Source: Deltaproteobacteria bacterium IMCC39524
GTDB lineage: Bacteria > Desulfobacterota > Desulfuromonadia > Desulfuromonadales > BM103
NCBI GenBank assembly: GCA_029667085.1
Contig: JARUHJ010000004.1
Span: 124,001 to 188,000, forward strand
Length of the DNA: 64,000 bases
Reading direction: 5' to 3'
Part shown: piece by piece, positions 1 to 64,000 of the stretch
Layout of the letters: every line of letters begins with the position of its first letter
Position numbering within the stretch: position 1 is the first letter of the stretch
Translations under genes and position numbers: made by a program
Notes under the pieces: generated by a model
What the model saw: the letters and a program-made list of their open reading frames with translations, nothing else
What the model was told of the DNA's origin: nothing
Databases searched by the model: none

Positions 1-68
1 CAAAAGAACAAGACATGCTCGACGCACTTATCGTTCACCTCTCGACAGAGGAATCTAGGCACTTATGA
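1..68 (+). CDS. C-terminal end of an upstream protein (partial)
   Basis: The window opens inside a reading frame that stays open from base 3 and stops with TGA at 66-68. Twenty-one residues are visible, ending in STEESRHL, with no recognisable domain. Its stop overlaps the ATG of the next gene as ATGA, the same coupling seen between the next two genes. That junction is the main reason to treat it as coding. Too little remains to name it. Confidence 0.5.
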   Translation, partial: KEQDMLDALIVHLSTEESRHL

Positions 69-763
69 CGAAGTTATTACTCCTTCCCGGTCTCGACGGC
101 ACAGGGCTGGTTTTTGATCCCCTGCTGAAACACCTCCCTGAGGATATCGAGGTTCAGGTCGTGCGCTATCCAGCCGATCGCGTCATGTCTTTCCAGGAGC
201 ATGTCGATTTTGCCCGCAAACAATTACCCCGTAAGAAACCCTTCGTGTTATTGGCAGAATCATTCTCCGGACCGATCGGCCTGCAAATCCTCTCTGAGCC
301 ACCGGATAATCTGAAGGGTGTCCTTCTCGTTGCAACCTTTGCGCGTCACCCGACTCCTTTTTTTCTTGATGCGGGACTTTACCTGCCGCAGAAACTGATC
401 CTCAACCTCTTCACCAAAACATTTCTGGGTCGGTTTTTCTGCCTTGGCGGCGCGCCCTCTGAGGCCGTTAACATTTTTCAGAACGCGCTCAAGTCTGTTA
501 AGCTGAGTGTCCTTTCAAATCGCTTGAAGATCCTTGCTGAGCTGCCCCCCCCGCCAGAGATAAGTTTCTCTGGACCCTGCCTTTATCTGCAGGCAAAAAA
601 CGACCGCCTGATTCCTGAACGTGCGACAGTTCCCCTGCAACAGTTGCTGCCGCAATTGCAGATAGAGCAACGACCTGGCCCTCACATAACCCTTCTGGCT
701 CATCCGGAAACCGGTGCTCAAATAATCAGTAACTTTATTTCAGAGTTAACGGACGTGCCATGA
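65..763 (+). CDS. alpha/beta hydrolase
   Basis: The protein has 232 residues, normal for a small alpha/beta hydrolase. It opens with LLLLPGLDGTG, the usual oxyanion-hole region near the N-terminus. The nucleophile elbow reads AESFSG with Ser at about residue 66, so the first Gly of the classical GxSxG is Ala. An Asp in KNDRLIP and a His in GPHITLLAHP complete a plausible Ser-Asp-His triad. There is no signal peptide, so it should act in the cytoplasm. It is coupled by ATGA overlaps to the gene before it and to the DksA-like gene after it. The substrate cannot be told from sequence. Confidence 0.8.
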   Translation: MTKLLLLPGLDGTGLVFDPLLKHLPEDIEVQVVRYPADRVMSFQEHVDFARKQLPRKKPFVLLAESFSGPIGLQILSEPPDNLKGVLLVATFARHPTPFFLDAGLYLPQKLILNLFTKTFLGRFFCLGGAPSEAVNIFQNALKSVKLSVLSNRLKILAELPPPPEISFSGPCLYLQAKNDRLIPERATVPLQQLLPQLQIEQRPGPHITLLAHPETGAQIISNFISELTDVP

Positions 764-1122
764 ATGAACTGAGCGAACAACAGAAGCAGGAGCTCAACAA
801 GGAACTGCTCAATCTTCGCGACGAGTTGCAGACGTTGCTTGCAGACTCGTCAGATGGCGCACAACCGGTCAGCCTCGATGAGCCCATTGGCCGTCTTTCC
901 CGAATGGACGCCATGCAGCAGCAAAGCATGGTGCAGGCGAACCGACGCACCGCACAAACGCGACTGACGCGTATAGAAACAGCCCTGCGTCGATGCGCCG
1001 ATGATGACTATGGTTTGTGTGCGAGCTGCGAAGAAGAAATCGGCTACGCCCGTCTGAAAGCACAGCCGGAAACTCCATTTTGCATTGATTGTCAGAGTAA
1101 CAAGGAGACGCGCAGCAGGTAG
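760..1122 (+). CDS. DksA/TraR-family zinc-finger protein
   Basis: This is a 120-residue protein with an N-terminal helical, probably coiled-coil half (residues 1-80) and a C-terminal C4 zinc finger: CASC near residue 87 and CIDC near residue 110, spaced as in the DksA/TraR family. Members bind RNA polymerase through the secondary channel and change promoter response, often with ppGpp. Whether this one acts that way is inference, since full-length DksA is longer and many bacteria carry several paralogs. The start ATG overlaps the hydrolase stop by four bases, so the two are probably translated together. Confidence 0.8.
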   Translation: MNELSEQQKQELNKELLNLRDELQTLLADSSDGAQPVSLDEPIGRLSRMDAMQQQSMVQANRRTAQTRLTRIETALRRCADDDYGLCASCEEEIGYARLKAQPETPFCIDCQSNKETRSR

Positions 1123-1170
1123 CGAGATTAAAATCCTTCCCCACGCCCCGCGCCACCCGCCACGGATCCT

Positions 1171-1851
1171 ATGAAACGTTCTTCAAGAAACCGCCTGACA
1201 GAAAAGGAGACCTTTCTCTTCCCGAGCGACTCGCTGTTCGACAAAGTTGGCCGCGCCGTTTGCAAGGCGGGCTGCTTGCCACGCAAAGAATTATTCGAAG
1301 CATGGGAGGTTGCCCGACGAGTCAGACGACGCTTCCGAAGCGGACGCGTGGTTGACCTGGCGTGCGGTCATGGTTTGGCCGCAGCTCTTCTTCTGCTCCT
1401 CGATGATAGCTCACCGGTTGCTCTCGCCGTAGATCGCACTCTCCCCGCCTCGGCCAATAAACTTTATCAGGCTCTGCTCGAAAGCTGGCCAAGGCTTGAA
1501 GGTCGGATCGAATTTATCGAAATGTCATTGGAGAAAGTTGTCCTGGAATCCACGGACCTTGTCGTTTCCGTTCACGCTTGCGGGAGTTTGTCTGACCTGG
1601 TTCTACAGCAGGCCGTAAAAGCACAGGCACGACTGGCCCTGCTACCATGTTGCCACAACCTGAAAGATGCTGACCAGGGCGGACTTAGCGGTTGGCTCGA
1701 AGGTCCACTGGCCGCAGATGTTGTCAGGGCTCAGCATTTGCGCAACCATGGTTACACGATTTTCACACAGCAGATACCGGCTGACATCACACCCAAGAAT
1801 CGTCTCCTGATGGCTGAACCTTCCACGTCCATTGATAGAACTCACCTTTGA
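1171..1851 (+). CDS. class I SAM-dependent methyltransferase
   Basis: The protein has 226 residues. A Rossmann SAM-binding motif, VVDLACGHGLAAAL, lies near residue 60, followed by an acidic-end strand ALAVDRT. Later motifs VSVHACGS and LLPCCHN resemble the Methyltransf_32 type group, where the His/Cys-rich segments are conserved. It contains no transmembrane segment. It follows the DksA-like gene by 48 bases and probably belongs to the same transcript. The methyl acceptor is unknown; RNA is a guess from the family resemblance only. Confidence 0.65.
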   Translation: MKRSSRNRLTEKETFLFPSDSLFDKVGRAVCKAGCLPRKELFEAWEVARRVRRRFRSGRVVDLACGHGLAAALLLLLDDSSPVALAVDRTLPASANKLYQALLESWPRLEGRIEFIEMSLEKVVLESTDLVVSVHACGSLSDLVLQQAVKAQARLALLPCCHNLKDADQGGLSGWLEGPLAADVVRAQHLRNHGYTIFTQQIPADITPKNRLLMAEPSTSIDRTHL

Positions 1852-1949
1852 CCTACTGTTCTATTTGGGTTACATTTTTACTGTTCCATTCGGCCAACGA
1901 CCGGGGAACGATTCTGGATTGACAAGCAAGCCTAAGACTGGAGGTCATC

Positions 1950-2561
1950 TTGAAAGCTCTGCAACTCTTCTTCCTTCTGCTGCTCTTCGCAGCCCCTCTA
2001 TACGCCGAGCAGGCACTTGTGCTGTCAGAGATTGAACGCATCCAGGAAAAAATCTGGTATCTGCAAAAAGACCTGGTTGAACAGAAGACCTCCCTCAAAG
2101 AACAGCAAAAACAGCTAAAACTTCTCGTCAACAAAACGCAAGCCTCGCAAACTGACATAAATGAAAAGTTTGCAAGTCAACTCCAAGTGGTTGAAACTCA
2201 AACAGAGAGAATCAAGCAAGCGCTCGCTGAGCTCGAACCCATGACGAAATCACTAGGTTCACTCACGGACCAGTTCATTCTTCAAAACAACACGATTGTG
2301 GAGCAGTCTGACAAAATCAGAGCTCTGCAAGGGCAGTTGCAGAAGATGCAGGCTGAATTCTCTTCTGTACAGGAGAAGACAAACAAAGCACTGTCTGAAA
2401 CACAAGCGCAGGTCGATGAAACCCGCTCAAAGATCGACGCCTTGGGGCAGGATGTTGGCGGCCAGGTTGAACAGATCAGCATGTGGGGGATGGGTGCCGC
2501 TCTAATCCTGGCAGTGATGCTGACCTTTATTATCGTCAGTCGCAAGGATAAAAAGCACTAA
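1950..2561 (+). CDS. exported or membrane-anchored coiled-coil protein
   Basis: The start is TTG at 1950, with GGAG just upstream. The 203-residue product begins with a signal-like hydrophobic stretch (KALQLFFLLLLFAAPLYA). About 140 residues of Glu/Gln/Lys-rich heptads follow, spanning roughly residues 25-165 and predicted to be coiled coil. It ends with a single transmembrane helix (about 175-196) and a basic tail RKDKKH. The topology suggests a periplasmic coiled coil held by a C-terminal anchor. No enzymatic motif is present and the family is not recognised. It stands alone, 99 bases after the methyltransferase. Confidence 0.65.
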   Translation: MKALQLFFLLLLFAAPLYAEQALVLSEIERIQEKIWYLQKDLVEQKTSLKEQQKQLKLLVNKTQASQTDINEKFASQLQVVETQTERIKQALAELEPMTKSLGSLTDQFILQNNTIVEQSDKIRALQGQLQKMQAEFSSVQEKTNKALSETQAQVDETRSKIDALGQDVGGQVEQISMWGMGAALILAVMLTFIIVSRKDKKH

Positions 2562-2564
2562 AGG

Positions 2565-2587
2565 GTTGAGGTTCCTTTCCCCTCAAC
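2565..2587 (+). terminator. possible weak terminator hairpin
   Basis: GTTGAGG (2565-2571) pairs with CCTCAAC (2581-2587) around a 9-base loop just after the coiled-coil gene. No strong T-run follows, so termination is uncertain. Confidence 0.3.
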
Positions 2588-2652
2588 TTACTGACAATGC
2601 AAAACATCTGTCCCTTATTTGGGTAGCTTCCGGAGAAAGATAGAGGGTGTTG

Positions 2653-3030
2653 ATGAAATATAATACTCAGATAATCAATGAGAGAAAAATTGTCTTCTGT
2701 CGCTTGGAGGGTGATCCAAATATTGAAGAGGCTGTCGCATTAGCAATAAGCCTCCGTGAGAAGGCCGCACAATTAAACTTTAACGTCTTCTATGATGCTC
2801 GCAAGCTGCGCGTGCCTGAGAGCATCATGCCTGCGCATGACTTTTCAACAAAACTGTCATCGCTGCTTGGAACGTCTATTCTCCGAGCCGTGAAGGTCGC
2901 TTTTCTTTATGAACCAAGTAAATACGATTCCCACTGGAAGTTTTGGGAGGATGTTTCCATGAACAGAGGATTGCAATTTATGGGCTTCACTGATGAAAAA
3001 GAAGCCATGGTATGGTTGGCGAGCCAATGA
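2653..3030 (+). CDS. hypothetical protein, possible SpoIIAA/STAS-like fold
   Basis: The ATG at 2653 gives 125 residues; GTG 2647 and TTG 2650 in the same frame are also possible. The pattern is a short strand-rich N-terminus, then FNVFYDARKL, then a helix and a second strand KVAFLYEPSK, ending with GFTDEKEAMVWL. This order resembles the SpoIIAA-like/STAS proteins in which the last helix packs under a sheet, but the similarity is by eye and weak. No signal peptide or membrane segment is seen. The gene ends 28 bases from the convergent DHH gene. Confidence 0.55.
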   Translation: MKYNTQIINERKIVFCRLEGDPNIEEAVALAISLREKAAQLNFNVFYDARKLRVPESIMPAHDFSTKLSSLLGTSILRAVKVAFLYEPSKYDSHWKFWEDVSMNRGLQFMGFTDEKEAMVWLASQ

Positions 3031-3058
3031 TATACAGAGACCTTTTTCTAGTGAGCGA

Positions 3059-3970
3059 TCAACTCGTCGACTTGATAAACTCAACCATCTCGTGAAGAAT
3101 GTCTTCCGCCTCTTCATAGGGGACCTGGCAGGTTCCCACCACCTTGTGACCGCCACCACCGTATTTAAGCATCAGGGAGCCGACGTCCACGGTTGCCGTC
3201 CGGTTGAGAACACTGTATCCCACCGAAAAAGAGACGAATTTGCCATCTTTACCATCAAGAACGCGGATAGAGATGTTCGCTTCCGGATAGAGAGAATAGA
3301 TGAGAAAACGGTTTGACGGGGGAGCCATGCCGGCAATACGGAAATCTGAGATAACGATCGATCCGTCTAACCAGGTACAAGTCTTGTAAAATCTCTTGGC
3401 TTTTTCGGTGCTCTCAAAGTAGACGTCGGTGCGTTCCTTCGTATCCGGATGAGCCAGGATTTCATCGATCGACATGTCCCCGATCATATCAACCAGGTTA
3501 CGGCAATAAGCCAGATTACTGATAGTGTAAGTCTTGCTATAACCGAGCCCGGTTCGCGGGTCACAGAGGAAACCGAGGAGAACCCAGCCGGTGGGGTTGA
3601 GAATCTCCTCTTCGCTCAACTGCGCGGAGTCAAGCTTGTCGGCATACTCGAGAAGCTCTTCAAACCGTTCAAACTTTTCAGCACCGTAGTAATTGCAGAT
3701 CACACGGGCAGCGCTTGGTGCCATCTGGCTTGAGCCTTTGTAGCGGCCATCAAGGTCATTTCGTTCAATTTCACTGGAATGATGATCGAACCAGAGGCCA
3801 CACCCAGGGACATAAGGGACATTGGCCAGGATATCATTCCCTGTGACAGAAATTTTGCCGTCTTGAAGGTCTTTTGGATGGGCATAGACCATCTCATCCA
3901 TCATGCCGAGTTCTTTTAAGAGAACCGCACAGCAGATGCCGTCAAAATCGGAGCGAGTCAACAATCTCAT
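3059..3970 (-). CDS. DHH-family phosphoesterase
   Basis: The product has 303 residues. An N-terminal DHH domain shows LTRSDFDGICCAVLL (metal-binding Asp residues) and the signature FDHHSSE near residue 60. The C-terminal half ends in YGGGGHKVVGT, the DHHA1 substrate motif. Family members are nano-RNases, oligonucleotide or c-di-AMP/pApA phosphodiesterases, or exopolyphosphatase-like enzymes. There are no CBS or GGDEF modules, so it is a stand-alone soluble enzyme. The start ATG at 3970 follows a TTGGAG ribosome site. Which phosphodiester it cleaves is not determined by sequence alone. Confidence 0.8.
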   Translation of the reverse strand: MRLLTRSDFDGICCAVLLKELGMMDEMVYAHPKDLQDGKISVTGNDILANVPYVPGCGLWFDHHSSEIERNDLDGRYKGSSQMAPSAARVICNYYGAEKFERFEELLEYADKLDSAQLSEEEILNPTGWVLLGFLCDPRTGLGYSKTYTISNLAYCRNLVDMIGDMSIDEILAHPDTKERTDVYFESTEKAKRFYKTCTWLDGSIVISDFRIAGMAPPSNRFLIYSLYPEANISIRVLDGKDGKFVSFSVGYSVLNRTATVDVGSLMLKYGGGGHKVVGTCQVPYEEAEDILHEMVEFIKSTS

Positions 3971-4095
3971 GCAAGTTTCTCCAACTAAAGAGTATGTAGC
4001 GTAATTAGTAAAACTGCGTCACTAAAAGAAGCAACAGGTATCAGAAGAACACTCAAGTCGCAACAAGTTTCCTGGCAGCACGATTGCAACCAGGT

Positions 4096-5505
4096 TTAAT
4101 CCGCACCCTGCAAACAGGAGAGAACCTGGTCACCGGCCTTGTATGCCGCATTGACACAATCATTGAGACCGATGCCAAAGAAAGAATTGCCCGTCAGGAT
4201 CAAACCGGGATGATTCTTCAGGCGCGCCTCTATCGCAAGCAGTCGCTCCGCATGGCCGACAACATACTGGGGGATAGCGCGCTGGTGACGAAAGATTCGC
4301 ACAAAATCAGGTTCTGCCTCTATTCCCATGATCTTCTTGAGCTCAGCCATGGTTCTTTCTTTAACCTCGGCATCGCTCAGATCGATCGCCTCAGGAGTCG
4401 TGGCGCCCCCCATCATGGAACGCAGCATGACGTGGCCTTCCGGTGCACGTTGCGGGAAGATGCTCGAATCCCACAGCGTACCAAGGATATTACAGCCCTC
4501 TTTCTTCGGGATCAGGTAACCAAAACCATCCAGGTCACGAGCCACTTTTTCCTGCTCATAACCGAAACAGATCACGTTCATCGGTGCGTAGGGAATGGCG
4601 CCAAGAAGTTCAGACAATTCACCGTCGACCGACCAGGTCAGCTCTTTGAGGACATGGGCCGGTGCTGCAGAAACAACAACATCGGCATCATAGTTAGAAC
4701 CGTCAGACAGGCGCAGCTCCCAGCCACCATCGATCTTTTTCAAACCGGCAACAGCCTGACCGGTCCGGACCTCACCTTTAAGACCCCTGACCGTGCCGTC
4801 AGTCAGCTCCTGGATACCACCGACAAAAGAGGTCAGTACGCCGCCCGGTCCAGCGGCACTTGCGACCTGCTTGCCGGCCTTGACTTCGGCCCTCTTTTTC
4901 TTGGCCAGCAGCATCATGGCTCTGAGCAGGCCACCATACTCCTGCTCCAGCTCGTGAATGCGTGGGAAGCAACTCTTCAGGCTCATAGTCTCCGGGTTGC
5001 CGGCAAAGATCCCCGAAACCATTGGCCCGATCAATTTGTCGAGGGCTTCCGCGCCAAGGCGACGACGGGCAAAATCAGCCAGGGTTTCATCAACGCCATC
5101 GGTGCGCTTGGGCTTGATGAACTCCTGGGCCAGACGAATCTTGCCAGGCCAGCTGATCAGTTTCGACTGCAAAAACATCGGTCCGTTTTCCGGCAGGCGG
5201 TTGAGGATTCCGCCACTGTAGATGAAGCGCTTGCGGGCGTTATCATTGGAACGCTCAAGCTGATCCCGAATACCAAGCTGATCACACAGCTCCAGAGTCA
5301 TCGGTTTGCTATCAAGAAAGCCGTTCGGCCCCCATTCGCAGAGATAACCCTCTTCCTTGATACTCCAGATTTTGCCACCGGTTCTCTCCTCTCGCTCGAA
5401 AACCGTGACCTCGACATCCAGACCGGCTTCACTGGCAAGACGCTCGATGGTAAAGGCAGTACTCAAGCCGGAGATGCCGGCACCAATGATTGCAATTTTT
5501 TTCAT
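4096..5505 (-). CDS. hemG: protoporphyrinogen oxidase (HemG/HemY type)
   Basis: The ATG at 5505 follows CCGGAG and places the FAD-binding motif IAIIGAGISGL at the extreme N-terminus; the longer open frame to 5559 runs into repeat DNA. The protein has 469 residues, as usual for the FAD-dependent protoporphyrinogen IX oxidase (HemY/PPOX) family, with EREERTGGK and EWGPNGF in the dinucleotide region and a C-terminal TGNSFFGIGLNDC motif. It catalyses the six-electron oxidation to protoporphyrin IX. The ferrochelatase and uroporphyrinogen decarboxylase genes lie 14 kb away in this window. Naming differs between groups (hemG, hemY, pgoX). Confidence 0.9.
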   Translation of the reverse strand: MKKIAIIGAGISGLSTAFTIERLASEAGLDVEVTVFEREERTGGKIWSIKEEGYLCEWGPNGFLDSKPMTLELCDQLGIRDQLERSNDNARKRFIYSGGILNRLPENGPMFLQSKLISWPGKIRLAQEFIKPKRTDGVDETLADFARRRLGAEALDKLIGPMVSGIFAGNPETMSLKSCFPRIHELEQEYGGLLRAMMLLAKKKRAEVKAGKQVASAAGPGGVLTSFVGGIQELTDGTVRGLKGEVRTGQAVAGLKKIDGGWELRLSDGSNYDADVVVSAAPAHVLKELTWSVDGELSELLGAIPYAPMNVICFGYEQEKVARDLDGFGYLIPKKEGCNILGTLWDSSIFPQRAPEGHVMLRSMMGGATTPEAIDLSDAEVKERTMAELKKIMGIEAEPDFVRIFRHQRAIPQYVVGHAERLLAIEARLKNHPGLILTGNSFFGIGLNDCVNAAYKAGDQVLSCLQGAD

Positions 5506-5521
5506 GATTAACTCCGGAAAT

Positions 5522-5585
5522 AGGGTTAAGGGTACAGGGCTAAGGTAAACGGAAACCATTCACCCTGAGCCCTTATCCCTGAACC
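5522..5585. repeat. inverted heptamer-array repeat, family B copy 1
   Basis: The left arm 5522-5544 is built of 7-base units of the form AGGGYTA (AGGGTTA, AGGGTAC, AGGGCTA). The right arm 5561-5585 carries the complementary units. The two arms could fold into an imperfect cruciform or RNA hairpin between hemG and the SDR gene. A related copy lies on the other side of the SDR gene at 6536-6590. Confidence 0.7.
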
Positions 5586-5590
5586 TCCCG

Positions 5591-6523
5591 TTAATGTCCT
5601 ATCGAGCCAAAGTATCCCATATTCGGTTTATCCAGTTGCGCAATAACATTCTTCAACCCGGCCGCCAGGTTCGGATATCTCAAGGTGACGCCAAGCTGAT
5701 CGATCATCTTACGGTTATCCATGCGCCGGGTCTCTGTAAGGTAAGAAAGCATCATCGGATTCATGACACGTTTCGCTTCTTCCATATCAACCTGCGGCAA
5801 AGGCGGCAGGTCAAGCAACTCAGAGACAAGGTTGAAATATTGTGTCATGGTTCCCGGCTGGCCGTCACTGACATTAAAAACATCACCAGCAGCGGCTGTT
5901 TCAGCGGCTTTCACGCTGACGACAGCCAGATCATCGGCATGGATGCGATTGGTCGGTGGCGATTCTTCCTCTCGCAGCACCGGGTGCCCCTGCTGAATCC
6001 TCGCCAGTGGGAGCCGACCAGGGCCATAGATACCGGTCACCCGGAGGATAACAACCGGGACCGAGTGCTCCTGCCCCCACTCCTGCAAGGTGGTTTCGGC
6101 ATCAACGCGACGTTGCGCGCGGCTGGTCTGAGGATTCAGGGGCGTCTCCTCGGTGACCCATTCACCACCACAATCACCATACACGCCGCTGGTGCTCATA
6201 TAAACCACTTTGTCTGGCAACGGCCCGGCACCGACAGCCTGGCAAAAGCTGCGCATGCGGCTGTCGAAAGGACCGCCGCCGGTCGGAGGGGCAAAATAGT
6301 AAACCAGCTTTCCGCCTGTCGGCAGATCACTGAGTGAGGTTAAATCATCCAGAGTCCCCATGACCGGCACGATGCCATAGCTCCGCAAGCGCTCAGCGCC
6401 CTCTTCGGAACGAACCAGCCCGGAGACTTTTCGCCCCGCCTGCTTCTCCAACTGGGCGACTCGAACGCCGATATCACCGCAACCAACAATCAGGATATCA
6501 GGTAATGAGTTTGTGTTTTTCAT
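5591..6523 (-). CDS. NAD(P)-dependent SDR/epimerase-like protein (YeeZ-type)
   Basis: The protein has 310 residues from ATG 6523; GTG 6529 is an alternative start. The N-terminal dinucleotide motif ILIVGCGDIGVRVA and the later STSGVYGDCGG and ILRVTGIYGPGR segments identify an extended short-chain dehydrogenase/epimerase fold. The active-site region reads SGVYG rather than the usual YxxxK, as in the atypical YeeZ-like subgroup. It sits between hemG and pepN on the minus strand and is bracketed on both sides by related heptamer repeats. Its substrate is unknown. Confidence 0.75.
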   Translation of the reverse strand: MKNTNSLPDILIVGCGDIGVRVAQLEKQAGRKVSGLVRSEEGAERLRSYGIVPVMGTLDDLTSLSDLPTGGKLVYYFAPPTGGGPFDSRMRSFCQAVGAGPLPDKVVYMSTSGVYGDCGGEWVTEETPLNPQTSRAQRRVDAETTLQEWGQEHSVPVVILRVTGIYGPGRLPLARIQQGHPVLREEESPPTNRIHADDLAVVSVKAAETAAAGDVFNVSDGQPGTMTQYFNLVSELLDLPPLPQVDMEEAKRVMNPMMLSYLTETRRMDNRKMIDQLGVTLRYPNLAAGLKNVIAQLDKPNMGYFGSIGH

Positions 6524-6535
6524 AGTCACTTATTC

Positions 6536-6590
6536 GTTAAGGGTTCTGGGTCCTAGGCTTTTTTCCTTAGATTCTGTGCCCTTAACCCTG
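6536..6590. repeat. inverted heptamer-array repeat, family B copy 2
   Basis: The left arm 6536-6557 and right arm 6565-6590 are inverted with respect to each other. The reverse complement of the right arm (CAGGGTTAAGGGCACAG then AATCTAAGG) closely matches the left arm of the copy at 5522. This places one copy on each side of the SDR gene. Confidence 0.65.
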
Positions 6591-6598
6591 CACCAGGG

Positions 6599-9238
6599 TC
6601 AAAGCGATTTTCCTACAATCTCTCCTACATCCGTGGAGAGATTCTCCTGACGCTGAATACGCTCCAACTGAACTTTCATCATGCCCTGACGCTCACTGTC
6701 GTAACGCCGCCAACGACTTAAAGGAGAGACCAGCCTGGCGGCAACTTGGGGGTTGAGTGTGTCGAGCTCAATCACCCGGTCAGCTAAAAAGGCGTACCCG
6801 GCACCGGACAGGTCATGGAATCGAACCGGGTTACCCTGGGCAAAAGCACCAACCAGGGAACGCACCCGGTTCGGGTTGCGCATGGTAAAGTCCGGATGTG
6901 CCATCAACGTCTCTATTTCAGTGAGAGTCTCCGCTTGCGGCGAGGTTGCCTGCAAGGTGAACCATTTATCGACCACCAGGGGATCGGTCTCAAATTGATG
7001 GTAGAAAGCAGCAAGAGCTTCTTCCCAACGGAGCAATCGATTATGGACCAGGCAGGTCAGCGCCGCCATGCGGTCCGTCATATTGTCCGCATCAACAAAA
7101 CGATCGAAGCAGTTCTGCTGGATAGAGGGGGTATCGAGCAAGGCCAGATAACCGAGGCAGAGATTCTTCAGGCTGCGGCGACCGATCGCCTGCGAGGTCA
7201 AGGAATAGAGGCCATTATCCTGCATTTCTCCGAGAACCGCGGTAAATTCCTCTTGTAACTCCAACGCCAGAGTTTTACGCAAAGTTTGACGGGCAGCATG
7301 AATCGCACCCGGGTCAGCCACGCCCATGGCTTCGGCAAGCTCCACTTCGCCCGGCAGGGTCAAGGCGAGAGACAAGAGTGCAGGATCCGCCTCCCGGTCC
7401 TGCAGAGCAGAACGGAACGCTGCAAGAAAATCTCCGGGAACCTCAGCTGTCCGTTTTGCCCTGATATCACCGACCATCTCCAGAAGAAGGTCCGTCGCCA
7501 GTCGCTGTCCAGCCTCCCAGCGATTGAAAGCGTCGCTGTCATTGGCAAAGAGGAAAGTCAGAGCCTCTCTGTCGTAAGCATAATGAACCTTAACGGGGGC
7601 AGAGAAATCACGCAGCAGTGAAGGCACGGGCGCAACAGAGAGGTTGACAAAGGTGAAGGTCTGTTCAGCCTCGCAAACTTTAAGGGTTCGTGAGCCAATT
7701 TGTGCTTTTTTCTCATGGTCAAGTTGCAGAGGCAGGTCCTGGCCATCGGGTCCCAGCAGACCGACCCGTAAAGGAATCAGTAAAGGCTGCTTTGCAGACT
7801 GTTCGGGGGTCTCGGGACAAGACTGGCGTACCGTAAGGCAGAAGGTCTTGGCTTCGTCATCGTAGCGACCCTCGATATCGAGAACCGGCGTGCCGGCCTG
7901 GCTGTACCAACGCTTGAATTGATTCAAGTCAGTGCCGGTCGCATCCGCCATCGCCGCGAGGAAATCATCAGTGGTCACCGCCTGTCCGTCATGCCGTTCA
8001 AAGTAGAGTTTCATGCCCCGCTGAAAGCCTTCTTTACCAAGCAGGGTCTGGTACATGCGAATCACTTCGGCGCCTTTATTATAGACCGTCGCCGTATAGA
8101 AATTGTTGATCTCGATATACGATTCGGGACGCACGGGATGAGACATCGGCCCGGCGTCTTCGGGGAATTGAAAATTGCGCAACAGCCGAACTTCGCCGAT
8201 CCGCTTGACCGCCCGCGACCCCATGTCGGCAGAAAACTCCTGATCACGGAAGACCGTCAAGCCCTCCTTGAGGCTGAGCTGGAACCAGTCGCGGCAGGTG
8301 ACCCGGTTGCCGGTCCAGTTATGGAAATACTCGTGACCGATTACACCTTCAATGCCCTGGAAATCAACATCTGTTGCTGTCTCAGCTTTGGCCAGAACGT
8401 ACTTGGAGTTAAAAACATTCAGCCCCTTGTTCTCCATCGCCCCCATGTTGAAGTCATCAACCGCGACCACCTTGTACTCATCGAGGTCGTATTCCAGGCC
8501 GAAGACCTCTTCGTCCCAGCGCATGGCGTTTTTCAACGAAAGCATGGCATGCTCGCACTTATAGCGATTCCGCTCCTCGACAAAGATCTGCAGGCTGACC
8601 TTGCGCCCCGACATAGTGACGAAGCTATCATCTATAGCGGTGAGTTTGCCTGCCACCAGGGCAAACAGGTAACTCGGTTTCGGGAAAGGGTCTTCGAATC
8701 TTGCATAGTGGCGCCCGTCATCAAGCTGTCCCGACTCAATCAGGTTACCGTTGGCAAGCAGCACAGGGTTGGTTTCCAGATCACCAACCAGGGTCGTGGT
8801 AAAGCGCGCCATGACATCAGGACGATCCGGATAGAAGGTGATTTTGCGAAAGCCCTGGGCCTCGCACTGGGTACAGAAAATCTCGCTGGCGCGATACAGA
8901 CCCTCCAACGCGGTATTGCCCTCGGGGTTAATCTCGACCAGTGTCTCCAGGACAAAACGTTCCGGCACAACCCGAATCGTCAGGCCTTCGCTATCAACCC
9001 GGTACTCACCGGCAGTCAACTCCCGACCATCGAGCTTTATGGACAGCAGCTCAAGCTGCCGGCCATGGAGATGCAGATCAGGCCTTTTTTCTGAGCAATC
9101 CGGGTTGGCTTTAAATTGAATAGTCGCGCAAACTCTGGTTTGTGCAGGTGAGAGTTCTACATGAAGATCGACCGTTTCAACCAGGTATGACGGTGGCCGA
9201 TAATCTTTAAGATAAATTGTTTGCAGTTTCGATTTCAT
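6599..9238 (-). CDS. pepN: aminopeptidase N (M1 family)
   Basis: This 879-residue protein has the length of E. coli-type PepN. The exopeptidase motif GAMEN lies near residue 264. The zinc site HEYFHNWTGNRVTCRDW starts near residue 301 and supplies HExxH and the downstream Glu. The C-terminal half carries the alpha-helical DUF3458-type region. It removes N-terminal residues from peptides in the cytoplasm; no signal peptide is seen. The start follows AGGACTTGA. It is upstream of the SDR gene on the same strand, with a repeat between them. Confidence 0.95.
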   Translation of the reverse strand: MKSKLQTIYLKDYRPPSYLVETVDLHVELSPAQTRVCATIQFKANPDCSEKRPDLHLHGRQLELLSIKLDGRELTAGEYRVDSEGLTIRVVPERFVLETLVEINPEGNTALEGLYRASEIFCTQCEAQGFRKITFYPDRPDVMARFTTTLVGDLETNPVLLANGNLIESGQLDDGRHYARFEDPFPKPSYLFALVAGKLTAIDDSFVTMSGRKVSLQIFVEERNRYKCEHAMLSLKNAMRWDEEVFGLEYDLDEYKVVAVDDFNMGAMENKGLNVFNSKYVLAKAETATDVDFQGIEGVIGHEYFHNWTGNRVTCRDWFQLSLKEGLTVFRDQEFSADMGSRAVKRIGEVRLLRNFQFPEDAGPMSHPVRPESYIEINNFYTATVYNKGAEVIRMYQTLLGKEGFQRGMKLYFERHDGQAVTTDDFLAAMADATGTDLNQFKRWYSQAGTPVLDIEGRYDDEAKTFCLTVRQSCPETPEQSAKQPLLIPLRVGLLGPDGQDLPLQLDHEKKAQIGSRTLKVCEAEQTFTFVNLSVAPVPSLLRDFSAPVKVHYAYDREALTFLFANDSDAFNRWEAGQRLATDLLLEMVGDIRAKRTAEVPGDFLAAFRSALQDREADPALLSLALTLPGEVELAEAMGVADPGAIHAARQTLRKTLALELQEEFTAVLGEMQDNGLYSLTSQAIGRRSLKNLCLGYLALLDTPSIQQNCFDRFVDADNMTDRMAALTCLVHNRLLRWEEALAAFYHQFETDPLVVDKWFTLQATSPQAETLTEIETLMAHPDFTMRNPNRVRSLVGAFAQGNPVRFHDLSGAGYAFLADRVIELDTLNPQVAARLVSPLSRWRRYDSERQGMMKVQLERIQRQENLSTDVGEIVGKSL

Positions 9239-9340
9239 TCAAGTCCTGTGCTTTCTTTCAGAGAGTCTTCTGAAGATACCTCAATTTCAGACTTCAGGCA
9301 AAGGGCAATCCCCTGAAAACACTGGCACAGAAGCATTATC

Positions 9341-9356
9341 TTGGAACAATGCTTGC
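9341..9356 (+). promoter_or_regulatory. possible sigma-54 promoter for the NlpC/P60 gene
   Basis: TTGGAAC (GG at 9343-9344) and TTGC (GC at 9355-9356) have exactly ten bases between GG and GC, the sigma-54 spacing. The -24 element deviates at one core base (GGA instead of GGC). The start codon is 58 bases downstream. No enhancer site was identified. Confidence 0.3.
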
Positions 9357-9413
9357 TTGAAATGACGTATTCACCTTTCAATCGCTTTTGCCAACGCCAG
9401 ACGAGGACTATTT

Positions 9414-9935
9414 ATGTCTCCTGCAATGCAAAACGTAGTGAAATGGCCACTGCTCTTCATACTGTTCACATTGGTTGTCGCTTGCACGGGGAAACAGCAA
9501 CCAACAGGACAAGAGTCTTCTATTACGACCAACCAGAAACCGTCGCCCTCCCCGGAAAAAGCAATTGAAAGTCCAGGCGCACATGCACTTGACGTCGCCC
9601 GCAAATTGCTCGGCACCCCCTATCGTTACGGCGGAACTGACCCGAGAGGCTTCGACTGCAGCGGCCTGGTACGATATGCATTCAATCAGAGTGGGGTAGA
9701 GCTACCACGCACCTCGAGGGAAATTTTTCGCGCCAGCCAGAGGATTGACCCACAAAAGATCGAACCCGGCGATCTGGTCTTTTTTGCCCTCTCAGCAAAC
9801 AAGATTTCCCGTGTCGGCATCTACGCGGGTCAGAGCCGTTTCATCCATTCACCTTCTTCGGGCAAAGGGGTCAGCTATGCCAGCATGGCAAATCCTTACT
9901 GGCAGAAACGCTTGATAGCCGCCGGAAGATTTTGA
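9414..9935 (+). CDS. NlpC/P60-family lipoprotein peptidase
   Basis: The product has 173 residues. The N-terminus carries a lipoprotein signal with lipobox LVVAC, so the mature protein should be lipid-anchored at Cys24. A linker rich in Gln, Ser and Pro follows. The NlpC/P60 domain starts near residue 60: YRYGGTDPRGFDCSG holds the catalytic Cys, GDLVFF follows, and His is in FIHSPSSGKG. Such enzymes cut D-Glu-diaminopimelate bonds in peptidoglycan stem peptides. GAGGA precedes the ATG. The gene stands alone, divergent from pepN. Confidence 0.9.
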   Translation: MSPAMQNVVKWPLLFILFTLVVACTGKQQPTGQESSITTNQKPSPSPEKAIESPGAHALDVARKLLGTPYRYGGTDPRGFDCSGLVRYAFNQSGVELPRTSREIFRASQRIDPQKIEPGDLVFFALSANKISRVGIYAGQSRFIHSPSSGKGVSYASMANPYWQKRLIAAGRF

Positions 9936-10166
9936 CTTTAATGAAATCAAGGGACCTTCCTGCCCCGCCAGCGATAAAATCTACCTTGGAAGACTTGGTA
10001 AAAACGCCTCCCAAGCCAGCCAAAGGCTGATCTGCAACGCACTTTCCCTAATGATTTCTAATATTTAAAAAGGGCAGAAAAGACACCTGACTCACCTGAC
10101 AATAAGCACATAAATTTCAAGCGAAGGTCTCTGCAGAAACTTTCTCGAATTCTAATCAATTTCAGT

Positions 10167-10195
10167 TTGCCAAACATTATGTAGTAGAGTAGAAT
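10167..10195 (+). promoter_or_regulatory. sigma-70-type promoter for nrdJ
   Basis: TTGCCA (10167-10172) and TAGAAT (10190-10195) are separated by 17 bases. Both elements match five of six consensus positions. Transcription would start near 10202, leaving a leader of about 110 bases before the nrdJ ATG. Confidence 0.6.
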
Positions 10196-10204
10196 GTCTT
10201 CCGC

Positions 10205-10220
10205 TACAACATATAGTGCT
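10205..10220. promoter_or_regulatory. possible NrdR-type operator
   Basis: The segment reading ACAACATATAGTGCT resembles the NrdR box (ACACTATATATAGTGT), with a good right half (TATAGTG) and a poor left half. It lies just after the predicted start of transcription, a position suited to repression. A second weaker ACTAT-centred site begins near 10236. Both are tentative. Confidence 0.3.
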
Positions 10221-10313
10221 TTATGCGCAGTACCGGACTATCGTCCAAACTGCTTAAACTAAGGGCTTCCAGCCGACCTGAGGGGCGACGGGGGACAAAC
10301 GAGGGAACCAAAA

Positions 10314-12464
10314 ATGGCAGGCAATGTGATTAAAAAACCGATTGAAACGACAGAAATCTCCTGGCAGGAAGCTTCGCTGGACATCTGGGACAGCAAGTAC
10401 CGGCTCAAAGATGCAACAGGCAAACCTGTCGACGCGGATCTGCACGCAACTTTTGTGCGTGTTGCCAAAGCGTTGTCTCTCGTTGAAGAAGACGAGACAA
10501 AACAAGCCCACTGGTACGAACGATTTCTGTGGGCATTGGAGAACGGCGCTATCCCTGCCGGACGCATCACGTCTAACGCAGGGGCTCTCGAACACAAGCC
10601 TGCCACATCGACCATCAACTGTACTGTGTCGGCAACAGTTGAGGACTCGATGGATCAGATTCTGGGCAAGGTTCATGAAGCTGGCCTGACGCTCAAAGCG
10701 GGTTGCGGCATCGGCTACGATTTCTCTACGCTGCGCCCTCGCAACGCCTTTGTCAACGGCGCCGGAGCCAACACCTCCGGGCCGCTGTCTTTCATGGATA
10801 TCTACGACAGCATGTGTCGTACCGTCGCTTCAGCCGGCGGCCGGCGTGGCGCCCAGATGGCGACCTTCGATATCTCTCATCCCGATGTTGTTGATTTTAT
10901 CAAGGCCAAGCGAGAAGATGGCCGCCTGCGCCAGTTCAACCTTTCTCTTCTGATTACCAACGAATTCGTGGAAGCGGTAAAGCAGGACCAGGAATGGCCG
11001 CTCTGTTTTCCTCTGACGGCCAAGGAACTGGCACGCGACGGACTGGACCTGAAGGATCCATCACAAGTTCTCTGGAAAGACTGGCCCGTCAAGAAGGACT
11101 ATGTGCAGAACGATGTCGGCGAAGTTGCCTGCAAGATTTATCGTACTATCCGCGCCAAGCAGCTGTGGAATGTGATTATGGCATCCACCTACGATTTCGC
11201 CGAGCCTGGTTTCATCCTCATCGACAAGGTCAATGAGATGAACAACAACTGGTTCTGCGAAGAAATTCGTGCGACCAACCCCTGTGGCGAACAACCCTTG
11301 CCTCCCTACGGCTCCTGCCTGCTCGGTTCGATTAACCTGACCCGTTTTGTTGACCAGCCCTTTACTCCTGAAGCGAGCTTTAACTGGGAGCACTTCCGCG
11401 AGGTTGTCGCTGTCTTCACCCGCATGCTGGACAACGTCGTCGAGATCAACGGTCTGCCACTGCAACAGCAACAGGACGAAATCTTTGGCAAGCGTCGTCA
11501 CGGTCTCGGTTATTTGGGGCTTGGCTCGACAATCACCCTGCTCGGCATGAAGTATGGTGATGCCGACGCCGTAGCCTTCACAGAAGAGGTTACCCTGCAG
11601 ATGGCCCTGGCCGGTTGGCAGCAGGCGGTGGCCCTGGCAAAAGAAAAAGGTACCGCACCGGCTCTCGAGGAAGAGTACGAAGTCACTGCCGAGATGTTGC
11701 GCAAACGCCCCGAAATGGCAGCGGACGGTATTAAACTGGGACAACGTGTACCTGGACGGATTTTGCACGCCCGCTATAGCCGTTACATGCAACAGCTAGC
11801 CAAAGTAGCGCCGGCAATTGTCGACGAACTGGCCGAAGTCGGCGCACGCTTCACCCATCACAGCTCCATTGCACCAACCGGCACGATTTCCCTGTCCATT
11901 GCCAACAATGCCTCCAACGGTATTGAACCCAGCTTCGCCCACCACTATTCGCGCAACCTGATCCGCCAGGGCAAGAAGAGCAAAGAGAAGATCGATGTCT
12001 TTTCCTATGAACTGCTGGCGTATCGTGAACTGATCAACCCCAATGCGATGCCTGACAGCAAAAAACCGGAAGAGCGTCTTCCGGACAACTTCATCACCTC
12101 GGAAGATGTCACGCCGAAGCAGCACGTCGACATTCAGGCCGCCGCGCAGAAATGGATTGACTCTTCCATTTCCAAGACCGCTAATGTCCCCAGTGATTAC
12201 CCCTACGAGGATTTTCAGGACATCTACATGTATGCCTACGAACAGGGCTTGAAGGGCTGCACGACCTTCCGCTACAACCCGGAAGCCTTCCAGGGCGTAT
12301 TGGTCAAGGATAAGGATCTGGCGGACACGATCTACCAGTTCACGCTGGACGACGGCACAGTGCTCGAAGTCCGTGGCAACGAAAACATCGAATACGACAA
12401 TGAGACCCATTCAGCGGCGAACCTGTACGACGCGCTCAAAGAAGGCTATTACGGTAAGCTGTAA
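10314..12464 (+). CDS. nrdJ: B12-dependent ribonucleotide reductase, catalytic subunit
   Basis: The protein has 716 residues. It matches class II (adenosylcobalamin-dependent) ribonucleoside-diphosphate reductase. TINCTVS, KAGCGIGYDFSTLRP and the radical-site segment NPCGEQPLPPYGSCLLGS (near residue 322) are visible, and APTGTISL follows late in the barrel. It reduces ribonucleotides to deoxyribonucleotides without needing oxygen. The C-terminus stops at GYYGKL without the redox Cys tail; a Cys-rich TSCPD protein is encoded 20 bases downstream. The reductase is therefore probably split into two chains, as in the NrdJa/NrdJb arrangement. Confidence 0.92.
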   Translation: MAGNVIKKPIETTEISWQEASLDIWDSKYRLKDATGKPVDADLHATFVRVAKALSLVEEDETKQAHWYERFLWALENGAIPAGRITSNAGALEHKPATSTINCTVSATVEDSMDQILGKVHEAGLTLKAGCGIGYDFSTLRPRNAFVNGAGANTSGPLSFMDIYDSMCRTVASAGGRRGAQMATFDISHPDVVDFIKAKREDGRLRQFNLSLLITNEFVEAVKQDQEWPLCFPLTAKELARDGLDLKDPSQVLWKDWPVKKDYVQNDVGEVACKIYRTIRAKQLWNVIMASTYDFAEPGFILIDKVNEMNNNWFCEEIRATNPCGEQPLPPYGSCLLGSINLTRFVDQPFTPEASFNWEHFREVVAVFTRMLDNVVEINGLPLQQQQDEIFGKRRHGLGYLGLGSTITLLGMKYGDADAVAFTEEVTLQMALAGWQQAVALAKEKGTAPALEEEYEVTAEMLRKRPEMAADGIKLGQRVPGRILHARYSRYMQQLAKVAPAIVDELAEVGARFTHHSSIAPTGTISLSIANNASNGIEPSFAHHYSRNLIRQGKKSKEKIDVFSYELLAYRELINPNAMPDSKKPEERLPDNFITSEDVTPKQHVDIQAAAQKWIDSSISKTANVPSDYPYEDFQDIYMYAYEQGLKGCTTFRYNPEAFQGVLVKDKDLADTIYQFTLDDGTVLEVRGNENIEYDNETHSAANLYDALKEGYYGKL

Positions 12465-12483
12465 ATTTTAAGGAAGAAAAAAG

Positions 12484-13173
12484 ATGGCTAAAAAAATTGA
12501 ACAGAAGATTGTTGGCTACGACGTCGTTAATCTCGATGAGCAGCGCAAGAAGGCCGCCCAGGATGAGAAAAATCAGATTGAGGACATGCACGAGAACGTT
12601 AAACGCCCTGAAATGCTGGTGGGGGCCACTTACAAAATCAAGACCCCGCAGAGTGAGCATGCTCTCTATGTCACCATCAATGACATGGTATTGAACCATG
12701 GCACGAAGCACGAAGTTCGCCAGCCTTTCGAGATTTTCATCAACTCGAAAAACATGGATCACTTCCAGTGGGTGGTTGCCCTGACCCGGGTTATCTCTGC
12801 GGTCTTTCGCAAAGGAGGTGACGTCACCTTCCTGGTCGATGAGATGAAAGCGGTCTTCGACCCTCAAGGCGGCTACTTCAAACCAGGCGGCGGTGGCTTT
12901 ATGCCATCAATCGTAGCGGAGATTGGTCACGCCCTGGAAAGCCACATGAAGATGATCGGCCTGATCAAAGAAGAGAAAATGCCCGCAGCCCAGAGAGAGA
13001 TGATTCTGGCCAAGCGTGCCGAATACGACAATCTCAAGGGGAAAGCCAAAGGTGAAGATAACGGCAACTTCCCTGCAGACGCCAAACTGTGCGCCAAGTG
13101 CGTCGCCAAGGCTGTCATCATCATGGACGGCTGCCTGACCTGCCTGAACTGCGGCGACTCCAAGTGTGGTTAA
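12484..13173 (+). CDS. TSCPD-domain partner of NrdJ (NrdJb-like)
   Basis: This 229-residue protein begins after AAGGAAG, 20 bases from the nrdJ stop. The first 60 residues are charged. The centre (about 60-165) resembles the TSCPD domain found at the C-terminus of many class II reductases (FKPGGGGFMPSIV). The tail has a Cys cluster, CAKC then CLTCLNCGDSKCG, that could bind zinc and carry the thiol pair that re-reduces the active site. Because NrdJ itself lacks that tail, this chain is inferred to complete the enzyme in trans. Confidence 0.8.
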   Translation: MAKKIEQKIVGYDVVNLDEQRKKAAQDEKNQIEDMHENVKRPEMLVGATYKIKTPQSEHALYVTINDMVLNHGTKHEVRQPFEIFINSKNMDHFQWVVALTRVISAVFRKGGDVTFLVDEMKAVFDPQGGYFKPGGGGFMPSIVAEIGHALESHMKMIGLIKEEKMPAAQREMILAKRAEYDNLKGKAKGEDNGNFPADAKLCAKCVAKAVIIMDGCLTCLNCGDSKCG

Positions 13174-13203
13174 AAGCAAAGGCCCTGAAGCAAAAAACAT
13201 TTT

Positions 13204-13274
13204 AACGCAAAGAAGCAACGGGCGCAGAGAACGCTTCTATTCTCTGCGCCTCTGCGCCTCCGCGTCTCTGCGTT
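13204..13274. repeat. inverted octamer-array repeat, family A copy 1
   Basis: The left arm 13204-13230 contains AACGCAAAG and GCGCAGAGA. The right arm 13241-13274 is a run of 8-base units TCTGCGCC, TCTGCGCC, TCCGCGTC, TCTGCGTT. The arms are inverted and could form a long imperfect stem between the reductase partner and dCMP deaminase. A related pair of arms occurs at 25477-25621. Confidence 0.7.
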
Positions 13275-13310
13275 GAGAGAAGGTCTTTGCCTTTGCTTGA
13301 GGAGAAGATC

Positions 13311-13832
13311 ATGACGAGTTCTAACTGGGACGTTCGCTGGATGGCCCTGGCTCAATTTATCGCGACCTGGAGCAAAGACCGGGGTCGCAAGGTGGGCGCC
13401 GTCATTGTCGGCCCCGACAATGAGATCCGCTCAACCGGCTACAACGGGATTCCCCGCGGCGTTAACGACGATGTTGAAGAACGCCATGAAGCCAGCAACG
13501 GCGAGAAGTACCTGTGGGTCTCTCATGCGGAGCGCAATGCTATCTACAACGCGGCGATGCTTGGCGTTTCAACCAAAAGCTGCACCCTCTACATCCCCTG
13601 GTATCCCTGTATCGAATGTGCCAAAGCCATCGTACAAGCAGGAATCAGCACAATTGTCTGCTTCGAACCCGACCTTGCAGACAGCAACTGGGGACAAGGG
13701 TTTGAAAGATCGCTGATTGTTCTTGGCGAAGGCAATGTAGTGACCAGGGTCATTGATCAGAAGAATTATCTGAAAGAGGTTATTGACAAGGAATTTCTGG
13801 TTGGGAATGTGCCTCTTGGCCCCTGCGCATAA
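13311..13832 (+). CDS. dCMP deaminase family protein
   Basis: From ATG 13311, which follows GAGGAG, the protein has 173 residues. The zinc-dependent deaminase signatures are present: SHAERNAIYNA (His-Ala-Glu) and PWYPCIECAKAI (PCxxC). The N-terminus KVGAVIVGPDNEIRSTGYNG is typical of dCMP/deoxycytidylate deaminases. The enzyme makes dUMP for thymidylate synthesis. Its place directly after the ribonucleotide reductase genes fits a deoxynucleotide supply role, although an inverted repeat separates them and could act on the transcript. A competence ComEB-like assignment would be equivalent. Confidence 0.88.
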   Translation: MTSSNWDVRWMALAQFIATWSKDRGRKVGAVIVGPDNEIRSTGYNGIPRGVNDDVEERHEASNGEKYLWVSHAERNAIYNAAMLGVSTKSCTLYIPWYPCIECAKAIVQAGISTIVCFEPDLADSNWGQGFERSLIVLGEGNVVTRVIDQKNYLKEVIDKEFLVGNVPLGPCA

Positions 13833-13854
13833 AGTTTACTAACTCATATCTGAT

Positions 13855-13871
13855 CTTACACACAGTGTAAG
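13855..13871. repeat. short perfect inverted repeat
   Basis: CTTACAC and GTGTAAG surround ACA, giving a 7-bp perfect dyad 23 bases after the dCMP deaminase stop. No T-run follows, so it looks more like an operator or an mRNA 3' stem than a full terminator. Confidence 0.4.
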
Positions 13872-14006
13872 GTTTAGCCATGTTCAAAGTTGCCCTATTT
13901 TACAACTTTTATCATTTGTCAGGAACAGTGAGAATTTTGTGCTTCGTCCAATCCATAACGCTTCAAATCAGCGTGAGAGGGCAAAAAAGATAAATCCTGT
14001 GCCAAC

Positions 14007-14035
14007 TTGACCTGATTTTCGAAATAGTATATCTT
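14007..14035 (+). promoter_or_regulatory. promoter for the riboswitch transcript
   Basis: TTGACC (14007-14012) and TATCTT (14030-14035) are 17 bases apart. Transcription would begin at about 14042, a few bases before the first strand of aptamer helix P1. That is where a riboswitch leader should start. Confidence 0.6.
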
Positions 14036-14044
14036 AGCTACCGT

Positions 14045-14133
14045 TAACTCTCCGATAATAGCAAAGCTAGGGCGACCTAGTGACGCAAAGCTAGGGGTCA
14101 CACCGTGACAGCCCAGCTACCGAAGAGGAGTTA
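14045..14133 (+). ncRNA. GEMM-I-type riboswitch, probably 3',3'-cGAMP class
   Basis: Conserved GEMM-I features appear in order. The P1 strand TAACTCT (14045-14051) pairs with GGAGTTA (14127-14133). Then come CGATAATAGCAAAG and a stem CTAGG/CCTAG closed by a GCGA tetraloop (14068-14080). The invariant GACGCAAAGC follows (14082-14091), then a stem GGTCAC/GTGAC (14096-14109), then CAGCC and GCTACCG (14116-14122). The base just before GCAAA, at 14060, is A. In c-di-GMP-I aptamers this position is G; in the Geobacter cGAMP aptamers I recall it is A, and the surrounding CGAYAATA and GACAGCC strings also match those aptamers. Ligand identity is inferred from that base and the overall likeness. Confidence 0.85.
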
Positions 14134-14152
14134 GGGGCAACAACACCTAAAC

Positions 14153-14185
14153 GTCTATCTTCACTATCGGAGATAGGCTTTTTTT
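14153..14185 (+). terminator. riboswitch expression-platform terminator
   Basis: GTCTATCT (14153-14160) pairs with AGATAGGC (14171-14178), one pair being G-U, around a 10-base loop. Seven T follow (14179-14185). Within the hairpin, TATCGGAGA (14165-14173) is perfectly complementary to TCTCCGATA (14049-14057) in the aptamer P1 region, which gives a possible antiterminator. Confidence 0.8.
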
Positions 14186-14391
14186 GTAGGTACAGATAAA
14201 TCAGCAAGACGTTCAATTCAACAACAATTTAGTCGTCGCTTTGAAACTAAGCACAATGCCTTGATGGCGATGCTTCTTAATTCCTTAAATTAAAGGGCAA
14301 GCTTGCAAAGTTATTTTAAACACGTCTTACCAATAGTTGCAGTTGCTTTGACGAGTTGAAGCCAGGCTTTGCTTTTGACACGGAACAGGCC

Positions 14392-14997
14392 ATGAAATAT
14401 CTAATAACTCTTTGTTTGATTTTGACAAGTACCAGCGTGTTAGCGTATGAAATGCCGCTTAAATCTGTAAATCTTGACAAGAAAAAAGTGTATCTCGAAG
14501 AATTCTTACGGCAAGAAGAAGGAAAATATGCACATAATCAGATTATACTTCGTCGAACAATTGAAACCCCTAGTAAGATACAGTTAGGTTTTGCGATAAT
14601 GGCAGATGAAGACGTATGTGTAAAATACCAAAGAACTAACATATTCAGAGGTGAAGAAGATTATTATAACCGCAACATGCGAAACGTCTATTATGACCAA
14701 TCAAACCTTTTGAACAAAGTCTGTATCGAGTTCGAAAGTCAGCCCGCAGGCTCTAACAAGTGGATCACCCTTGACTTTGACAATGCAAAAAAACTTGAAA
14801 AAGATAACCAGGAATTAATTAGATTTTCTGTATCACAGAATGACAACAATGCCGATGTGATCGATATTAATGCCGAAGTTATTAATGTAACAGAAACAGG
14901 AGAAGGCTATACAGTAGACACTGTCGAGGAAGGTTTTTTCAGAAACCCGGGATTAAGCTTTACATATCAACCTCAAATTGAAGTCGTTAGTTATTAG
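14392..14997 (+). CDS. exported protein of unknown family under the riboswitch
   Basis: From ATG 14392 the product has 201 residues. It begins with a clear signal peptide (KYLITLCLILTSTSVLA, cut before YEM). The mature part is about 180 residues, rich in Asn, Asp, Glu and Tyr, with two Cys (in DVCVKY and KVCIEF) that could form a disulfide. It has no haem motif, no transmembrane segment and no known catalytic motif. Base composition and codons are far more AT-rich than in the neighbours, which suggests recent transfer. It is the first gene after the cGAMP-type riboswitch and terminator, so that signal should control it. I do not recognise the family. Confidence 0.8.
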   Translation: MKYLITLCLILTSTSVLAYEMPLKSVNLDKKKVYLEEFLRQEEGKYAHNQIILRRTIETPSKIQLGFAIMADEDVCVKYQRTNIFRGEEDYYNRNMRNVYYDQSNLLNKVCIEFESQPAGSNKWITLDFDNAKKLEKDNQELIRFSVSQNDNNADVIDINAEVINVTETGEGYTVDTVEEGFFRNPGLSFTYQPQIEVVSY

Positions 14998-15187
14998 TAA
15001 GCAGAAAAGCCCTCAACCTTTGCATTCGACTGTCAGGGATTTGTCTTGCCTATCGTCTTACTTTAAATCCGGCGGCAACTCCTTCTTACATTACCTGGGG
15101 ATATTCAGCATGCGGATTGCAAGGGACAAAACCTGACACTGCCTGCCAGATCAAGGACCTATGTCTACACAAAGAGTTCTTCAAGCG

Positions 15188-15610
15188 TCATAAAGAACCA
15201 CCAGCCTTCTTTGCGACAATCTCCCCAAACTTCTTGCCATCAATAGAAAATCTCTCATGCGTGCCCTCCCCGATCAGGTCTTGCTCATCCCTGGCAACGA
15301 TCGACCACTTGGTCCTTGCGCCATTGACTTCGAGCAAGGTCACTTCAACCTTGACCTCCATCCCGGGCGGTGTTGCTGCAGCATGAGTCACACAGACATT
15401 TGTACCAAGACTGATCTCACCTTCATTCATGTAGGGTCGCAATGCTTCCATACACGCCCACTCCATAAGGCCGACCATAAACGCGGTAGCGAAAACCGGC
15501 GGCATGGACTGGAAAAGATCTGACTCCTGAAAGACGTAGGGTACGGTTTTGTCATTGGGAACCTTATAACTATGGGTAAAGGTCAGGCCCTTTTGCAGCG
15601 TCTCTTTCAT
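15188..15610 (-). CDS. hotdog-fold thioesterase family protein
   Basis: From ATG 15610, preceded by TTAGGAGTTGCT, the protein has 140 residues; the longer open frame to 15706 lacks a ribosome site. Segments QSMPPVFATAFMVGLMEWACMEALRPY and GTNVCVTHAAATPPGMEVKVEVTL follow the pattern of the fluoroacetyl-CoA thioesterase-like hotdog proteins, where Thr, Glu and His form the active site. It is cytoplasmic and stands alone between the AT-rich island and a divergent transporter gene. The acyl-CoA substrate is unknown. Confidence 0.75.
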   Translation of the reverse strand: MKETLQKGLTFTHSYKVPNDKTVPYVFQESDLFQSMPPVFATAFMVGLMEWACMEALRPYMNEGEISLGTNVCVTHAAATPPGMEVKVEVTLLEVNGARTKWSIVARDEQDLIGEGTHERFSIDGKKFGEIVAKKAGGSL

Positions 15611-15789
15611 AGCAACTCCTAAAATTTGCAATTGATTGAGCATGTTTTGATTATCAATAATCCTAGCGTGTTTTCCGCATCTATCAACAGGAGAAAAGAA
15701 GACCACAGCGTTCCCCTTGATTGCCCTTGACTCTCCTAGGGCGGCAAGTCAGAATGACCGCCAAATCAACAGGAAACGAATAGACTACG

Positions 15790-16944
15790 ATGCTCTACAC
15801 TCCCGCATTCTGGGCCATGGCACTGGCCAACCTCTGCCATACAGCCAGCTTCAGCGCTTTCTTTCTCTTACCGCTCTACATTCTCGAGCACGGTGGCAAC
15901 CAGGGTGACATTGGCGTGGTCATGGGTATTTTTGCCCTGGCCTCGGCAATCAGTCGCCCCTGGGTTGCGGAGATGATCGACCGCATCGGCCGCAAGCGCA
16001 GTTACACCCTGGGCAGCATCCTCATGCTCGCCTCGCCCTTCTTGTATCTCGGCATTCAAGACCCTCTTGGCACGGCCTACCCGCCTTTTTTACTCTTGAG
16101 AGCCTTGCATGGTGTCGGTTTGGCAATCTGCTTTACATCCGTGTTCACCTTTATGGCTGACATCCTGCCTCGAGATCGACTTAACGAGGGCATCGGCATG
16201 TTCGGCATCTCCGGTTTGATCGGCATAGCCATAGGTCCGATCTTAGCGGAAATCATGCTTGAACATTTCGGTTTTGCCGGCCTCTTTATTGTGGCAGGCA
16301 TCCTGTCTGGCATTTCCCTGATCATTCATCAACCGCTTAAAGAGAGTGCCCCTACAGGAGAGAAAGAAAGCGACCCCACCACCTTCTTCGGACTCTTCAG
16401 GCGGGAGAAGTTTATCGTCGTAGGCCTCATCTCTCTGCTGTTCGGAGTCGGCCTTGCGGGATCAGGAAACTTCGTTGCACCCCTGGCAGAAGAACGCAAC
16501 CTCGGCTTTATTTCGGTTTACTTTTTCTGTTATTCGGGTGGAGCAATCACAATACGCTTCGTCAACGGCTGGCTCTCTGTAAGGTTCGGTGAAAACCGTA
16601 TTCTTCCATGCAGTATTGTGCTCTACATGGCCGGGCTCTTCCTGTTACCCTTGGCCTACAACCAGGCGGTACTCTGCGTCGCAGGAATCCTCTCCGGAAT
16701 CGGTCATGGCCTGCTTTTCCCCCTTCTGAACACCATGGCTGTACGTGACGAGAGATCTTCAATCCGCGGCAAAGCAACTGGAATCTTTACCGGCGGAATT
16801 GATTCGGGAATCTTTGCAGGATCATTGATATTGGGCTATATTGGCGAGTGGTTTGGACTCAACGTCCTCTTTCTCTGTGCCGGATTAAGCATGACGATCG
16901 CACTGATCATTTTCCGATTTCACAGACCGGACTCTTGCAACTGA
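15790..16944 (+). CDS. MFS transporter
   Basis: This 384-residue protein has about twelve hydrophobic segments in two halves of six, separated by a hydrophilic loop near residue 190 (LKESAPTGEKESDP). The loop between helices 2 and 3, MIDRIGRKRSYTLG, carries the major facilitator signature. It ends with a short cytoplasmic tail. The cargo is unknown; drug or metabolite efflux is common in this subgroup. The acyltransferase gene starts 13 bases after its stop, so the two are probably cotranscribed. Confidence 0.88.
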   Translation: MLYTPAFWAMALANLCHTASFSAFFLLPLYILEHGGNQGDIGVVMGIFALASAISRPWVAEMIDRIGRKRSYTLGSILMLASPFLYLGIQDPLGTAYPPFLLLRALHGVGLAICFTSVFTFMADILPRDRLNEGIGMFGISGLIGIAIGPILAEIMLEHFGFAGLFIVAGILSGISLIIHQPLKESAPTGEKESDPTTFFGLFRREKFIVVGLISLLFGVGLAGSGNFVAPLAEERNLGFISVYFFCYSGGAITIRFVNGWLSVRFGENRILPCSIVLYMAGLFLLPLAYNQAVLCVAGILSGIGHGLLFPLLNTMAVRDERSSIRGKATGIFTGGIDSGIFAGSLILGYIGEWFGLNVLFLCAGLSMTIALIIFRFHRPDSCN

Positions 16945-16957
16945 AAAAGAAGGTGTC

Positions 16958-17752
16958 ATGGACAAGATCAAGGGATTTTACCAAGGAACAGAATATCGCT
17001 CCCCCGAACGCAAGATAGGCTTTCTGAGCAAATTGCTGCCAACGCTCTCTTTCTACATCAGGGCGATTTCAATCGTATACAAGGCAAGCTCAGCAGCCAA
17101 ACGTGGCAATTACGACTCTGTTGACTGGCATAACAGCAGCGCAGCCACCGTTGAAGCTCTGGAGAAAACCGGCTGCCACTTTGAAGTGACCGGTATTGAA
17201 CATATCCAGGGCATCGATCGCCCCATCATTTTTATCGGCAACCACATGAGCACCCTCGAAACCTTTGTGCTGCCATCGCTGATCATGCCGCAGAGCCGTG
17301 ATCTCGACTATGTTATCAAGCGCAGCCTGGTTGATTATCCGATCTTCGGCAATATTGTAAAAACCAGGGATCCTGTCGTCGTTGACCGGGTCAATCCTCG
17401 CGATGACCTCAAGGTTGTCATGGAAGAAGGGGCGAAACGCCTGGATCAGGGTCGCAATCTGATAATCTTTCCCCAGCACACGCGAACGGTTGACTTCGAC
17501 CCGAAGAAATTTAACAGCATCGGTGTCAAGCTTGCTCAAAGAACCGGGGCCATTGTTATTCCCGTCGCGCTTCTGACATGGGCCTGGTCAGCGGGCAAAA
17601 TGGTCAAGGATTTCGGGCCGATCATTCCTTCCCGAACCATTCACTTTGCCTTTGGTGAGCCGATGGAAATAACGGGCAAAGGGCAAGAGGAACAGCAGCG
17701 TATTGTTGACTTCATTCAAAGCCATCTCAAGAGATGGCGAGCAGAGGCTTAA
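16958..17752 (+). CDS. PlsC-like acyltransferase with altered motifs
   Basis: The 264-residue protein has the order of the LPLAT/PlsC fold. Block I reads GNHMSTLETF, an HX4E in place of the usual HX4D. Block III reads FPQHTRTVDFD where FPEGTRS is usual. A later IVIPVAL segment fits block IV. The length and lack of several membrane helices agree with 1-acylglycerol-phosphate acyltransferase-like enzymes. The two substitutions argue for a divergent subgroup whose acceptor may differ. GAAGG precedes the start. It is in an operon with the MFS gene. Confidence 0.75.
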   Translation: MDKIKGFYQGTEYRSPERKIGFLSKLLPTLSFYIRAISIVYKASSAAKRGNYDSVDWHNSSAATVEALEKTGCHFEVTGIEHIQGIDRPIIFIGNHMSTLETFVLPSLIMPQSRDLDYVIKRSLVDYPIFGNIVKTRDPVVVDRVNPRDDLKVVMEEGAKRLDQGRNLIIFPQHTRTVDFDPKKFNSIGVKLAQRTGAIVIPVALLTWAWSAGKMVKDFGPIIPSRTIHFAFGEPMEITGKGQEEQQRIVDFIQSHLKRWRAEA

Positions 17753-17889
17753 AGCCACAGGCGACAGATCTTCTCACGTTCAAAACCGGGACAGCACCTA
17801 TTCAGGGCCAATCCTTTTGTGACGCTCTTGACGTTCCGCCTAGCCGTCACTATATTGACCAGCCAAAGAACATTCACTAAGGAAGAATC

Positions 17890-18771
17890 ATGGCCTCAGA
17901 TTACTATGCTGTGCTCGGTATCGAGAAAAACGCAACGGCCGACCAGATTAAAAAAGCCTACCGTAAACTGGCACTGAAATATCATCCCGACAAAAACCCG
18001 GATGACAAAAAGGCCGAAGAACGCTTCAAGGAAATTTCCGAAGCCTATGCGGTCCTCTCTGATGCTGAGAAGAAGCAGCAATACGACCAGTATGGCGACG
18101 CGGCCTTCCATCAGCGCTTTTCTCAGGAAGATATTTTCCGCAATGCAGACTTCGGAGACATCTTTCGTGAGTTCGGCTTCGGTGGTGGTGGAGACGACGT
18201 CTTCAGCCAAATATTCGGTGGCAGAGGGGGACATCACCGCCCACGACCCAGAAAGGGCCAGGACTACCTGATGCGAATCACGATCCCGTTTCGCCAGGCA
18301 ATCCTCGGCGGAGAAAGACGGGTCGATCTCGAGCGCAACGGTCAGAGCGAGCAGTTACAGGTGCGCATTCCGCCCGGTGTAGAACCAGGGCAGAAGCTGC
18401 GTATCTCCGGCAAAGGAGCGGCCAGCCCGAACGGCGGGCAGAACGGCGACCTGATGTTGGAGATCAACGTCAGCAAAGACACCCGTTTTCGCCGCGAGGA
18501 CAAAAACCTTTATACAACCGTCAAAATCCCATTCACCGGGGCATGTCTCGGCACCACGGTCACCGTAGAAACGCTTGAGGATAGTAAGCGCATCAAAGTG
18601 AAGCCAGGCACACAGAATGGCAGCAAGATCAGGCTCAAAGGCTTCGGTGTGCCTGGCCGGGCAGGGGATACAAACGGTGACCTCTATGCTGTCATTGACA
18701 TTGAGGTACCACAGTTGCTGAGCGAGGAGCAGAAGGTGTTGATAGAGAAGCTTAGAGATCAAGGGGTCTAA
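17890..18771 (+). CDS. DnaJ-class co-chaperone (CbpA-like)
   Basis: The 293-residue protein starts with a J domain (residues 1-70) including YHPDKNP, the HPD tripeptide needed to stimulate DnaK. A Gly/Phe-rich linker follows ([16 protein letters not shown]). Two C-terminal substrate-binding domains come next, without the Cys-rich zinc region of DnaJ itself. This type-II layout matches CbpA. AAGGAAG lies seven bases before the ATG. It is monocistronic and followed by a strong terminator. Confidence 0.9.
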
Positions 18772-18806
18772 AACGCGAATATTATGTGGCGAGAAATACA
18801 AATAAA

Positions 18807-18845
18807 AACGGCCAGGGCAGAAATGCCCTGGTCGTTAGTTTTTTT
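18807..18845. terminator. bidirectional intrinsic terminator
   Basis: AACGGCCAGGGCA and TGCCCTGGTCGTT form a 13-bp stem with a GAAA loop and T-run on the plus strand. The A-run at 18804-18808 gives a T-run on the minus strand. It serves the dnaJ-like gene and the convergent haem operon. Confidence 0.85.
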
Positions 18846-18877
18846 CGCCACACGCAACTCGCAATGCGCTGCAGTTT

Positions 18878-19060
18878 TTAATGGCAACTTGGATCGTACA
18901 TCATCGATAATCGCCCACGGCTGGACAAACAGTTTGCACAGACTTCGCCTGCATCACCGTATTGCTCTTCAGCCAGGATCAGGCCCGCCTGAACCGACGC
19001 GTCGTCCGGCAGATTGTCGGGATCAAACTCTGTGCCACAATGTCGACAGGTTATCATCAT
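18878..19060 (-). CDS. small C4 zinc-ribbon protein
   Basis: This gene encodes 60 residues with CRHC near the N-terminus and CANC near residue 42, a likely zinc ribbon. Its ATG overlaps the ferrochelatase stop (AAATGATG), so it appears translationally coupled to hemH. It precedes the bidirectional terminator and is therefore the last gene of the haem operon. The family is not recognised. A role linked to metal or haem handling is inference from position only. Confidence 0.65.
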   Translation of the reverse strand: MMITCRHCGTEFDPDNLPDDASVQAGLILAEEQYGDAGEVCANCLSSRGRLSMMYDPSCH

Positions 19061-20106
19061 TTTTGCTCCAGATGATTACGCACCAATGCCGCCAGAGACT
19101 CTATAAAGTCCTGGTTATCATTGAGTGAAGGGGTTCTTTCAAAGCGCGGCAAACCAACCTCCTCTGCGTGCATGCGAAACTCGAAATCAATCTCCTGCAG
19201 TGTTTCGATATGATCCGACACGAAAGAGATCGGCACGATCAAGGCGCCGGGAGCTTGTTCTGCACCAAGTTGGTCGAGAACTTCCAGGGTGTCGGGCTCC
19301 ATCCACTGCACCGGCCCGCTACGACTCTGAAAGCCGAGCCTCCAGGGATGATCGGGGAAACGCTCCATCACCCCTCGCACCGTAGAGGTTACATGGTCGA
19401 GGTAGGGATCTCCTTCATCAATAAACTTCTGCGGCAAGGCATGTGCAGAGAAAAGAATCGGGATTTCATCACGGGAAAGTTCGTGGAACTTTTCCAGCCC
19501 TTCTCGTATCCGGCTAGCCAGGGCATCAAGATAAGCGGGCCAATCGTACCATTCACGAATGATCGTATATTCAAGTTCCGGGTAAACCCGTGATGCGGCG
19601 GCTTCAAAATCCTTGATACTGCTACCCGTGGTGGCGCTGGTATAGTGCGGGTACATGGAAAGGACAATGGCCTGCGTAATGCCCTCCTGTTTCATGCGCC
19701 GCAGACTCTCCTCGGCACGAGGTTGCCAGTAGCGCATAGCTACGAACGGCTTGACCTGATCACCAAGTTCACGAGCAACCCCCGCAGCCTGTTTTTCAGT
19801 CCACTCCAGCAGTGGAGATTTGCCACCGATTGACGCATAGTTGACCTTGACCTTCGGTGCACGCAGCGCACTGATCATGAAAGCAAAGGGCTTTTGCAGC
19901 AGTGCGCCTGCCGGCAACTGGATCAGATCCCGATCAGAGAAGAGGTTATAGAGAAACGGGCGGACCGCTCTTAACGAGTCGGGTCCGCCCATATTCAGAA
20001 GAACTAAACCCGCGGGTTTCTCAAGAGAAACCCGGGGTTGGGGATTGGCGGCTGGGGGCTGGTTTTCCACGTTCCACGTCCCTCTTTCCGTGCGTTTATT
20101 TACCAC
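19057..20106 (-). CDS. hemH: ferrochelatase
   Basis: The frame encodes up to 349 residues from GTG 20106. Ferrochelatase motifs are clear: GLVLLNMGGPDS near the N-terminus, the catalytic His in ILFSAHALPQKFIDEGDPY, and GFQSRSGPVQW. It inserts iron into protoporphyrin IX (or a related porphyrin). The start is uncertain. The first 30 or so residues (GTWNVENQPPAANPQP) are translated from an intergenic-type repeat, and the usual N-terminus lies only a few residues before GLVLLN, with no good ATG. It overlaps the end of hemE by 11 bases. Confidence 0.9.
   Translation of the reverse strand: MVNKRTERGTWNVENQPPAANPQPRVSLEKPAGLVLLNMGGPDSLRAVRPFLYNLFSDRDLIQLPAGALLQKPFAFMISALRAPKVKVNYASIGGKSPLLEWTEKQAAGVARELGDQVKPFVAMRYWQPRAEESLRRMKQEGITQAIVLSMYPHYTSATTGSSIKDFEAAASRVYPELEYTIIREWYDWPAYLDALASRIREGLEKFHELSRDEIPILFSAHALPQKFIDEGDPYLDHVTSTVRGVMERFPDHPWRLGFQSRSGPVQWMEPDTLEVLDQLGAEQAPGALIVPISFVSDHIETLQEIDFEFRMHAEEVGLPRFERTPSLNDNQDFIESLAALVRNHLEQK
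20017..20092. repeat. heptamer-array repeat at the hemE-hemH junction, family C
   Basis: The segment has G-rich 7-base units (GGGATTG, GCGGCTG, GGGGCTG) next to units CCACGTT, CCACGTC and CCTCTTT. An inverted pair GGGTTTCTC/GAGAAACCC sits at its left edge. The style matches the other short-unit arrays of the window. This copy lies inside the presumed 5' end of hemH. Confidence 0.55.
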
Positions 20107-21133
20107 TCAAGCGGTGAACACATTCAACCATATGGATGGCGTTCTCAGGTGGAACCGTCGGCAGGATGCCATGGCCAAGATTGAAGATGAAGCCAGGACG
20201 ACCAGCGTTCTCATCGAGAATGCGCTGCACCTCACGCTCAATGTGATCCTTCGGAGCATAGAGCACGGTCGGGTCGAGGTTGCCCTGTACGGCAACATCG
20301 GGGCCGATGATGTCACGAGCCTTACCGAGGTTGACGTGCCAGTCGAGACCAAGCACATCGGCGCCAGCTTCCTTAACCAATTCGAGCATGGTACCGCCAT
20401 TTTTGACGAAGTAAATGACCGGGATACCGTCACGGTTGAGGCCGTTGATCAGCTCCTTGACGTAAGGAAGGATATAGCGCTCGTAATCGTGAGGTGCCAG
20501 CAGACCACCCCAGGTATCGAAAATCTGGATGGCCTGGGCACCGGCTTCGATCTGCATGTTGAGGTAGCGCCGATCCATCTCGGTGATCTTCTTCATCAGG
20601 GCATCGTAAAGCGGGAAGTCCGAATACATCATCTGCTTGAGAGATGCAAAGTCCTTGCTGCCTTTACCTTCGACCATGTAACAGGCGAGAGTAAAAGGCG
20701 CGCCGCCAAAACCGATCAGAGGTACGCGGCCTTCAAAGGCAACCCGCAGACGCTTGATAATGGCCGGCACATAAGAGACCGCCTGGCTCATATCCTCAGG
20801 TACCACTAGAGCATCAACATCAGCAGCGGTGCGAATCGGGTCTTCAAAGACAGGCCCCGGAACGAAATCAAGTTTCATCCCCATCGGCTCAATCGGTGTC
20901 AGGATATCTGAGAAAAGGATCGCTGCATCAGCATCGAGGATATCGATCGGCTGGATGGTGACTTCCGCAGCGCGGGCGGGGTCTTTGCAGAGATCGAGAA
21001 AGGTGCCGCCGCCCTTGGCGCGGACATCCTTGTAGCATTGCAGGTAGCGACCAGCCTGGCGCATCAGCCATACGGGAACATAGTCAGTTGGCTGGCCCCA
21101 GCAAGCCTTGATGAACGTGTATTCTTGAGACAT
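20096..21133 (-). CDS. hemE: uroporphyrinogen decarboxylase
   Basis: The 345-residue protein has the family length. The N-terminal signature reads PVWLMRQAGRYLQ, with the Arg residues that bind substrate carboxylates. IGFGGAPFTLACYM and the central IFDTWGGLLAPHDYERY follow, and a C-terminal FNLGHGILPTVPPEN carries the invariant His. It converts uroporphyrinogen III to coproporphyrinogen III. The gene lies between the radical SAM gene and hemH on the minus strand. The ATG follows AGGAGGA. Confidence 0.96.
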   Translation of the reverse strand: MSQEYTFIKACWGQPTDYVPVWLMRQAGRYLQCYKDVRAKGGGTFLDLCKDPARAAEVTIQPIDILDADAAILFSDILTPIEPMGMKLDFVPGPVFEDPIRTAADVDALVVPEDMSQAVSYVPAIIKRLRVAFEGRVPLIGFGGAPFTLACYMVEGKGSKDFASLKQMMYSDFPLYDALMKKITEMDRRYLNMQIEAGAQAIQIFDTWGGLLAPHDYERYILPYVKELINGLNRDGIPVIYFVKNGGTMLELVKEAGADVLGLDWHVNLGKARDIIGPDVAVQGNLDPTVLYAPKDHIEREVQRILDENAGRPGFIFNLGHGILPTVPPENAIHMVECVHRLSGK

Positions 21134-21154
21134 GAAAATCCTCCTGAAATTATC

Positions 21155-21216
21155 GTGAAAAGTGAAATGTGAAACGTGAAAGATTACGACCAGTCACTTT
21201 TCACGTTATACGTTTT
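21155..21216. repeat. inverted heptamer-array repeat, family D
   Basis: Four successive 7-base units GTGAAAA, GTGAAAT, GTGAAAC, GTGAAAG (21155-21182) face inverted units TCACTTT, TCACGTT, ATACGTT (21194-21216). The element fills the gap between the radical SAM gene and hemE and would form a long imperfect hairpin in their transcript. Confidence 0.75.
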
Positions 21217-21222
21217 GGTCTC

Positions 21223-22338
21223 TTAAGATTTTTCTTTTGCAGCATTTTCAGCCGCTTCTTTTTCCATACGCTTCAAAGTACGCGGCGGCAGGTAATTGCA
21301 GAAAGGCTCCTCTGCCATGTAATCGCCGTAAACAGCATCGGCACGTGCGCGGCAACCACCACAGACGTTGATGAACTCGCACTCCCCGCATTTGCCCTTG
21401 TACTTTTTGAAATTGCGAAGGTCGTTGAAAGTCTTGCTGTTGAACCAGAGATCCTTGAACGGCACCTGTTTAACATTGCCGACCGAGGAATGGAAGTAGG
21501 AACAGGGCTTGAGATTACCGAAGCAATCTATCAGGCAGATGGTCTGGGCAGCGATACAGCCTTTGCCGCCGCCGGTGGAGAAGGTCAGGCTGCGCCGCTT
21601 GAAATCAACGCCTTCGGCTTTGGCCATCTGCGGCACAACGCGATAGTAATGCGGGGCGCAGGTCGGGCGCATCAGGATCTCATCCTCCCCCTTCTCCTGT
21701 TGATAGTGCCAGGACAGGATCTCCTCGTAATCTTCCTTGGAAACCAGTTCGTTCATAATATCTTCGCCACGCCCGGTCGGTACAATCATGAACATATACC
21801 AGGCTGTTGCGCCAAGCTCTTTAGCCACCTTGAAAGTGGCACCGATGTCCTTCTGATTACGCTTGGTAAACGAAGAGTTGATCAGGAACTTGATGCCGTT
21901 TCGATTAAGGATTTCTGCAGCTCGCACCACACCGTCAAAGGCTCCCGGGCAGGCACGGAAGTCATCATGAATTTCAGCGGTTGAGCCATCAAGAGACAAG
22001 GAGACCATCTTGATGTCGGCTTCAATCATCTGCTGGCAGACTTCATCCGTGATCAGGGTGCCGTTGGTGGCCATGCACATTCGCAGACCTTTGCTGGTAC
22101 CATAACGGGCAATTTCAAAGATATCCTTACGCAACAAAGGCTCTCCGCCAGAGAGGACCATGACCGGCTGGCTGACCTCACAGATGTCGTCAATCAGCTT
22201 GAAGGCCTCTTCGGTATTAAAATCGCCAACAGCCGCATCCATATCGGAGGAACAGCGGCAGTGTACACAGTTTAAATTGCATCGCTGGGTCGACTCCCAG
22301 GCAATCCATTTAGGGATATACTCTTCTTTTGGCGCCAT
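21223..22338 (-). CDS. radical SAM/SPASM protein, AhbD/NirJ-like
   Basis: The 371-residue protein has the radical SAM cluster motif CNLNCVHC (CX3CX2C) near residue 19, a GGEPLL motif near residue 66, and a C-terminal SPASM Cys set ([12 protein letters not shown], then [13 protein letters not shown]). This layout matches AhbC/AhbD/NirJ enzymes of alternative haem and haem d1 synthesis, such as Fe-coproporphyrin III decarboxylase. Its place before hemE and hemH supports a tetrapyrrole role. It could instead modify a peptide, as other SPASM proteins do, but no precursor peptide is seen nearby. Confidence 0.8.
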
Positions 22339-22384
22339 ATCGGCAACTCCTTAAAGATACTTGTTTTTTCAGAGAAAAGAATGC

Positions 22385-22405
22385 GGTTCGGGGCTACCCC
22401 GAACC
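22385..22405 (-). other. perfect hairpin at the 5' end of the haem operon mRNA
   Basis: GGTTCGGGG and CCCCGAACC form a 9-bp perfect stem with a 3-base loop, a few bases after the predicted transcription start near 22409 (minus strand). It may stabilise the mRNA or take part in regulation. No T-run adjoins it. Confidence 0.45.
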
Positions 22406-22415
22406 ACAAGAAGAC

Positions 22416-22445
22416 ATTTTACAACAAGACAAACCGCGATGACAA
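22416..22445 (-). promoter_or_regulatory. promoter of the radical SAM-hemE-hemH operon
   Basis: Read on the minus strand, TTGTCA (22445-22440) and TAAAAT (22421-22416) are 18 bases apart, each matching five of six consensus bases. It lies after the terminators of the upstream gene. Confidence 0.6.
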
Positions 22446-22462
22446 GTGATTATGGACTTTCT

Positions 22463-22495
22463 AAAAATGAACGCCCCCACAGCAAGCTGCGGGGG
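22463..22495 (-). terminator. second terminator-like hairpin after the nitronate monooxygenase gene
   Basis: On the minus strand CCCCCGCAGC pairs with GCTGTGGGGG (one G-U pair). Five T follow after a five-base gap. It probably backs up the terminator at 22538-22563. Confidence 0.45.
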
Positions 22496-22537
22496 ACTGG
22501 ACTCAACGATTGATTAAAGCCAAACAACCGAAAACGA

Positions 22538-22563
22538 TAAAAAAGGCAGCCCGAAGGCTGCCT
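22538..22563 (-). terminator. intrinsic terminator of the nitronate monooxygenase-like gene
   Basis: On the minus strand AGGCAGCC, loop TTCG, GGCTGCCT is followed by a run of T (A-run 22539-22544 on the plus strand). The stem is 8 bp and perfect. Confidence 0.85.
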
Positions 22564-22589
22564 CTCTGAAAGGATTATGGGGACAATAC

Positions 22590-23663
22590 TTAACGACTCG
22601 CCGCCTGTGTCGCCTCTCCGTGAAAAAACTCAGCAAAGATTCCGGCCACGGTTTCGATCTTCGTTGCCTTCCAGGCGTTGGTGCCACAAAAGACCAACCC
22701 GGTTTCTGTGTCCCCGCGCTGGGCGCGGTCAAGAGCATGCACGATGCAGAAGCGCTCCCCCGAAGACTTATATGCGCACTTACGCAGGCAGCCGGTCGGA
22801 CAGGTAGGTGTCATCACCAGGTCACGTTCGCGAATCGCTTCGACATTACGAATCAGGGCTCTTCCCGGCAAGCCTGCCGGACTCATGAGCAGGCCGATAT
22901 CTTCCTTGCTGCAATCCAGGTACGCCTGTTTGAACGCATCATCGGCATCACATTCTTCGGTGCAGACAAAGCGGGTCCCCATCTGAACGCCATCGGCGCC
23001 CTGCTCCATAGCATACTGGAAATCTTCGTGATCCCAGACACCGCCGGCAGCAATAATCGGGATATCGAGGTTCCACTTGTTACGGAAATACTCTTTAACT
23101 CCACGAACCGTCGCGTACTGGTCGTACCCGCCGGTGCCAATTTTTTCCAGCTTTTCACCAAGGTGGCCACCGGCCGTATCGGGATCTTCTACGACCACGG
23201 CATCGGGGAGGCGGCCGTAAGCTTTGTGCCATTTTCGGGCGATCAATTCGGCGGCCTTGATTGAAGAAACAATCGGCACCAGAGCAACATCAGGCCATTC
23301 AGCGGTTAACTCCGGCAGGTTCATCGGTAATCCGGCACCGCTGACAATCAGCTTGGCACCGCCTTCACAAGAAGCCTTGACCAGTGCAGCATAGTCGGTT
23401 ACAGCGACCATGCAGTTGGTACCGATCACACCATCAGGGGCAATCGCGTAAGCCTTTGCCAGCTCATCCTTGAGAGACTGAGGCTCTATGGCGAAGTAAT
23501 TGTCACCGGTGTACTGGGGATCGTTCAGGGCGATACCGGCAGACGCCACAAGACCGACGCCGCCACAACGAGCAACATGGCCAGCCAGGCGGTGCCCTGA
23601 AACACGCACGGCCATGCCGCCCTGAATCAGGGGATAAGTGACTTCATGTTTACCGATGCGCAT
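22590..23663 (-). CDS. nitronate monooxygenase-like FMN protein
   Basis: The 357-residue TIM-barrel protein begins with YPLIQGGMAVRVSG and contains VVVEDPDTAGGH and GADGVQMGTRFV, the FMN phosphate-binding signature of the nitronate monooxygenase/2-nitropropane dioxygenase family. A Cys-rich stretch near the C-terminus (CPTGCLRKC, then GERFC) is not part of the classic enzyme and might bind a metal or cluster. Homologs of this length are common in anaerobes, where nitroalkane oxidation is unlikely to be the main role. It forms its own transcription unit with two terminators. Confidence 0.8.
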   Translation of the reverse strand: MRIGKHEVTYPLIQGGMAVRVSGHRLAGHVARCGGVGLVASAGIALNDPQYTGDNYFAIEPQSLKDELAKAYAIAPDGVIGTNCMVAVTDYAALVKASCEGGAKLIVSGAGLPMNLPELTAEWPDVALVPIVSSIKAAELIARKWHKAYGRLPDAVVVEDPDTAGGHLGEKLEKIGTGGYDQYATVRGVKEYFRNKWNLDIPIIAAGGVWDHEDFQYAMEQGADGVQMGTRFVCTEECDADDAFKQAYLDCSKEDIGLLMSPAGLPGRALIRNVEAIRERDLVMTPTCPTGCLRKCAYKSSGERFCIVHALDRAQRGDTETGLVFCGTNAWKATKIETVAGIFAEFFHGEATQAASR

Positions 23664-23804
23664 ATTCGCTCCTTAAACTCCGTAATAAGTGGCTTAATCA
23701 CTCCTCAATTTAACAAAGGTTCATTGGGCGCTTTGTAATAATTCTGTAAAAACTTTCTGCACTTCCACTTGTCGCACAGCGCCTGTAATGGTAAAGATGG
23801 GCCT

Positions 23805-24767
23805 ATGAACTGGCTGAAACGTATATTTAATCCGCTCATGGCTTTCATCGGCATCCAGGTCGCCTGGGTGCTTGCAGTGATTGTCTGGCTTAACTGGTTT
23901 CTCGGTAATCACCGCAAGCTGAGAGCACTGGCCGAAAAATACAGCCCAGAGCTTCTGGTTGGTGGCCCTGACTGGTTGATCCTGACAGAGGGGTTGCTGC
24001 TGCTGGTTTCCATACTGGTCGGCGTTTACGTCATCTTCCTGTACTGGCGCAAACAATCCTCCCTGGTTCGCGAGCAACGCCAGTTTATCTCCCAGGTGAC
24101 CCACGAACTCAAATCACCGCTGGCCTCGCTGCAACTGCACCTGGAAACAGTGCGTCGCCACCAACCCTCACCTGAGCAGATGGCTCCCTTTGTAGAGACC
24201 ATGCTGAGCGATGCGAACCGACTCAACGGACTGATCGACAACTTGCTGTCGGCTAACCGGGTCGGTCAGAAGCATTGGCGGCTCGAACTCCAATCAATCG
24301 ACTTCAGTGCCTTTGTCGAGAAGTATTTCCGGGATCGTCAATTTACCCTGCCCAAAGCCGGCAAGTTATCGCTCGACATCAAGCCTGGAATTTTCGCCGC
24401 AATAGACCAGGACGCGATGGAAACCGTTTTACGCAACCTCCTGGAAAACGCGGTCCTCTATTCCGACCAGTCTCCGGAAATCATGATCTCTTTGAGCAGC
24501 GACCAGAATCACTGTTATCTTGTCTTTACCGACCACGGCCGCGGTATCGAACTTAACGACCAGAAGAAAATCTTCAACATTTTCTATCGCGTGCGTCGCA
24601 AAAACGAAAATATCCGCGGCACCGGCCTCGGACTTTTCATCGTACATGCCAACATCCTGCGCCATCACGGCCAGGTCAAAGTTGAAAGTCAAGGCCAGGG
24701 CCAGGGGACAACCTTCAGGATCACCCTCCCCCTCACAGGATCAGCGTCGACAACAGAGGCCTCATGA
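23805..24767 (+). CDS. membrane sensor histidine kinase
   Basis: ATG 23805 gives 320 residues; an upstream TTG in frame is less likely. Two transmembrane helices (about 8-30 and 63-85) flank a short periplasmic loop of roughly 30 residues. No HAMP domain is evident. The dimerisation box QVTHELKSPL carries the phospho-His near residue 99. The ATPase domain shows NLLENAVLYS, GRGIEL and GTGLGLF. The small sensor loop suggests that it senses through the membrane or a partner. Its stop overlaps the start of the response regulator gene. Confidence 0.9.
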   Translation: MNWLKRIFNPLMAFIGIQVAWVLAVIVWLNWFLGNHRKLRALAEKYSPELLVGGPDWLILTEGLLLLVSILVGVYVIFLYWRKQSSLVREQRQFISQVTHELKSPLASLQLHLETVRRHQPSPEQMAPFVETMLSDANRLNGLIDNLLSANRVGQKHWRLELQSIDFSAFVEKYFRDRQFTLPKAGKLSLDIKPGIFAAIDQDAMETVLRNLLENAVLYSDQSPEIMISLSSDQNHCYLVFTDHGRGIELNDQKKIFNIFYRVRRKNENIRGTGLGLFIVHANILRHHGQVKVESQGQGQGTTFRITLPLTGSASTTEAS

Positions 24768-25474
24768 AAAAACCACACATCCTCCTCGTCGAAGACGAAA
24801 AACACATCGCCCAGGGCATCATCTTCAACCTTGAGCTTGAAGGTTTTCTGATCACTCATACCGAAACGGGCGCCGCTGCAATGGACGCCTTCGGTCGCCA
24901 GTCTTTCGACCTGGTGGTTCTCGACTTGATGCTTCCGGACAGTCATGGTTTTGACCTCTGCAGAGAGATGCGCAAAACCCAGCCAAAGCTGCCGATCCTT
25001 ATGCTTACAGCCCTGGGTGAAGAGCAGGATCGAGTCAGCGGGCTGAAAGAAGGGGCCGACGACTATCTCACCAAGCCGTTTAGCCTCGATGAATTCCTTT
25101 TGCGCATTCGTGGCATGTTACGCCGTTCAGCATGGTATCAGCCCTCACAGATAAAAACAGAAGGCTACCAGTTCGGCAACAACCTCATCGACCTGAACAA
25201 TCTGGCGGCAGAAACCACAAAAGGCAAGATCAGGATTACCGAGCTCGAAGGTCGCATGTTGGCTATATTTTTCAGCAATGAAGGGGAAACCCTGACCCGG
25301 GCGACCTTGTTAAAATCAGTCTGGGGCATGGCTGAAGACACGGAAACCCGCACGCTCGACAATTTCATTGTCCGCATCCGCAAGTACTTCGAAGAGGACC
25401 CGGCCAATCCGAAGCATTTCCTCACGGTACGCGGACGAGGGTATCGGTTTGTGCGAAAACCTGAGCACGGGTAG
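24764..25474 (+). CDS. OmpR/PhoB-family response regulator
   Basis: The 236-residue protein has a receiver domain with VEDEKH, the phospho-Asp in VVLDLMLPDSHG near residue 54, and KPFSLDE containing the conserved Lys. A winged-helix DNA-binding domain follows from about residue 135, ending HFLTVRGRGYRFV. It overlaps the kinase gene by four bases and is its cognate partner. The targets are unknown. A pair of repeat arms follows the gene. Confidence 0.92.
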   Translation: MKKPHILLVEDEKHIAQGIIFNLELEGFLITHTETGAAAMDAFGRQSFDLVVLDLMLPDSHGFDLCREMRKTQPKLPILMLTALGEEQDRVSGLKEGADDYLTKPFSLDEFLLRIRGMLRRSAWYQPSQIKTEGYQFGNNLIDLNNLAAETTKGKIRITELEGRMLAIFFSNEGETLTRATLLKSVWGMAEDTETRTLDNFIVRIRKYFEEDPANPKHFLTVRGRGYRFVRKPEHG

Positions 25475-25476
25475 TT

Positions 25477-25621
25477 TTTAACGCAAAGGCGCAAAGAATA
25501 ATATCGAGACGCAAAGAAAGACTTAAGCGCTAAAGCTTAACCCTGATCTGGCTTAGACCTCAATGACATGTCAGATTTCCCCTTTGCGACATGCTTGAAC
25601 CCTTCGCGTCTTTGCGTTAAA
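25477..25621. repeat. inverted octamer-array arms, family A copy 2
   Basis: TTTAACGCAAAGGCGCAAAG (25477-25496) and its near reverse complement CTTCGCGTCTTTGCGTTAAA (25602-25621) match at 17 of 20 positions and are separated by about 105 bases. A further unit GACGCAAAGA lies at 25508-25517. The units match those of the repeat at 13204-13274. Confidence 0.7.
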
Positions 25622-25687
25622 GTTCTGCTCTGCTTCTGACATAACCATCGATCAAGTCATAACCTTTAAATTGAGGAGGAAACTATA

Positions 25688-26680
25688 ATGAAAGCTGTTT
25701 TGATGGATGAATTCGGTGGCCTTGAAGTTCTCAAAGTTGGCGAAACCGAGAAACCTTCACCTAAACAAGGTGAAGTTCTGGTCAAGGTCGTTGCCACATC
25801 AATAAACCGCCCCGATCTGGTCCAACGTGCAGGGAACTACCCACCCCCTCCCGGCGATTCGGAAATCCTCGGTCTCGAAGTTTCTGGAACAATCGAAGCA
25901 ATTGGTCCGGGCGTAGAAGGCTGGCAAGTAGGCGAGCGGGTTATCAGCCTGGTGGGCGGCGGCAGCTATGCAGAATATGCCGTAGCCTACGCCAGTCACC
26001 TGATGCGTATCCCCGAAAGCATGAGTTTCGAAGAAGCCGCCTGCGTCTGCGAATCCTACATCACGGCATTCCTCAATGTCTTTATGATCGGCGACTTCCA
26101 GGACGGCCAGACCGCCATCCTCCACGGCGGTGGCGGTGGCGTCAACACTGCGGCCATCCAGCTCAGCAAAGCCCTCACTCCGAGCAGCAAGTTGATTGTC
26201 ACCGCTCATCCATCGAAAATGGATCGGGTCAGTGAGCTCGGCGCAGACCTGGTCATCAACTACCTGGAGAATCCCGACTTCACAGGAATCGTCAAGGAAT
26301 ACACCAATAAGAAGGGGGTTGACCTGATCCTCGACCACGTCGGCGCCAAATACCTCGGTCCGAACATGAAATCCCTCGGCTACAAGGGGAAAATGGTCAG
26401 CATCGGTGTGATCAGCGGCATCAAGGCTGAACTCAACCTCGCCTTGATGATGGTCAAGCGCCAACAGATTATTGGCTCGGTCCTTCGCTCCCGTCCAGTC
26501 CCTGAGAAAGCCGAAATTGTTGCCGAGTTCACCCGACGTGCGATGCCCAAGTTCGCCGACCGCACCATCGTACCGATTATTGAAAAAGTATTTACCATCG
26601 ATGAAGTCGTAGAAGCGCACCGGATGATGGAAGAAGATAAACATTTCGGCAAAATCGTGCTGAAGATCGCAGAAGACTAA
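25688..26680 (+). CDS. NAD(P)H:quinone oxidoreductase family (PIG3-like)
   Basis: The 330-residue MDR-family protein lacks the catalytic zinc ligands. SINRPDLVQRAGNYPPPPG near residue 38 is typical of the PIG3/quinone oxidoreductase branch. The coenzyme loop is ILHGGGGGVNTAAIQL near residue 143. It should reduce quinones or other enones with NADPH in the cytoplasm. TTGAGGAGG precedes the ATG. It is monocistronic with a strong terminator. Confidence 0.88.
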   Translation: MKAVLMDEFGGLEVLKVGETEKPSPKQGEVLVKVVATSINRPDLVQRAGNYPPPPGDSEILGLEVSGTIEAIGPGVEGWQVGERVISLVGGGSYAEYAVAYASHLMRIPESMSFEEAACVCESYITAFLNVFMIGDFQDGQTAILHGGGGGVNTAAIQLSKALTPSSKLIVTAHPSKMDRVSELGADLVINYLENPDFTGIVKEYTNKKGVDLILDHVGAKYLGPNMKSLGYKGKMVSIGVISGIKAELNLALMMVKRQQIIGSVLRSRPVPEKAEIVAEFTRRAMPKFADRTIVPIIEKVFTIDEVVEAHRMMEEDKHFGKIVLKIAED

Positions 26681-26710
26681 CGTCTAAAGACGACAAGATC
26701 AGACGCCAAA

Positions 26711-26760
26711 ACAAAAGAGCGCCGCAACCCTGAACAAGGGTGCGGCGCTCTTTTGTTTTT
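26711..26760 (+). terminator. intrinsic terminator after the quinone oxidoreductase gene
   Basis: The arms 26711-26731 and 26736-26756 form a long stem with the core GAGCGCCGC/GCGGCGCTC, one bulged A and a GAACA loop, followed by GTTTTT. The palindrome extends into A/T runs on both sides, so it could work on either strand. Confidence 0.85.
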
Positions 26761-26938
26761 GAGGCTTGGATCTTGGCCACATCACCAAAACGTCTCTTCG
26801 GCTTGAACTGCTCTCTAGATTGTTTCGGTCTCTTGGTATTCGCGAGTAATGACTCATGGCACATTAAAGAGACCAATTCAGTAACAAACAAACATTCTAC
26901 AGTTGACCCCGAGTCAATAATCAGGCAACTTTTGTTGC

Positions 26939-27463
26939 ATGCAAATTGATTGCGCACTGAACATCATTCTGATCGGCATGCCAGGAGCCGGCAAGAGCAC
27001 CGTAGGTGTGCTGCTGGCCAAGCGGCTCGGCTACAACTTCGTCGACACAGACCTGCTGCTCCAGAGTCAGCAACAATGCCGTTTGCAGCAACTCATCGCC
27101 AGAGAGGGGCTGGAAAACTTCAAAGCTATCGAAGAGCAGGTCCTGACAGAACTCTCAACAACGCACAGCGTGGTTGCTACCGGCGGTTCTGCGGTGTACA
27201 GTGAGCGGGCGATGGGCCGGTTGAGGACGCTCGGTCAACTGGTATTTATCGACATTCCTCTGGAAGAATTGCTCGGCAGGGTCCACGACATGGACAATCG
27301 GGGACTGGTCATCGGCCCGAACGAAACCTATGAGAACCTTTACAAGGAACGCCTGCCTCTTTACCAGAAGTACGCCGAGGTGACGATACCCGGCGGCGGG
27401 ATGACGGTAGAGGCAGTCGCGGCTGAAATCGAGACATCTGTGTGCGGCGGCACAGACGAATAG
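26939..27463 (+). CDS. shikimate kinase family protein
   Basis: The 174-residue protein has the right length and a P-loop GMPGAGKSTVG near residue 14, then FVDTDLLL with the Asp pair of shikimate kinases. The C-terminal ERLPLYQKYAEV matches the family. Two substrate-site motifs differ. The Arg of the FRxxE motif is Lys (NFKAIEE), and the GGG loop reads GGSAVYS. It may be a divergent AroK or a relative acting on another small alcohol. A DAHP synthase gene lies nearby at 35927-36940. A PilZ-type gene follows after 26 bases. Confidence 0.7.
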   Translation: MQIDCALNIILIGMPGAGKSTVGVLLAKRLGYNFVDTDLLLQSQQQCRLQQLIAREGLENFKAIEEQVLTELSTTHSVVATGGSAVYSERAMGRLRTLGQLVFIDIPLEELLGRVHDMDNRGLVIGPNETYENLYKERLPLYQKYAEVTIPGGGMTVEAVAAEIETSVCGGTDE

Positions 27464-27480
27464 AGGAACCAGGAACCAGA
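27464..27480. repeat. short heptamer tandem (GGAACCA units)
   Basis: Two units GGAACCA sit in the 26-base gap between the kinase-like and PilZ-like genes. It looks like a single-arm remnant of the same style of element found elsewhere in the window. Confidence 0.35.
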
Positions 27481-27489
27481 ATTTAAATT

Positions 27490-28224
27490 ATGTCTTACGG
27501 AAAATACTTTAATAAAGGGCAGAAAGTCTTCATCAAGCGGATCTTCACTGATGAGGGACAAGTCGCCCTGGATACCATCACCGGCTACGCCATGCACAGC
27601 AAACCGATGCAGCTTGACCTGGCCCTTCCCTACGGCTGCGATGCCGCAGACTCCTACCCTTTTGAACCGGGCATGCAGTTTGAGGTTCTGACCGACCACA
27701 TGGGCATGGGGTTGCGACTGGTGGCCTCTTTTGTTGAACGCATCAGTGGTCAGGATATCCGTCTGCAGTTTGAGGGCAACCTGGAATTCATCTCCAGACG
27801 CATCTATCGTCGCGTGGATGTGAATGCCTGGGTAGGCATTCATAGGAATACGGGCAACCTGGCAGATATGCGTTCACTTTGGGAAGAGAATCTCAAGAAA
27901 ATCAAGGACGGGGTCTCTGCTGCAGAGCTGACCGAGTTTAAAAAGAACCTGATCAACCTAGCCGGAGGCGGCATCAGGCTCCCCCTCAAGGCTCCTGTCG
28001 AACAATCAGATCTTGTTCTGGTCTACCTCTCCATTGGTGACAAGAAAGGGATTATCTGTGCTTTGGCCGAAGCCGTTTGGATCTGCGATGTCGATACCAA
28101 CGATATGCAACAGATTGGCCTGCGCTTTTTAAACATTCTGGAAGAAGACCAGGCACGCATTGATACAGTGGTAAAAGCACTGCTGGACCGACTCGGCAAA
28201 ACCGGCGAAGAGGGTGAGAGCTGA
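27490..28224 (+). CDS. PilZ-domain-like protein (YcgR type, degenerate)
   Basis: The 244-residue soluble protein has an N-terminal half that looks like the PilZN/YcgR flagellar-brake domain. The linker motif RRIYRRV near residue 103 gives the RxxxR that binds c-di-GMP in PilZ proteins. The second motif, normally (D/N)xSxxG, reads NLAGGG near residue 155, so Ser is Ala. It ends with QIGLRFLNILEEDQARI, a usual PilZ end. Binding of c-di-GMP is likely but weakened by the Ala. A 40-residue charged insert separates the two motifs. Confidence 0.7.
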   Translation: MSYGKYFNKGQKVFIKRIFTDEGQVALDTITGYAMHSKPMQLDLALPYGCDAADSYPFEPGMQFEVLTDHMGMGLRLVASFVERISGQDIRLQFEGNLEFISRRIYRRVDVNAWVGIHRNTGNLADMRSLWEENLKKIKDGVSAAELTEFKKNLINLAGGGIRLPLKAPVEQSDLVLVYLSIGDKKGIICALAEAVWICDVDTNDMQQIGLRFLNILEEDQARIDTVVKALLDRLGKTGEEGES

Positions 28225-28233
28225 AGCCTGGCT

Positions 28234-28878
28234 TTACTTCGGCAGAGCTTCTCGCAAACGTTTCCAGAGCTGCCCCTGATCACCCGTTAGAACGCTCTCT
28301 GCATCGGCTTGCAGAACAGACCAGTCACCGCGTTGAATTTCAGCGCCCAACTGCCCCGCCGCCCAACCGGTGTAACCGACAAAGGCCCGGTAGCTGACAA
28401 CCTCAGCTGAAAAATCCGTCCACTCATCAAGCACTCCAACCCCCGTCACATAAAGCCCTTCAACAACTTCTTCGGCAGGCTCCGGTGGATGCTTGCGAAC
28501 CTTGACCAAAGCAAGCAGGGTATTCGGGTCAACCGGGCCACCATAAGAGAGTGTTCCGCCATCCCCGGTCAAACTCGAATCTTTTGGAAGAATCGTGGAC
28601 AGAGACAGGCGACTCCCCCTGTTGACGACTAATCCTGCGCTACCTTGCTGGTTATGCTGGATCAACAGGATGACCCCGTTACGAAAACGCGGGTCCTTCA
28701 GTTGCTCATCTGCAACCAGAAACATCCCCTTCTCCGGGGTGGTCGCATACAAAACATTGGTCATTGCCAGCAGAACAAGGAGCGTCAAGCAACAACAGCG
28801 CAGGGAATATCTTTTCAAAAGTATTGAAGTCTTTCCTTTATTAAACACGATGGTATTGTCCCCTATAAATTGAAGCAT
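28234..28878 (-). CDS. YqgE/AlgH family protein with N-terminal signal
   Basis: The 214-residue frame contains the full YqgE/AlgH (DUF179) domain: KGMFLVADEQLKDPRF, GLVVNRGS, YGGPVD and GYTGWAAGQL. Ordinary YqgE proteins start right at that first motif. Here about 48 extra residues precede it, with a basic part (KRYSLRCCC) and a hydrophobic stretch ending VLYA, a likely export signal. The ATG overlaps the mltA stop (TAATG), which supports this start. Location outside the cytoplasm, together with a cell-wall enzyme, is inferred. Confidence 0.82.
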   Translation of the reverse strand: MLQFIGDNTIVFNKGKTSILLKRYSLRCCCLTLLVLLAMTNVLYATTPEKGMFLVADEQLKDPRFRNGVILLIQHNQQGSAGLVVNRGSRLSLSTILPKDSSLTGDGGTLSYGGPVDPNTLLALVKVRKHPPEPAEEVVEGLYVTGVGVLDEWTDFSAEVVSYRAFVGYTGWAAGQLGAEIQRGDWSVLQADAESVLTGDQGQLWKRLREALPK

Positions 28879-30047
28879 TAATCAACCGACACCTCTCGAG
28901 GCAAGAGAACCCAGAAGCGTACTGTTTGTTTCATGCGACCGGCCTGAGAGCCTGCCTGTGAACCCATACCCCAGAAAAAATCTCCGCGGACTTGGCCCTT
29001 TATAGCTCCCCCGGTATCCTGTGCCATCATCAGGCGTCGCAGCGGCTTATCACTGTTCGGCCAGAAGGTGTCAACGAAAACCGGCGCTCCCAGGGGTATG
29101 TGACGACGATCAACAGCAAGACTCCGGCCAGGGGTCAGTGGCACACCAAGGGCTCCCGGCGGACTCTTTACATCAGCAGGCAAAGCCCTGAAGAACACAT
29201 AGCTCGGATTCTGGTTGAGGAGGTTATCGACTTCGCTCGGGTTGTTCCTTGCCCATAACCTGATATTCTGCATCGACATCTTGCTGCGAGGCATGGCACC
29301 ACGATCGATCAGGTATTTACCGATCGACTTGTAAGGATGGCCGTTCTGATCAGCATAATTGACCATCACCTGTTCACCATCATCAAACAGAATCCGACCT
29401 GAACCCTGGATTTGCAGAAAGAAGAGTTCGACCGGGTCAGCAACCCAGAAAAGTTCCTGATCGACCAGAGGTCGTTTCTGGCTGTCGATTTCGCTTCGAT
29501 CCCAGTAAGGGACAACCCTGTGCCCATCAAGACGGCCGCGTAAGCGATAATTGCTTAAATCCGGGTAGACATCGCTCAAGTCGATGGTCAACAGATCGTT
29601 AGGACGTTGATAAAGCGGATAAGGGTAAGCGGCTGAAGCCACCCGACTCCCCCGCAAATCCGGAACATAGTAGCCGGTCAGCAACCCTTCCGTGGTACCG
29701 TCCGGTTTACTGACCTGATGAGGCTCAAAGTTACGTTCAAAGAAGGCACGGACCTCCGCTTCGGACGCCTGCTTCATAGCCGCGGCCTCCTCACAGGCCG
29801 GCTGCCACTGCGGACGCCAGCGCAGCGCCGAACAACTTTCCAGCAAAGCACCAAGAGCGAGTCCCGGGTTGTCCTCCTGCCAGCCAACAACGTCCGTCCA
29901 GTCGACCACCTGCAGAGTGGGTACACCTTTATCAACGACCGGTTCTTCGATGACCGGTTCCTCAACGACCGGAGACGGCTCCGGTGGCTTCGCACAGGAC
30001 GAAAGAAGCAATAGACCGGAGACAATCAGAACATATATTTTATTCAT
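28878..30047 (-). CDS. mltA: membrane-bound lytic murein transglycosylase A
   Basis: From ATG 30047 the 389-residue product carries a lipoprotein signal with lipobox LLSSC, then a Pro/Glu-rich linker. The MltA domain includes GLLTGYYVPDLRGSR, FFLQIQGSGRI and NPSYVFFR. The 3D domain follows (MMAQDTGGAIKGQVRGD) with the catalytic Asp. It cleaves the glycan strand of peptidoglycan with formation of 1,6-anhydro ends. GAGAG lies before the start; the slightly longer frame from 30062 would weaken the signal peptide. It is coupled to yqgE. Confidence 0.92.
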   Translation of the reverse strand: MNKIYVLIVSGLLLLSSCAKPPEPSPVVEEPVIEEPVVDKGVPTLQVVDWTDVVGWQEDNPGLALGALLESCSALRWRPQWQPACEEAAAMKQASEAEVRAFFERNFEPHQVSKPDGTTEGLLTGYYVPDLRGSRVASAAYPYPLYQRPNDLLTIDLSDVYPDLSNYRLRGRLDGHRVVPYWDRSEIDSQKRPLVDQELFWVADPVELFFLQIQGSGRILFDDGEQVMVNYADQNGHPYKSIGKYLIDRGAMPRSKMSMQNIRLWARNNPSEVDNLLNQNPSYVFFRALPADVKSPPGALGVPLTPGRSLAVDRRHIPLGAPVFVDTFWPNSDKPLRRLMMAQDTGGAIKGQVRGDFFWGMGSQAGSQAGRMKQTVRFWVLLPREVSVD

Positions 30048-30088
30048 AAATATTTCTCTCATTGAAACTCTTGTTCAGCAACTCACAA

Positions 30089-32299
30089 TCAGAACATATC
30101 GACCGGATCGACATCAACGGTCAACACAACCCCGGCTGGGAGTTGTGTTCTGAGTCTCTGTAACTGCTCAATCTGACGACGCAAGGGCTCACGCTCTTTT
30201 GCCTTGAGCAGAATCTGCACCCGGTGCTTGTTGCGCAAACGCGGCAACAGACATGGGGCTGGACCAAGGACTTCCGCGTCACTCGAACCAGATGTCAGGT
30301 TAACAGAAATCTGCTCCGCTGCACGGTTGACCCTGGTTTCGTCATTGCCACTCAAGACCAGGTTCACCAGATATCCGAAGGGTGGATACGCCAGGACCTG
30401 GCGTTGCGACAGCTCCAGGGCAGCAAAGCCCTGGTAATCGTGGCGGGCGACAAAATCAAGCGCATAATTATCTACGGCATAGGTCTGGATCATGACACGC
30501 CCGGGACGGTCTCCGCGACCGGCTCGCCCGGCAACCTGGCTGAGGAGCGAGAAAACCCTTTCGGCGCTGCGAAAATCTGGCAGGTTCAGAGCGGTGTCGG
30601 CGTTGAGGACACCAACCAGGGTGACCGCCGGGAAATCATGGCCCTTGGCGATCATCTGAGTACCGATCAGAACGTCAATCTCTCTAGCCGACATCTGCTC
30701 TATCAACCGATGGTGAGCTCCTTTGCGGCTGGTGGTGTCACGATCCATGCGCGCCACCCTGGCCTCGGGGAAAAGCTCCCGGATCTCCTCTTCGAGACGC
30801 TCCGTGCCCATTCCTTCGGGGAGCAAGCGGACTCCGCTGCACCTGTCACAACTCTCAGGCGGTCTCATGTGGAAATCACAGTAGTGACAACGCAAAGAGC
30901 TCTGGACCTGTGAATAGGTCAAGGTGATATCACAGTTAGGGCACCGCAGAACTGCTCCGCAATCATGGCAAAGCAGAAAGGGTGCATAACCGCGACGATT
31001 CAACAGCAGGAGCACCTGCTCACCCGCAGCCAGAGCTTCCGCCATAGCACTCTGCAACGGCTCGCTCAGCTGGCTCTCTCCTTCATGTTGCGAAAGATCG
31101 ACCAGATGGACTTCCGGCAAGGGCCTTTCAGCAGTCCTCTCGGGCAGCTCCAGGTGTGTCAGGTGCCCCCCCAGAGAGCGCTGATAGGAGGTCAGAACCG
31201 GCGTGGCGCTACCCAGGATGACGACGGCCTCCTCCATCTGGCCACGCATCAATGCCAGGTCTCGGGCATTGTAACGAAAGCCCTCCGACTGTTTGTAGCT
31301 GCCATCATGCTCCTCATCGACCACGATCAGCCCCAACTCAGGCAGCGGGGCAAAGACCGCCGAACGAGCACCGATCACAACATCGACATCACCTCTTGCA
31401 ACCTGCCTCCAGGCATCATAGCGTTCACCATCAGACAGGCCGGAGTGGAGCACGGCCAGACGCACTCCATGATTCTGAAACCAGCTGCGAAAGCGAGTCA
31501 CCAGTTGCGGCGTCAGGGCAATTTCAGGGACCAGGACCAACGCCTGTCGGCCTGTTTCGAGGACTTTGGCTATCGACCTCAGGTAAACCTCGGTTTTGCC
31601 GCTGCCTGTGACGCCGTGAAGAAGAAACGGGGCAAACGTCGACGGCCCATCAAGGGCGGCCTGAACTGCCGTAACAGCAACCTGTTGAGCCGCATTCAAT
31701 TCAACCGGGCAGTGTTCTACAACGTCGATTTCAGCAAACGGATCCCGGCAACGTTCAATCTCTTCGAACTGCAGGAATTTCAGCTCCACCAAACGCTGTA
31801 AAGCCGCATGAGGGGCAGAAAAAGTTTCTCGCAGCTGGCTTAAAGTGCACTCGTTCTTCGTACGGACATAGTCGAGAATTTCCCGCTGTCGCGCACCTTG
31901 CGGCTGTTCATCCCGGTCCGTTGCCCGGTAAAGCTTGTCGCTCAAAACAGTCGGCTTGCTATCCAGAGCCGAGAGACCAGCCGGCAGAGCAGTTCTGACC
32001 GCCTGTCCGGGGGGATAAACATAATAACGCGCCGCACGCAGGTAAAACGCAGCATGATTCTGGTGAAACAGGGGATGGGGATCGATGACTTCGAGAATAT
32101 CTTTCAACTTTGCATCACCTGGCTCTGCCCAGTTCATGACATAGCCAACCACTTGACGGCGGCCAAGAGGAACCCGAACACGACTACCAATACCAACCTC
32201 ATCTGCCAAACCGACAGGGATTGCGTAGTTTAGAATTTTATCCAGAGGCGCAACAACTGCAATTTCTGCGGCTCGTGCCAGTGATGTTATAGAAGTCAC
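30089..32299 (-). CDS. priA: primosomal protein N' (replication restart helicase PriA)
   Basis: From GTG 32299 the protein has 736 residues; the longer frame to 32362 would cross a terminator, so it is rejected. The N-terminal 3'-OH DNA-binding domain begins AEIAVVAPLDKILNY. Walker A is GSGKTEVYLR near residue 230 and the helicase motif II is DEEH near 325. Eight Cys in CHDCGAVLRCPNC, CHYC and CDRCSG form the two zinc knuckles. It restarts stalled forks by loading DnaB. Confidence 0.95.
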   Translation of the reverse strand: MTSITSLARAAEIAVVAPLDKILNYAIPVGLADEVGIGSRVRVPLGRRQVVGYVMNWAEPGDAKLKDILEVIDPHPLFHQNHAAFYLRAARYYVYPPGQAVRTALPAGLSALDSKPTVLSDKLYRATDRDEQPQGARQREILDYVRTKNECTLSQLRETFSAPHAALQRLVELKFLQFEEIERCRDPFAEIDVVEHCPVELNAAQQVAVTAVQAALDGPSTFAPFLLHGVTGSGKTEVYLRSIAKVLETGRQALVLVPEIALTPQLVTRFRSWFQNHGVRLAVLHSGLSDGERYDAWRQVARGDVDVVIGARSAVFAPLPELGLIVVDEEHDGSYKQSEGFRYNARDLALMRGQMEEAVVILGSATPVLTSYQRSLGGHLTHLELPERTAERPLPEVHLVDLSQHEGESQLSEPLQSAMAEALAAGEQVLLLLNRRGYAPFLLCHDCGAVLRCPNCDITLTYSQVQSSLRCHYCDFHMRPPESCDRCSGVRLLPEGMGTERLEEEIRELFPEARVARMDRDTTSRKGAHHRLIEQMSAREIDVLIGTQMIAKGHDFPAVTLVGVLNADTALNLPDFRSAERVFSLLSQVAGRAGRGDRPGRVMIQTYAVDNYALDFVARHDYQGFAALELSQRQVLAYPPFGYLVNLVLSGNDETRVNRAAEQISVNLTSGSSDAEVLGPAPCLLPRLRNKHRVQILLKAKEREPLRRQIEQLQRLRTQLPAGVVLTVDVDPVDMF

Positions 32300-32323
32300 G
32301 AAAAGCCTGAATATCCGAAGGCA

Positions 32324-32359
32324 AAAAGACAGTGGGCAGGGCCATCTGACCCTGCCCAC
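32324..32359 (-). terminator. intrinsic terminator of the flavodiiron gene
   Basis: On the minus strand GTGGGCAGGG pairs with CCCTGCCCAC (10 bp, 8-base loop). A T-run follows two bases later (A-run 32324-32328 on the plus strand). It lies between the flavodiiron stop and the priA start. Confidence 0.85.
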
Positions 32360-32383
32360 CAAGCTAAAGCGAGTTACATATTC

Positions 32384-33580
32384 CTACTCCGCACCCACAA
32401 CCTGGGCGGCAACCTGGCCGGCAAACTCGCGGCATTCGCGGAGATTGTCGTCGGTCGGTGAGAAGCGCAGCGTCAGGCCGGGCACCGGCATTTTAAAGCG
32501 CAGCCCTTTCAAGCGCTCTTCAACCAACTTGACCGCTTCACCACTCCAGCCGAAAGAGCCAAAAGCTGCAGCAATCTTTGCTTTGGGCGTCACCAGGGAG
32601 AATAGTGACATGGCGTGCCAGGCCTGTGGTGGCGCGTCGCGATTAATCGTCGAAGTCCCCACCAGCACGAGGTCCGCCAACTCCAGTTCGTCGCGTAAGT
32701 CACTATCGCGCAGCTCACACATACGCAGCTCAACAACATGGAAGTTTTGTTTCTCAAGCTCCTCACGAATTTCTGTAGCCATGCGGTGAGTATTACCGTG
32801 CGCGGACATGGTTAACATTAGGGCGCGAGGATTGGGTTGTTCCGGCGGCAGGGCTGACCAGCGGCGATAGGAATCGACCACAGCAGCCGGGTCGATCCGG
32901 CGAATTGGGCCGTGAGAGGGGCAGATCATTTTCAGTTCCAGCTCGTCGACTTTGCTGACGGCAGCCCGGACCTTGTCTTTGAAAGGGCGCATGATGCAGT
33001 CGAAATAGAAATGAAAGTCCTGGGAGAAGTCCGGAATCTCATCATCAAAGAGTTTGCTGGCGCAGTAATGAGCACCAAAGGCATCACAAGGAAACAGAAC
33101 GGCGTCCTCAACCAGGTAGGTGAACATGGTATCCGGCCAATGCAGATTAGGAGCCAGAACAAAACGCAGGGTACGCCCACCAAGGTCAATTTCATCGCCA
33201 TCACTGACAACCTGGGCGTTGAACGGCCCATTCAGCAATTGGGAGAGAAAATTCTGCGCAGGACGCGAACAGTAAACCGGTAGATCCGGACGCCTTTCAA
33301 GGAGCTTGGTCAAGGCACCGGAATGGTCGGGTTCTGTATGGTTGACAACCACCAGGTCGATATTGTCGAGGCCGACACACTCATCGATCTTGGCAAAAAA
33401 TTCTTCCGTAAAGGGGGCCTTGACGGTATCGATCAAGGCTGTTTTCTCATTCCCTTTTACAACATAAGAATTGTAGGTCGTGCCATTATGCGTCGGGAAA
33501 AGCTCATCAAAAATCTGCAGCTCTGCGTGCCTGACACCAACCCAGAAAACATTGTTGGTGACCTCCTGGTAATGCTCCAT
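32384..33580 (-). CDS. A-type flavodiiron protein (FprA family)
   Basis: The 398-residue protein has an N-terminal metallo-beta-lactamase-like domain with the diiron ligands in HTEPDHSGAL (near residue 80) and further His/Asp in PCDAFGAHY and PSHGPI. The C-terminal flavodoxin domain (from about 255) binds FMN through SAHGNTHRMA. Such proteins reduce oxygen to water or NO to nitrous oxide and protect anaerobes. There is no rubredoxin domain, so an external donor is needed. It is monocistronic. Confidence 0.93.
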   Translation of the reverse strand: MEHYQEVTNNVFWVGVRHAELQIFDELFPTHNGTTYNSYVVKGNEKTALIDTVKAPFTEEFFAKIDECVGLDNIDLVVVNHTEPDHSGALTKLLERRPDLPVYCSRPAQNFLSQLLNGPFNAQVVSDGDEIDLGGRTLRFVLAPNLHWPDTMFTYLVEDAVLFPCDAFGAHYCASKLFDDEIPDFSQDFHFYFDCIMRPFKDKVRAAVSKVDELELKMICPSHGPIRRIDPAAVVDSYRRWSALPPEQPNPRALMLTMSAHGNTHRMATEIREELEKQNFHVVELRMCELRDSDLRDELELADLVLVGTSTINRDAPPQAWHAMSLFSLVTPKAKIAAAFGSFGWSGEAVKLVEERLKGLRFKMPVPGLTLRFSPTDDNLRECREFAGQVAAQVVGAE

Positions 33581-33725
33581 AACGTCTATCGCCTTTCTTT
33601 TTAAAAAATGATCCCTTATTATTAACTAAACCCATCATAGGGATATGTTGAATAATGCGAACTCTAAAGATAATACAACTGCGCTATTCTGGCAACCATA
33701 GCCCAAGCACTTCTGGCAGGTTTTT

Positions 33726-34562
33726 ATGAGCTTTTCTTCCCGCCAACGAAAAGGAGTGAGCAGGCGCCGGTTCCTCTCCCTCGGGCTCGCCGGAGCCAGC
33801 GGTGCTTTGCTGGCAGATTCCCTCTGGTATGAGCCACAAGCCCTGAAAATTGAACGGCACCTGCTGCAGTCCTCTTCTCAGGGGGAAAAAGTGCGCATCG
33901 TGCAGATCAGCGATCTGCACCTGAGCGATTTCAACAGCTACTTTGAAGAGGTCACCAAACAGGTGGCTGATCTGAAGCCTGACGTAATCGTGCTCACCGG
34001 AGACTATCTTGAAGAACAGCGTAACATCAGGGGTGTTCTCAGTTTCATGAAAAGTCTGAAAGCGACCCATGGCATTTACGCCGTACAAGGGAACTGGGAA
34101 TACTGGTCACGGCTTGAAGGAGAGAACCTGCGCAGGCACTTTGCCGGGGTCGGCGTGAAATTATTGATCAATGAGCGAGTGGACCTGGAGATCAATGACC
34201 ATGCCCTGTCGATCTTCGGCCTCGACTACCCGTCTTCCACGGATCATCTGGAACAACTTCAGAAAGAGGTCGACCCGAAACGCTTTAATCTACTCATGTC
34301 CCATGTGCCAGCCTTTGCCCACGAACAGCTCAACAAGGAGATCAACCTGATCCTAAGTGGTCACACTCACGGCGGCCAGGTTCGCCTGCCTTACCTACCA
34401 CCATTCTACCTGCCACGCTACGCCGGCCGCTTTGTCGCCGGATTCTACCAGGTCAGCCAGCACCGCATACCGCTCTACGTCAGTCGCGGCGTTGGCACCA
34501 GCGTCCTGCCGATAAGATTTTTCTGCCGTCCGGAGATCGGGCTTTTTGAATTAACCGGCTAA
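33726..34562 (+). CDS. Tat-exported metallophosphoesterase (YkuE-like)
   Basis: The 278-residue protein begins with a twin-arginine signal, SRRRFLSLGLAGASGALLA. The calcineurin-like domain has ISDLHLSD, LTGDYLEE and GHTHGG, the usual metal ligands. The third motif, normally GNHE or GNHD, reads GNWEYW near residue 122, so the catalytic His is Trp. The remaining metal site appears intact. YkuE relatives act on periplasmic phosphoesters or lipids. The substitution could lower or change activity. Confidence 0.85.
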   Translation: MSFSSRQRKGVSRRRFLSLGLAGASGALLADSLWYEPQALKIERHLLQSSSQGEKVRIVQISDLHLSDFNSYFEEVTKQVADLKPDVIVLTGDYLEEQRNIRGVLSFMKSLKATHGIYAVQGNWEYWSRLEGENLRRHFAGVGVKLLINERVDLEINDHALSIFGLDYPSSTDHLEQLQKEVDPKRFNLLMSHVPAFAHEQLNKEINLILSGHTHGGQVRLPYLPPFYLPRYAGRFVAGFYQVSQHRIPLYVSRGVGTSVLPIRFFCRPEIGLFELTG

Positions 34563-34612
34563 GGTTTCGATTCAGACCCGGCAACGTCCAGGCAGCGTTG
34601 CAACGAGGAAAA

Positions 34613-35113
34613 TCATCCGGAGGGATACTGACGGCAGTACTCATAGAGAGCCATGCTGGCAGCGGTAGCAGCATTAAAACTGTGAGGCAGGCCATAGACC
34701 GGAATCTCGACAACATCATCCAGAAGTTCCAGGATTTCCGGCGTTAAGCCGGTACGCTCGTTACCAACCACCAGAACAGTACGCCTCGAAAAGTTATAGC
34801 TATGTATGCTCGTTGAGTTGGTGGTCTGTTCAAGGCCCACCAGGCGGTATCTGTCGCTGCGCAATTTTTGCAGTACAGGGGCCAGGCTTCTATGAATCGA
34901 GACCTCGAGTTCTTCGGCGCCGTCGCGGGCGATCTTTGAGATCAGGCTGGCATTGCCGGTCAGGACGAGTCGCTCCACGGCGCAGGCGCTTGCCGTTCTG
35001 GCAACGCTTGAGATGTTGACGTTGCTGCGCATGGGGGCGCAGGCGACGATCAGTTCACGAGGACGGCTAAGAACTGAGCCCTCCTTATGACGCAGATGTT
35101 CGAATTGGTTCAT
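34613..35113 (-). CDS. SpoU/TrmH-family RNA 2'-O-methyltransferase
   Basis: The 166-residue protein is a compact SPOUT methyltransferase. Motif 1 is NVNISSVARTA near residue 32, motif 2 LVVGNERTGLTPEIL, and motif 3 IPVYGLPHSFNAATAASMAL, which form the trefoil knot and SAM site. It lacks the N-terminal substrate-binding extension of RlmB. The target could be a tRNA position (TrmH/TrmL-like). The ATG overlaps the truA stop, so the two modification genes are coupled. Confidence 0.88.
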   Translation of the reverse strand: MNQFEHLRHKEGSVLSRPRELIVACAPMRSNVNISSVARTASACAVERLVLTGNASLISKIARDGAEELEVSIHRSLAPVLQKLRSDRYRLVGLEQTTNSTSIHSYNFSRRTVLVVGNERTGLTPEILELLDDVVEIPVYGLPHSFNAATAASMALYEYCRQYPSG

Positions 35114-35913
35114 AGAAGCACTCTTTTACTGACGTTACCGGATAATTCATCCTGCGAATAAAAGACCTGTTCCAGGTAAAGACCAGAAGCCGGAGCTGTC
35201 CCGGGAGCGGCCTGGCGATCGCCTGCATCGAGAATCCGACACAAATCCTCACGCGTGTAGCGTCCCTCGCCGACCTTGACGACGGCACGGACAATGTTGC
35301 GCACCATCTTGTACAAAAATCCATCCGCACAGATATCGAAAGTGAGCAGGGGCAGATCGTTGCTGAGCACCGCCTCGAAAACTGTGCGCCGCGTCGACTT
35401 CTGCTTGAAGTTTGTCCGCGTCGCGAACGAGGCAAAATCCTGTTCACCGATAAAGACGGAACAGACGTCAATCATGGCCTGCACATCAAGAGGTTCTTTA
35501 ACGTGCCAGACCCTGCCATCGTGCTGTTCAGGCAGTTTTCGATCATTCCAGATGAGATATCGATAGCGCTTGGCAATAGCTGAGTCACAGGCGTGAAAAT
35601 CTTTCACAGCACACCGAACATCAAGAATGCGAACTTCGGGCGCCAAAAGCTGGTTGAGCTTCTCCTGGACAAGTGCAGGCGGCAGGTCTTCCGGAAGCGA
35701 GAGACTCGCCACCTGGCCGTGAGCATGAGTCCCGCGGTCGGTACGACCGGACCCTTGTACCGCGACACGAACACCAAAAGCTTTCGTCACCGCCTGTTCA
35801 AGGGCGAACTGCACAGTTGGCTTGTCACCATGCCTCTGCCAGCCGAAGAAAGCTCGGCCGTCGTAGGCGAGGGTCAACTTGTAGTTAGAAAGTTGCGGAG
35901 CTGAAGTGGACAT
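35110..35913 (-). CDS. truA: tRNA pseudouridine(38-40) synthase
   Basis: The 267-residue protein matches TruA in length and motifs: YDGRAFFGWQ at the N-terminus, GSGRTDRGTHA with the catalytic Asp near residue 58, and the C-terminal MVRNIVRAVVKVGEGR. It modifies uridines of the anticodon stem. It lies 13 bases after aroF and overlaps trmH, giving the order aroF-truA-trmH. Confidence 0.95.
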   Translation of the reverse strand: MSTSAPQLSNYKLTLAYDGRAFFGWQRHGDKPTVQFALEQAVTKAFGVRVAVQGSGRTDRGTHAHGQVASLSLPEDLPPALVQEKLNQLLAPEVRILDVRCAVKDFHACDSAIAKRYRYLIWNDRKLPEQHDGRVWHVKEPLDVQAMIDVCSVFIGEQDFASFATRTNFKQKSTRRTVFEAVLSNDLPLLTFDICADGFLYKMVRNIVRAVVKVGEGRYTREDLCRILDAGDRQAAPGTAPASGLYLEQVFYSQDELSGNVSKRVLL

Positions 35914-35926
35914 AAAAGAATAAAAC

Positions 35927-36940
35927 CTACACCTCTTCCAGAAGATGCATCAGACGGTTGAGCTCTGCGACCAATTCGCCAAAGCCATCACCATCGAGGC
36001 TCTGGGCGCCATCACAGAGGGCCTTGTCCGGATCGGGATGAACTTCGACCATAATACCGTGAGCTCCGACTACTATTGCAGCTTTGGCCATCGGACCAAC
36101 CAGAGCACGTCGCCCGGTCGCATGGCTGGGATCAACCACGATCGGCAGATGACTCATTTCACGGATCAGAGGAACGACACTTAAGTCGAGCGTGTTACGT
36201 GTGGTTTTTTCAAAGGTCCGAATACCCCGCTCACAGAGGATCACGTTCGGATTCCCTTCGGAGAGGATATACTCGGCAGCGGAGAGAAACTCCTCGATGG
36301 TCGCACTCATACCTCTTTTAAGGAGGATCGGATGACCGGTCTTGCCCGCTTCCTTAAGCAGGTCAAAATTCTGCATATTACGGGCGCCGATCTGCAGAAC
36401 ATCAGAATAGCGGCAGATGTTTTCAAGCTGCTCAATGCGCATGACCTCAGTAATCACCGGCAGACCTTCAGCATCACCCGCCTGGCGCAGGTACTTCAAC
36501 CCTTCAATACCCAGGCCCTGAAAACTGTGAGGTCCTGTACGCGGTTTGTACGCACCACCACGTAGCATATGTGCACCATGTTCTTTGACAAGCCTGGCAG
36601 CAGCGAGCATCTGTTCCTCGCTCTCCACCGTACAGGGGCCGGCGATGATTACGGGTGGCTGGTTGTCACCAAACTTGACGCCGCCGGCTTCAACAATGGA
36701 GGCGTCTGGATGAAAATCCCGGGAGACCAGCTTATAGGGCTTACTGACATGAATAACTTCGCGGACACCGGGGAGTTCACGAATCGTCGTATCATCCACA
36801 TAACCCTGGTTGCCGAGGACACCGATAGCGGTACGCAGGCTGCCGGGGATGGGCTCCGCGGTCAGGCCCATAGCTGCAACAGCGTCTGTAACGGCCTGGA
36901 CCTGTTCATCGGTGGCAGAATGATGCATGACGATCAACAT
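35927..36940 (-). CDS. aroF: 3-deoxy-7-phosphoheptulonate synthase
   Basis: The 337-residue protein has an N-terminal ferredoxin-like extension (MLIVMHHSATDEQVQAV, about 80 residues) used in this subfamily for feedback control. The KDO8P/DAHP synthase barrel follows: VIIAGPCTVES, RGGAYKPRTGPHSFQG, LKRGMSATIEEFL and VVDPSHATGRR. It condenses phosphoenolpyruvate and erythrose 4-phosphate at the entry to the shikimate pathway. The start follows AAGGAG. Confidence 0.95.
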   Translation of the reverse strand: MLIVMHHSATDEQVQAVTDAVAAMGLTAEPIPGSLRTAIGVLGNQGYVDDTTIRELPGVREVIHVSKPYKLVSRDFHPDASIVEAGGVKFGDNQPPVIIAGPCTVESEEQMLAAARLVKEHGAHMLRGGAYKPRTGPHSFQGLGIEGLKYLRQAGDAEGLPVITEVMRIEQLENICRYSDVLQIGARNMQNFDLLKEAGKTGHPILLKRGMSATIEEFLSAAEYILSEGNPNVILCERGIRTFEKTTRNTLDLSVVPLIREMSHLPIVVDPSHATGRRALVGPMAKAAIVVGAHGIMVEVHPDPDKALCDGAQSLDGDGFGELVAELNRLMHLLEEV

Positions 36941-37303
36941 GAGAAAAGCTCCTTAAACGGTTGGAGGAATAAACATGGTAAAGCTGATTAATGCTAAAGC
37001 GCAGGGTACTTTGCCGAGGGCAGGATTTCAAGCTCTTTCCCTCTGCTTGCAAAGAGGAGCGTTCAGCTTATTCACCGTCAATGAGTCGGCAATCTCCCAG
37101 TGCACAACGGAGTCTATAAGACGGTCAGAGAAAATCAAGAGCCTGTCAGCCTGCCCTTTCCCGGTCAGCGTGAGCACAAAGAGCCTCGGACGATTGTTGA
37201 ATGCTGTCAGGAATAGGGTAATATATAGTCAAATTAGATAGTTTTGTCTCTTTATTGATTCACTGTTCATTCTCGGGGGGATTGACTCTTCAATCCAATC
37301 ACC
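36941..37303. other. intergenic stretch between aroF and the histidine kinase
   Basis: This region separates two divergent genes. A candidate promoter for the kinase lies at 37197-37224. An 88-residue plus-strand frame from 36975 has a good Shine-Dalgarno (GGAGGA) but no recognisable features and an unusual composition, so it is left uncalled. No hairpin terminator or leader structure for aroF was recognised. Confidence 0.45.
37197..37224 (+). promoter_or_regulatory. possible promoter for the kinase/receiver pair
   Basis: TTGAAT (37197-37202) and TAATAT (37219-37224) are 16 bases apart, each matching four to five consensus bases. A start near 37231 would leave a leader of about 70 bases. Confidence 0.35.
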
Positions 37304-38527
37304 ATGTCATTAATCAAACGGAACAGAAGCCGCCGCAGAAGAAATTTCGACGAGGACAGCAAGGTCCTGATTGTCACCTTGCTTTTCTGTCTGGTTTTTT
37401 CAGTAGTTGGCCTTCAGAAGTCTCTGGGCACTTATCAAATAATTATTCTTGGTCTTGTGCAGTTGCTCATGGTCATGGCGATCGGTGTGATCAGGGGGAT
37501 CAGCCTGTTCAGAATGCCTTCGCCAAAGCTTATCTTCTATTTCTTCCTTATCCTGTTCATCAATATTTCTGCCCGGTATTTCACCGAAAACGCACTCGAT
37601 ACGTCCCTGTTCGTTTCCAAGTGGTTTCGCTCCTTTGTCACAGTAAATCAAGGCGCTGATATCAATGACAAGTCTCTTCTTTTTGCATTACGACTGGTCC
37701 ACTATCTGATAGCTTTCGGCATCCCGTTTTTCGTTGCAAGTGTCATCGATCTTTATTGCACAGAGCGCAAGAGCATTCTCAAAATAGACGCCGAAAAGAA
37801 GGATGCCGAATTTCAAGTTGTCAGCCACATGGCTCACAATATCAAGCCCAAGCTCAGCTCCGCCCAATCGGTCTTGAGTCACCTTAAGGATTTTATTCAC
37901 AGGGAAAATCTTGATCAATCGCCGCTACAGAAACAATTCTACGAGGGCCAGACCGACGAAACTGTTACAGATGCTATTCAGAAAGCCCAGGGAGCTTTAA
38001 ATCAGGTCAACGAAGAGATCATCAACATCAGAGATCTTATTACCGAAGAGATCAATACAGATGACTTCCAGAAAGTTGATCTTGAGGAGCTTTTTCGTGA
38101 ACAGATCATCCCCCTGTTCGCCAAGGAAAAAGGAAATCTTCATATCGAGTTAGAGACGGAATCCACATGTAAGGCAGTCCTCCACAAACACTCCTTTGTC
38201 GAGTCTATGAACAACCTGATCCGCAATGCGCTAGTGCACGGCTTTACCAACCCGAGTTTTCAGCATATCATCAAGTTTGTCATCAGAAAAAAAAGAGGCG
38301 GGATCATTGTCGATTATTTAAACAATGGTGATCCATTGCCAGAGGAGATGAACCAGAACAACCTGCTTTCATATGGGGTAAAAAGCGTGGACAGCCCCGG
38401 CGGAGGGCTTGGTATGGCCTATGTTGGAAAAATGATCAAGGCTCATCACGGAACCTTTGAGATTCTCGACAATCCTGACTACAACGTTCACTTCCGGATC
38501 ATCCTGCCAAAAGGAGGCGTGCATTGA
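37304..38527 (+). CDS. membrane histidine kinase of unusual type
   Basis: The 407-residue protein has about four transmembrane helices in its first 155 residues, with short loops and no large periplasmic domain. The phosphoacceptor region is SHMAHNIKPKLSSAQ near residue 175, an atypical H-box in which Asn follows His. A long helical segment follows, then an ATPase domain with NNLIRNALVHG, DSPGGGLGMAYV and a G2-like GGG loop. The partner gene overlaps its stop by four bases. The pair is likely to sense a membrane or redox signal, but nothing in the sequence names it. Confidence 0.8.
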   Translation: MSLIKRNRSRRRRNFDEDSKVLIVTLLFCLVFSVVGLQKSLGTYQIIILGLVQLLMVMAIGVIRGISLFRMPSPKLIFYFFLILFINISARYFTENALDTSLFVSKWFRSFVTVNQGADINDKSLLFALRLVHYLIAFGIPFFVASVIDLYCTERKSILKIDAEKKDAEFQVVSHMAHNIKPKLSSAQSVLSHLKDFIHRENLDQSPLQKQFYEGQTDETVTDAIQKAQGALNQVNEEIINIRDLITEEINTDDFQKVDLEELFREQIIPLFAKEKGNLHIELETESTCKAVLHKHSFVESMNNLIRNALVHGFTNPSFQHIIKFVIRKKRGGIIVDYLNNGDPLPEEMNQNNLLSYGVKSVDSPGGGLGMAYVGKMIKAHHGTFEILDNPDYNVHFRIILPKGGVH

Positions 38528-39438
38528 ACAAGAAACTTCCCAGACCTTTGAGGGTGCTGATTATCGATGATGACAAGAGCTTCGTTGAGGAGTTGCAGCG
38601 AGATGCAAACCCTTATCGCATCATCCTGGATCATGCCATGAGTCTGGAAGAAGCGATCGAGATTATGGATGAAAGGGGGGGAAAAGCCTTTGCCGGAATT
38701 ATTCTCGACGTCATCTGCCTGAAAAAGAAAGAGCAAAAAGTTGCCGATGAAAGTTTCCTTGTCAGAGCCAAGGAAGTTTTCGACCGAAAAGCCCCGAGCC
38801 TGCCTAAAGCCATCCTGACCGCAGAGCCCGGCCACTTCAAAACGCTGAAACCTCTCTACGAAGGAACCCTTTCGGTCTACCTCAAAGGTGGCGAGGATCA
38901 GGACCGGATGTTTGCCTTCTTCTGCAAGGAAAGTGAAAAACTCGAGAATGTCCGTATGGCGTCTCAGTACCCGGAAGTTTTTGAGGTTTTCGAAAAGCAG
39001 TTTCTGGGTAGCAGTGAAGAGCAGGAGTTGATTGCCTGCCTGAAGCTCATGGACAGTTCTGACCCCGTGGTTATTGCAGACAACCTGGCCCGCCTACGGA
39101 GGTTGCAGGAAGGGATCTACCTGGCTCTATACCGAAAGGATCCGAAATATATCCCCCCCGGCGCTGGAATCGGAGGCGGGTCACTGTTCAAACATGTTAT
39201 CCGCCACTTCAAGGTCATGCACCTGATCGAGCATGGCAAGATCATTGAAGTCGCTTCGGGACTGGTTCATTCCATTGGCAGCGACCACGGAACCCATGTT
39301 CCGAGCAAGCCCCCCCTGTACGCGCCCACCAGGTACACTGTGCAGATGACGACCTTTGCCATTCTGGACCTGATCTTATGGTTCAAGGAGATCATGGAAC
39401 CTGAGGTTACTTCGAGTAAAGGCACCTCAGTGTCTTGA
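38524..39438 (+). CDS. receiver-domain protein with unknown C-terminal domain
   Basis: The 304-residue protein begins with a receiver domain: VLIIDDDKSF and a phospho-Asp in IILDVICLKKKEQ near residue 60. The rest of the domain is unusual, with AILTAEPGHF and YLKGG in place of the normal Thr and KPF ends. After about residue 145 there is no helix-turn-helix, GGDEF, HD or kinase motif. Instead a helical domain of 150 residues ends HVPSKPPLYAPTRYTVQ and then LDLILWFKEIM, which resembles HEPN/DUF4145-like helical domains by eye. The output is therefore probably not DNA binding. Confidence 0.7.
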   Translation: MNKKLPRPLRVLIIDDDKSFVEELQRDANPYRIILDHAMSLEEAIEIMDERGGKAFAGIILDVICLKKKEQKVADESFLVRAKEVFDRKAPSLPKAILTAEPGHFKTLKPLYEGTLSVYLKGGEDQDRMFAFFCKESEKLENVRMASQYPEVFEVFEKQFLGSSEEQELIACLKLMDSSDPVVIADNLARLRRLQEGIYLALYRKDPKYIPPGAGIGGGSLFKHVIRHFKVMHLIEHGKIIEVASGLVHSIGSDHGTHVPSKPPLYAPTRYTVQMTTFAILDLILWFKEIMEPEVTSSKGTSVS

Positions 39439-39631
39439 CAAAGCCTCGGCCCAATACTGTCAAAGACTCATCGCGCCAGGGCACAAATATTTCCGCGATA
39501 AGGATTTCAAGTTTTCCCCTCCTGTGTTATCACCGCTTGGCGCAGCGCACAATTTTCGTTATGCTGTCCAAGGGCACTCATGCCCACCCGCGGCCGTTAA
39601 TATTATGTTGGACGAAATTCAAGAGGTCATC

Positions 39632-39952
39632 ATGCCCCCTAAGCTCCCGGTCGTCGCAATCGCTATCATTCTGAACGCTATATTATCTCCTTTTGCCTAC
39701 GCAGATAGCGAGACAGAGGCTCATAAACTGATCAACGCCCAGGGCTGCAAGGCCTGTCATACATTGGACGGCAATGGCGGTGTCACCGCAGGCAGCTTCG
39801 AAGCAATGCGCGACAAACTGACACGTGCTCAAGTACGCTCCCAACTTGTCAACCCGGAGCGAAAACACGGCAATGACAAGATTCCGGATTTCAGTCACCT
39901 CTCAGAACATGAGATTGACGTTCTGGTCAATTTCATACAACCAAAGCCTTAA
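39632..39952 (+). CDS. monohaem c-type cytochrome, periplasmic
   Basis: From ATG 39632, which follows AAGAGG, the product has 106 residues. A signal peptide (PPKLPVVAIAIILNAILSPFAYA) is cut before DSE. One haem site CKACH lies near residue 40. The distal Met expected for class I cytochromes is probably in FEAMRDK or absent from the usual late position. It could donate or accept electrons in periplasmic respiration. Alternative in-frame starts (39524, 39605) would bury the signal. Confidence 0.82.
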   Translation: MPPKLPVVAIAIILNAILSPFAYADSETEAHKLINAQGCKACHTLDGNGGVTAGSFEAMRDKLTRAQVRSQLVNPERKHGNDKIPDFSHLSEHEIDVLVNFIQPKP

Positions 39953-39963
39953 AGCTTTAAGGC
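39946..39963. repeat. 18-bp perfect palindrome over the cytochrome stop codon
   Basis: GCCTTAAAGCTTTAAGGC is fully self-complementary and contains the TAA stop of the cytochrome gene. It could form an mRNA 3' stem or serve as a dyad site. No T-run follows. Confidence 0.5.
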
Positions 39964-39993
39964 GGTCAACATTTCGCTAACTGGAAAAGATAA

Positions 39994-40695
39994 ATGACGC
40001 AACGTATCATCCCGATCACCTCAGCAAACTTTATTGCCGGCAGAACCCCCGACCAGCCACTGGACCTGCCGTCCATTTTCGGCAACGATCATCCTTTGGC
40101 ACTGGAAATAGGCTGCGGCACAGGCCATTTCGTGCTTGAGCGTGCTCGCAAACAGCCCGGGACAAACTTCCTCGCTATTGATATCTACAATAAAGGGTGC
40201 CTTAAAACCTGTAAGAAGATTGACGAAGCCGGCGTGCAGAACGTTCGTGTCATGCGCGTTGAAGCCCGCTGGCTGCTGGACAAAGGTCTGCAACCTGAGA
40301 GCCTCTCTGCGGTCTATATCAACTGCCCGGATCCCTGGCCCAAAAAACGCCACTGGAGCAGACGACTGGTCAACCGTGATTTTCTCCTCAACCTGGCTCA
40401 GCATCTGGAACCGGGAGGAGATTTCTTTTTCAGCACCGATTTCGACAACTATGCGGAGAGCGTCGCAGAGCAGATTCGTGACCTGAACGGCTATCGCAAT
40501 ATGCTGCAAGACGAGTGGACGCACTGCTTGGCCGACTACCCGATCTCCAAATACATGCAGAGGTTCCTCGATAAAGGTCAACAGATCTACTACCTGCACT
40601 ACAAACGTGATGCAGGCGTGCCTCGCCATCTCCTGTCATCCCCTCCGGTACGGCGAGGTTTTCGTTTTGACTGGCAAAAGGTCGGAAATGACTGA
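39994..40695 (+). CDS. trmB: tRNA (guanine-N7-)-methyltransferase
   Basis: The 233-residue protein shows LEIGCGTGHFVLERA (SAM motif I), NCPDPWPKKRH, the TrmB signature, and later STDFDNYAE. It methylates G46 in the tRNA variable loop. Its stop overlaps the start of truD by eight bases, so two tRNA modification enzymes are coupled here. The last 25 residues are an extension beyond the E. coli length. Confidence 0.94.
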   Translation: MTQRIIPITSANFIAGRTPDQPLDLPSIFGNDHPLALEIGCGTGHFVLERARKQPGTNFLAIDIYNKGCLKTCKKIDEAGVQNVRVMRVEARWLLDKGLQPESLSAVYINCPDPWPKKRHWSRRLVNRDFLLNLAQHLEPGGDFFFSTDFDNYAESVAEQIRDLNGYRNMLQDEWTHCLADYPISKYMQRFLDKGQQIYYLHYKRDAGVPRHLLSSPPVRRGFRFDWQKVGND

Positions 40696-41878
40696 GTATC
40701 TTACGACTCAACTGCCAGGAACGGGAGGGATCATCCGCCAAAGGCCAGAAGACTTCCAGGTTGAGGAGATCCCCCTTTACGAACCCTGTGGAGAAGGCGA
40801 CCATCTTTTCATCCGTGTAGAAAAGAGCGGATTGACCACCTACGATTTGCTCCGGGAACTTGCGAGCGCCCTTAAGTGCAATGAACGCGATCTCGGCTAT
40901 GCCGGGCTCAAAGATGCCAGGGCGATTACCCGGCAAACGGTCTCCGTGCCATTACGCAAACCGGAAGACGTCAAAGAACTGGAGATCCCGGGGGTAACGA
41001 TCCTCTCAGCGCGCCTGCATGGCAATAAGCTGCGTCCCGGCCACCTGGCGGGGAATCGCTTCCAGATCCGCATTCACCAACCCGACCAGGAAGGTTTGTC
41101 TCGCGCGGAGACGATTCTTGGCGTCCTGCAGGATATCGGTGTACCCAATCGTTTTGGCGAACAACGCTATGGCTCTCTGGGCAACTCCCACCGTATTGGC
41201 AAGGCCATCCTGCGCAACGACTTTAAAGCCGCTCTTCGAGAAATCATCGGCGACACGAAAGAGATTAACCATGAGGGTTGGAAGCAAGCGGTTGAAGCCT
41301 TTCACGCAGGTGACTTGAAGACTGCCGTAGAGAAATTACCTCGCCATTGCAGACCGGAGCGCCGTCTGCTGGAGATGCTTCAGGAAGGCAAGAGTGCTCG
41401 CAAGGCGGTCCTTGCTATGCCAAGAAAGCTGCTCCGACTCTACCTTTCTGCGTACCAATCTTGCCTCTTTGATCGCTTGGTCGACATGCGCATGGCTTCC
41501 CTGGAGCGCCTCTGGCCCGGAGATCTGGCCTACAAACATGTTAACGGCGCCTGTTTTCTGGTCACTGACCCTGAGTTGGAGCAACCGCGCGCTGACAGCT
41601 TCGAGATCAGCCCCACAGCCCCCCTATTCGGCTACAAGAGCAAGCTTGCCAAAGGCCAGGCCGGCCTGCTTGAGCAAGGCCTGCTCGACAAAGAGCAGCT
41701 CAACCTTGAGGCGTTCCGTCTATCGGGTGGTCTGGCAATGGAAGGGGAACGGCGGCCGTTGCGGGTACCGATTCAGGCCCCGGAATGTATTCGTGAAAAA
41801 GACTCGCTGCTGGTGACCTTTTCATTACCGAAAGGCAGCTTCGCGACGACCGTCCTCAGTGAGATTATGAAAACATGA
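40688..41878 (+). CDS. truD: tRNA pseudouridine(13) synthase
   Basis: From ATG 40688 the protein has 396 residues. The catalytic motif GYAGLKDARAITRQ near residue 72 contains the TruD Asp. NRFGEQRYGSLGNSHRIG is the second family block, and a TRUD insertion domain lies between. Longer frames into trmB lack support. It converts U13 of tRNA-Glu and other RNAs to pseudouridine. The gene is translationally coupled to trmB. Confidence 0.94.
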   Translation: MTEYLTTQLPGTGGIIRQRPEDFQVEEIPLYEPCGEGDHLFIRVEKSGLTTYDLLRELASALKCNERDLGYAGLKDARAITRQTVSVPLRKPEDVKELEIPGVTILSARLHGNKLRPGHLAGNRFQIRIHQPDQEGLSRAETILGVLQDIGVPNRFGEQRYGSLGNSHRIGKAILRNDFKAALREIIGDTKEINHEGWKQAVEAFHAGDLKTAVEKLPRHCRPERRLLEMLQEGKSARKAVLAMPRKLLRLYLSAYQSCLFDRLVDMRMASLERLWPGDLAYKHVNGACFLVTDPELEQPRADSFEISPTAPLFGYKSKLAKGQAGLLEQGLLDKEQLNLEAFRLSGGLAMEGERRPLRVPIQAPECIREKDSLLVTFSLPKGSFATTVLSEIMKT

Positions 41879-41892
41879 GGTTTTGCCTTGAA

Positions 41893-41910
41893 TTGGCAAA
41901 CCCTTTGCAT
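41893..41910 (+). promoter_or_regulatory. sigma-54 promoter for the symporter operon
   Basis: TTGGCAA (GG 41895-41896) and TTTGCAT (GC 41907-41908) have the exact ten-base spacing of -24/-12 elements and match the consensus well. Transcription would begin near 41920, about 70 bases before the DUF4212 start. Activation would need an enhancer-binding protein, none of which is encoded in this window. Confidence 0.6.
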
Positions 41911-41988
41911 TAAAAACAGTTTAAACAACACTTCGATTTTTCGTTGCAGTTGCTCATTTGCCGCTTAATTCGTAGAGGAGCTCAAGGC

Positions 41989-42318
41989 ATGTCGCAAACG
42001 AACGAACAAGACTCCCCTAAAAGGGAAGATCTCCGCATTAACTTTTTCCGCCCTCGACCCGGCTTCATGCGTAAAGAGGTGACGATTATCTGGGTCACCC
42101 TGGCCGCCTGGGCCATTATGACCTTCGGCATGCCGATTCACCTGGCGTTCGTTCACACAGACCCAACCAGTACTCTTGCCGAGGCTCCCTATATCTTCGG
42201 CATCCCCGCGTACTTCTGGTTCAGCGGTCAATTTCTGATCCTCTGGTTTATCTTTCTCTGTTTTATCTTCAATGTTCTGATTGACTGGCTGAGTTCAAGC
42301 TACCGAAGACGGCGTTAG
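41989..42318 (+). CDS. DUF4212 small subunit of a sodium:solute symporter
   Basis: From ATG 41989, with GAGGAG upstream, the product has 109 residues. An N-terminal hydrophilic part ends FRPRPGFMRKEVTIIW, followed by two transmembrane helices (about 38-58 and 78-100) and a basic tail SSYRRRR. This matches DUF4212 proteins, which always sit next to a sodium:solute symporter of the acetate/organic-acid type. It is the putative small subunit, starting five bases before the symporter gene. Confidence 0.88.
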   Translation: MSQTNEQDSPKREDLRINFFRPRPGFMRKEVTIIWVTLAAWAIMTFGMPIHLAFVHTDPTSTLAEAPYIFGIPAYFWFSGQFLILWFIFLCFIFNVLIDWLSSSYRRRR

Positions 42319-42322
42319 GGGA

Positions 42323-43852
42323 ATGGCGATTATGGAACAATCGATTAAATATACTCCTTTTTTCCTGCTTTGCGGGGTGCTCATCGTTTCTCTTATCGTG
42401 GGCCTTTTGAGCCGACGCCATGACAGGGGTGGCTACGGCGTGCAGGTGAGATCAATTGGCCATGCCAGCATCGGCGCAGCCATCGCCTCTAACTGGATGA
42501 GTGCCGCATCTTTCCTCGGCATTGCGGGCGTTTTTTTCCTCAACGGCTATTTTGCCTTCGCCTACATCCTGGGCTGGACTGGCGGCTACGTCCTGCTGCT
42601 GGTTCTGATGGGCAGCCAGATTCGTCGTTTCGGCAAATATACTGCGCCTGACTTTGTCGAAGCCCGTTATGATTCTTCAGTAGCCCGTGTCTTTTCTGCA
42701 GTCATTGCCATCGTCATTTCCCTGATTTACTGCGTTGCCCAATACAAGGGAATCGGCATGGTTTTCGCCTGGATGTTCGGCATTGACTATACTCAGGCTC
42801 TGGTTTTCGGCACCCTCATAACCTTTGTCTACCTGGTGGTTGCTGGAGGGTTGAAAGCCGCTCGCAATCCACAGATGCACTATCTGGTGTTAATCATCTC
42901 TTTCGTCGTACCTCTGATGCTGATCGCTAAAAAGCTTGGCTACAATTGGCTGGTACCACAGTTCAGTTACGGCAGAGCCCTGCGTGATCTGCCTGAGCAG
43001 GCTTCCAATGCCTACCTGTTCCCCTGGACCTTCGGATCACCTTACGAGTGGATTGCCCTCTGTTTCACACTGATGGTCGGCACTGCCGGGCTACCCCATG
43101 TCCTGTCACGCTTCTACACGGTTCCAAACAACCGGGATGCCCGCTGGGGTGTCGTCTGGGGGCTCTTCTTTATCGGTCTTCTCTACTGGAGTGCACCGGC
43201 ATTTGGCGCCTTTGCAAGAACCTGGTTGACCAACTCGGGAACGATTCTGACTCCAGCTGAATCTCAGGCTCTTGCCGACATTATTGTCATCAAGACCGCA
43301 GAGTGGGTTGGCCTGAATGAAATTTTCGTCAGCGTACTGGCAATCGGTGGCGTCCTTGCAGCCATCAGCACCATAACCGGGCTGCTGGTTACCGGCGCCG
43401 GCGCAATCTCTTACGATATCTATTATCGACTGATCAACCCCAAAGCCACCGAAAGTCACCTGCTGATTGTCGCCAAAGGAGCAACCCTGGCTCTGGCACT
43501 CCTGGTGTTGGTGATTGCCGTCAATCCTCCCGGCCTGATCGCCCAGATTACCGCCGTGGCTTTTGCCCTGGCCGGGAACACCCTCTTTCCTGTTTTCCTG
43601 CTTGGTATCTGGTGGGACAGAGCCAACAAGTACGGAGCTATTGCCGGCATGACGGTTGGTACGATTATAACCTTTGCACCGATTCTGCTTGGCAACCTGA
43701 TACCGATGCTCCGCACAATTCTGCCGCCAACCTCATCGGCCCTCGTTGGCGCACCTGTCGTTATTCTGACAATGATTATCGTCTCACGCCTGACTCCGCC
43801 ACCACCTGAACACTTGAGACGGTTCCTGGTAGAAAAGGTTCACAGCCCCTAG
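42323..43852 (+). CDS. sodium:solute symporter family transporter (acetate-type)
   Basis: The 509-residue protein has about 13 transmembrane helices. SNWMSAASFLGIAG near residue 55 and GTAGLPHVLSRFYT near residue 253 are hallmark segments of ActP-like solute:sodium symporters, including Na-site residues. With the DUF4212 subunit it belongs to the VC2705-like subgroup, for which acetate or other short organic acids are the usual assignment. The exact substrate is inferred. Expression appears to depend on sigma-54. Confidence 0.9.
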   Translation: MAIMEQSIKYTPFFLLCGVLIVSLIVGLLSRRHDRGGYGVQVRSIGHASIGAAIASNWMSAASFLGIAGVFFLNGYFAFAYILGWTGGYVLLLVLMGSQIRRFGKYTAPDFVEARYDSSVARVFSAVIAIVISLIYCVAQYKGIGMVFAWMFGIDYTQALVFGTLITFVYLVVAGGLKAARNPQMHYLVLIISFVVPLMLIAKKLGYNWLVPQFSYGRALRDLPEQASNAYLFPWTFGSPYEWIALCFTLMVGTAGLPHVLSRFYTVPNNRDARWGVVWGLFFIGLLYWSAPAFGAFARTWLTNSGTILTPAESQALADIIVIKTAEWVGLNEIFVSVLAIGGVLAAISTITGLLVTGAGAISYDIYYRLINPKATESHLLIVAKGATLALALLVLVIAVNPPGLIAQITAVAFALAGNTLFPVFLLGIWWDRANKYGAIAGMTVGTIITFAPILLGNLIPMLRTILPPTSSALVGAPVVILTMIIVSRLTPPPPEHLRRFLVEKVHSP

Positions 43853-43961
43853 AAGAGGCCCCTGCAACAACATCGTGCAGCATTGACCTCAGCACCAAGC
43901 TTGCTGTAATGTGCCGAAAAACTAAAATGTCGTTTTATTGTGACGCCAACGATTCTATAAA

Positions 43962-44783
43962 ATGAAGTTGATCTTATCCGCAGGAAGCCTCTACACTTTA
44001 CCACCGACCCAGGTCTTTGAAATGGCCAGGGATGTCGGTTTTGATGGTATGGAAGTCATCGTAAACCACGACTTCTCAGGATCAAAACACCTCGACCACC
44101 TGCGTGACCTGCAAAGCATTCTTCCCGTTCTTTCCATCCACGCCCCCTTTTTTGAGATTGATGGTTGGGGGAACAAGATTGACCAGTTAAAAATATGTGC
44201 GGACCTGGCGTTGAATGCCGGTGTCCCTCTGATCAATTTTCACCCGCCCAACTGGCTGTTTTTCGAATTTAAATTCTGGAGATGGCTGAAAAAAATCAAG
44301 AATTTTCAGTCTGAAATCGGCCAGGACGGTGTTCTTGTAACCATAGAGAACATGCCCTGCCTGCCACAATTCAAGATCAACCCGTACCTGCTTTCAAAAA
44401 TAGACAACATGGTCCGTTTTATGGAAGACAGGAACCTGTACCTGACATTTGACACTGCCCACTGCGGTTCCATGCATACCGATTTTCTCGGCGATTTCCA
44501 TCAATTCTATGATTCTGGTCGTATGCGCAACATACATTTCTCCGACTACGGCAATGGTCGTGAGCACCTTATACCAGGACACGGAGCCCTGCCCTTGACC
44601 CGTTTCCTCAATCACTTGAGAGAAACCCGCTACGATCACGCGCTGGTGCTGGAGCTCTCCCCCCACGAATTCCCGAAAGACCTTGAGCTCATCAAGGAAA
44701 CCCTGATTGAAGTTTTTGATTACTTGTGCCAGGAAACCAGGCACTCATCCACCAGACTGGGGAAGGTTGCAGGACCAAGTTAG
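43962..44783 (+). CDS. TIM-barrel sugar isomerase/endonuclease IV-like protein
   Basis: The 273-residue protein follows the AP endonuclease family 2/xylose isomerase-like pattern: VGFDGMEVIV near residue 25, SIHAPFFEIDG, NFHPPNW, VTIENMPC, TFDTAHCGS, HFSDYGNGREHLIPGHGALP and ALVLELSPHE. These provide Glu, His and Asp metal ligands in order. It could be an isomerase, epimerase or endonuclease IV homolog. The length is close to sugar phosphate isomerase/epimerase members. It has no coupled neighbour. Confidence 0.8.
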   Translation: MKLILSAGSLYTLPPTQVFEMARDVGFDGMEVIVNHDFSGSKHLDHLRDLQSILPVLSIHAPFFEIDGWGNKIDQLKICADLALNAGVPLINFHPPNWLFFEFKFWRWLKKIKNFQSEIGQDGVLVTIENMPCLPQFKINPYLLSKIDNMVRFMEDRNLYLTFDTAHCGSMHTDFLGDFHQFYDSGRMRNIHFSDYGNGREHLIPGHGALPLTRFLNHLRETRYDHALVLELSPHEFPKDLELIKETLIEVFDYLCQETRHSSTRLGKVAGPS

Positions 44784-44811
44784 ACAACCAGGCTTCCGCC
44801 CGCCGTCAAAT

Positions 44812-45264
44812 TTAGCGAACGATATACACTGAACAGTGTGCGTGAAGTGATATTTTCGTTGAAACACTGCCAAGAAGTGTCCGTTTCATGCGGCCTTTGC
44901 CGGATGAACCCACCACGATTACATCGCAGTTCTTCTCCTCGGCCAGCATCATCAATTCTTCGGCGGGGTCTCCATACATAACCATCGATTCAAGGTCGAC
45001 GCCTGCTTCTGCAGCCACCTTTTCAACAACATAGAAGAGACGGTCGCGCTTTTCCTGCCAGCCGGGCATTTCGGTTGCGGGTTTATCAGGGAAAAAATCG
45101 GTAAATGATGGTGTTTTCATGTTTGGAAGAACCAGCACAGCATAAAGGTTGCTTTTAATCTTTGCCCCCGAGATAGAAGCCAGCCGTACAGCTTCTTCAG
45201 CGGCCTTGTCCGACTGCGGGGAACCATCAATTGCAACGATAATTTTCTTGCTGAGTTTCAACAT
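44812..45264 (-). CDS. universal stress protein
   Basis: From ATG 45264 after GGGAGGG, the protein has 150 residues. The N-terminal IIVAIDGSPQSDKAAEEAV and the C-terminal nucleotide motif VVGSSGKGRMKR then LLGSVS identify the ATP-binding branch of the UspA family. A Pro/Phe-rich loop (PSFTDFFPDKPA) replaces part of the usual loop. It is divergent from the IclR regulator gene and has its own promoter at 45295-45323. Confidence 0.9.
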   Translation of the reverse strand: MLKLSKKIIVAIDGSPQSDKAAEEAVRLASISGAKIKSNLYAVLVLPNMKTPSFTDFFPDKPATEMPGWQEKRDRLFYVVEKVAAEAGVDLESMVMYGDPAEELMMLAEEKNCDVIVVGSSGKGRMKRTLLGSVSTKISLHAHCSVYIVR

Positions 45265-45294
45265 GCCGAGCCCTCCCACGATTTCATTAAGCTG

Positions 45295-45323
45295 AATTTA
45301 CCTGTCGGCCTATACTGTGTCAA
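45295..45323 (-). promoter_or_regulatory. promoter of the universal stress protein gene
   Basis: On the minus strand TTGACA (45323-45318) and TAAATT (45300-45295) are 17 bases apart. The start codon lies 31 bases downstream, leaving a short leader. Confidence 0.6.
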
Positions 45324-45358
45324 CTGTCACACAGATTTGACAAAAAAGACTTATCTGT

Positions 45359-45387
45359 TTGACTTCTATAAAACACTATTTTAAAAT
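45359..45387 (+). promoter_or_regulatory. upstream promoter toward the IclR regulator
   Basis: TTGACT (45359-45364) and TAAAAT (45382-45387) are 17 bases apart, five of six matches each. Transcripts would include a 19-codon frame starting ATG 45408, preceded by AAGAGG. Confidence 0.5.
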
Positions 45388-45463
45388 CATCTAAGAGGTA
45401 AAAAACCATGGCCCCTAAGTGTTTTTTTTCTCAACCATTTATCACAATAATTTCCATTCTACC

Positions 45464-45492
45464 TTGACAGCTTAAGGCTGTTTCGTTAGAAA
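45464..45492 (+). promoter_or_regulatory. proximal promoter of the IclR regulator
   Basis: TTGACA (45464-45469, perfect) and TAGAAA (45487-45492) are 17 bases apart. The regulator ATG lies 59 bases after the -10 element. The TTGACA overlaps the stop of the small upstream frame. Confidence 0.55.
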
Positions 45493-45550
45493 ATATGTTT
45501 GCATAAAATTTGCACCATCTAACTCATCACCCATCAAGGATTTTCAAAAA

Positions 45551-46333
45551 ATGGCCAGGAAAGAAAAGTCCGAATATATCATCCAGGCAGTTTCCCATGC
45601 CCTGGACTTACTGGAGCAGTTTCATGACGAAGTCGATGAGCTTGGCGTTACCGAGCTCAGCAAACGTTTAAAGCTGCACAAAAATAACGTTTTCCGCCTC
45701 TTGGCCACACTCGAGTCCCGCGGTTACATTGAGCAGAACAAGGCGACCGAAAATTACCGCCTCGGGCTCAAGGCTCTGGAGCTCGGGCAAACTTTCATCA
45801 AGCAGATGGGTCTGTTACGTCAGGCTAAACCGATCCTTGAGAAAATGGTGTCCGAATGTAACGAAACCTGCTATGTCGCTATTTTCAAGGAAGGCCATGT
45901 CGTCTACCTCGACATGGTAGAAACAGACATGACGGTTCGCGTCGTCTCCCGGGTCGGATCGCGCCTGCCGGCCTACTGTACCGCAGCAGGCAAAGTCTAT
46001 CTGTCCCACATGTCCGATGATGAGATCAACGAGATCCTGCCAACGGAAGACTTTCAGGTCTATACCGACACAACCATCAAGAACCGTACGCAACTCAAAA
46101 AAGAACTAGTTGAGGTTGCTGAGCAGGGCTACGCTATCGACAATGAAGAACTCGACCTCGGCGTACACTGTGTTGCTGCACCAATTCGTGACTACACCCG
46201 GCGGATCGTCGGCTCGATCAGCATCTCCGGGCCGAACATGCGCCTCGGTGAAGAACGCATCAAGAAGGAGTTGGTACCACTGGTGCTGGAGGCTTCCGAA
46301 GAGCTTTCGACCCGGCTCGGTTATCACAAGTAA
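45551..46333 (+). CDS. IclR-family transcriptional regulator
   Basis: The 260-residue protein has an N-terminal winged helix with LGVTELSKRLKLHKNNVFRLLATLESRGYI (helix-turn-helix near residues 32-60). The IclR effector domain follows, including VSRVGSRLPAYCTAAGKVYL and GVHCVAAPIRDY. These proteins bind small organic acids and act as repressors or activators. Genes under its control are not evident, because its neighbours (universal stress protein, esterase) give no clear pathway. It is followed by a strong terminator. Confidence 0.92.
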   Translation: MARKEKSEYIIQAVSHALDLLEQFHDEVDELGVTELSKRLKLHKNNVFRLLATLESRGYIEQNKATENYRLGLKALELGQTFIKQMGLLRQAKPILEKMVSECNETCYVAIFKEGHVVYLDMVETDMTVRVVSRVGSRLPAYCTAAGKVYLSHMSDDEINEILPTEDFQVYTDTTIKNRTQLKKELVEVAEQGYAIDNEELDLGVHCVAAPIRDYTRRIVGSISISGPNMRLGEERIKKELVPLVLEASEELSTRLGYHK

Positions 46334-46355
46334 AAGGTTCTCAAAACTCAATGCC

Positions 46356-46392
46356 AAAGGCCCTGCATTCGATAAGTGCAGGGCCTTTTCTG
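46356..46392 (+). terminator. intrinsic terminator after the IclR regulator
   Basis: AAAGGCCCTGCA pairs with TGCAGGGCCTTT (12 bp, 9-base loop), followed by TCTG. The A/T flanks make it usable on both strands. Confidence 0.85.
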
Positions 46393-46520
46393 TATAAAGT
46401 ATCCGCCCATACAAGCCTCATCAGCAAACAGGGAACAAGATTGACACGCACACCTTAAATGCTATGATGAGAATGGACATTTACTAATAAATCAAGACAC
46501 TTAAAAGGCATTAAGCGACA

Positions 46521-47363
46521 GTGGGAACAGACCCGTTCGATCATTCCGAGACGAATCAAGATTGTCAGACCCTGCGTCAACTCGCGCAAGAGGAAGGGGT
46601 GTCTGAACCGAACGACCTCCCCTTCATGCTTCGGCCACCGGGAGCGACTAGTGCGGCACTGCTGGTCCATGGTTTTACAGGTACGCCTTGGGAAATGCGC
46701 CTGATTGGTGAAGAGTTGGCCATTGCCGGCATTGCCAGTCTCGCCATTCGCTTGCCAGGCCACGGCACTTCACCGGAAGACCTTGCCAAAAAACGTTGGG
46801 AAGACTGGTACGATGCTGTTCAGGTGGGCTACACCATCCTCCGCAAAGACTATTCATCAATTTACGGTATAGGCATGAGTACAGGCTGTCTATTACTCTT
46901 GGCGGCGGCAAGAACAAACCCGATGAGCGGTCTGGTTCTCTTCTCTCCCTACCTGCGGATCCAACACTGGCTGGCGCCTTATGCCGGATTGTTAAAATGG
47001 TTTCGTCCCTATCAGGTAAAAGCAGAAGCAGACAATTCGCAGAAGCACTACTATCGGCGCAGGCCGGTCGCCGGCATCCACCAGATCAACCGACTGATTA
47101 AAAGAGTCCGTAGCCAGCTGCAACTTATAACCTGCCCGGTACTGGCATTCAACGGTGAAGGGGATCAAACTGTCGACATTGAAAGCGGTCGTGAATTGAT
47201 AGACAGGATGGCGAGTGAGATTAAAGACTACCGGTGTTACGGCACCGACGTCCCTCATGTGTTAACCCGTGAGGAGAATCCATATCGCGTAGAGATGTTT
47301 ACCCAAGCAATCGAGTTTATTCAGGGCCTCGAAGGACCGGAGCCCACCGTCTCGACAAGATAG
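46521..47363 (+). CDS. carboxylesterase-like alpha/beta hydrolase
   Basis: From GTG 46521 the protein has 280 residues. LLVHGFTGTPWEM is the oxyanion-hole region, GMSTG holds the nucleophile Ser (near residue 118), GEGDQTVD the Asp and VPHVLTRE the His. This fits the Est30/YvaK-like carboxylesterase or monoacylglycerol lipase group. Its 3' end overlaps the convergent coaE gene by 43 bases. The first 35 residues are a polar extension; an internal start is possible. Confidence 0.82.
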   Translation: MGTDPFDHSETNQDCQTLRQLAQEEGVSEPNDLPFMLRPPGATSAALLVHGFTGTPWEMRLIGEELAIAGIASLAIRLPGHGTSPEDLAKKRWEDWYDAVQVGYTILRKDYSSIYGIGMSTGCLLLLAAARTNPMSGLVLFSPYLRIQHWLAPYAGLLKWFRPYQVKAEADNSQKHYYRRRPVAGIHQINRLIKRVRSQLQLITCPVLAFNGEGDQTVDIESGRELIDRMASEIKDYRCYGTDVPHVLTREENPYRVEMFTQAIEFIQGLEGPEPTVSTR

Positions 47364-47938
47364 TGATACAGAGAAGTCACCGCATGACGTGTTTGTTCTA
47401 ACGAACCTGAGTTGTCTATCACGAAGTCTGCTTTCTGCACCTTATCTGCCTGCGGCCATTGGGCAGCAATCCTCTGCTTGGCCTCCGCTTCGCTTATTTC
47501 ATCCCTCGTCAAGAGACGTTCCACCTGTAAAGCAGGATCAATCACCACAACCAGAATCTGGTCAACCCGGCTCTCGGCGCCAGCTTCAAACAAAAGTGGA
47601 GCCTCGTAGACGATCAGATCATGGGGTGAATTTTTCAACGCCATCAAGCGACATTCAGCAAGATGGGCAATTGCAGGATGAGTAATGAGATCAAGTCGAT
47701 GCCTGGCTAAGGGATCGGAAAAAACTTTTTGCGCCATCACCTCACGGTTCAGACTTCCCCCTGCTGTCAGAATCTCCACCCCAAAGGCATCCACCAATTT
47801 GGCCAACGTCGGGCTGCCTTGATTTACAACTTCCCTGGCGAGGAGATCAGCACTCACCAGGCTAGCACCGCACTCAACAAACAAATCAGCAACGAAGCTT
47901 TTCCCCGAAGCAATCCCACCGGTGAGACCGAGAATCAT
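47321..47938 (-). CDS. coaE: dephospho-CoA kinase
   Basis: From ATG 47938, with GAGGAAAGG upstream, the protein has 205 residues. The P-loop is GLTGGIASGKS at the N-terminus, followed by DLLAREVVNQGSP, and later EAPLLFEAG and LLTRDEISEAEAKQRIAAQWP. These are the CoaE hallmarks. It phosphorylates dephospho-CoA at the ribose 3' position, the last step of coenzyme A synthesis. Its C-terminus converges on and overlaps the esterase gene. Confidence 0.95.
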   Translation of the reverse strand: MILGLTGGIASGKSFVADLFVECGASLVSADLLAREVVNQGSPTLAKLVDAFGVEILTAGGSLNREVMAQKVFSDPLARHRLDLITHPAIAHLAECRLMALKNSPHDLIVYEAPLLFEAGAESRVDQILVVVIDPALQVERLLTRDEISEAEAKQRIAAQWPQADKVQKADFVIDNSGSLEQTRHAVTSLYHYLVETVGSGPSRP

Positions 47939-48182
47939 GATGCGACCTTTCCTCAAAGCTGTATGGAATAATCATTCTTGAGTAGAGACGAGATATCATG
48001 ACATTTCTCGACAGGACTTTGCAAAAAAAATCAATGAGACACACTCGTGAAACACCAGGAGAAGAAAGTGTCGGCAACAATAGCCTCGGGACTGGTCAAA
48101 GCGATTAAAATCATTTAGAATGCACTGAAGTTTTGTGACCCTCACTCAACCAGCCTGCAGGATAGATACCGGAACCCTGAAG

Positions 48183-49754
48183 ATGCAAAATGGCAGCGAA
48201 CTCCACAACCTGATCGCGACCGCCCTCACCGGTGTGGTCAAACAGATCAAATCCGTCAGGTACTACCCTGCGAAGCACCCGGCCTTACAGGCCGCGGCAA
48301 AGGAGAGTCTGCGTAGCTTTGAACCGATCCTTGGTGGAGGCAACCACCTTTCCGTGACAATCCGCAAAGAGGGCTTTCTTTTTGATGACAGCCCGGTCGC
48401 CAAAGGCAACCAGGTCATTACTCAACTTGCAACATTCTGCTTCGCCCGAAGAATTCAGCACCTGACTTTTTTGGCCGATCTCAATAGTAGTGACCTGCAT
48501 CACTTTGTCCACTACCTGCTGCTCGACCCTCAAACACTCCAAAAGCAGGGCGGCATCCAGGCGATTCTTGAAAAAGCCCGACTGACTACGATCTGGACCA
48601 ACATCCGCGATCTGGATGATATTCTGGAGCGTCGGGAAGAGATTGAGTCGCTCCCGGAAGACCCGGAGTTCGACCCCGCCGCAGTACTCGCTGGTGGAGA
48701 GGACGTGGATGAAGTTCAAGCCCAGTCTGACGCCCTGGCCCTGGAGACACTTCTGGCCAGGATGGAGCAGGAAAACAATGACGCCCGTTTTCAGAAGGCC
48801 CTGCAGGAACTGGTTTCTCTGCTGAGGCTTCAACTGAACGACGAACAGCGTCCACTGGTCATGCGGGCTTTTCTCCTTTTATGCCGGAGCGCTACAGCTA
48901 AACAATATTCCGAGGAGCGCAGACAAAATGCCCGACTGTGTCTTGGTCAACTATCCACCGACACAACAACCGATTACCTGGTTGCATACCTGACTGAAGA
49001 AAAGACCGAGAAGAAAACCCGCAACACCCTCATTCAGATACTGGCCTTCATGGGCAGTAAAATCACAAAACGCCTGCTAGAAATTCTGTCTGGCGAGAGC
49101 TCCGCAACAAAACGCAAGATACTGCACGAGGTCCTGGTGCGCAGCGGCCCGGTCTCGCTGCCTTTCATCAATGAATATCTCAGCGATGATCGCTGGTTCG
49201 TGGTGCGTAATGCCGTCGCTCTCCTCGGCGACATTCGCAGCCAGGACTCGTTGGCTGAACTCACCCTGCTGTTGCAACATGATGACATCCGCGTCCGCAG
49301 GGAGACCATTCGCGCCCTGACCAGAATTGGCGGCAAACGCGCCATTAATATCCTGCTGCAGACCGCTGCCTCAGACGATCAGGATCTGCGTCGCCAGGCC
49401 ATCCTTTCGCTCGGAGCCATGCGCGCGACAGTTGCTTCGCCAACCCTTTTGTCGATGTTAAAACAAAAGGGCTGGAGCCAAAGGGGCATTGACCTCAAAA
49501 AAGACACCATTCGCGCTCTCGGTGAGATTCGCGATCCCGCAGCCATACCAGAGCTATTGAAGATCATCACAAAAAGACGTTGGCTGCACAAACAGCTGAA
49601 CGATGAACTACGTGTTGCGGCGGCGGCAGCGCTCGGTGACATAGCAGAAGAGAGCACACGTGCAGCTCTGGAAAAAGCGACGAATGACAAGGCCACGACT
49701 GTCGCTCGGGCAGCAGCACAGGCCCTCATGCAGCTGGACAAGGCAAACACATGA
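48183..49754 (+). CDS. HEAT-repeat protein with a novel N-terminal module
   Basis: From ATG 48183 the protein has 523 residues; GTG 48135 is an alternative start. Residues 1-130 form a module with the pattern KSVRYYPAKHPAL, GFLFDDSPVA and LTFLADLNSSDLHHF. The same order of motifs occurs at the start of the next gene. A Glu/Asp-rich linker follows. From about residue 270 to the end there are roughly six HEAT-like repeats (for example FINEYLSDDRWFVVRNAVAL). HEAT arrays bind proteins. Its stop overlaps the start of the HD-GYP gene by four bases. Confidence 0.78.
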   Translation: MQNGSELHNLIATALTGVVKQIKSVRYYPAKHPALQAAAKESLRSFEPILGGGNHLSVTIRKEGFLFDDSPVAKGNQVITQLATFCFARRIQHLTFLADLNSSDLHHFVHYLLLDPQTLQKQGGIQAILEKARLTTIWTNIRDLDDILERREEIESLPEDPEFDPAAVLAGGEDVDEVQAQSDALALETLLARMEQENNDARFQKALQELVSLLRLQLNDEQRPLVMRAFLLLCRSATAKQYSEERRQNARLCLGQLSTDTTTDYLVAYLTEEKTEKKTRNTLIQILAFMGSKITKRLLEILSGESSATKRKILHEVLVRSGPVSLPFINEYLSDDRWFVVRNAVALLGDIRSQDSLAELTLLLQHDDIRVRRETIRALTRIGGKRAINILLQTAASDDQDLRRQAILSLGAMRATVASPTLLSMLKQKGWSQRGIDLKKDTIRALGEIRDPAAIPELLKIITKRRWLHKQLNDELRVAAAAALGDIAEESTRAALEKATNDKATTVARAAAQALMQLDKANT

Positions 49755-51088
49755 ACGTTGATGAAATAAAACAGGTCGTACAGGTACTGGCAGCGGCCAT
49801 TAAAGGGCTACGCCTCTACGCTGTCAACCATCCCGCCACAGCCAAACAGGTCGAGTCCCTGCAAGACGGCCTGTTCGGTTTATTACAGCACAAAAAGTTA
49901 ATCAGGATGGGACTCTTGGAGGGGACTCTTTTTGTCGAAGACCATCTCTTCATGGATGAATTCCCGGCGGCCACCGAGCTTGCAACGCTTCTTGAATCTC
50001 GCGAACTGATAGGCTTTGAATTCATGGCAGGCCTCTCGGCCGTTGAGATCCAGTCGTTGTTGAACCTGATCCATTCCGGAGGCGGCAAAGGTCAGGATTT
50101 TGCTGACGCCCTGGCTTCGCAAGGGGTCAAAAAAATCCGCGCTGTCGCTGCGGAAGATGATGACGACGACCAGAAACCACGCAAGGTCTATCGTAAGGCG
50201 CTAAAGGTCGTTGACCAGATTTTCCAGGATGTACGCATGGGCGAGATCCCTTCTTCTGACGAAGCAATCAACGTCGTCAAGAGCATGGCCCAGTTAACCA
50301 TGACAGAACCTCACGCCATGATGGCCTTGTCGATGCTCAAAGATTACGACAACTATACCTTTACCCATTCGGTCAATGTCTCGGTACTGGCCCTTGCCGT
50401 CGGCAGAGCCTGCAATCTAACCGAGGAGCAACTTAAAACCCTTGGCCTCGGCGGGCTGTTGCACGATCTTGGCAAGCTGCGTATTGATGTCGACATTATC
50501 ACCAAGCCAGGAAGGCTGACCGATGCCGAATTTGACGCAATCAAAGAGCACCCCGGTTTCGGCGCAGAAATCATCAAGGAGATGGAGGATGTTACCCCGG
50601 AAGTCATGCAGATTGTCCTCGGCCATCATCTGCGTTACGACCGGTCTGGTTACCCTTCCAATGCCGTCGACAACATCGCCTCACCGCTGGTTGAGATGGC
50701 GGCCATTGCCGACGCCTACGACGCAATGACCACGCTACGTTCTTACCAACGGCCCTTCACACCCCGTAGGGCCATTGCACGGCTTAAAGAGATTTCCGGG
50801 TCTTCATTACACCCTGACTTTGTCATGCCCTTTGTTGAATCGCTCGGTGCTTACCCGGTCGGCAGCCTTGTCCGGCTTGACAACAACGAAATCGGTCTGG
50901 TCACCAAGGTTGACACCAAAAACACCAGCCTGGTCGACATCAAAATCATCTTCAACGCCGCGGGCGCACTCCTCGAAGAACCGCGCAGAATACAATTACG
51001 GCCAAACCAGCCAAGAAGCATTATTGCCGAAGTCGATCCACAGACAAAGGGCATCGACGTAACAGACTTCTTCGATTTTGACTCCTAA
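49751..51088 (+). CDS. HD-GYP phosphodiesterase-like protein
   Basis: The 445-residue protein repeats the N-terminal module of the gene before it (KGLRLYAVNHPAT, GTLFVEDHLF, FMAGLSAVEIQSLL). An HD-GYP domain occupies about residues 190-370: LLHDLGK near 238, KEHPGFGAEI, then GHHLRYDRSGYP. HD-GYP enzymes hydrolyse c-di-GMP or cGAMP. The usual HHExxDGxGYP is HHLxxDRSGYP here, so Glu and Gly are replaced, but the His/Asp metal ligands remain. Activity is probable but not sure. It is coupled to the HEAT gene. Confidence 0.85.
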   Translation: MNVDEIKQVVQVLAAAIKGLRLYAVNHPATAKQVESLQDGLFGLLQHKKLIRMGLLEGTLFVEDHLFMDEFPAATELATLLESRELIGFEFMAGLSAVEIQSLLNLIHSGGGKGQDFADALASQGVKKIRAVAAEDDDDDQKPRKVYRKALKVVDQIFQDVRMGEIPSSDEAINVVKSMAQLTMTEPHAMMALSMLKDYDNYTFTHSVNVSVLALAVGRACNLTEEQLKTLGLGGLLHDLGKLRIDVDIITKPGRLTDAEFDAIKEHPGFGAEIIKEMEDVTPEVMQIVLGHHLRYDRSGYPSNAVDNIASPLVEMAAIADAYDAMTTLRSYQRPFTPRRAIARLKEISGSSLHPDFVMPFVESLGAYPVGSLVRLDNNEIGLVTKVDTKNTSLVDIKIIFNAAGALLEEPRRIQLRPNQPRSIIAEVDPQTKGIDVTDFFDFDS

Positions 51089-51094
51089 AACAGA

Positions 51095-51135
51095 TAAGGA
51101 CCGGAAGAATCATCTTCCGGCCCTTTATTAATTTT
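51095..51135 (+). terminator. intrinsic terminator after the HD-GYP gene
   Basis: AAGGACCGGAAGA pairs with TCTTCCGGCCCTT around ATCA, followed by TATTAATTTTT. There is one mismatch in the stem. Confidence 0.75.
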
Positions 51136-51173
51136 TCAACCAGCCCCCACAAACCAGCCTCCAGTCGCCGGCA

Positions 51174-51749
51174 CTAGCCTTTCAGCGGCAATTCACTTAA
51201 CGCCTCAACAGCAGCAACGCGTACTGTCGCGCGACTATCCCTGGTCAACTTCATCAGTGGTTCAACGCTGTCAGGAGAACCGATAGAACCAAGAGATCTC
51301 GCGGCACTCGCTACCAGCTGCTCATCATCTTCTGCCAGCAAGGAGACAAGATAAGGAGCAAGGCGCACATCATCAAAGTGGCCAAGAGCTTCTGCAGTAT
51401 GAACGCGAACGGAGGGAGAAGGATCTTTGAGATGCTTGACCAGACTGCTGAGCGATTTAGGGTGGGCTTTTGCACCGAGGACCTGGATTGCCGCACCCCG
51501 GATATCGGCATCAGGGTCTTTCAGCAAGCCAATCAGATGCGGGAAAATATCCGTCGACTTAACCTTCTCCATGGCAAAAATCGCCTTGACCCGCTGGCCA
51601 CGCTTGTCTGACTTGAGCTCCTGAATAATCTGCTGCAGGTCCTGGAGCGATTCAAGGCATTCAAGGGCGGCGGCCGCAGCAACGCGAACGTCTTCCTCGG
51701 AATCATTCAATAGTTCAATGAGCAGGTTGCGTCTTTGCTCGAGTGACAT
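51174..51749 (-). CDS. HEAT-repeat protein
   Basis: ATG 51749 follows GGGGAG and gives 191 residues. The whole chain consists of about six HEAT-like repeats of some 31 residues, with signature helices such as DADIRGAAIQVLGA, SPSVRVHTAEALGHF and EQLVASAARSLGSIG. It has no signal peptide or catalytic motif. It converges on the HEAT/HD-GYP pair and may interact with the same partners, which is inference from likeness and position. Confidence 0.85.
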   Translation of the reverse strand: MSLEQRRNLLIELLNDSEEDVRVAAAAALECLESLQDLQQIIQELKSDKRGQRVKAIFAMEKVKSTDIFPHLIGLLKDPDADIRGAAIQVLGAKAHPKSLSSLVKHLKDPSPSVRVHTAEALGHFDDVRLAPYLVSLLAEDDEQLVASAARSLGSIGSPDSVEPLMKLTRDSRATVRVAAVEALSELPLKG

Positions 51750-51889
51750 ATAACTCCCCACAGGTAAAATCAAGGACCTCAAAGTTACCAGAAACTAACT
51801 GGAGGCGCAAACATGAAAAACAGACAGAAACAAGAACGGGCAGAACCTGAAAAGTCCTGCCCGAAGAGTTCATCTTCCAGAGCTGCGAA

Positions 51890-52333
51890 TTAGAACGGAA
51901 TATCATCATCGGGGTTGAAAGGTGGTTCCTGTGGAGCAGATGAAAAATTCTCCGCCGGAGTGGTCGGACGACCACCGCCCCCTCCACTACCGCCGCCCTG
52001 GTCTCCGGCACGACTGAGCATCTGCATTTCGTTTGCCACAATTTCGGAGATGTAGCGCTTATTACCATCGCGGTCGTCGTAGGATCGGTTTTGGATACGT
52101 CCTTCAATATAAACCTGCTTGCCCTTGGTCAGATACTTACCACAAATTTCCGCAAGACCAGCCCAGACAACGATATTGTGCCACTCGGTTTTGTCCTGTT
52201 GCTCTCCCTGCTTGTTTTTAAAACGTTCGGTTGTTGCCAGGGAGAAGGTACAGACTGCCGTGCCTGACGGCGTATAACGAAGTTCAGGATCTTTCCCTAG
52301 ATTACCGACTAAAATGGCCTTGTTGACTGACAT
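51890..52333 (-). CDS. ssb: single-stranded DNA-binding protein
   Basis: The 147-residue protein has the OB-fold start NKAILVGNLGKDPELRYTPSGTA, a central QVYIEGRIQNRSYDDRDG, a Gly-rich linker (GGGSGGGGGRP) and the acidic tip DDDIPF that recruits repair and replication partners. It matches bacterial Ssb in all parts. GGAGGAG lies before the ATG and a promoter is present at 52368-52395. Confidence 0.96.
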   Translation of the reverse strand: MSVNKAILVGNLGKDPELRYTPSGTAVCTFSLATTERFKNKQGEQQDKTEWHNIVVWAGLAEICGKYLTKGKQVYIEGRIQNRSYDDRDGNKRYISEIVANEMQMLSRAGDQGGGSGGGGGRPTTPAENFSSAPQEPPFNPDDDIPF

Positions 52334-52367
52334 AGAATCTCCTCCATTGCATTTGAGTGAAAAAGCA

Positions 52368-52395
52368 GTCTAGCCGAATCCGGGCGGACTGTAAA
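52368..52395 (-). promoter_or_regulatory. promoter of ssb
   Basis: On the minus strand TTTACA (52395-52390) and TAGACT (52373-52368) are 16 bases apart, 35 bases before the ssb ATG. Confidence 0.5.
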
Positions 52396-52556
52396 GAGCT
52401 CTTAAAACCACTCTGCAAAGCGAAACAATGACAAGCTGTTACAGGAAGGAGACCCATTTCATAACGCGCCACAATTTACACCCAATCATCTCTACATTTT
52501 TTTCACAGCGTAACAAGAAAACTGACCGGAAAATCCCCCTGGGAAGGAAAGGTTTT

Positions 52557-52586
52557 TTGCCATTCCCTTTCAAAACAGCTTATAAT
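52557..52586 (+). promoter_or_regulatory. promoter of the response regulator/kinase pair
   Basis: TTGCCA (52557-52562) and a perfect TATAAT (52581-52586) are 18 bases apart. Transcription would start near 52593, 66 bases before the regulator ATG at 52659. Confidence 0.65.
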
Positions 52587-52658
52587 TGTCTCAGTTTAAG
52601 ATGCTTCAGGATTTTTATGGCAATGCATAAACATCTGACCGCCCTGAGGACAAGCCAC

Positions 52659-53342
52659 ATGCGCATACTGATCATAGAGGATCAACCAGAAATTCTTCAG
52701 AACATCGCCGACTTCCTGGAGCTAAAAGGCTACTTTGTCGACTGCGCCTACGACGGTCTGGGTGGCATGCACCTGGCGGTGACACAATCCTTTGATTTGA
52801 TCATCCTCGACCTAATGCTGCCAGGCATGGATGGCATCACCCTTTGCCAGAGACTGCGTCAGGACGCCAGAGTCGACACACCGATCATTATGCTCACGGC
52901 TAGAGACAGTGTCGATGACAAGCTCTCCGGTTTTCAGGCCGGCGCTGACGATTATCTGGTCAAACCTTTTTCATTGCCCGAGCTGCATGCCAGGGTCGAA
53001 GCTATCTTACGCCGCGGCCAGACCAGCCAAAGAAACCTGTTAACGATCGGTGACCTGAGCTACGACATGAACAGCCTGGAAGTAACCCGCCAGGGGACGA
53101 GCCTCAAGCTCAGCCCAATCGGCCTTAAAATACTGGAAATATTAATGAAAAAAAGCCCTCACGTGGTCAAGAGGGAGGCCCTTGAAGAGCTCCTTTGGGG
53201 AGAAGACCTGCCGGGCAGCGACAGCTTACGCAGCCACGTCCACACCCTTCGCCAGACCATCGACAAACCCTTTGAATCCCCCTTGCTGCACACAGTGCAT
53301 GGCATCGGCTATTGCCTGAAAGCTCAATCAGATGGAATTTAA
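52659..53342 (+). CDS. OmpR-family response regulator (QseB/PmrA-like)
   Basis: From ATG 52659, preceded by GAGG, the protein has 227 residues. The receiver domain has IIEDQPE, the phospho-Asp in LIILDLMLPGMDG near residue 51 and KPFSLPEL. The winged-helix domain follows from about 125 and ends LLHTVHGIGYCL. The longer frame from 52428 adds 77 residues without family support. It overlaps the kinase gene by 11 bases. Confidence 0.92.
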   Translation: MRILIIEDQPEILQNIADFLELKGYFVDCAYDGLGGMHLAVTQSFDLIILDLMLPGMDGITLCQRLRQDARVDTPIIMLTARDSVDDKLSGFQAGADDYLVKPFSLPELHARVEAILRRGQTSQRNLLTIGDLSYDMNSLEVTRQGTSLKLSPIGLKILEILMKKSPHVVKREALEELLWGEDLPGSDSLRSHVHTLRQTIDKPFESPLLHTVHGIGYCLKAQSDGI

Positions 53343-54591
53343 ATCGCCCCTTTCGCAAAGGATTTTGATTTCTTTCATTCTCCTGACAACAGTGGTCAGC
53401 GGGCTCTTCAGCTTCGGTATCATGGCCGCGATCAACCTTGTTAAAGAAGACCTCGTCACCGCTGAGTTTAATCGAAAGTTTCCGGACATTCTGGTCGACT
53501 ACGAACGTGGAAAGACACCAGACCTGGACCTTGGGACCCAGTTCTACAGTGGCACGGAAGGCCTGCCCTATTACCTGCAGGACCTGGAGCCTGGCTTCAA
53601 CGAGGTGAAAAGTGAACAGAGCTCTTTTCATGTCCTGATGCGCAAAGAACAGGAAAGGCCTTTCTATCTTGTCCGGGAGCAGACGAATTCAGGGCAACAT
53701 GAAAACCTCCTGCAAATCACTGTCATTGCAGGTTTCTTCCTCAGTGTCATCGCCTCGTTGATTCTCGGCATCATGATGATCAGGCGAATCATCGCCCCGG
53801 TCAAAAGGCTAACCGATCAGGTCCATAACCGTGAGAAGCTCCTACTTGATGCACCGCCCCTTTCTTCCGGATACACAAATGATGAGGTGGGCCGGCTGGC
53901 GCAAGCTTTCGACAGAACCATCGGCATGCTGCAGGAATCTCTACTGCGGGAGAGTCTCTTCACCAGCGATGTCAGCCACGAGCTCCGCACCCCCTTGATG
54001 GTCATAAAAAGTTCCTGTGAACTGCTCATCGCAAAAGATCAGCTTGATGACTACACTCGCCAACGCATTGATACGATCAACAAGGCGACCAGGGAGATTC
54101 AGGAATTGGTCGACGCTTTTCTGACCCTGGCCCGTGGCAAAGACACCGAGCAGGAATCAGCTTCGCTGACCAATGTCATTCACAGGGCCCTGCACGAGTG
54201 GCAACAGCAAGCAGGAGAGAAAGGGCTCACCTTCTCCCTGGAAGAAGGCGAGTCAGGTCAAGAAAGGTTGGACGGTCTGTTTCCCGCCCCCCTGCTGAGG
54301 ACGGTTCTTAACAACCTGATATTTAATGCAATCCATCACACCCAAACAGGGGGCGTCACCCTGACCGTTCAGGCGAAAGGGTTTTCAGTCAGCGATACAG
54401 GCTGTGGCATTTCGGAGTCCGAGAAGCAAGCCGTATTCAAGCCATTTTACCGCGGTGAATCACACAGCAGAAAAGGGCTCGGTCTTGGTTTGTCACTTGT
54501 TCAGCGTATCTGCCAACGAGAAGGCTGGGATATTTCTATAAGCGACAACCAACCGACCGGCTCCTGCTTCACCGTTTCTCTCAAAAAATAA
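53332..54591 (+). CDS. sensor histidine kinase
   Basis: The 419-residue protein has transmembrane helices at about 8-30 and 127-150, bounding a periplasmic domain of about 95 residues. A HAMP domain comes next (IMMIRRIIAPVKRL), then the H-box DVSHELRTPLMVIKS near residue 217. The ATPase domain has NLIFNAIHHT, DTGCGIS and KGLGLGLSLV. It is the partner of the regulator before it. The sensory domain is not recognised; the neighbouring genes hint at envelope lipid or sugar changes, as with PmrB-like kinases, but that is only inference. Confidence 0.92.
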   Translation: MEFKSPLSQRILISFILLTTVVSGLFSFGIMAAINLVKEDLVTAEFNRKFPDILVDYERGKTPDLDLGTQFYSGTEGLPYYLQDLEPGFNEVKSEQSSFHVLMRKEQERPFYLVREQTNSGQHENLLQITVIAGFFLSVIASLILGIMMIRRIIAPVKRLTDQVHNREKLLLDAPPLSSGYTNDEVGRLAQAFDRTIGMLQESLLRESLFTSDVSHELRTPLMVIKSSCELLIAKDQLDDYTRQRIDTINKATREIQELVDAFLTLARGKDTEQESASLTNVIHRALHEWQQQAGEKGLTFSLEEGESGQERLDGLFPAPLLRTVLNNLIFNAIHHTQTGGVTLTVQAKGFSVSDTGCGISESEKQAVFKPFYRGESHSRKGLGLGLSLVQRICQREGWDISISDNQPTGSCFTVSLKK

Positions 54592-54951
54592 CTTTTCACG
54601 TTTTTTTCACATTTTTTCAACACTCCCGTCACACCCACTCCTCTAAAGTACGAATCAACGCTGCAACTCTCAGAGCCCTTGATCAGGCTCATGAACCCTT
54701 CAAGCGGCATTACCACTCTGAGAGAGAAAACATCAAAAACACCTCCTAACCTCCTGATAGGCTGCCTCCGGGGCTTTGATTGAACACAAGGCCCCCTTTT
54801 TTTGTCTGTCACCTCCCACAACATTTCTGACCCATCTTGTCGCATCAACTGCCTCTGAGTGATGACGACCCAATGCGTCCTGGCAAAACTTTCATTGTTA
54901 TATGAAGCAAGACAATTGCTCGAGAAGCCAAGCTGGACTAATATTCACAAC
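54592..54951. other. intergenic stretch after the histidine kinase
   Basis: It holds T-rich tracts just after the kinase stop, an intrinsic terminator at 54770-54803, and about 150 bases before the deacetylase gene in which no clear promoter was found. The in-frame GTG at 54859 could extend the next gene by 31 residues. Confidence 0.5.
54770..54803 (+). terminator. intrinsic terminator
   Basis: GGGGCTTTG (54770-54778) pairs with CAAGGCCCC (54787-54795) with one G-U pair and an 8-base loop. C and seven T follow. Confidence 0.75.
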
Positions 54952-55785
54952 ATGATTTCTTTGATTATCAATGCTGATGACCTTGGCTGCAACGCATTGC
55001 GCGACCGTGGCATCCTGGAAGCGCAGCAAAAAGGGATAGTGACCAGCGCCTCAATACTGGCCAATGGCTCATCTTTCAACACGGCAATAAAACAGGTAAA
55101 GCACTCTAAACTTCCGGTTGGAGTCCACCTGAACCTCGCAGACGGAAGAGCTCTGACCGGACCGATCAAAGGCCTCACAGATAGTTCCGGCAACTTGCCA
55201 GGAAAAAAGGAACTGCGGCGACAGTTGACTGCCAACTGTTTTGACCCTGAAGAGATCCGCAAAGAGCTCAAGGCCCAGGTTCAGCGCATTCTTGAAGCAG
55301 GTGTACAACCAGACCACCTCGATGGTCACCAGCACTGCCAGCTGTTTCCTTGCCTGACAACAATGGTCACGGAGCTCGCTCGCGAATACGGTATCCCCGC
55401 CATGCGCTCAGCCTTGCCGGCAGACATCAGTCTTAAAGATCCGAGCGACCCCCTGGGCAAGGAGTTGGCCCTCTACTGTCAGCTTGGTCATAAAGCCAAG
55501 GAGATCATAATGACTGCGGGCCTACTAGCACCGGACGGCCTCATGGGCATGCCTTTACTCAATCAACTCGACCAGACCAGGCTCTATCATGTTCTTGAAA
55601 ATATCCCTGAAGGCTTCTGGGAACTCATGGTTCACCCTGGCTACAGCTGTGACTCGGGCAATCCTTTTGATGGCCCTCAACGTGAAGTTGAGCTTCTGGC
55701 TCTACTCTCCCCGGAAGCGAAACAGATCATTGCACGCCGCCATATCCGGTTGTGTCATTTTGGAGATTTATCATGCGCATCCTGA
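54952..55785 (+). CDS. YdjC/ChbG-family carbohydrate deacetylase
   Basis: From ATG 54952 the protein has 277 residues and starts directly at LIINADDLG, the metal-binding motif of the family. VGVHLNL and HLDGHQHCQLFP supply the His ligands, and ELMVHPGY lies near the end. ChbG-type enzymes remove acetyl groups from N-acetylated sugars; the hopanoid-linked HpnK is another branch. The next gene is a glycosyltransferase that overlaps it by 13 bases, which favours a role in building an N-acetylated glycolipid or glycan. Confidence 0.88.
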   Translation: MISLIINADDLGCNALRDRGILEAQQKGIVTSASILANGSSFNTAIKQVKHSKLPVGVHLNLADGRALTGPIKGLTDSSGNLPGKKELRRQLTANCFDPEEIRKELKAQVQRILEAGVQPDHLDGHQHCQLFPCLTTMVTELAREYGIPAMRSALPADISLKDPSDPLGKELALYCQLGHKAKEIIMTAGLLAPDGLMGMPLLNQLDQTRLYHVLENIPEGFWELMVHPGYSCDSGNPFDGPQREVELLALLSPEAKQIIARRHIRLCHFGDLSCAS

Positions 55786-56789
55786 TTGTTGTACCAGAAC
55801 AGGATCGTATCAGCGGCAACTGGGTGACCGCCACGCGTTTTCAGCAAGGCCTGCGCGCTCACGGCCAGCAGGTTGTCTTAGAGGAGACCGGCCTGCGACC
55901 GGAACCGCGCTTTCTGGAACGCATTCAGGCCTTTGCCCCCGACGTCACCATCCTGCTACACGCCTACCGTACCGGAAAGCCGTGGCTGGAAGCGACAGCC
56001 GACCGCAGGCTGCCAACGGTAGTCTTACTTACCGGCACAGACATTAATCACGGCCTTGAGAACCCGTTGCAGCAAGACGTCATCAATACGATTCTGCGTC
56101 AAGCGGAACTCGTCCTGCTTCAGAACCCACTACTTGCAAAAGCCTTCTCTTCAAGTCACCCTGAGCTCAGCGTAAATCTGAGAGAGCTTCCACCAGGGAT
56201 CAGCTTGGGCAAGGAGGAATATCTCCTGCGCGACAGGCATCAACTCGCAAAAGATGCGACACTTTTCCTTTGCCCGGCGGGACTGCGCGCTGTGAAAGGG
56301 CCTTTGGAGCTACTTGAACTGTTTGATCAGGTCATCACACACAGTTCAGACGTCCTGCTTGCCTTCTGCGGGCCCATCATTGAAGAGGAGTACAGCCAAC
56401 GTTTCCTGTCAGCACTTGAGGCACGACCTTGGGCTCACTACCTTGGCGCTATTCCCACCCAAGCGATGGCAAGCGCCATGCGCGAGGCCGATGTCGTTGT
56501 CAACAACTCTCAAACCGAAGGTCTCGCAAACAGCCTTTTGGAGGCCGCAACACTTGGTGTTCCGATCCTGGCGCACAAGATTCCCGGCAATGTCGCGATC
56601 GTACAACACGAAACCAACGGGCTGCTCTATACCAGCCAGGAGGAATTCGTGGTTTACAGCAGACAGCTGCTCAACAGAAAAAGGCGTCAACAATTATCCT
56701 CTCCAGAGCCAGGTCGTTACGACCCGGACAACGAAGCCTCGGCCCTTCTGAGGTTCCTTCAACAAGCAGTGCAGAGTGGAGAGAAGTAA
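55773..56789 (+). CDS. glycosyltransferase, GT4-type
   Basis: ATG 55773 follows TTTGGAG and gives 338 residues. The N-terminal Rossmann half begins RILIVVPEQDRISGNW. The C-terminal half has LCPAGLRAVKGPLELL, where the usual KG donor-site region occurs, and NNSQTEGLANSLLEAATLG, with the Glu-x7-Glu nucleotide-sugar motif. It is a retaining GT-B enzyme without membrane helices. It is coupled to the deacetylase gene. The sugar donor is unknown. Confidence 0.88.
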   Translation: MRILIVVPEQDRISGNWVTATRFQQGLRAHGQQVVLEETGLRPEPRFLERIQAFAPDVTILLHAYRTGKPWLEATADRRLPTVVLLTGTDINHGLENPLQQDVINTILRQAELVLLQNPLLAKAFSSSHPELSVNLRELPPGISLGKEEYLLRDRHQLAKDATLFLCPAGLRAVKGPLELLELFDQVITHSSDVLLAFCGPIIEEEYSQRFLSALEARPWAHYLGAIPTQAMASAMREADVVVNNSQTEGLANSLLEAATLGVPILAHKIPGNVAIVQHETNGLLYTSQEEFVVYSRQLLNRKRRQQLSSPEPGRYDPDNEASALLRFLQQAVQSGEK

Positions 56790-56852
56790 AGATCGTCAGG
56801 TTCAAGAGAGGGCTTTTTTGACAAAGGCAGGGGACAAAAAAGACTTCTCTAG

Positions 56853-56882
56853 TTGAACCCGCACCCCTATATCGCATACTAT
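56853..56882 (+). promoter_or_regulatory. possible promoter of the PAS-exonuclease gene
   Basis: TTGAAC (56853-56858) and TACTAT (56877-56882) are 18 bases apart. The start codon is about 35 bases after the expected transcript start. Confidence 0.4.
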
Positions 56883-56923
56883 TTACACGAACGACTGAGA
56901 TTTCACTTTCGAAGGAGATCCCT

Positions 56924-59089
56924 TTGCGGAAACATTTCGGCGAAAACCTATCCCCCGCAGTCAAATACTGGATCTTCATAATCGGCATCGTCACCGTGAT
57001 CTTCACCGTGATCTTCGGCAGCGTTGCGGCGTCTTACCTTAACCTGGCGCCGGAAGAACAAGCCGTTGCTGAAAGCCTTTTTGAAAAACTGATCCCCTTC
57101 CCCTTTGTCGGCTCGATCGCCCTGGTGGCCTTCATCTGCACCATGGTCAGCCTGCTCTTTCGCTACTACGTCATACCGGTGCTGCGCATGGCCGAACAGA
57201 CCCGCCTGATCACTGCCGCCAACCCCGACTTCCGCATCTCCGTTGAAGGCGCCCGAGAGATGATCATGCTGGCAAATATCATCAACGAATCGGCCGACGC
57301 CTTTCAAAAACTGCAGAGTGAGGTTGACAGCAAGATCAGCCATTCCAATCGAGCACTCAAACGAGAACGCAATCGTCTTGCCGCCCTGATGTCAGAGCTG
57401 CCTTACGGGGTCGTGGTCTGCAACAGAGACGGCAAGATTCTGCTTTACAACCGCCGGGCACAGGAGATGCTTCAAGGAAGCGATAGCACTCAGCAAGGAG
57501 GAGCCATCGGCCTTGGAAGGTCGATTTTCAGTAGCCTGGAAAGAGATCCTTTGGTACATGCCCTGGAAGTCATGAACCACGCGTTTGCCTTAGACCAGGT
57601 AAAGCCTGCGCTCGGCCTGATGACCAAGCTCTGCGGGGACCGTTTCATTCGCGTCAACATGGCACCGGTGACCGATGATGGCGAATCAGGTCATCAACTC
57701 TCAGGGTTTGTACTCTCCCTGGAGGACATTACCGGCGAAATCGATGCTGACAGTGACCGTGACCTGCTTCTGCAAGGGATGATCGATGCAGTGCAGAACT
57801 CTCTCGGCAAGTTGCACAAGGGGATCAACAGCATCTGCGAGATGCCTGGCACGGGAGAGGACGCCTGCAATCGTCACCGGGAGGCGATCACGCGGGTCAC
57901 CAAAGACCTGGAAGAACACCTGGCTTTGGCCAGAAAACTTTACGGTGAACACCACCGTGCTTATGGCAATCGTGAGAATGTGATTGCCGACACCCTGCTA
58001 AAATTGATCGCAAAAAACCTTTACGAACGTTTTTCCATCCAAACGGAAACGCATGTCAATCAAAGCATCTGGATGAAGCTCGACAGTTACGCCATAGTTC
58101 AGGCCTTTACCACTCTTGCGGGCCTGCTGAATGCTGAATATGGGGTGAGCAAAATCAAGCTGCAACTCGATGAAGATCAAGGGTCACTGGCAAACCTTAC
58201 AGTGCAATGGCAGGACCAAGCGGTTCCCACTCAAGCGCTCCATGACTGGCAGACATCACCACTCTTCATGGACAGCGACGGCGCCGCTGATTCTCCGCAA
58301 ACAATCATCTCCGCACACGAAGGAGAGGTCTCCATTATCAAGAGTGACACGATCTTCTGCACCGGCATCAAGGTGACGCTACCCACTACGCTGGCCGAGG
58401 AAACTGCCGACCTGCAATCATCAGTGTCGCCCCGCCCGGTCTCCTACGAGTTCGACCTCTTTCACCAACCCGGCCAGGAGACTCTCGGTAAGATCTCTTT
58501 GCGCAAACTTGCATTCGTCGCATTTGATACCGAGACAACCGGGCTGAACCCTTCCATGGGTGATGAAATCATCCAGATTGGAGCCGTGCGTATTGTCAAC
58601 GGTCGGTTGCTGCACGATGAATGTATCGACCAATTGGTCAACCCGCAACGACCGGTACCAAAATCTTCTGTCGAAATCCACGGCATCGACCCCGAACTGC
58701 TGTCGGCACAGCCGATCATCACCGAGGTTCTCCCCGACTTCCACGCCTTTGCCATAGATTCGGTGTTAGTCGCACACAACGCTGCCTTTGATATGCGATT
58801 TCTACAACTCAAGGAAGAGGCCATCGGCCTGCATTTCGACAACCCCGTCCTGGACACCCTGCTTCTGTCATCGATCGTTCACCCGAACCAGGAGGGACAC
58901 TCCCTGGATGCGATTGCCGAACGTTTTAACCTCACCATAGTGGGCCGTCACACAGCACTTGGCGATGCCCTGGTCACCGCAGAAATCCTTCTAAAACTCA
59001 TTCCCCTGCTGAAAGCTCAAGGAATTAACACCCTCGAAGACGCACTGATCGCTTCCAGTCAATCGCCTTTTGCCAAAATCAAGTATTGA
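56924..59089 (+). CDS. membrane PAS-sensor/DnaQ-type 3'-5' exonuclease fusion
   Basis: TTG start with AAGGAG upstream; 721 residues. Two transmembrane helices (about 15-38 and 60-83) are followed by a HAMP-like segment, a short coiled coil and a PAS domain (ELPYGVVVCNRDGKILLYNRRA near 155). A long helical, kinase-like region lacks a clear H-box and ATP motifs. From about residue 528 there is a complete DEDDh exonuclease: AFDTETTGLNP (Asp534, Glu536), AHNAAFDMRF (Asp near 623), RHTALGDALV (His near 676, Asp near 681). The result is a membrane sensor fused to a DNA polymerase III epsilon-like nuclease. Its role is unknown. Confidence 0.85.
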   Translation: MRKHFGENLSPAVKYWIFIIGIVTVIFTVIFGSVAASYLNLAPEEQAVAESLFEKLIPFPFVGSIALVAFICTMVSLLFRYYVIPVLRMAEQTRLITAANPDFRISVEGAREMIMLANIINESADAFQKLQSEVDSKISHSNRALKRERNRLAALMSELPYGVVVCNRDGKILLYNRRAQEMLQGSDSTQQGGAIGLGRSIFSSLERDPLVHALEVMNHAFALDQVKPALGLMTKLCGDRFIRVNMAPVTDDGESGHQLSGFVLSLEDITGEIDADSDRDLLLQGMIDAVQNSLGKLHKGINSICEMPGTGEDACNRHREAITRVTKDLEEHLALARKLYGEHHRAYGNRENVIADTLLKLIAKNLYERFSIQTETHVNQSIWMKLDSYAIVQAFTTLAGLLNAEYGVSKIKLQLDEDQGSLANLTVQWQDQAVPTQALHDWQTSPLFMDSDGAADSPQTIISAHEGEVSIIKSDTIFCTGIKVTLPTTLAEETADLQSSVSPRPVSYEFDLFHQPGQETLGKISLRKLAFVAFDTETTGLNPSMGDEIIQIGAVRIVNGRLLHDECIDQLVNPQRPVPKSSVEIHGIDPELLSAQPIITEVLPDFHAFAIDSVLVAHNAAFDMRFLQLKEEAIGLHFDNPVLDTLLLSSIVHPNQEGHSLDAIAERFNLTIVGRHTALGDALVTAEILLKLIPLLKAQGINTLEDALIASSQSPFAKIKY

Positions 59090-59140
59090 GTCCAAAACCG
59101 ATCTAGCAGTCATAAGCCGCGAGAAAACTAGCGAATAGAC

Positions 59141-59169
59141 TTGACAAAACGGTGTTGTACTGGTGTACT
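59141..59169 (+). promoter_or_regulatory. promoter of the liv operon with overlapping repeat
   Basis: A perfect TTGACA (59141-59146) and TGTACT (59164-59169) are 17 bases apart. TGTACT occurs twice (59156-59161, 59164-59169) around the -10 element, as a regulator site might. Confidence 0.5.
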
Positions 59170-59272
59170 TAAATATCTGGTTTTACAGGACAAATGATAT
59201 TAATTACCGTAGATGTTCCACATCCCGTGGCACATGACATTTGTTGCTCATTTTTACCCGTGGAGGAGACAG

Positions 59273-60433
59273 ATGAAAAAGCTGAAACTACTTGTTGTAT
59301 TGTCCCTGGTCGCCTTGCTCGCGACCCCCGCCTTTGCAGCCGACACCATCAAGATCGGCTTCAACATCCCGATGACCGGGGACATCCCCGAAGTTGGGGA
59401 AGGCTCCAAAAACGCCGCTGAAATGTACCTTGCCGATATCAACGGCGCCGGAGGTCTTGAGGTTGGCGGCAAGAAGTACATGCTTGAGTTCATCTATATG
59501 GACAACGAATCTAAAGCCGACTCGGCAGTCAACGCTGCCCTCAAACTGATCGAGCAGGAAGAGGTCGTGGCGATTATCGGCCCCAACTCTTCCAAGCAGG
59601 CAGTCCCTGGCGGCGGTACCGCTAACGAAAACCGCGTGCCGATGATCAGTCCCTGGTCGACCAATCCGAATACCACGCTGGACCGTCCTTGGGTTTTCCG
59701 CGCCGCCTTCCTCGACCCCTTCCAGGGACCAGTCGTTGCTGACTTTGCGGCCAAGAAATTCGGTGCCAAGACCGCAGCAGTGCTCTTCGACGTCGCCAAC
59801 GACTATTCTGTCGGCCTGGCAGAAGTATTTAAAGCTGCCTGGGAAGCCAAGGGGCTCGGCCCGGTCGTCGCCTACGAGTCGAATGGCACCAAGGATCAGG
59901 ATTTCTCAGCCCAACTGACCACCATTATCGCCGCCAAGCCTGATTTCATCTTTGTTCCGGAAAACTACAACCAGGTCGCCCTGATCATCCCGCAGGCGCG
60001 TGATCTCGGCTACAAGGGTCCCTTCATGGGTTCCGACGCCTGGGGTACCCCGGACCTGGTCAAACTCTGTGGCGAGCAGTGCAACGGTCAGTACTTCTCA
60101 ACCCATTACGCTGCAGCCGGCGCCAAGGGTGCGACCAAGGTTTTCATCGATCGCTACACCGAAAAGTACGGCTCAGAGCCGGCTGACTATGCCGCCCTGA
60201 CCTGGGATTCCATCGGTCTGATGCTCGAAGGGATCAAGAACGCCGGCATGGTCGACTCCAACCCGCGCAAGATGCGCCAAGCCATCCGTGACGGACTGGC
60301 TGCTATCAAGTCTTTTGACGGCGTCACCGGCTCATCCAAGTTTAATGAGCAGGGCGACCCGATCAAGTGCGCTGTTATCGTTAAAGTCTCTGACGAGGGA
60401 ACCTTTGTCTTCGAGGAGTCTGTTTGCCCATAA
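59273..60433 (+). CDS. livK: branched-chain amino acid ABC transporter, binding protein
   Basis: From ATG 59273, with GTGGAGGAG upstream, the protein has 386 residues. The signal peptide ends LLATPAFA and is cut before ADT. Mature features are IGFNIPMTGDIPEVGEGSKNA, IGPNSSKQAVPGG and ISPWSTNPNTT, the ligand-binding parts of the Leu/Ile/Val periplasmic-binding family. Two Cys pairs (KLCGEQC and others) may form disulfides. The four genes that follow encode the rest of the transporter. The ligand may be another amino acid or amide. Confidence 0.93.
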   Translation: MKKLKLLVVLSLVALLATPAFAADTIKIGFNIPMTGDIPEVGEGSKNAAEMYLADINGAGGLEVGGKKYMLEFIYMDNESKADSAVNAALKLIEQEEVVAIIGPNSSKQAVPGGGTANENRVPMISPWSTNPNTTLDRPWVFRAAFLDPFQGPVVADFAAKKFGAKTAAVLFDVANDYSVGLAEVFKAAWEAKGLGPVVAYESNGTKDQDFSAQLTTIIAAKPDFIFVPENYNQVALIIPQARDLGYKGPFMGSDAWGTPDLVKLCGEQCNGQYFSTHYAAAGAKGATKVFIDRYTEKYGSEPADYAALTWDSIGLMLEGIKNAGMVDSNPRKMRQAIRDGLAAIKSFDGVTGSSKFNEQGDPIKCAVIVKVSDEGTFVFEESVCP

Positions 60434-60455
60434 CACGCTAAACACATTAAGCAGG

Positions 60456-60492
60456 AAAAAGGACGGGGGTCCGCGGGCCCTCGTCCTTTTTT
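60456..60492 (+). terminator. terminator or attenuator between livK and livH
   Basis: AAAAAGGACG pairs with CGTCCTTTTTT across an inner GGG/CCC stem with mismatches, ending in six T. Partial termination here would make the binding protein more abundant than the membrane parts, as is common in such operons. Confidence 0.75.
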
Positions 60493-60642
60493 ATCCAATC
60501 CCGAGTTCGTCATCAAAGACCAGAAAATCAACGATTGATGCATTCACAAAAAAAGACTAAAGTAGAGCGCCGAAGAAAAACAACTGCACAGCTCGCGCGC
60601 TTTGTAACACCCTCAATAATTATTTCAAGGAAGTAGGGTCTC

Positions 60643-61554
60643 GTGGATTTCATTATTCAAAATGTTTTGAACGCCCTGCAGTGGGGGAGCTTTTATGCTC
60701 TCATTGCCCTGGGCTACACCCTGGTCTACGGGGTGCTGCGCCTGATCAACTTCGCCCATGGCGATATTTTCATGGTCGGAGCCTACATCTCCTTTTTCGT
60801 GGCCAGTTTCCTGATCGGCCCGATCGCCGGGCTCTCACCGATCATGGCCTTCGTCATCACTGTGCCCCTGACCATGGTTTTGACCTCGCTCGTTGGCGTG
60901 ACCCTGGAACGGATCGCCTACCGGCCCCTGCGGCGCAAAGGCGCACACCGGCTCTACGTGGTCATCACTGCACTGATGTGCGGTCTGGTCCTTGAGTACT
61001 CGAACTTGGCCATGCTTGGTGCAAGCCGTTTGAAATTTCCCGAACTGGTTGAAAAACAGATTTGGAATATTGGCGGCATCACCCTGACCAACCTGAAGGT
61101 CATGGTGATTGTGACCGCTATTCTGGTTTTCCTGTTTCTGCAGTGGGTGGTGACCCGTACACGGGTCGGGATGGCAATGCGCGCCATCTCATATGACAAA
61201 TTTGCTATCCCGCTGATGGGCATTCCCGTCGACAACATCATCGTCGTCACCTTTGTTCTCGGCTCAGGGTTTGCCGGTCTGGCCGGGCTGCTGTTCGCCA
61301 TGAGCTATCCGGTTCTGGAGCCGTTTATGGGAATGCTGATCGGCTGGAAGGCTTTTATCGCCGCAGTGGTTGGCGGCATCGGTGACATCAAGGGGGCGTT
61401 TGTCGGCGGCTTCCTGCTAGGCTTCATCGAGGTGGGCGTGGTCTCGGTCTTCCCCTCGACCTACCGGGACCTGTTCGCCTTCACCATCCTGCTGCTTATT
61501 CTGTGGATAAAGCCCTCCGGGCTGTTCGGCATTCCGCAGTCAACCAAGATATAG
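60643..61554 (+). CDS. livH: branched-chain amino acid ABC transporter permease LivH
   Basis: GTG start after GGAAGTAGGG; 303 residues with about eight transmembrane helices. The N-terminal ALGYTLVYGVLRLINFAHGD and the late AAVVGGIGDIKGAFVGGF are standard LivH features, including the EAA-like loop that contacts the ATPases. It forms a heterodimeric channel with LivM. A 209-base gap with a terminator separates it from livK. Confidence 0.94.
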   Translation: MDFIIQNVLNALQWGSFYALIALGYTLVYGVLRLINFAHGDIFMVGAYISFFVASFLIGPIAGLSPIMAFVITVPLTMVLTSLVGVTLERIAYRPLRRKGAHRLYVVITALMCGLVLEYSNLAMLGASRLKFPELVEKQIWNIGGITLTNLKVMVIVTAILVFLFLQWVVTRTRVGMAMRAISYDKFAIPLMGIPVDNIIVVTFVLGSGFAGLAGLLFAMSYPVLEPFMGMLIGWKAFIAAVVGGIGDIKGAFVGGFLLGFIEVGVVSVFPSTYRDLFAFTILLLILWIKPSGLFGIPQSTKI

Positions 61555-61570
61555 GTTGGGAGATAAAGAT

Positions 61571-62641
61571 ATGAAAAAATACTCTCTCAACATGTTGCTG
61601 GTCGTCTTCGCTATCGGGCTCCTGTTCGCCGCTCATTTCAACCTCATCGACGGCTACATCCAAATTGTCGTCATGACCATCGGCATCAACATCATGATGT
61701 CCACCAGCCTGAACCTGGTCAACGGCAACATGGGCGAATTCACCTGTGGCCACGCGGCTTTCATGTGCATCGGCGCTTATATTTCGTCGATCCTTTCGGT
61801 GTTCTGCTTCGGCACTAAGTTCGGAGAACCTCTGCTGCCGGCAGCCTCAGTACTGATCGTTTTCCCTATCATCCTGCTGATCGGCGGTGCGGTGGCTGCC
61901 GTCTCCTCGTTGTTGGTGTCGGTACCATCCTTCAAGACCCGCGATGACTACCTGGCGATCATCTCCATTGCCGTCAACTACATGATCATCTCGGCCATAG
62001 AGAATCTTGACTTCGTCGGCGGTTCGCGCGGTTTTCAGGGGATGAAAGATACCACATGGGCGATGATCGACATCTTCGATGGTCCATGGATGCTTTTCTG
62101 GGTCATCAATTTCACCATCTTCACGGTCTGGGTGATCCGGCGCTTCATCTCCTCCACATACGGCAAAGGTGTCAACGCCATCTGCCAGGACGAAGTGGCG
62201 GCCGAAATCATGAGCGTCAACACCAACAAGATCAAAATCATTAACTTTATGGTCGCTGCCGGGCTGGCAGGATGCGCTGGTGGACTTTACGCACACATCA
62301 TCGGCTACGTGAATCCGCAGTCCTTCAACATTCTCAAATCGACCGAGGCGTTGGTCATGGTCTATCTTGGCGGCATGGGGTCTCTCTCTGGCGCTGTCAT
62401 TTCCGCCATCATCTTCACCGGCTTGCTGGAAGTGCTCCGCTCCCAGGCAATCATCGACGGCCTGCTCTCACCTGTCACCTTTATGTTTCCCGACTGGGAA
62501 CCCTCGGCAGGCGTCATCAAATGGGTCATGATCCCGCTGATGCTGATCATTGTCATGCAGTTTCGCCCCGAAGGAATCATGGGCAACCGGGAATTGGGAG
62601 ATGTCTTCCCCAAGTTGAAGAAATTTTACAGGTTTAAATAA
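61571..62641 (+). CDS. livM: branched-chain amino acid ABC transporter permease LivM
   Basis: From ATG 61571, after GGGAG, the protein has 356 residues with about ten transmembrane helices. LNLVNGNMGEFTCGHAAFM and the late MVYLGGMGSLSGAVIS are the LivM marks. It is the second channel subunit. The stop TAA overlaps the livG ATG as TAATG, so the two are coupled. Confidence 0.94.
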   Translation: MKKYSLNMLLVVFAIGLLFAAHFNLIDGYIQIVVMTIGINIMMSTSLNLVNGNMGEFTCGHAAFMCIGAYISSILSVFCFGTKFGEPLLPAASVLIVFPIILLIGGAVAAVSSLLVSVPSFKTRDDYLAIISIAVNYMIISAIENLDFVGGSRGFQGMKDTTWAMIDIFDGPWMLFWVINFTIFTVWVIRRFISSTYGKGVNAICQDEVAAEIMSVNTNKIKIINFMVAAGLAGCAGGLYAHIIGYVNPQSFNILKSTEALVMVYLGGMGSLSGAVISAIIFTGLLEVLRSQAIIDGLLSPVTFMFPDWEPSAGVIKWVMIPLMLIIVMQFRPEGIMGNRELGDVFPKLKKFYRFK

Positions 62642-63438
62642 TGGCACAGACACAAGAACAGACAGATAATGCGCCGGTCCTCGAAATCAACGGGCTGACT
62701 CAACGCTTCGGCGGCCTGACCGCAGTTGACAATTTTAATGTCAAATTGATGCCGGGGAAACTGACGGGATTAATCGGCCCCAACGGCGCCGGCAAGACCA
62801 CGGTCTTCAACCTGGCCAGTGGCTTCTACCAGCCGTCCGAGGGAGAAATTCTGGTTGGCGGCAAACCAACGGCTGGCCTCAAACCGCATAAAGTGACCGC
62901 GCTCGGCATTGCCCGCACTTTCCAGAACATTCGCCTCTGGAACGACATGACAGTGCTCGACAACATCCGCGTCGCCCAGCACTACTGGCTCGGTTATGGC
63001 TTCTTCCACAGTGTCATCCGCACCAAACGATATAAGCAGCGAGAAGATGAAATCGAACAGGAAGCGCAAAAGCTGCTCGAGGTGTTTGATCTGCAACGCT
63101 TTAAAGATGAGTTTCCGAAGAACCTGCCTTACGGCACCCAGCGCAAGTTGGAGATCGCCCGCGCTTTGTCGACCCATCCGAAGCTACTGCTGCTCGACGA
63201 GCCAGCTGCCGGCCTCAATTCGCATGATGTCAAAGATCTGATCCGGCTGATACGCTGGATTTACGACAATTTCGATGTCAGCATCTGGATGATCGAACAC
63301 CACATGGACGTGGTCATGGAGCTTTGCAGCCATATCAAGGTCATCGACTTCGGCCAAACAATCGCCGAAGGCACACCGGAAGAAATTCGCAACCATCCCG
63401 CGGTTATCACCGCATATCTGGGAGATGATGTAATCTGA
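62641..63438 (+). CDS. livG: branched-chain amino acid ABC transporter ATPase LivG
   Basis: The 265-residue protein has a Walker A GPNGAGKTT near residue 47, a Q-loop TFQNIRLW, a signature NLPYGTQRKLEIARAL (a variant of LSGGQ usual in LivG), Walker B LLLLDEPAAGLN and a switch His in IEHHMDVV. The C-terminal extension EGTPEEIRNHPAVITAYLG is typical. It supplies energy for transport together with LivF. Confidence 0.95.
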   Translation: MAQTQEQTDNAPVLEINGLTQRFGGLTAVDNFNVKLMPGKLTGLIGPNGAGKTTVFNLASGFYQPSEGEILVGGKPTAGLKPHKVTALGIARTFQNIRLWNDMTVLDNIRVAQHYWLGYGFFHSVIRTKRYKQREDEIEQEAQKLLEVFDLQRFKDEFPKNLPYGTQRKLEIARALSTHPKLLLLDEPAAGLNSHDVKDLIRLIRWIYDNFDVSIWMIEHHMDVVMELCSHIKVIDFGQTIAEGTPEEIRNHPAVITAYLGDDVI

Positions 63439-64000
63439 TGCTGCTGCAAGTTGAAAATCTCGAAGTCAAGTACGGCAATATCCAGGCGCTGCACGGGATC
63501 AGCTTTCATGTTAACGAGGGCGAGATCGTCACCCTGATCGGCGCCAACGGGGCCGGCAAGACCACCAGCCTCTACTCCATCACCCGGCTGCCACCCCCTG
63601 AAGCCCCACGCGTTGTCGGTGGTGATATTAAGTTTATGGGTGAATCGATCCTCAAGGCCAAGCCCAGCGACGTGGTAAAAAAGATGCATCTCGCCCTGTC
63701 TCCGGAAGGACGGCGGATTTTCGGCAACCTGTCGGTCATGGAGAATTTAAAGATTGCCACCTACTCCCGTGCCAAGGCTGCCGATCTTGATGCCGAATAC
63801 GAGCGGATCTTCGATCTGTTCCCGCGCCTTAAAGAGCGCCGCAACCAGCGCAGCGAATCCCTCTCTGGTGGCGAACAGCAGATGTTGGCGGTTGGCCGGG
63901 CGTTGATGACCGGCTGCAAAATTCTGCTTTTGGATGAGCCTTCGATGGGCCTGGCACCCGTGCTGAAGTACGAGTTGTTCCGTAAGCTCAAACAGTTGAA
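63438..64000 (+). CDS. livF: branched-chain amino acid ABC transporter ATPase LivF (partial)
   Basis: ATG 63438 overlaps the last base of livG's TGA, and the frame is open to the window end. The visible 187 residues include Walker A GANGAGKTT near residue 35, LSPEGRRIFGNLSVMENL, the signature SLSGGEQQMLAVGRAL, and Walker B LLLDEPSMGLAP. About 50 residues are missing compared with complete LivF. PPPEAPRVVGGD is a slightly longer loop than usual. Confidence 0.93.
   Translation, partial: MLLQVENLEVKYGNIQALHGISFHVNEGEIVTLIGANGAGKTTSLYSITRLPPPEAPRVVGGDIKFMGESILKAKPSDVVKKMHLALSPEGRRIFGNLSVMENLKIATYSRAKAADLDAEYERIFDLFPRLKERRNQRSESLSGGEQQMLAVGRALMTGCKILLLDEPSMGLAPVLKYELFRKLKQL

What the first reader, a model, noticed from the sequence alone, without database searches (positions are those of the whole stretch)
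14045..14185. A cGAMP-class (A20-type) GEMM riboswitch with its own promoter and terminator
The segment has every core element of a GEMM-I aptamer: the GCAAA motif, the invariant GACGCAAAGC, a GNRA-capped P2 stem, a P3 stem and GCTACCG. The base corresponding to G20 of c-di-GMP aptamers is A at 14060. From established knowledge of the class, A there shifts preference toward 3',3'-cGAMP, as in Geobacter. The promoter ends at the first base of P1, and a terminator with seven T follows.
Basis: partly seen in the sequence, partly recalled or inferred. Interest (0 to 1): 0.88.

Follow-up and report, generated by a model that had tools for sequence, protein, structure and literature searches.

The report
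A20-type cyclic-dinucleotide riboswitch, probably OFF
This looks like a genuine RNA switch that senses a bacterial signal molecule, probably cyclic GMP-AMP; its anatomy suggests that, unlike the studied Geobacter relatives, it turns its gene off rather than on when the signal is present.

Summary
Rfam RF01051 (GEMM-I) matches 14050-14124 (+), 61.6 bits, the only gathering-level hit in the window; the base aligned with G20 is A at 14060. A promoter-like site and a terminator with seven T flank it. The 3.78-Mb genome has at least 38 GEMM-I matches; 16 of 38 have A there.

cGAMP sensing is plausible but not shown: three GGDEF domains carry the Hypr serine. The crystallised Geobacter cGAMP aptamer is A20/C21-G46; this one is A20/G21-C46, where a tested A-variant largely kept c-di-GMP binding.

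The main addition is logic. Among 114 aptamers of ten related genomes, 42 of 46 C21 types have terminators made from the aptamer's own 3' strand (ON design of pilM), while 45 of 66 G21 types have separate terminators (OFF design of Cd1). This element is of the second kind, and its strands can form an antiterminator that consumes P1, so ligand should cause termination. The likely target is an apparently exported protein of unknown function found in 3 of 40 genomes. New variant of a known class; ligand and polarity are predictions.

The parts
14007..14035 (+). sigma-70-like promoter TTGACC-17-TATCTT
   Evidence: 9 of 12 matches, near chance alone; same layout before the three most similar aptamers (by eye)
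14044..14051 (+). P1 5' strand; pairs with 14124-14127 (CTCT/AGAG, 14048-14051) or, shifted, with 14127-14134
   Evidence: duplex of the extended strands -7.2 kcal/mol
14050..14124 (+). GEMM-I (c-di-GMP-I) aptamer, A20/G21-C46 type; A20 at 14060
   Evidence: RF01051 61.6 bits, E 1.3e-9; base read
14049..14057 (+). TCTCCGATA, aptamer/P1 5' strand complementary to the terminator loop and 3' arm (14165-14173)
   Evidence: 9-nt exact complement, reached in 11 of 5000 dinucleotide shuffles; exact in the G005 orthologue, one mismatch in each of two paralogues
14122..14162 (+). predicted antiterminator hairpin: aptamer tail/P1 3' strand (GAAGAGGAGTTAGG) with linker and terminator 5' arm (CCTAA...TCTTC)
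   Evidence: MFE fold; GAAGA and TCTTC present in this element and the three most similar aptamers
14153..14185 (+). intrinsic terminator, 10-bp stem, 6-nt loop, seven T; does not overlap the aptamer
14186..14391 (+). leader of 206 nt between terminator and start codon, aligned with the G005 orthologue's
   Evidence: alignment A2
14392..14997 (+). controlled gene (inferred): 201-aa protein with an apparent signal peptide (by eye), no Pfam family above cut-off
   Evidence: single gene by position: the next listed ORFs are an 89-aa TTG ORF (15117-15386, +) overlapped by a 172-aa ORF on the minus strand (15188-15706)

Best explanation
A GEMM-I riboswitch of the A20/G21-C46 kind with its own promoter controls one apparently exported protein by transcription termination, most likely as an OFF switch. 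Without ligand, the nascent RNA pairs the aptamer tail/P1 3' strand and linker with the terminator's 5' arm, and the P1 5' strand with the terminator's loop/3' arm; RNA polymerase reads through. A cyclic dinucleotide, probably 3',3'-cGAMP made by the cell's Hypr-type GGDEF enzymes (with some c-di-GMP response), locks P1 and the aptamer, frees the terminator and stops transcription. Shown by computation: aptamer, A20, terminator position, competing folds, synthase candidates. Inferred: ligand, polarity, gene control.
For: Aptamer. A20 at 14060. The terminator lies wholly downstream of aptamer and P1, so a ligand-bound aptamer cannot block it; this is the Cd1 OFF plan, [PA] plus [TH] (PMC9262584). 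The free MFE is the antiterminator, -49.2 against -46.8 kcal/mol with the terminator forced; G005 orthologue -50.4 against -47.4. Nine-nt complement between P1 5' strand and terminator: 11 of 5000 shuffles. In 16 of 19 separate-terminator aptamers of this genome the nascent fold pairs 5 to 19 bases of the terminator 5' arm and loop with upstream sequence (no shuffled control). Ligand: GGDEF domains with the Hypr serine: L053 (best PDB hit 6d9m, E 1.5e-42), L054 (6d9m, 8e-34), L058 with GGDDF, the combination reported for GSU1937 (PMC8835794, passages). A20 is also in the G005 orthologue's aptamer and in a different aptamer before the G003 orthologue (34.9 bits).
Against: No binding or expression data. 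A20 in a G21-type aptamer may bind both ligands: a Desulfobacca acetoxidans variant gained cGAMP affinity with only perhaps slight weakening for c-di-GMP (PMC9481103, passages), and changing the corresponding G11 of Cd1 to A or C had no large effect (PMC9262584, section read). For the paralogue C1:23851 the terminator state is itself the MFE (-47.2), and the 9-nt complement has a mismatch in two of the four close members. Cognate against swapped pairs of aptamer tail and terminator show no locus-specific coevolution (p = 0.23; P1 5' strand against terminator p = 0.54). Polarity at the G003 orthologue is unclear: my rule finds no terminator of either kind at its T run, though the four close relatives of its aptamer are of the overlapping, ON-like design.
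Confidence: 0.55

Rival explanations
1. A dual or c-di-GMP-preferring GEMM-I riboswitch: A20 only relaxes specificity, and c-di-GMP is the main ligand in the cell. Same OFF mechanism.
For: The core other than A20 is the canonical c-di-GMP type. A tested A-variant kept c-di-GMP binding (PMC9481103); G to A at this base of Cd1 had no large effect (PMC9262584); the OmcST switch of G. sulfurreducens is described as sensitive to both (PMC6456294). 10 of 13 GGDEF domains here carry Asp, not Ser, at the signature position (read by eye where my pattern failed).
Against: A20 is frequent rather than sporadic, 48 of 86 G21-type aptamers of the genus sample, and the genome has three Hypr-type GGDEF domains. 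A to G at this base switched Gmet_0970 from cGAMP to c-di-GMP (PMC6456294, passages).
Confidence: 0.3
2. A cGAMP ON switch like those of Geobacter: ligand prevents termination.
For: Close relatives of the aptamer before the G003 orthologue have aptamer-overlapping terminators (4 of 4).
Against: Here the terminator stem (14153-14178) shares no base with aptamer or P1; nothing in the bound state would block it.
Confidence: 0.12
3. A decayed or idle copy: the aptamer may bind but termination is constitutive.
For: The genome has many copies, some degenerate (C1:22079, core GAGAAAAG, 34.8 bits). The energy gap between the two states is only 2.4 kcal/mol.
Against: Promoter, aptamer, linker, terminator and leader align with the G005 orthologue's, and an A20 GEMM-I aptamer precedes the gene in the three genomes found to have it.
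Confidence: 0.08

Closest known systems
GEMM-Ib / 3',3'-cGAMP riboswitches of Geobacter (Gs1761 pgcA, pilM, Gm0970)
   Same: GEMM-I fold with A at the G20 position; transcriptional control by an intrinsic terminator; cells with Hypr GGDEF enzymes
   Different: The crystallised member has a C-G pair after A20 (PMC6274999, passages), here G-C; pilM's terminator uses the aptamer's own strand and it is an ON switch (PMC9262584), here the terminator is separate
Cd1 c-di-GMP-I riboswitch of Clostridioides difficile
   Same: Terminator separate from the aptamer, antiterminator consuming the aptamer strand; OFF plan (PMC9262584)
   Different: Cd1 senses c-di-GMP and has G at the position; here the base is A
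Desulfobacca acetoxidans cluster-3 c-AMP-GMP riboswitch
   Same: An A-variant highly similar to c-di-GMP-I aptamers, with better cGAMP binding (PMC9481103, passages)
   Different: Predicted ON there and in tandem with a cobalamin riboswitch; here a single aptamer, predicted OFF
Class I GEMM G20A mutant (Vc2 by recall)
   Same: A20 in a canonical GEMM-I core; crystallised with cGAMP (PDB 4YB1, named in PMC6274999)
   Different: A laboratory mutant; here the combination is natural

Membership tests
c-di-GMP-I / GEMM-I riboswitch (RF01051) | covariance-model match above the gathering score | tested here: met
   61.6 bits against 35, full length
c-di-GMP-I / GEMM-I riboswitch (RF01051) | P1, P2 with GNRA loop, P3, conserved GCAAA and GACGCAAAGC | tested here: met
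c-di-GMP-I / GEMM-I riboswitch (RF01051) | binds a cyclic dinucleotide | not testable with these tools
   needs in-line probing or ITC
GEMM-Ib (cGAMP) riboswitch | A at the G20 position | tested here: met
   A at 14060, model position 11; numbering to Vc2 recalled, consistent with A14 of the Geobacter aptamer
GEMM-Ib (cGAMP) riboswitch | C-G pair next to A20, as in the crystallised Geobacter aptamer (a feature of that member, not proven necessary) | tested here: not met
   G21-C46 here; C15-G40 in Geobacter
GEMM-Ib (cGAMP) riboswitch | selective for cGAMP over c-di-GMP | not testable with these tools
   no binding data
GEMM-Ib (cGAMP) riboswitch | a candidate cGAMP synthase (Hypr-type GGDEF) in the same genome | tested here: met
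   3 of 13 GGDEF domains have the Hypr serine; two are best matched in the PDB by 6d9m, which I take to be the GacA structure of PMC6456294 (code recalled); activity not tested
GEMM-Ib ON-switch design (pilM) | terminator includes the aptamer 3' strand | tested here: not met
   stem 14153-14178 lies outside the aptamer
Cd1-type OFF design | separate terminator plus an antiterminator that uses the aptamer strand | tested here: met
   computed folds only, and not the MFE in one close paralogue

The most novel reading that the evidence does not exclude
GEMM-I riboswitches of this bacterial order form two lineages with opposite logic, marked by the orientation of the base pair beside the ligand: C21-G46 means ON, G21-C46 means OFF. 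Both lineages contain G20 and A20 members, so one genome runs all four combinations of two signals and two polarities. The element at 14045-14185 would then be a natural cGAMP-sensing OFF switch, a polarity I met in none of the papers that searches brought up and that I looked into (the founding papers were not held).
Probability: 0.45. Interest if true: 0.62.

Novelty: new variant of a known kind. Interest (0 to 1): 0.42.

Why it matters
The cGAMP riboswitches described in the papers I saw raise gene expression when cGAMP rises, or are predicted to. An A20 aptamer on an OFF platform would mean the signal can also repress genes, and a genome with at least 38 GEMM-I matches would be a dense natural test bed for how RNA switches change ligand and polarity. 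The pair-orientation rule, if it holds at the bench, would let polarity be read from the aptamer sequence.

Tried and rejected
Cognate against swapped complementarity of aptamer tail and terminator, on 39 of 57 G21 separate-type loci left after removing similar ones: no signal, p = 0.23; P1 5' strand against terminator p = 0.54; P1 5' strand against linker p = 0.39. Against hairpin-plus-T sites of the window, riboswitch terminators are somewhat more complementary to aptamer tails (-9.39, n = 39 of 70 after removing similar ones, against -7.58, n = 43; p = 0.014), and against their own reversed sequences p = 0.007. The 43 controls were not checked to be true terminators. Modest support for antitermination, not proof.

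Terminator classification was done by three rules; each later rule was adjusted after I saw exceptions of the one before, so the cleaner numbers are less independent. The association is strong with the rule as well.

Structure prediction of the downstream protein was of low confidence (mean pLDDT 43.9, three sequences), so no fold search was run. Pfam gave nothing above cut-off (one weak match, 12.9 bits).

The order-wide pattern counts (136 genomes) include many chance matches (see their control columns) and the listing is cut, so I used only 40 P2-like matches picked by eye, not all of them.

Constitutive terminator, decayed copy and ON switch were considered and ranked lower. Kellenberger 2015, Nelson 2015 and Ren 2015 are not held.

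Full report
What is there. Rfam's c-di-GMP-I model matches 14050-14124 on the plus strand over its full length, 61.6 bits, E 1.3e-9, and nothing else in the window reaches any family's gathering score. Model position 11, the base before GCAAA, is A at 14060; by recalled Vc2 numbering this is position 20, and it corresponds to A14 of the crystallised Geobacter cGAMP aptamer (PMC6274999, passages). A terminator (14153-14178, 10 pairs, seven T) follows. A promoter-like pair of hexamers precedes it; alone it is close to chance, but the same layout with a 17-nt spacer stands before the three most similar aptamers of the sample: the G005 orthologue's and the paralogues C1:23851 and G005:C89:121576 (by eye).

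Genome context. The genome (3.78 Mb, 19 contigs) has 38 RF01051 matches at E <= 0.001, 36 above the gathering score; only 150 of 411 first-look candidates were scored, so this is a lower bound; none of 14 control genomes rings. All 11 genomes of the genus searched have matches, 2 to 38 each. In this genome 16 of 38 have A and 22 of 38 have G at the position. G. sulfurreducens is reported to have 17 GEMM-I riboswitches (PMC6456294, section read).

Signal source. Thirteen GGDEF domains were found. Three carry the serine that marks Hypr enzymes: L053 (C4:481937) and L054 (C9:53932), both with GGDEF and both best matched in the PDB by 6d9m, an endolysin-GGDEF fusion that I take to be the G. metallireducens GacA structure of PMC6456294 (code recalled); and L058 (C1:1058804), with GGDDF, the combination reported for the second cGAMP synthase GSU1937 (PMC8835794, first part and passages). 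L053 has a GAF domain before GGDEF. The other ten have Asp at the position; of these L055 has a degenerate GTDQF and L056 an SGDEF motif (L055 and L056 read by eye). Activity is not tested, but the genome looks able to make cGAMP.

Two aptamer lineages. The core splits by the pair next to position 20. One group reads GCAAA...GACGCAAAGC (G21-C46), the other CCAAA...GACGGAAAGC (C21-G46). The crystallised Geobacter cGAMP aptamer has C15-G40 right after A14, so it is of the C21-G46 kind; the element here is G21-C46.

Lineage and terminator design. I asked where the terminator's 5' arm begins. Of 125 matches in the ten other genomes of the genus, the 114 listed were fetched. With the rule: C21 type (46) 42 overlapping the aptamer, 2 separate, 2 none; G21 type (66) 45 separate, 15 overlapping, 6 none; 2 aptamers have another base at 21. 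Dropping the 'none' rows and those 2, Fisher p = 5e-14. With a rule revised after seeing exceptions: C21 42/2/2; G21 52 separate, 7 overlapping, 7 none; p = 5e-19. Own genome: C21 (17) 13 overlapping, 3 separate, 1 none, and G21 (20) 16 separate, 4 overlapping, 14/1/2 and 17/3, C21 14 overlapping and 3 none, G21 19 separate and 1 overlapping; one aptamer has A21. Outside the genus I fetched 40 A20/G21-type matches picked by eye from a cut listing: 6 were dropped because my rule found no aptamer 3' end; of 34, 30 are separate, 2 overlapping, 2 none. Related copies are not independent, so the p-values overstate the evidence.

Meaning of the designs. In pilM (G. metallireducens) the terminator consumes the aptamer's own strand, so ligand prevents termination: ON. 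In Cd1 (C. difficile) the terminator stands apart and an antiterminator consumes the aptamer's strand: OFF (PMC9262584; abstract, most of the introduction and two discussion sections, the second in part). In G. [quoted passage not shown] The element here carries the cGAMP-type base on the Cd1-type platform.

Competing folds. The free fold of 14043-14186 is an antiterminator, -49.2 kcal/mol: TCTCCGATA (14049-14057) pairs with 14165-14173, and GAAGAGGAGTTAGG (14122-14135) with linker and terminator 5' arm. With the terminator forced, the aptamer and a short P1 (14048-14051 with 14124-14127) also form, -46.8. The G005 orthologue gives -50.4 against -47.4; in the paralogue C1:23851 the terminator state is itself the MFE, -47.2. 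The 9-nt complement is reached in 11 of 5000 shuffles and is exact in two of the four close members. In 16 of 19 separate-type aptamers of the own genome the nascent fold pairs part of the terminator 5' arm upstream (no shuffled control). A swap test found no locus-specific coevolution (p = 0.23); these terminators are somewhat more complementary to aptamer tails than other hairpin-plus-T sites of the window (p = 0.014). That ligand binding tips the balance towards termination is inference.

The gene. The ORF at 14392-14997 encodes 201 aa with an apparent signal peptide and no Pfam family above cut-off. Of 40 genomes searched 3 have it (own, G005 80%, G003 72%), and the own genome has one copy. 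In G005 the same riboswitch lies at nearly the same distance (343 against 342 nt). G003 has a different aptamer right upstream, 34.9 bits (gathering 35), also with A at the position. So an A20 GEMM-I aptamer precedes this gene in the three genomes although the module was exchanged, which favours a role for A20. The design of the G003 switch could not be settled: no terminator of either kind by my rule, though its four close relatives are of the overlapping kind. If it is ON, polarity changed with the module, which is against a simple story.

Ligand. cGAMP is my leading choice, with dual recognition a serious rival: a Desulfobacca acetoxidans A-variant gained cGAMP binding with perhaps slight weakening for c-di-GMP (PMC9481103, passages), and G to A in Cd1 had no large effect (PMC9262584). 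In favour, A to G at this base switched Gmet_0970 from cGAMP to c-di-GMP (PMC6456294, passages).

Verdict. An authentic member of a known riboswitch class, one of many in its genome. What is new is the combination of A20, G21-C46 and a separate terminator, and the link between aptamer subtype and terminator design. Polarity and ligand remain predictions.

Noticed in passing
L012 (G000:C1:20300-28000), aptamers at C1:20949, 21168, 22079, 23851: Four GEMM-I copies within 3 kb; the first two are a near-identical tandem pair, and the third (core GAGAAAAG, 34.8 bits) has lost the conserved binding motif and looks decayed.
   Followed up: partly
12 of the 152 aptamers, e.g. G000:C5:211463, G000:C6:98244, G003:C626:1627, G010:C341:12870, G005:C114:38934: A subgroup with CGCAGAG instead of CGCAAAG; all 12 have A at position 20 (57 of 152 overall), a possible linked change in the binding pocket. 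Four of the 12 (CTCTGCC type) have aptamer-overlapping terminators, an exception to the G21/separate rule; eight are separate.
   Followed up: partly
G000:C1:674268, C2:144111, C3:506888: Three near-identical A20/C21 aptamers with similar upstream and terminator sequence precede genes that look unrelated: dispersed riboswitch cassettes.
   Followed up: no
G000:C2:143321 and C13:18562: Nearly identical G20 aptamers, each before a similar small protein with CxxCH haem-binding motifs; a duplicated riboswitch-gene unit.
   Followed up: no
L058 (G000:C1:1058804-1059097, minus strand): A GGDDF-motif GGDEF protein with the Hypr serine and an apparent N-terminal membrane segment (by eye), like GSU1937 by motif; not compared with it by sequence.
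   Followed up: partly
window 14186-14391: The 206-nt leader between terminator and start codon aligns with the G005 orthologue's, and its first part (AACAATTTAG) also with the paralogue's; function unknown.
   Followed up: no
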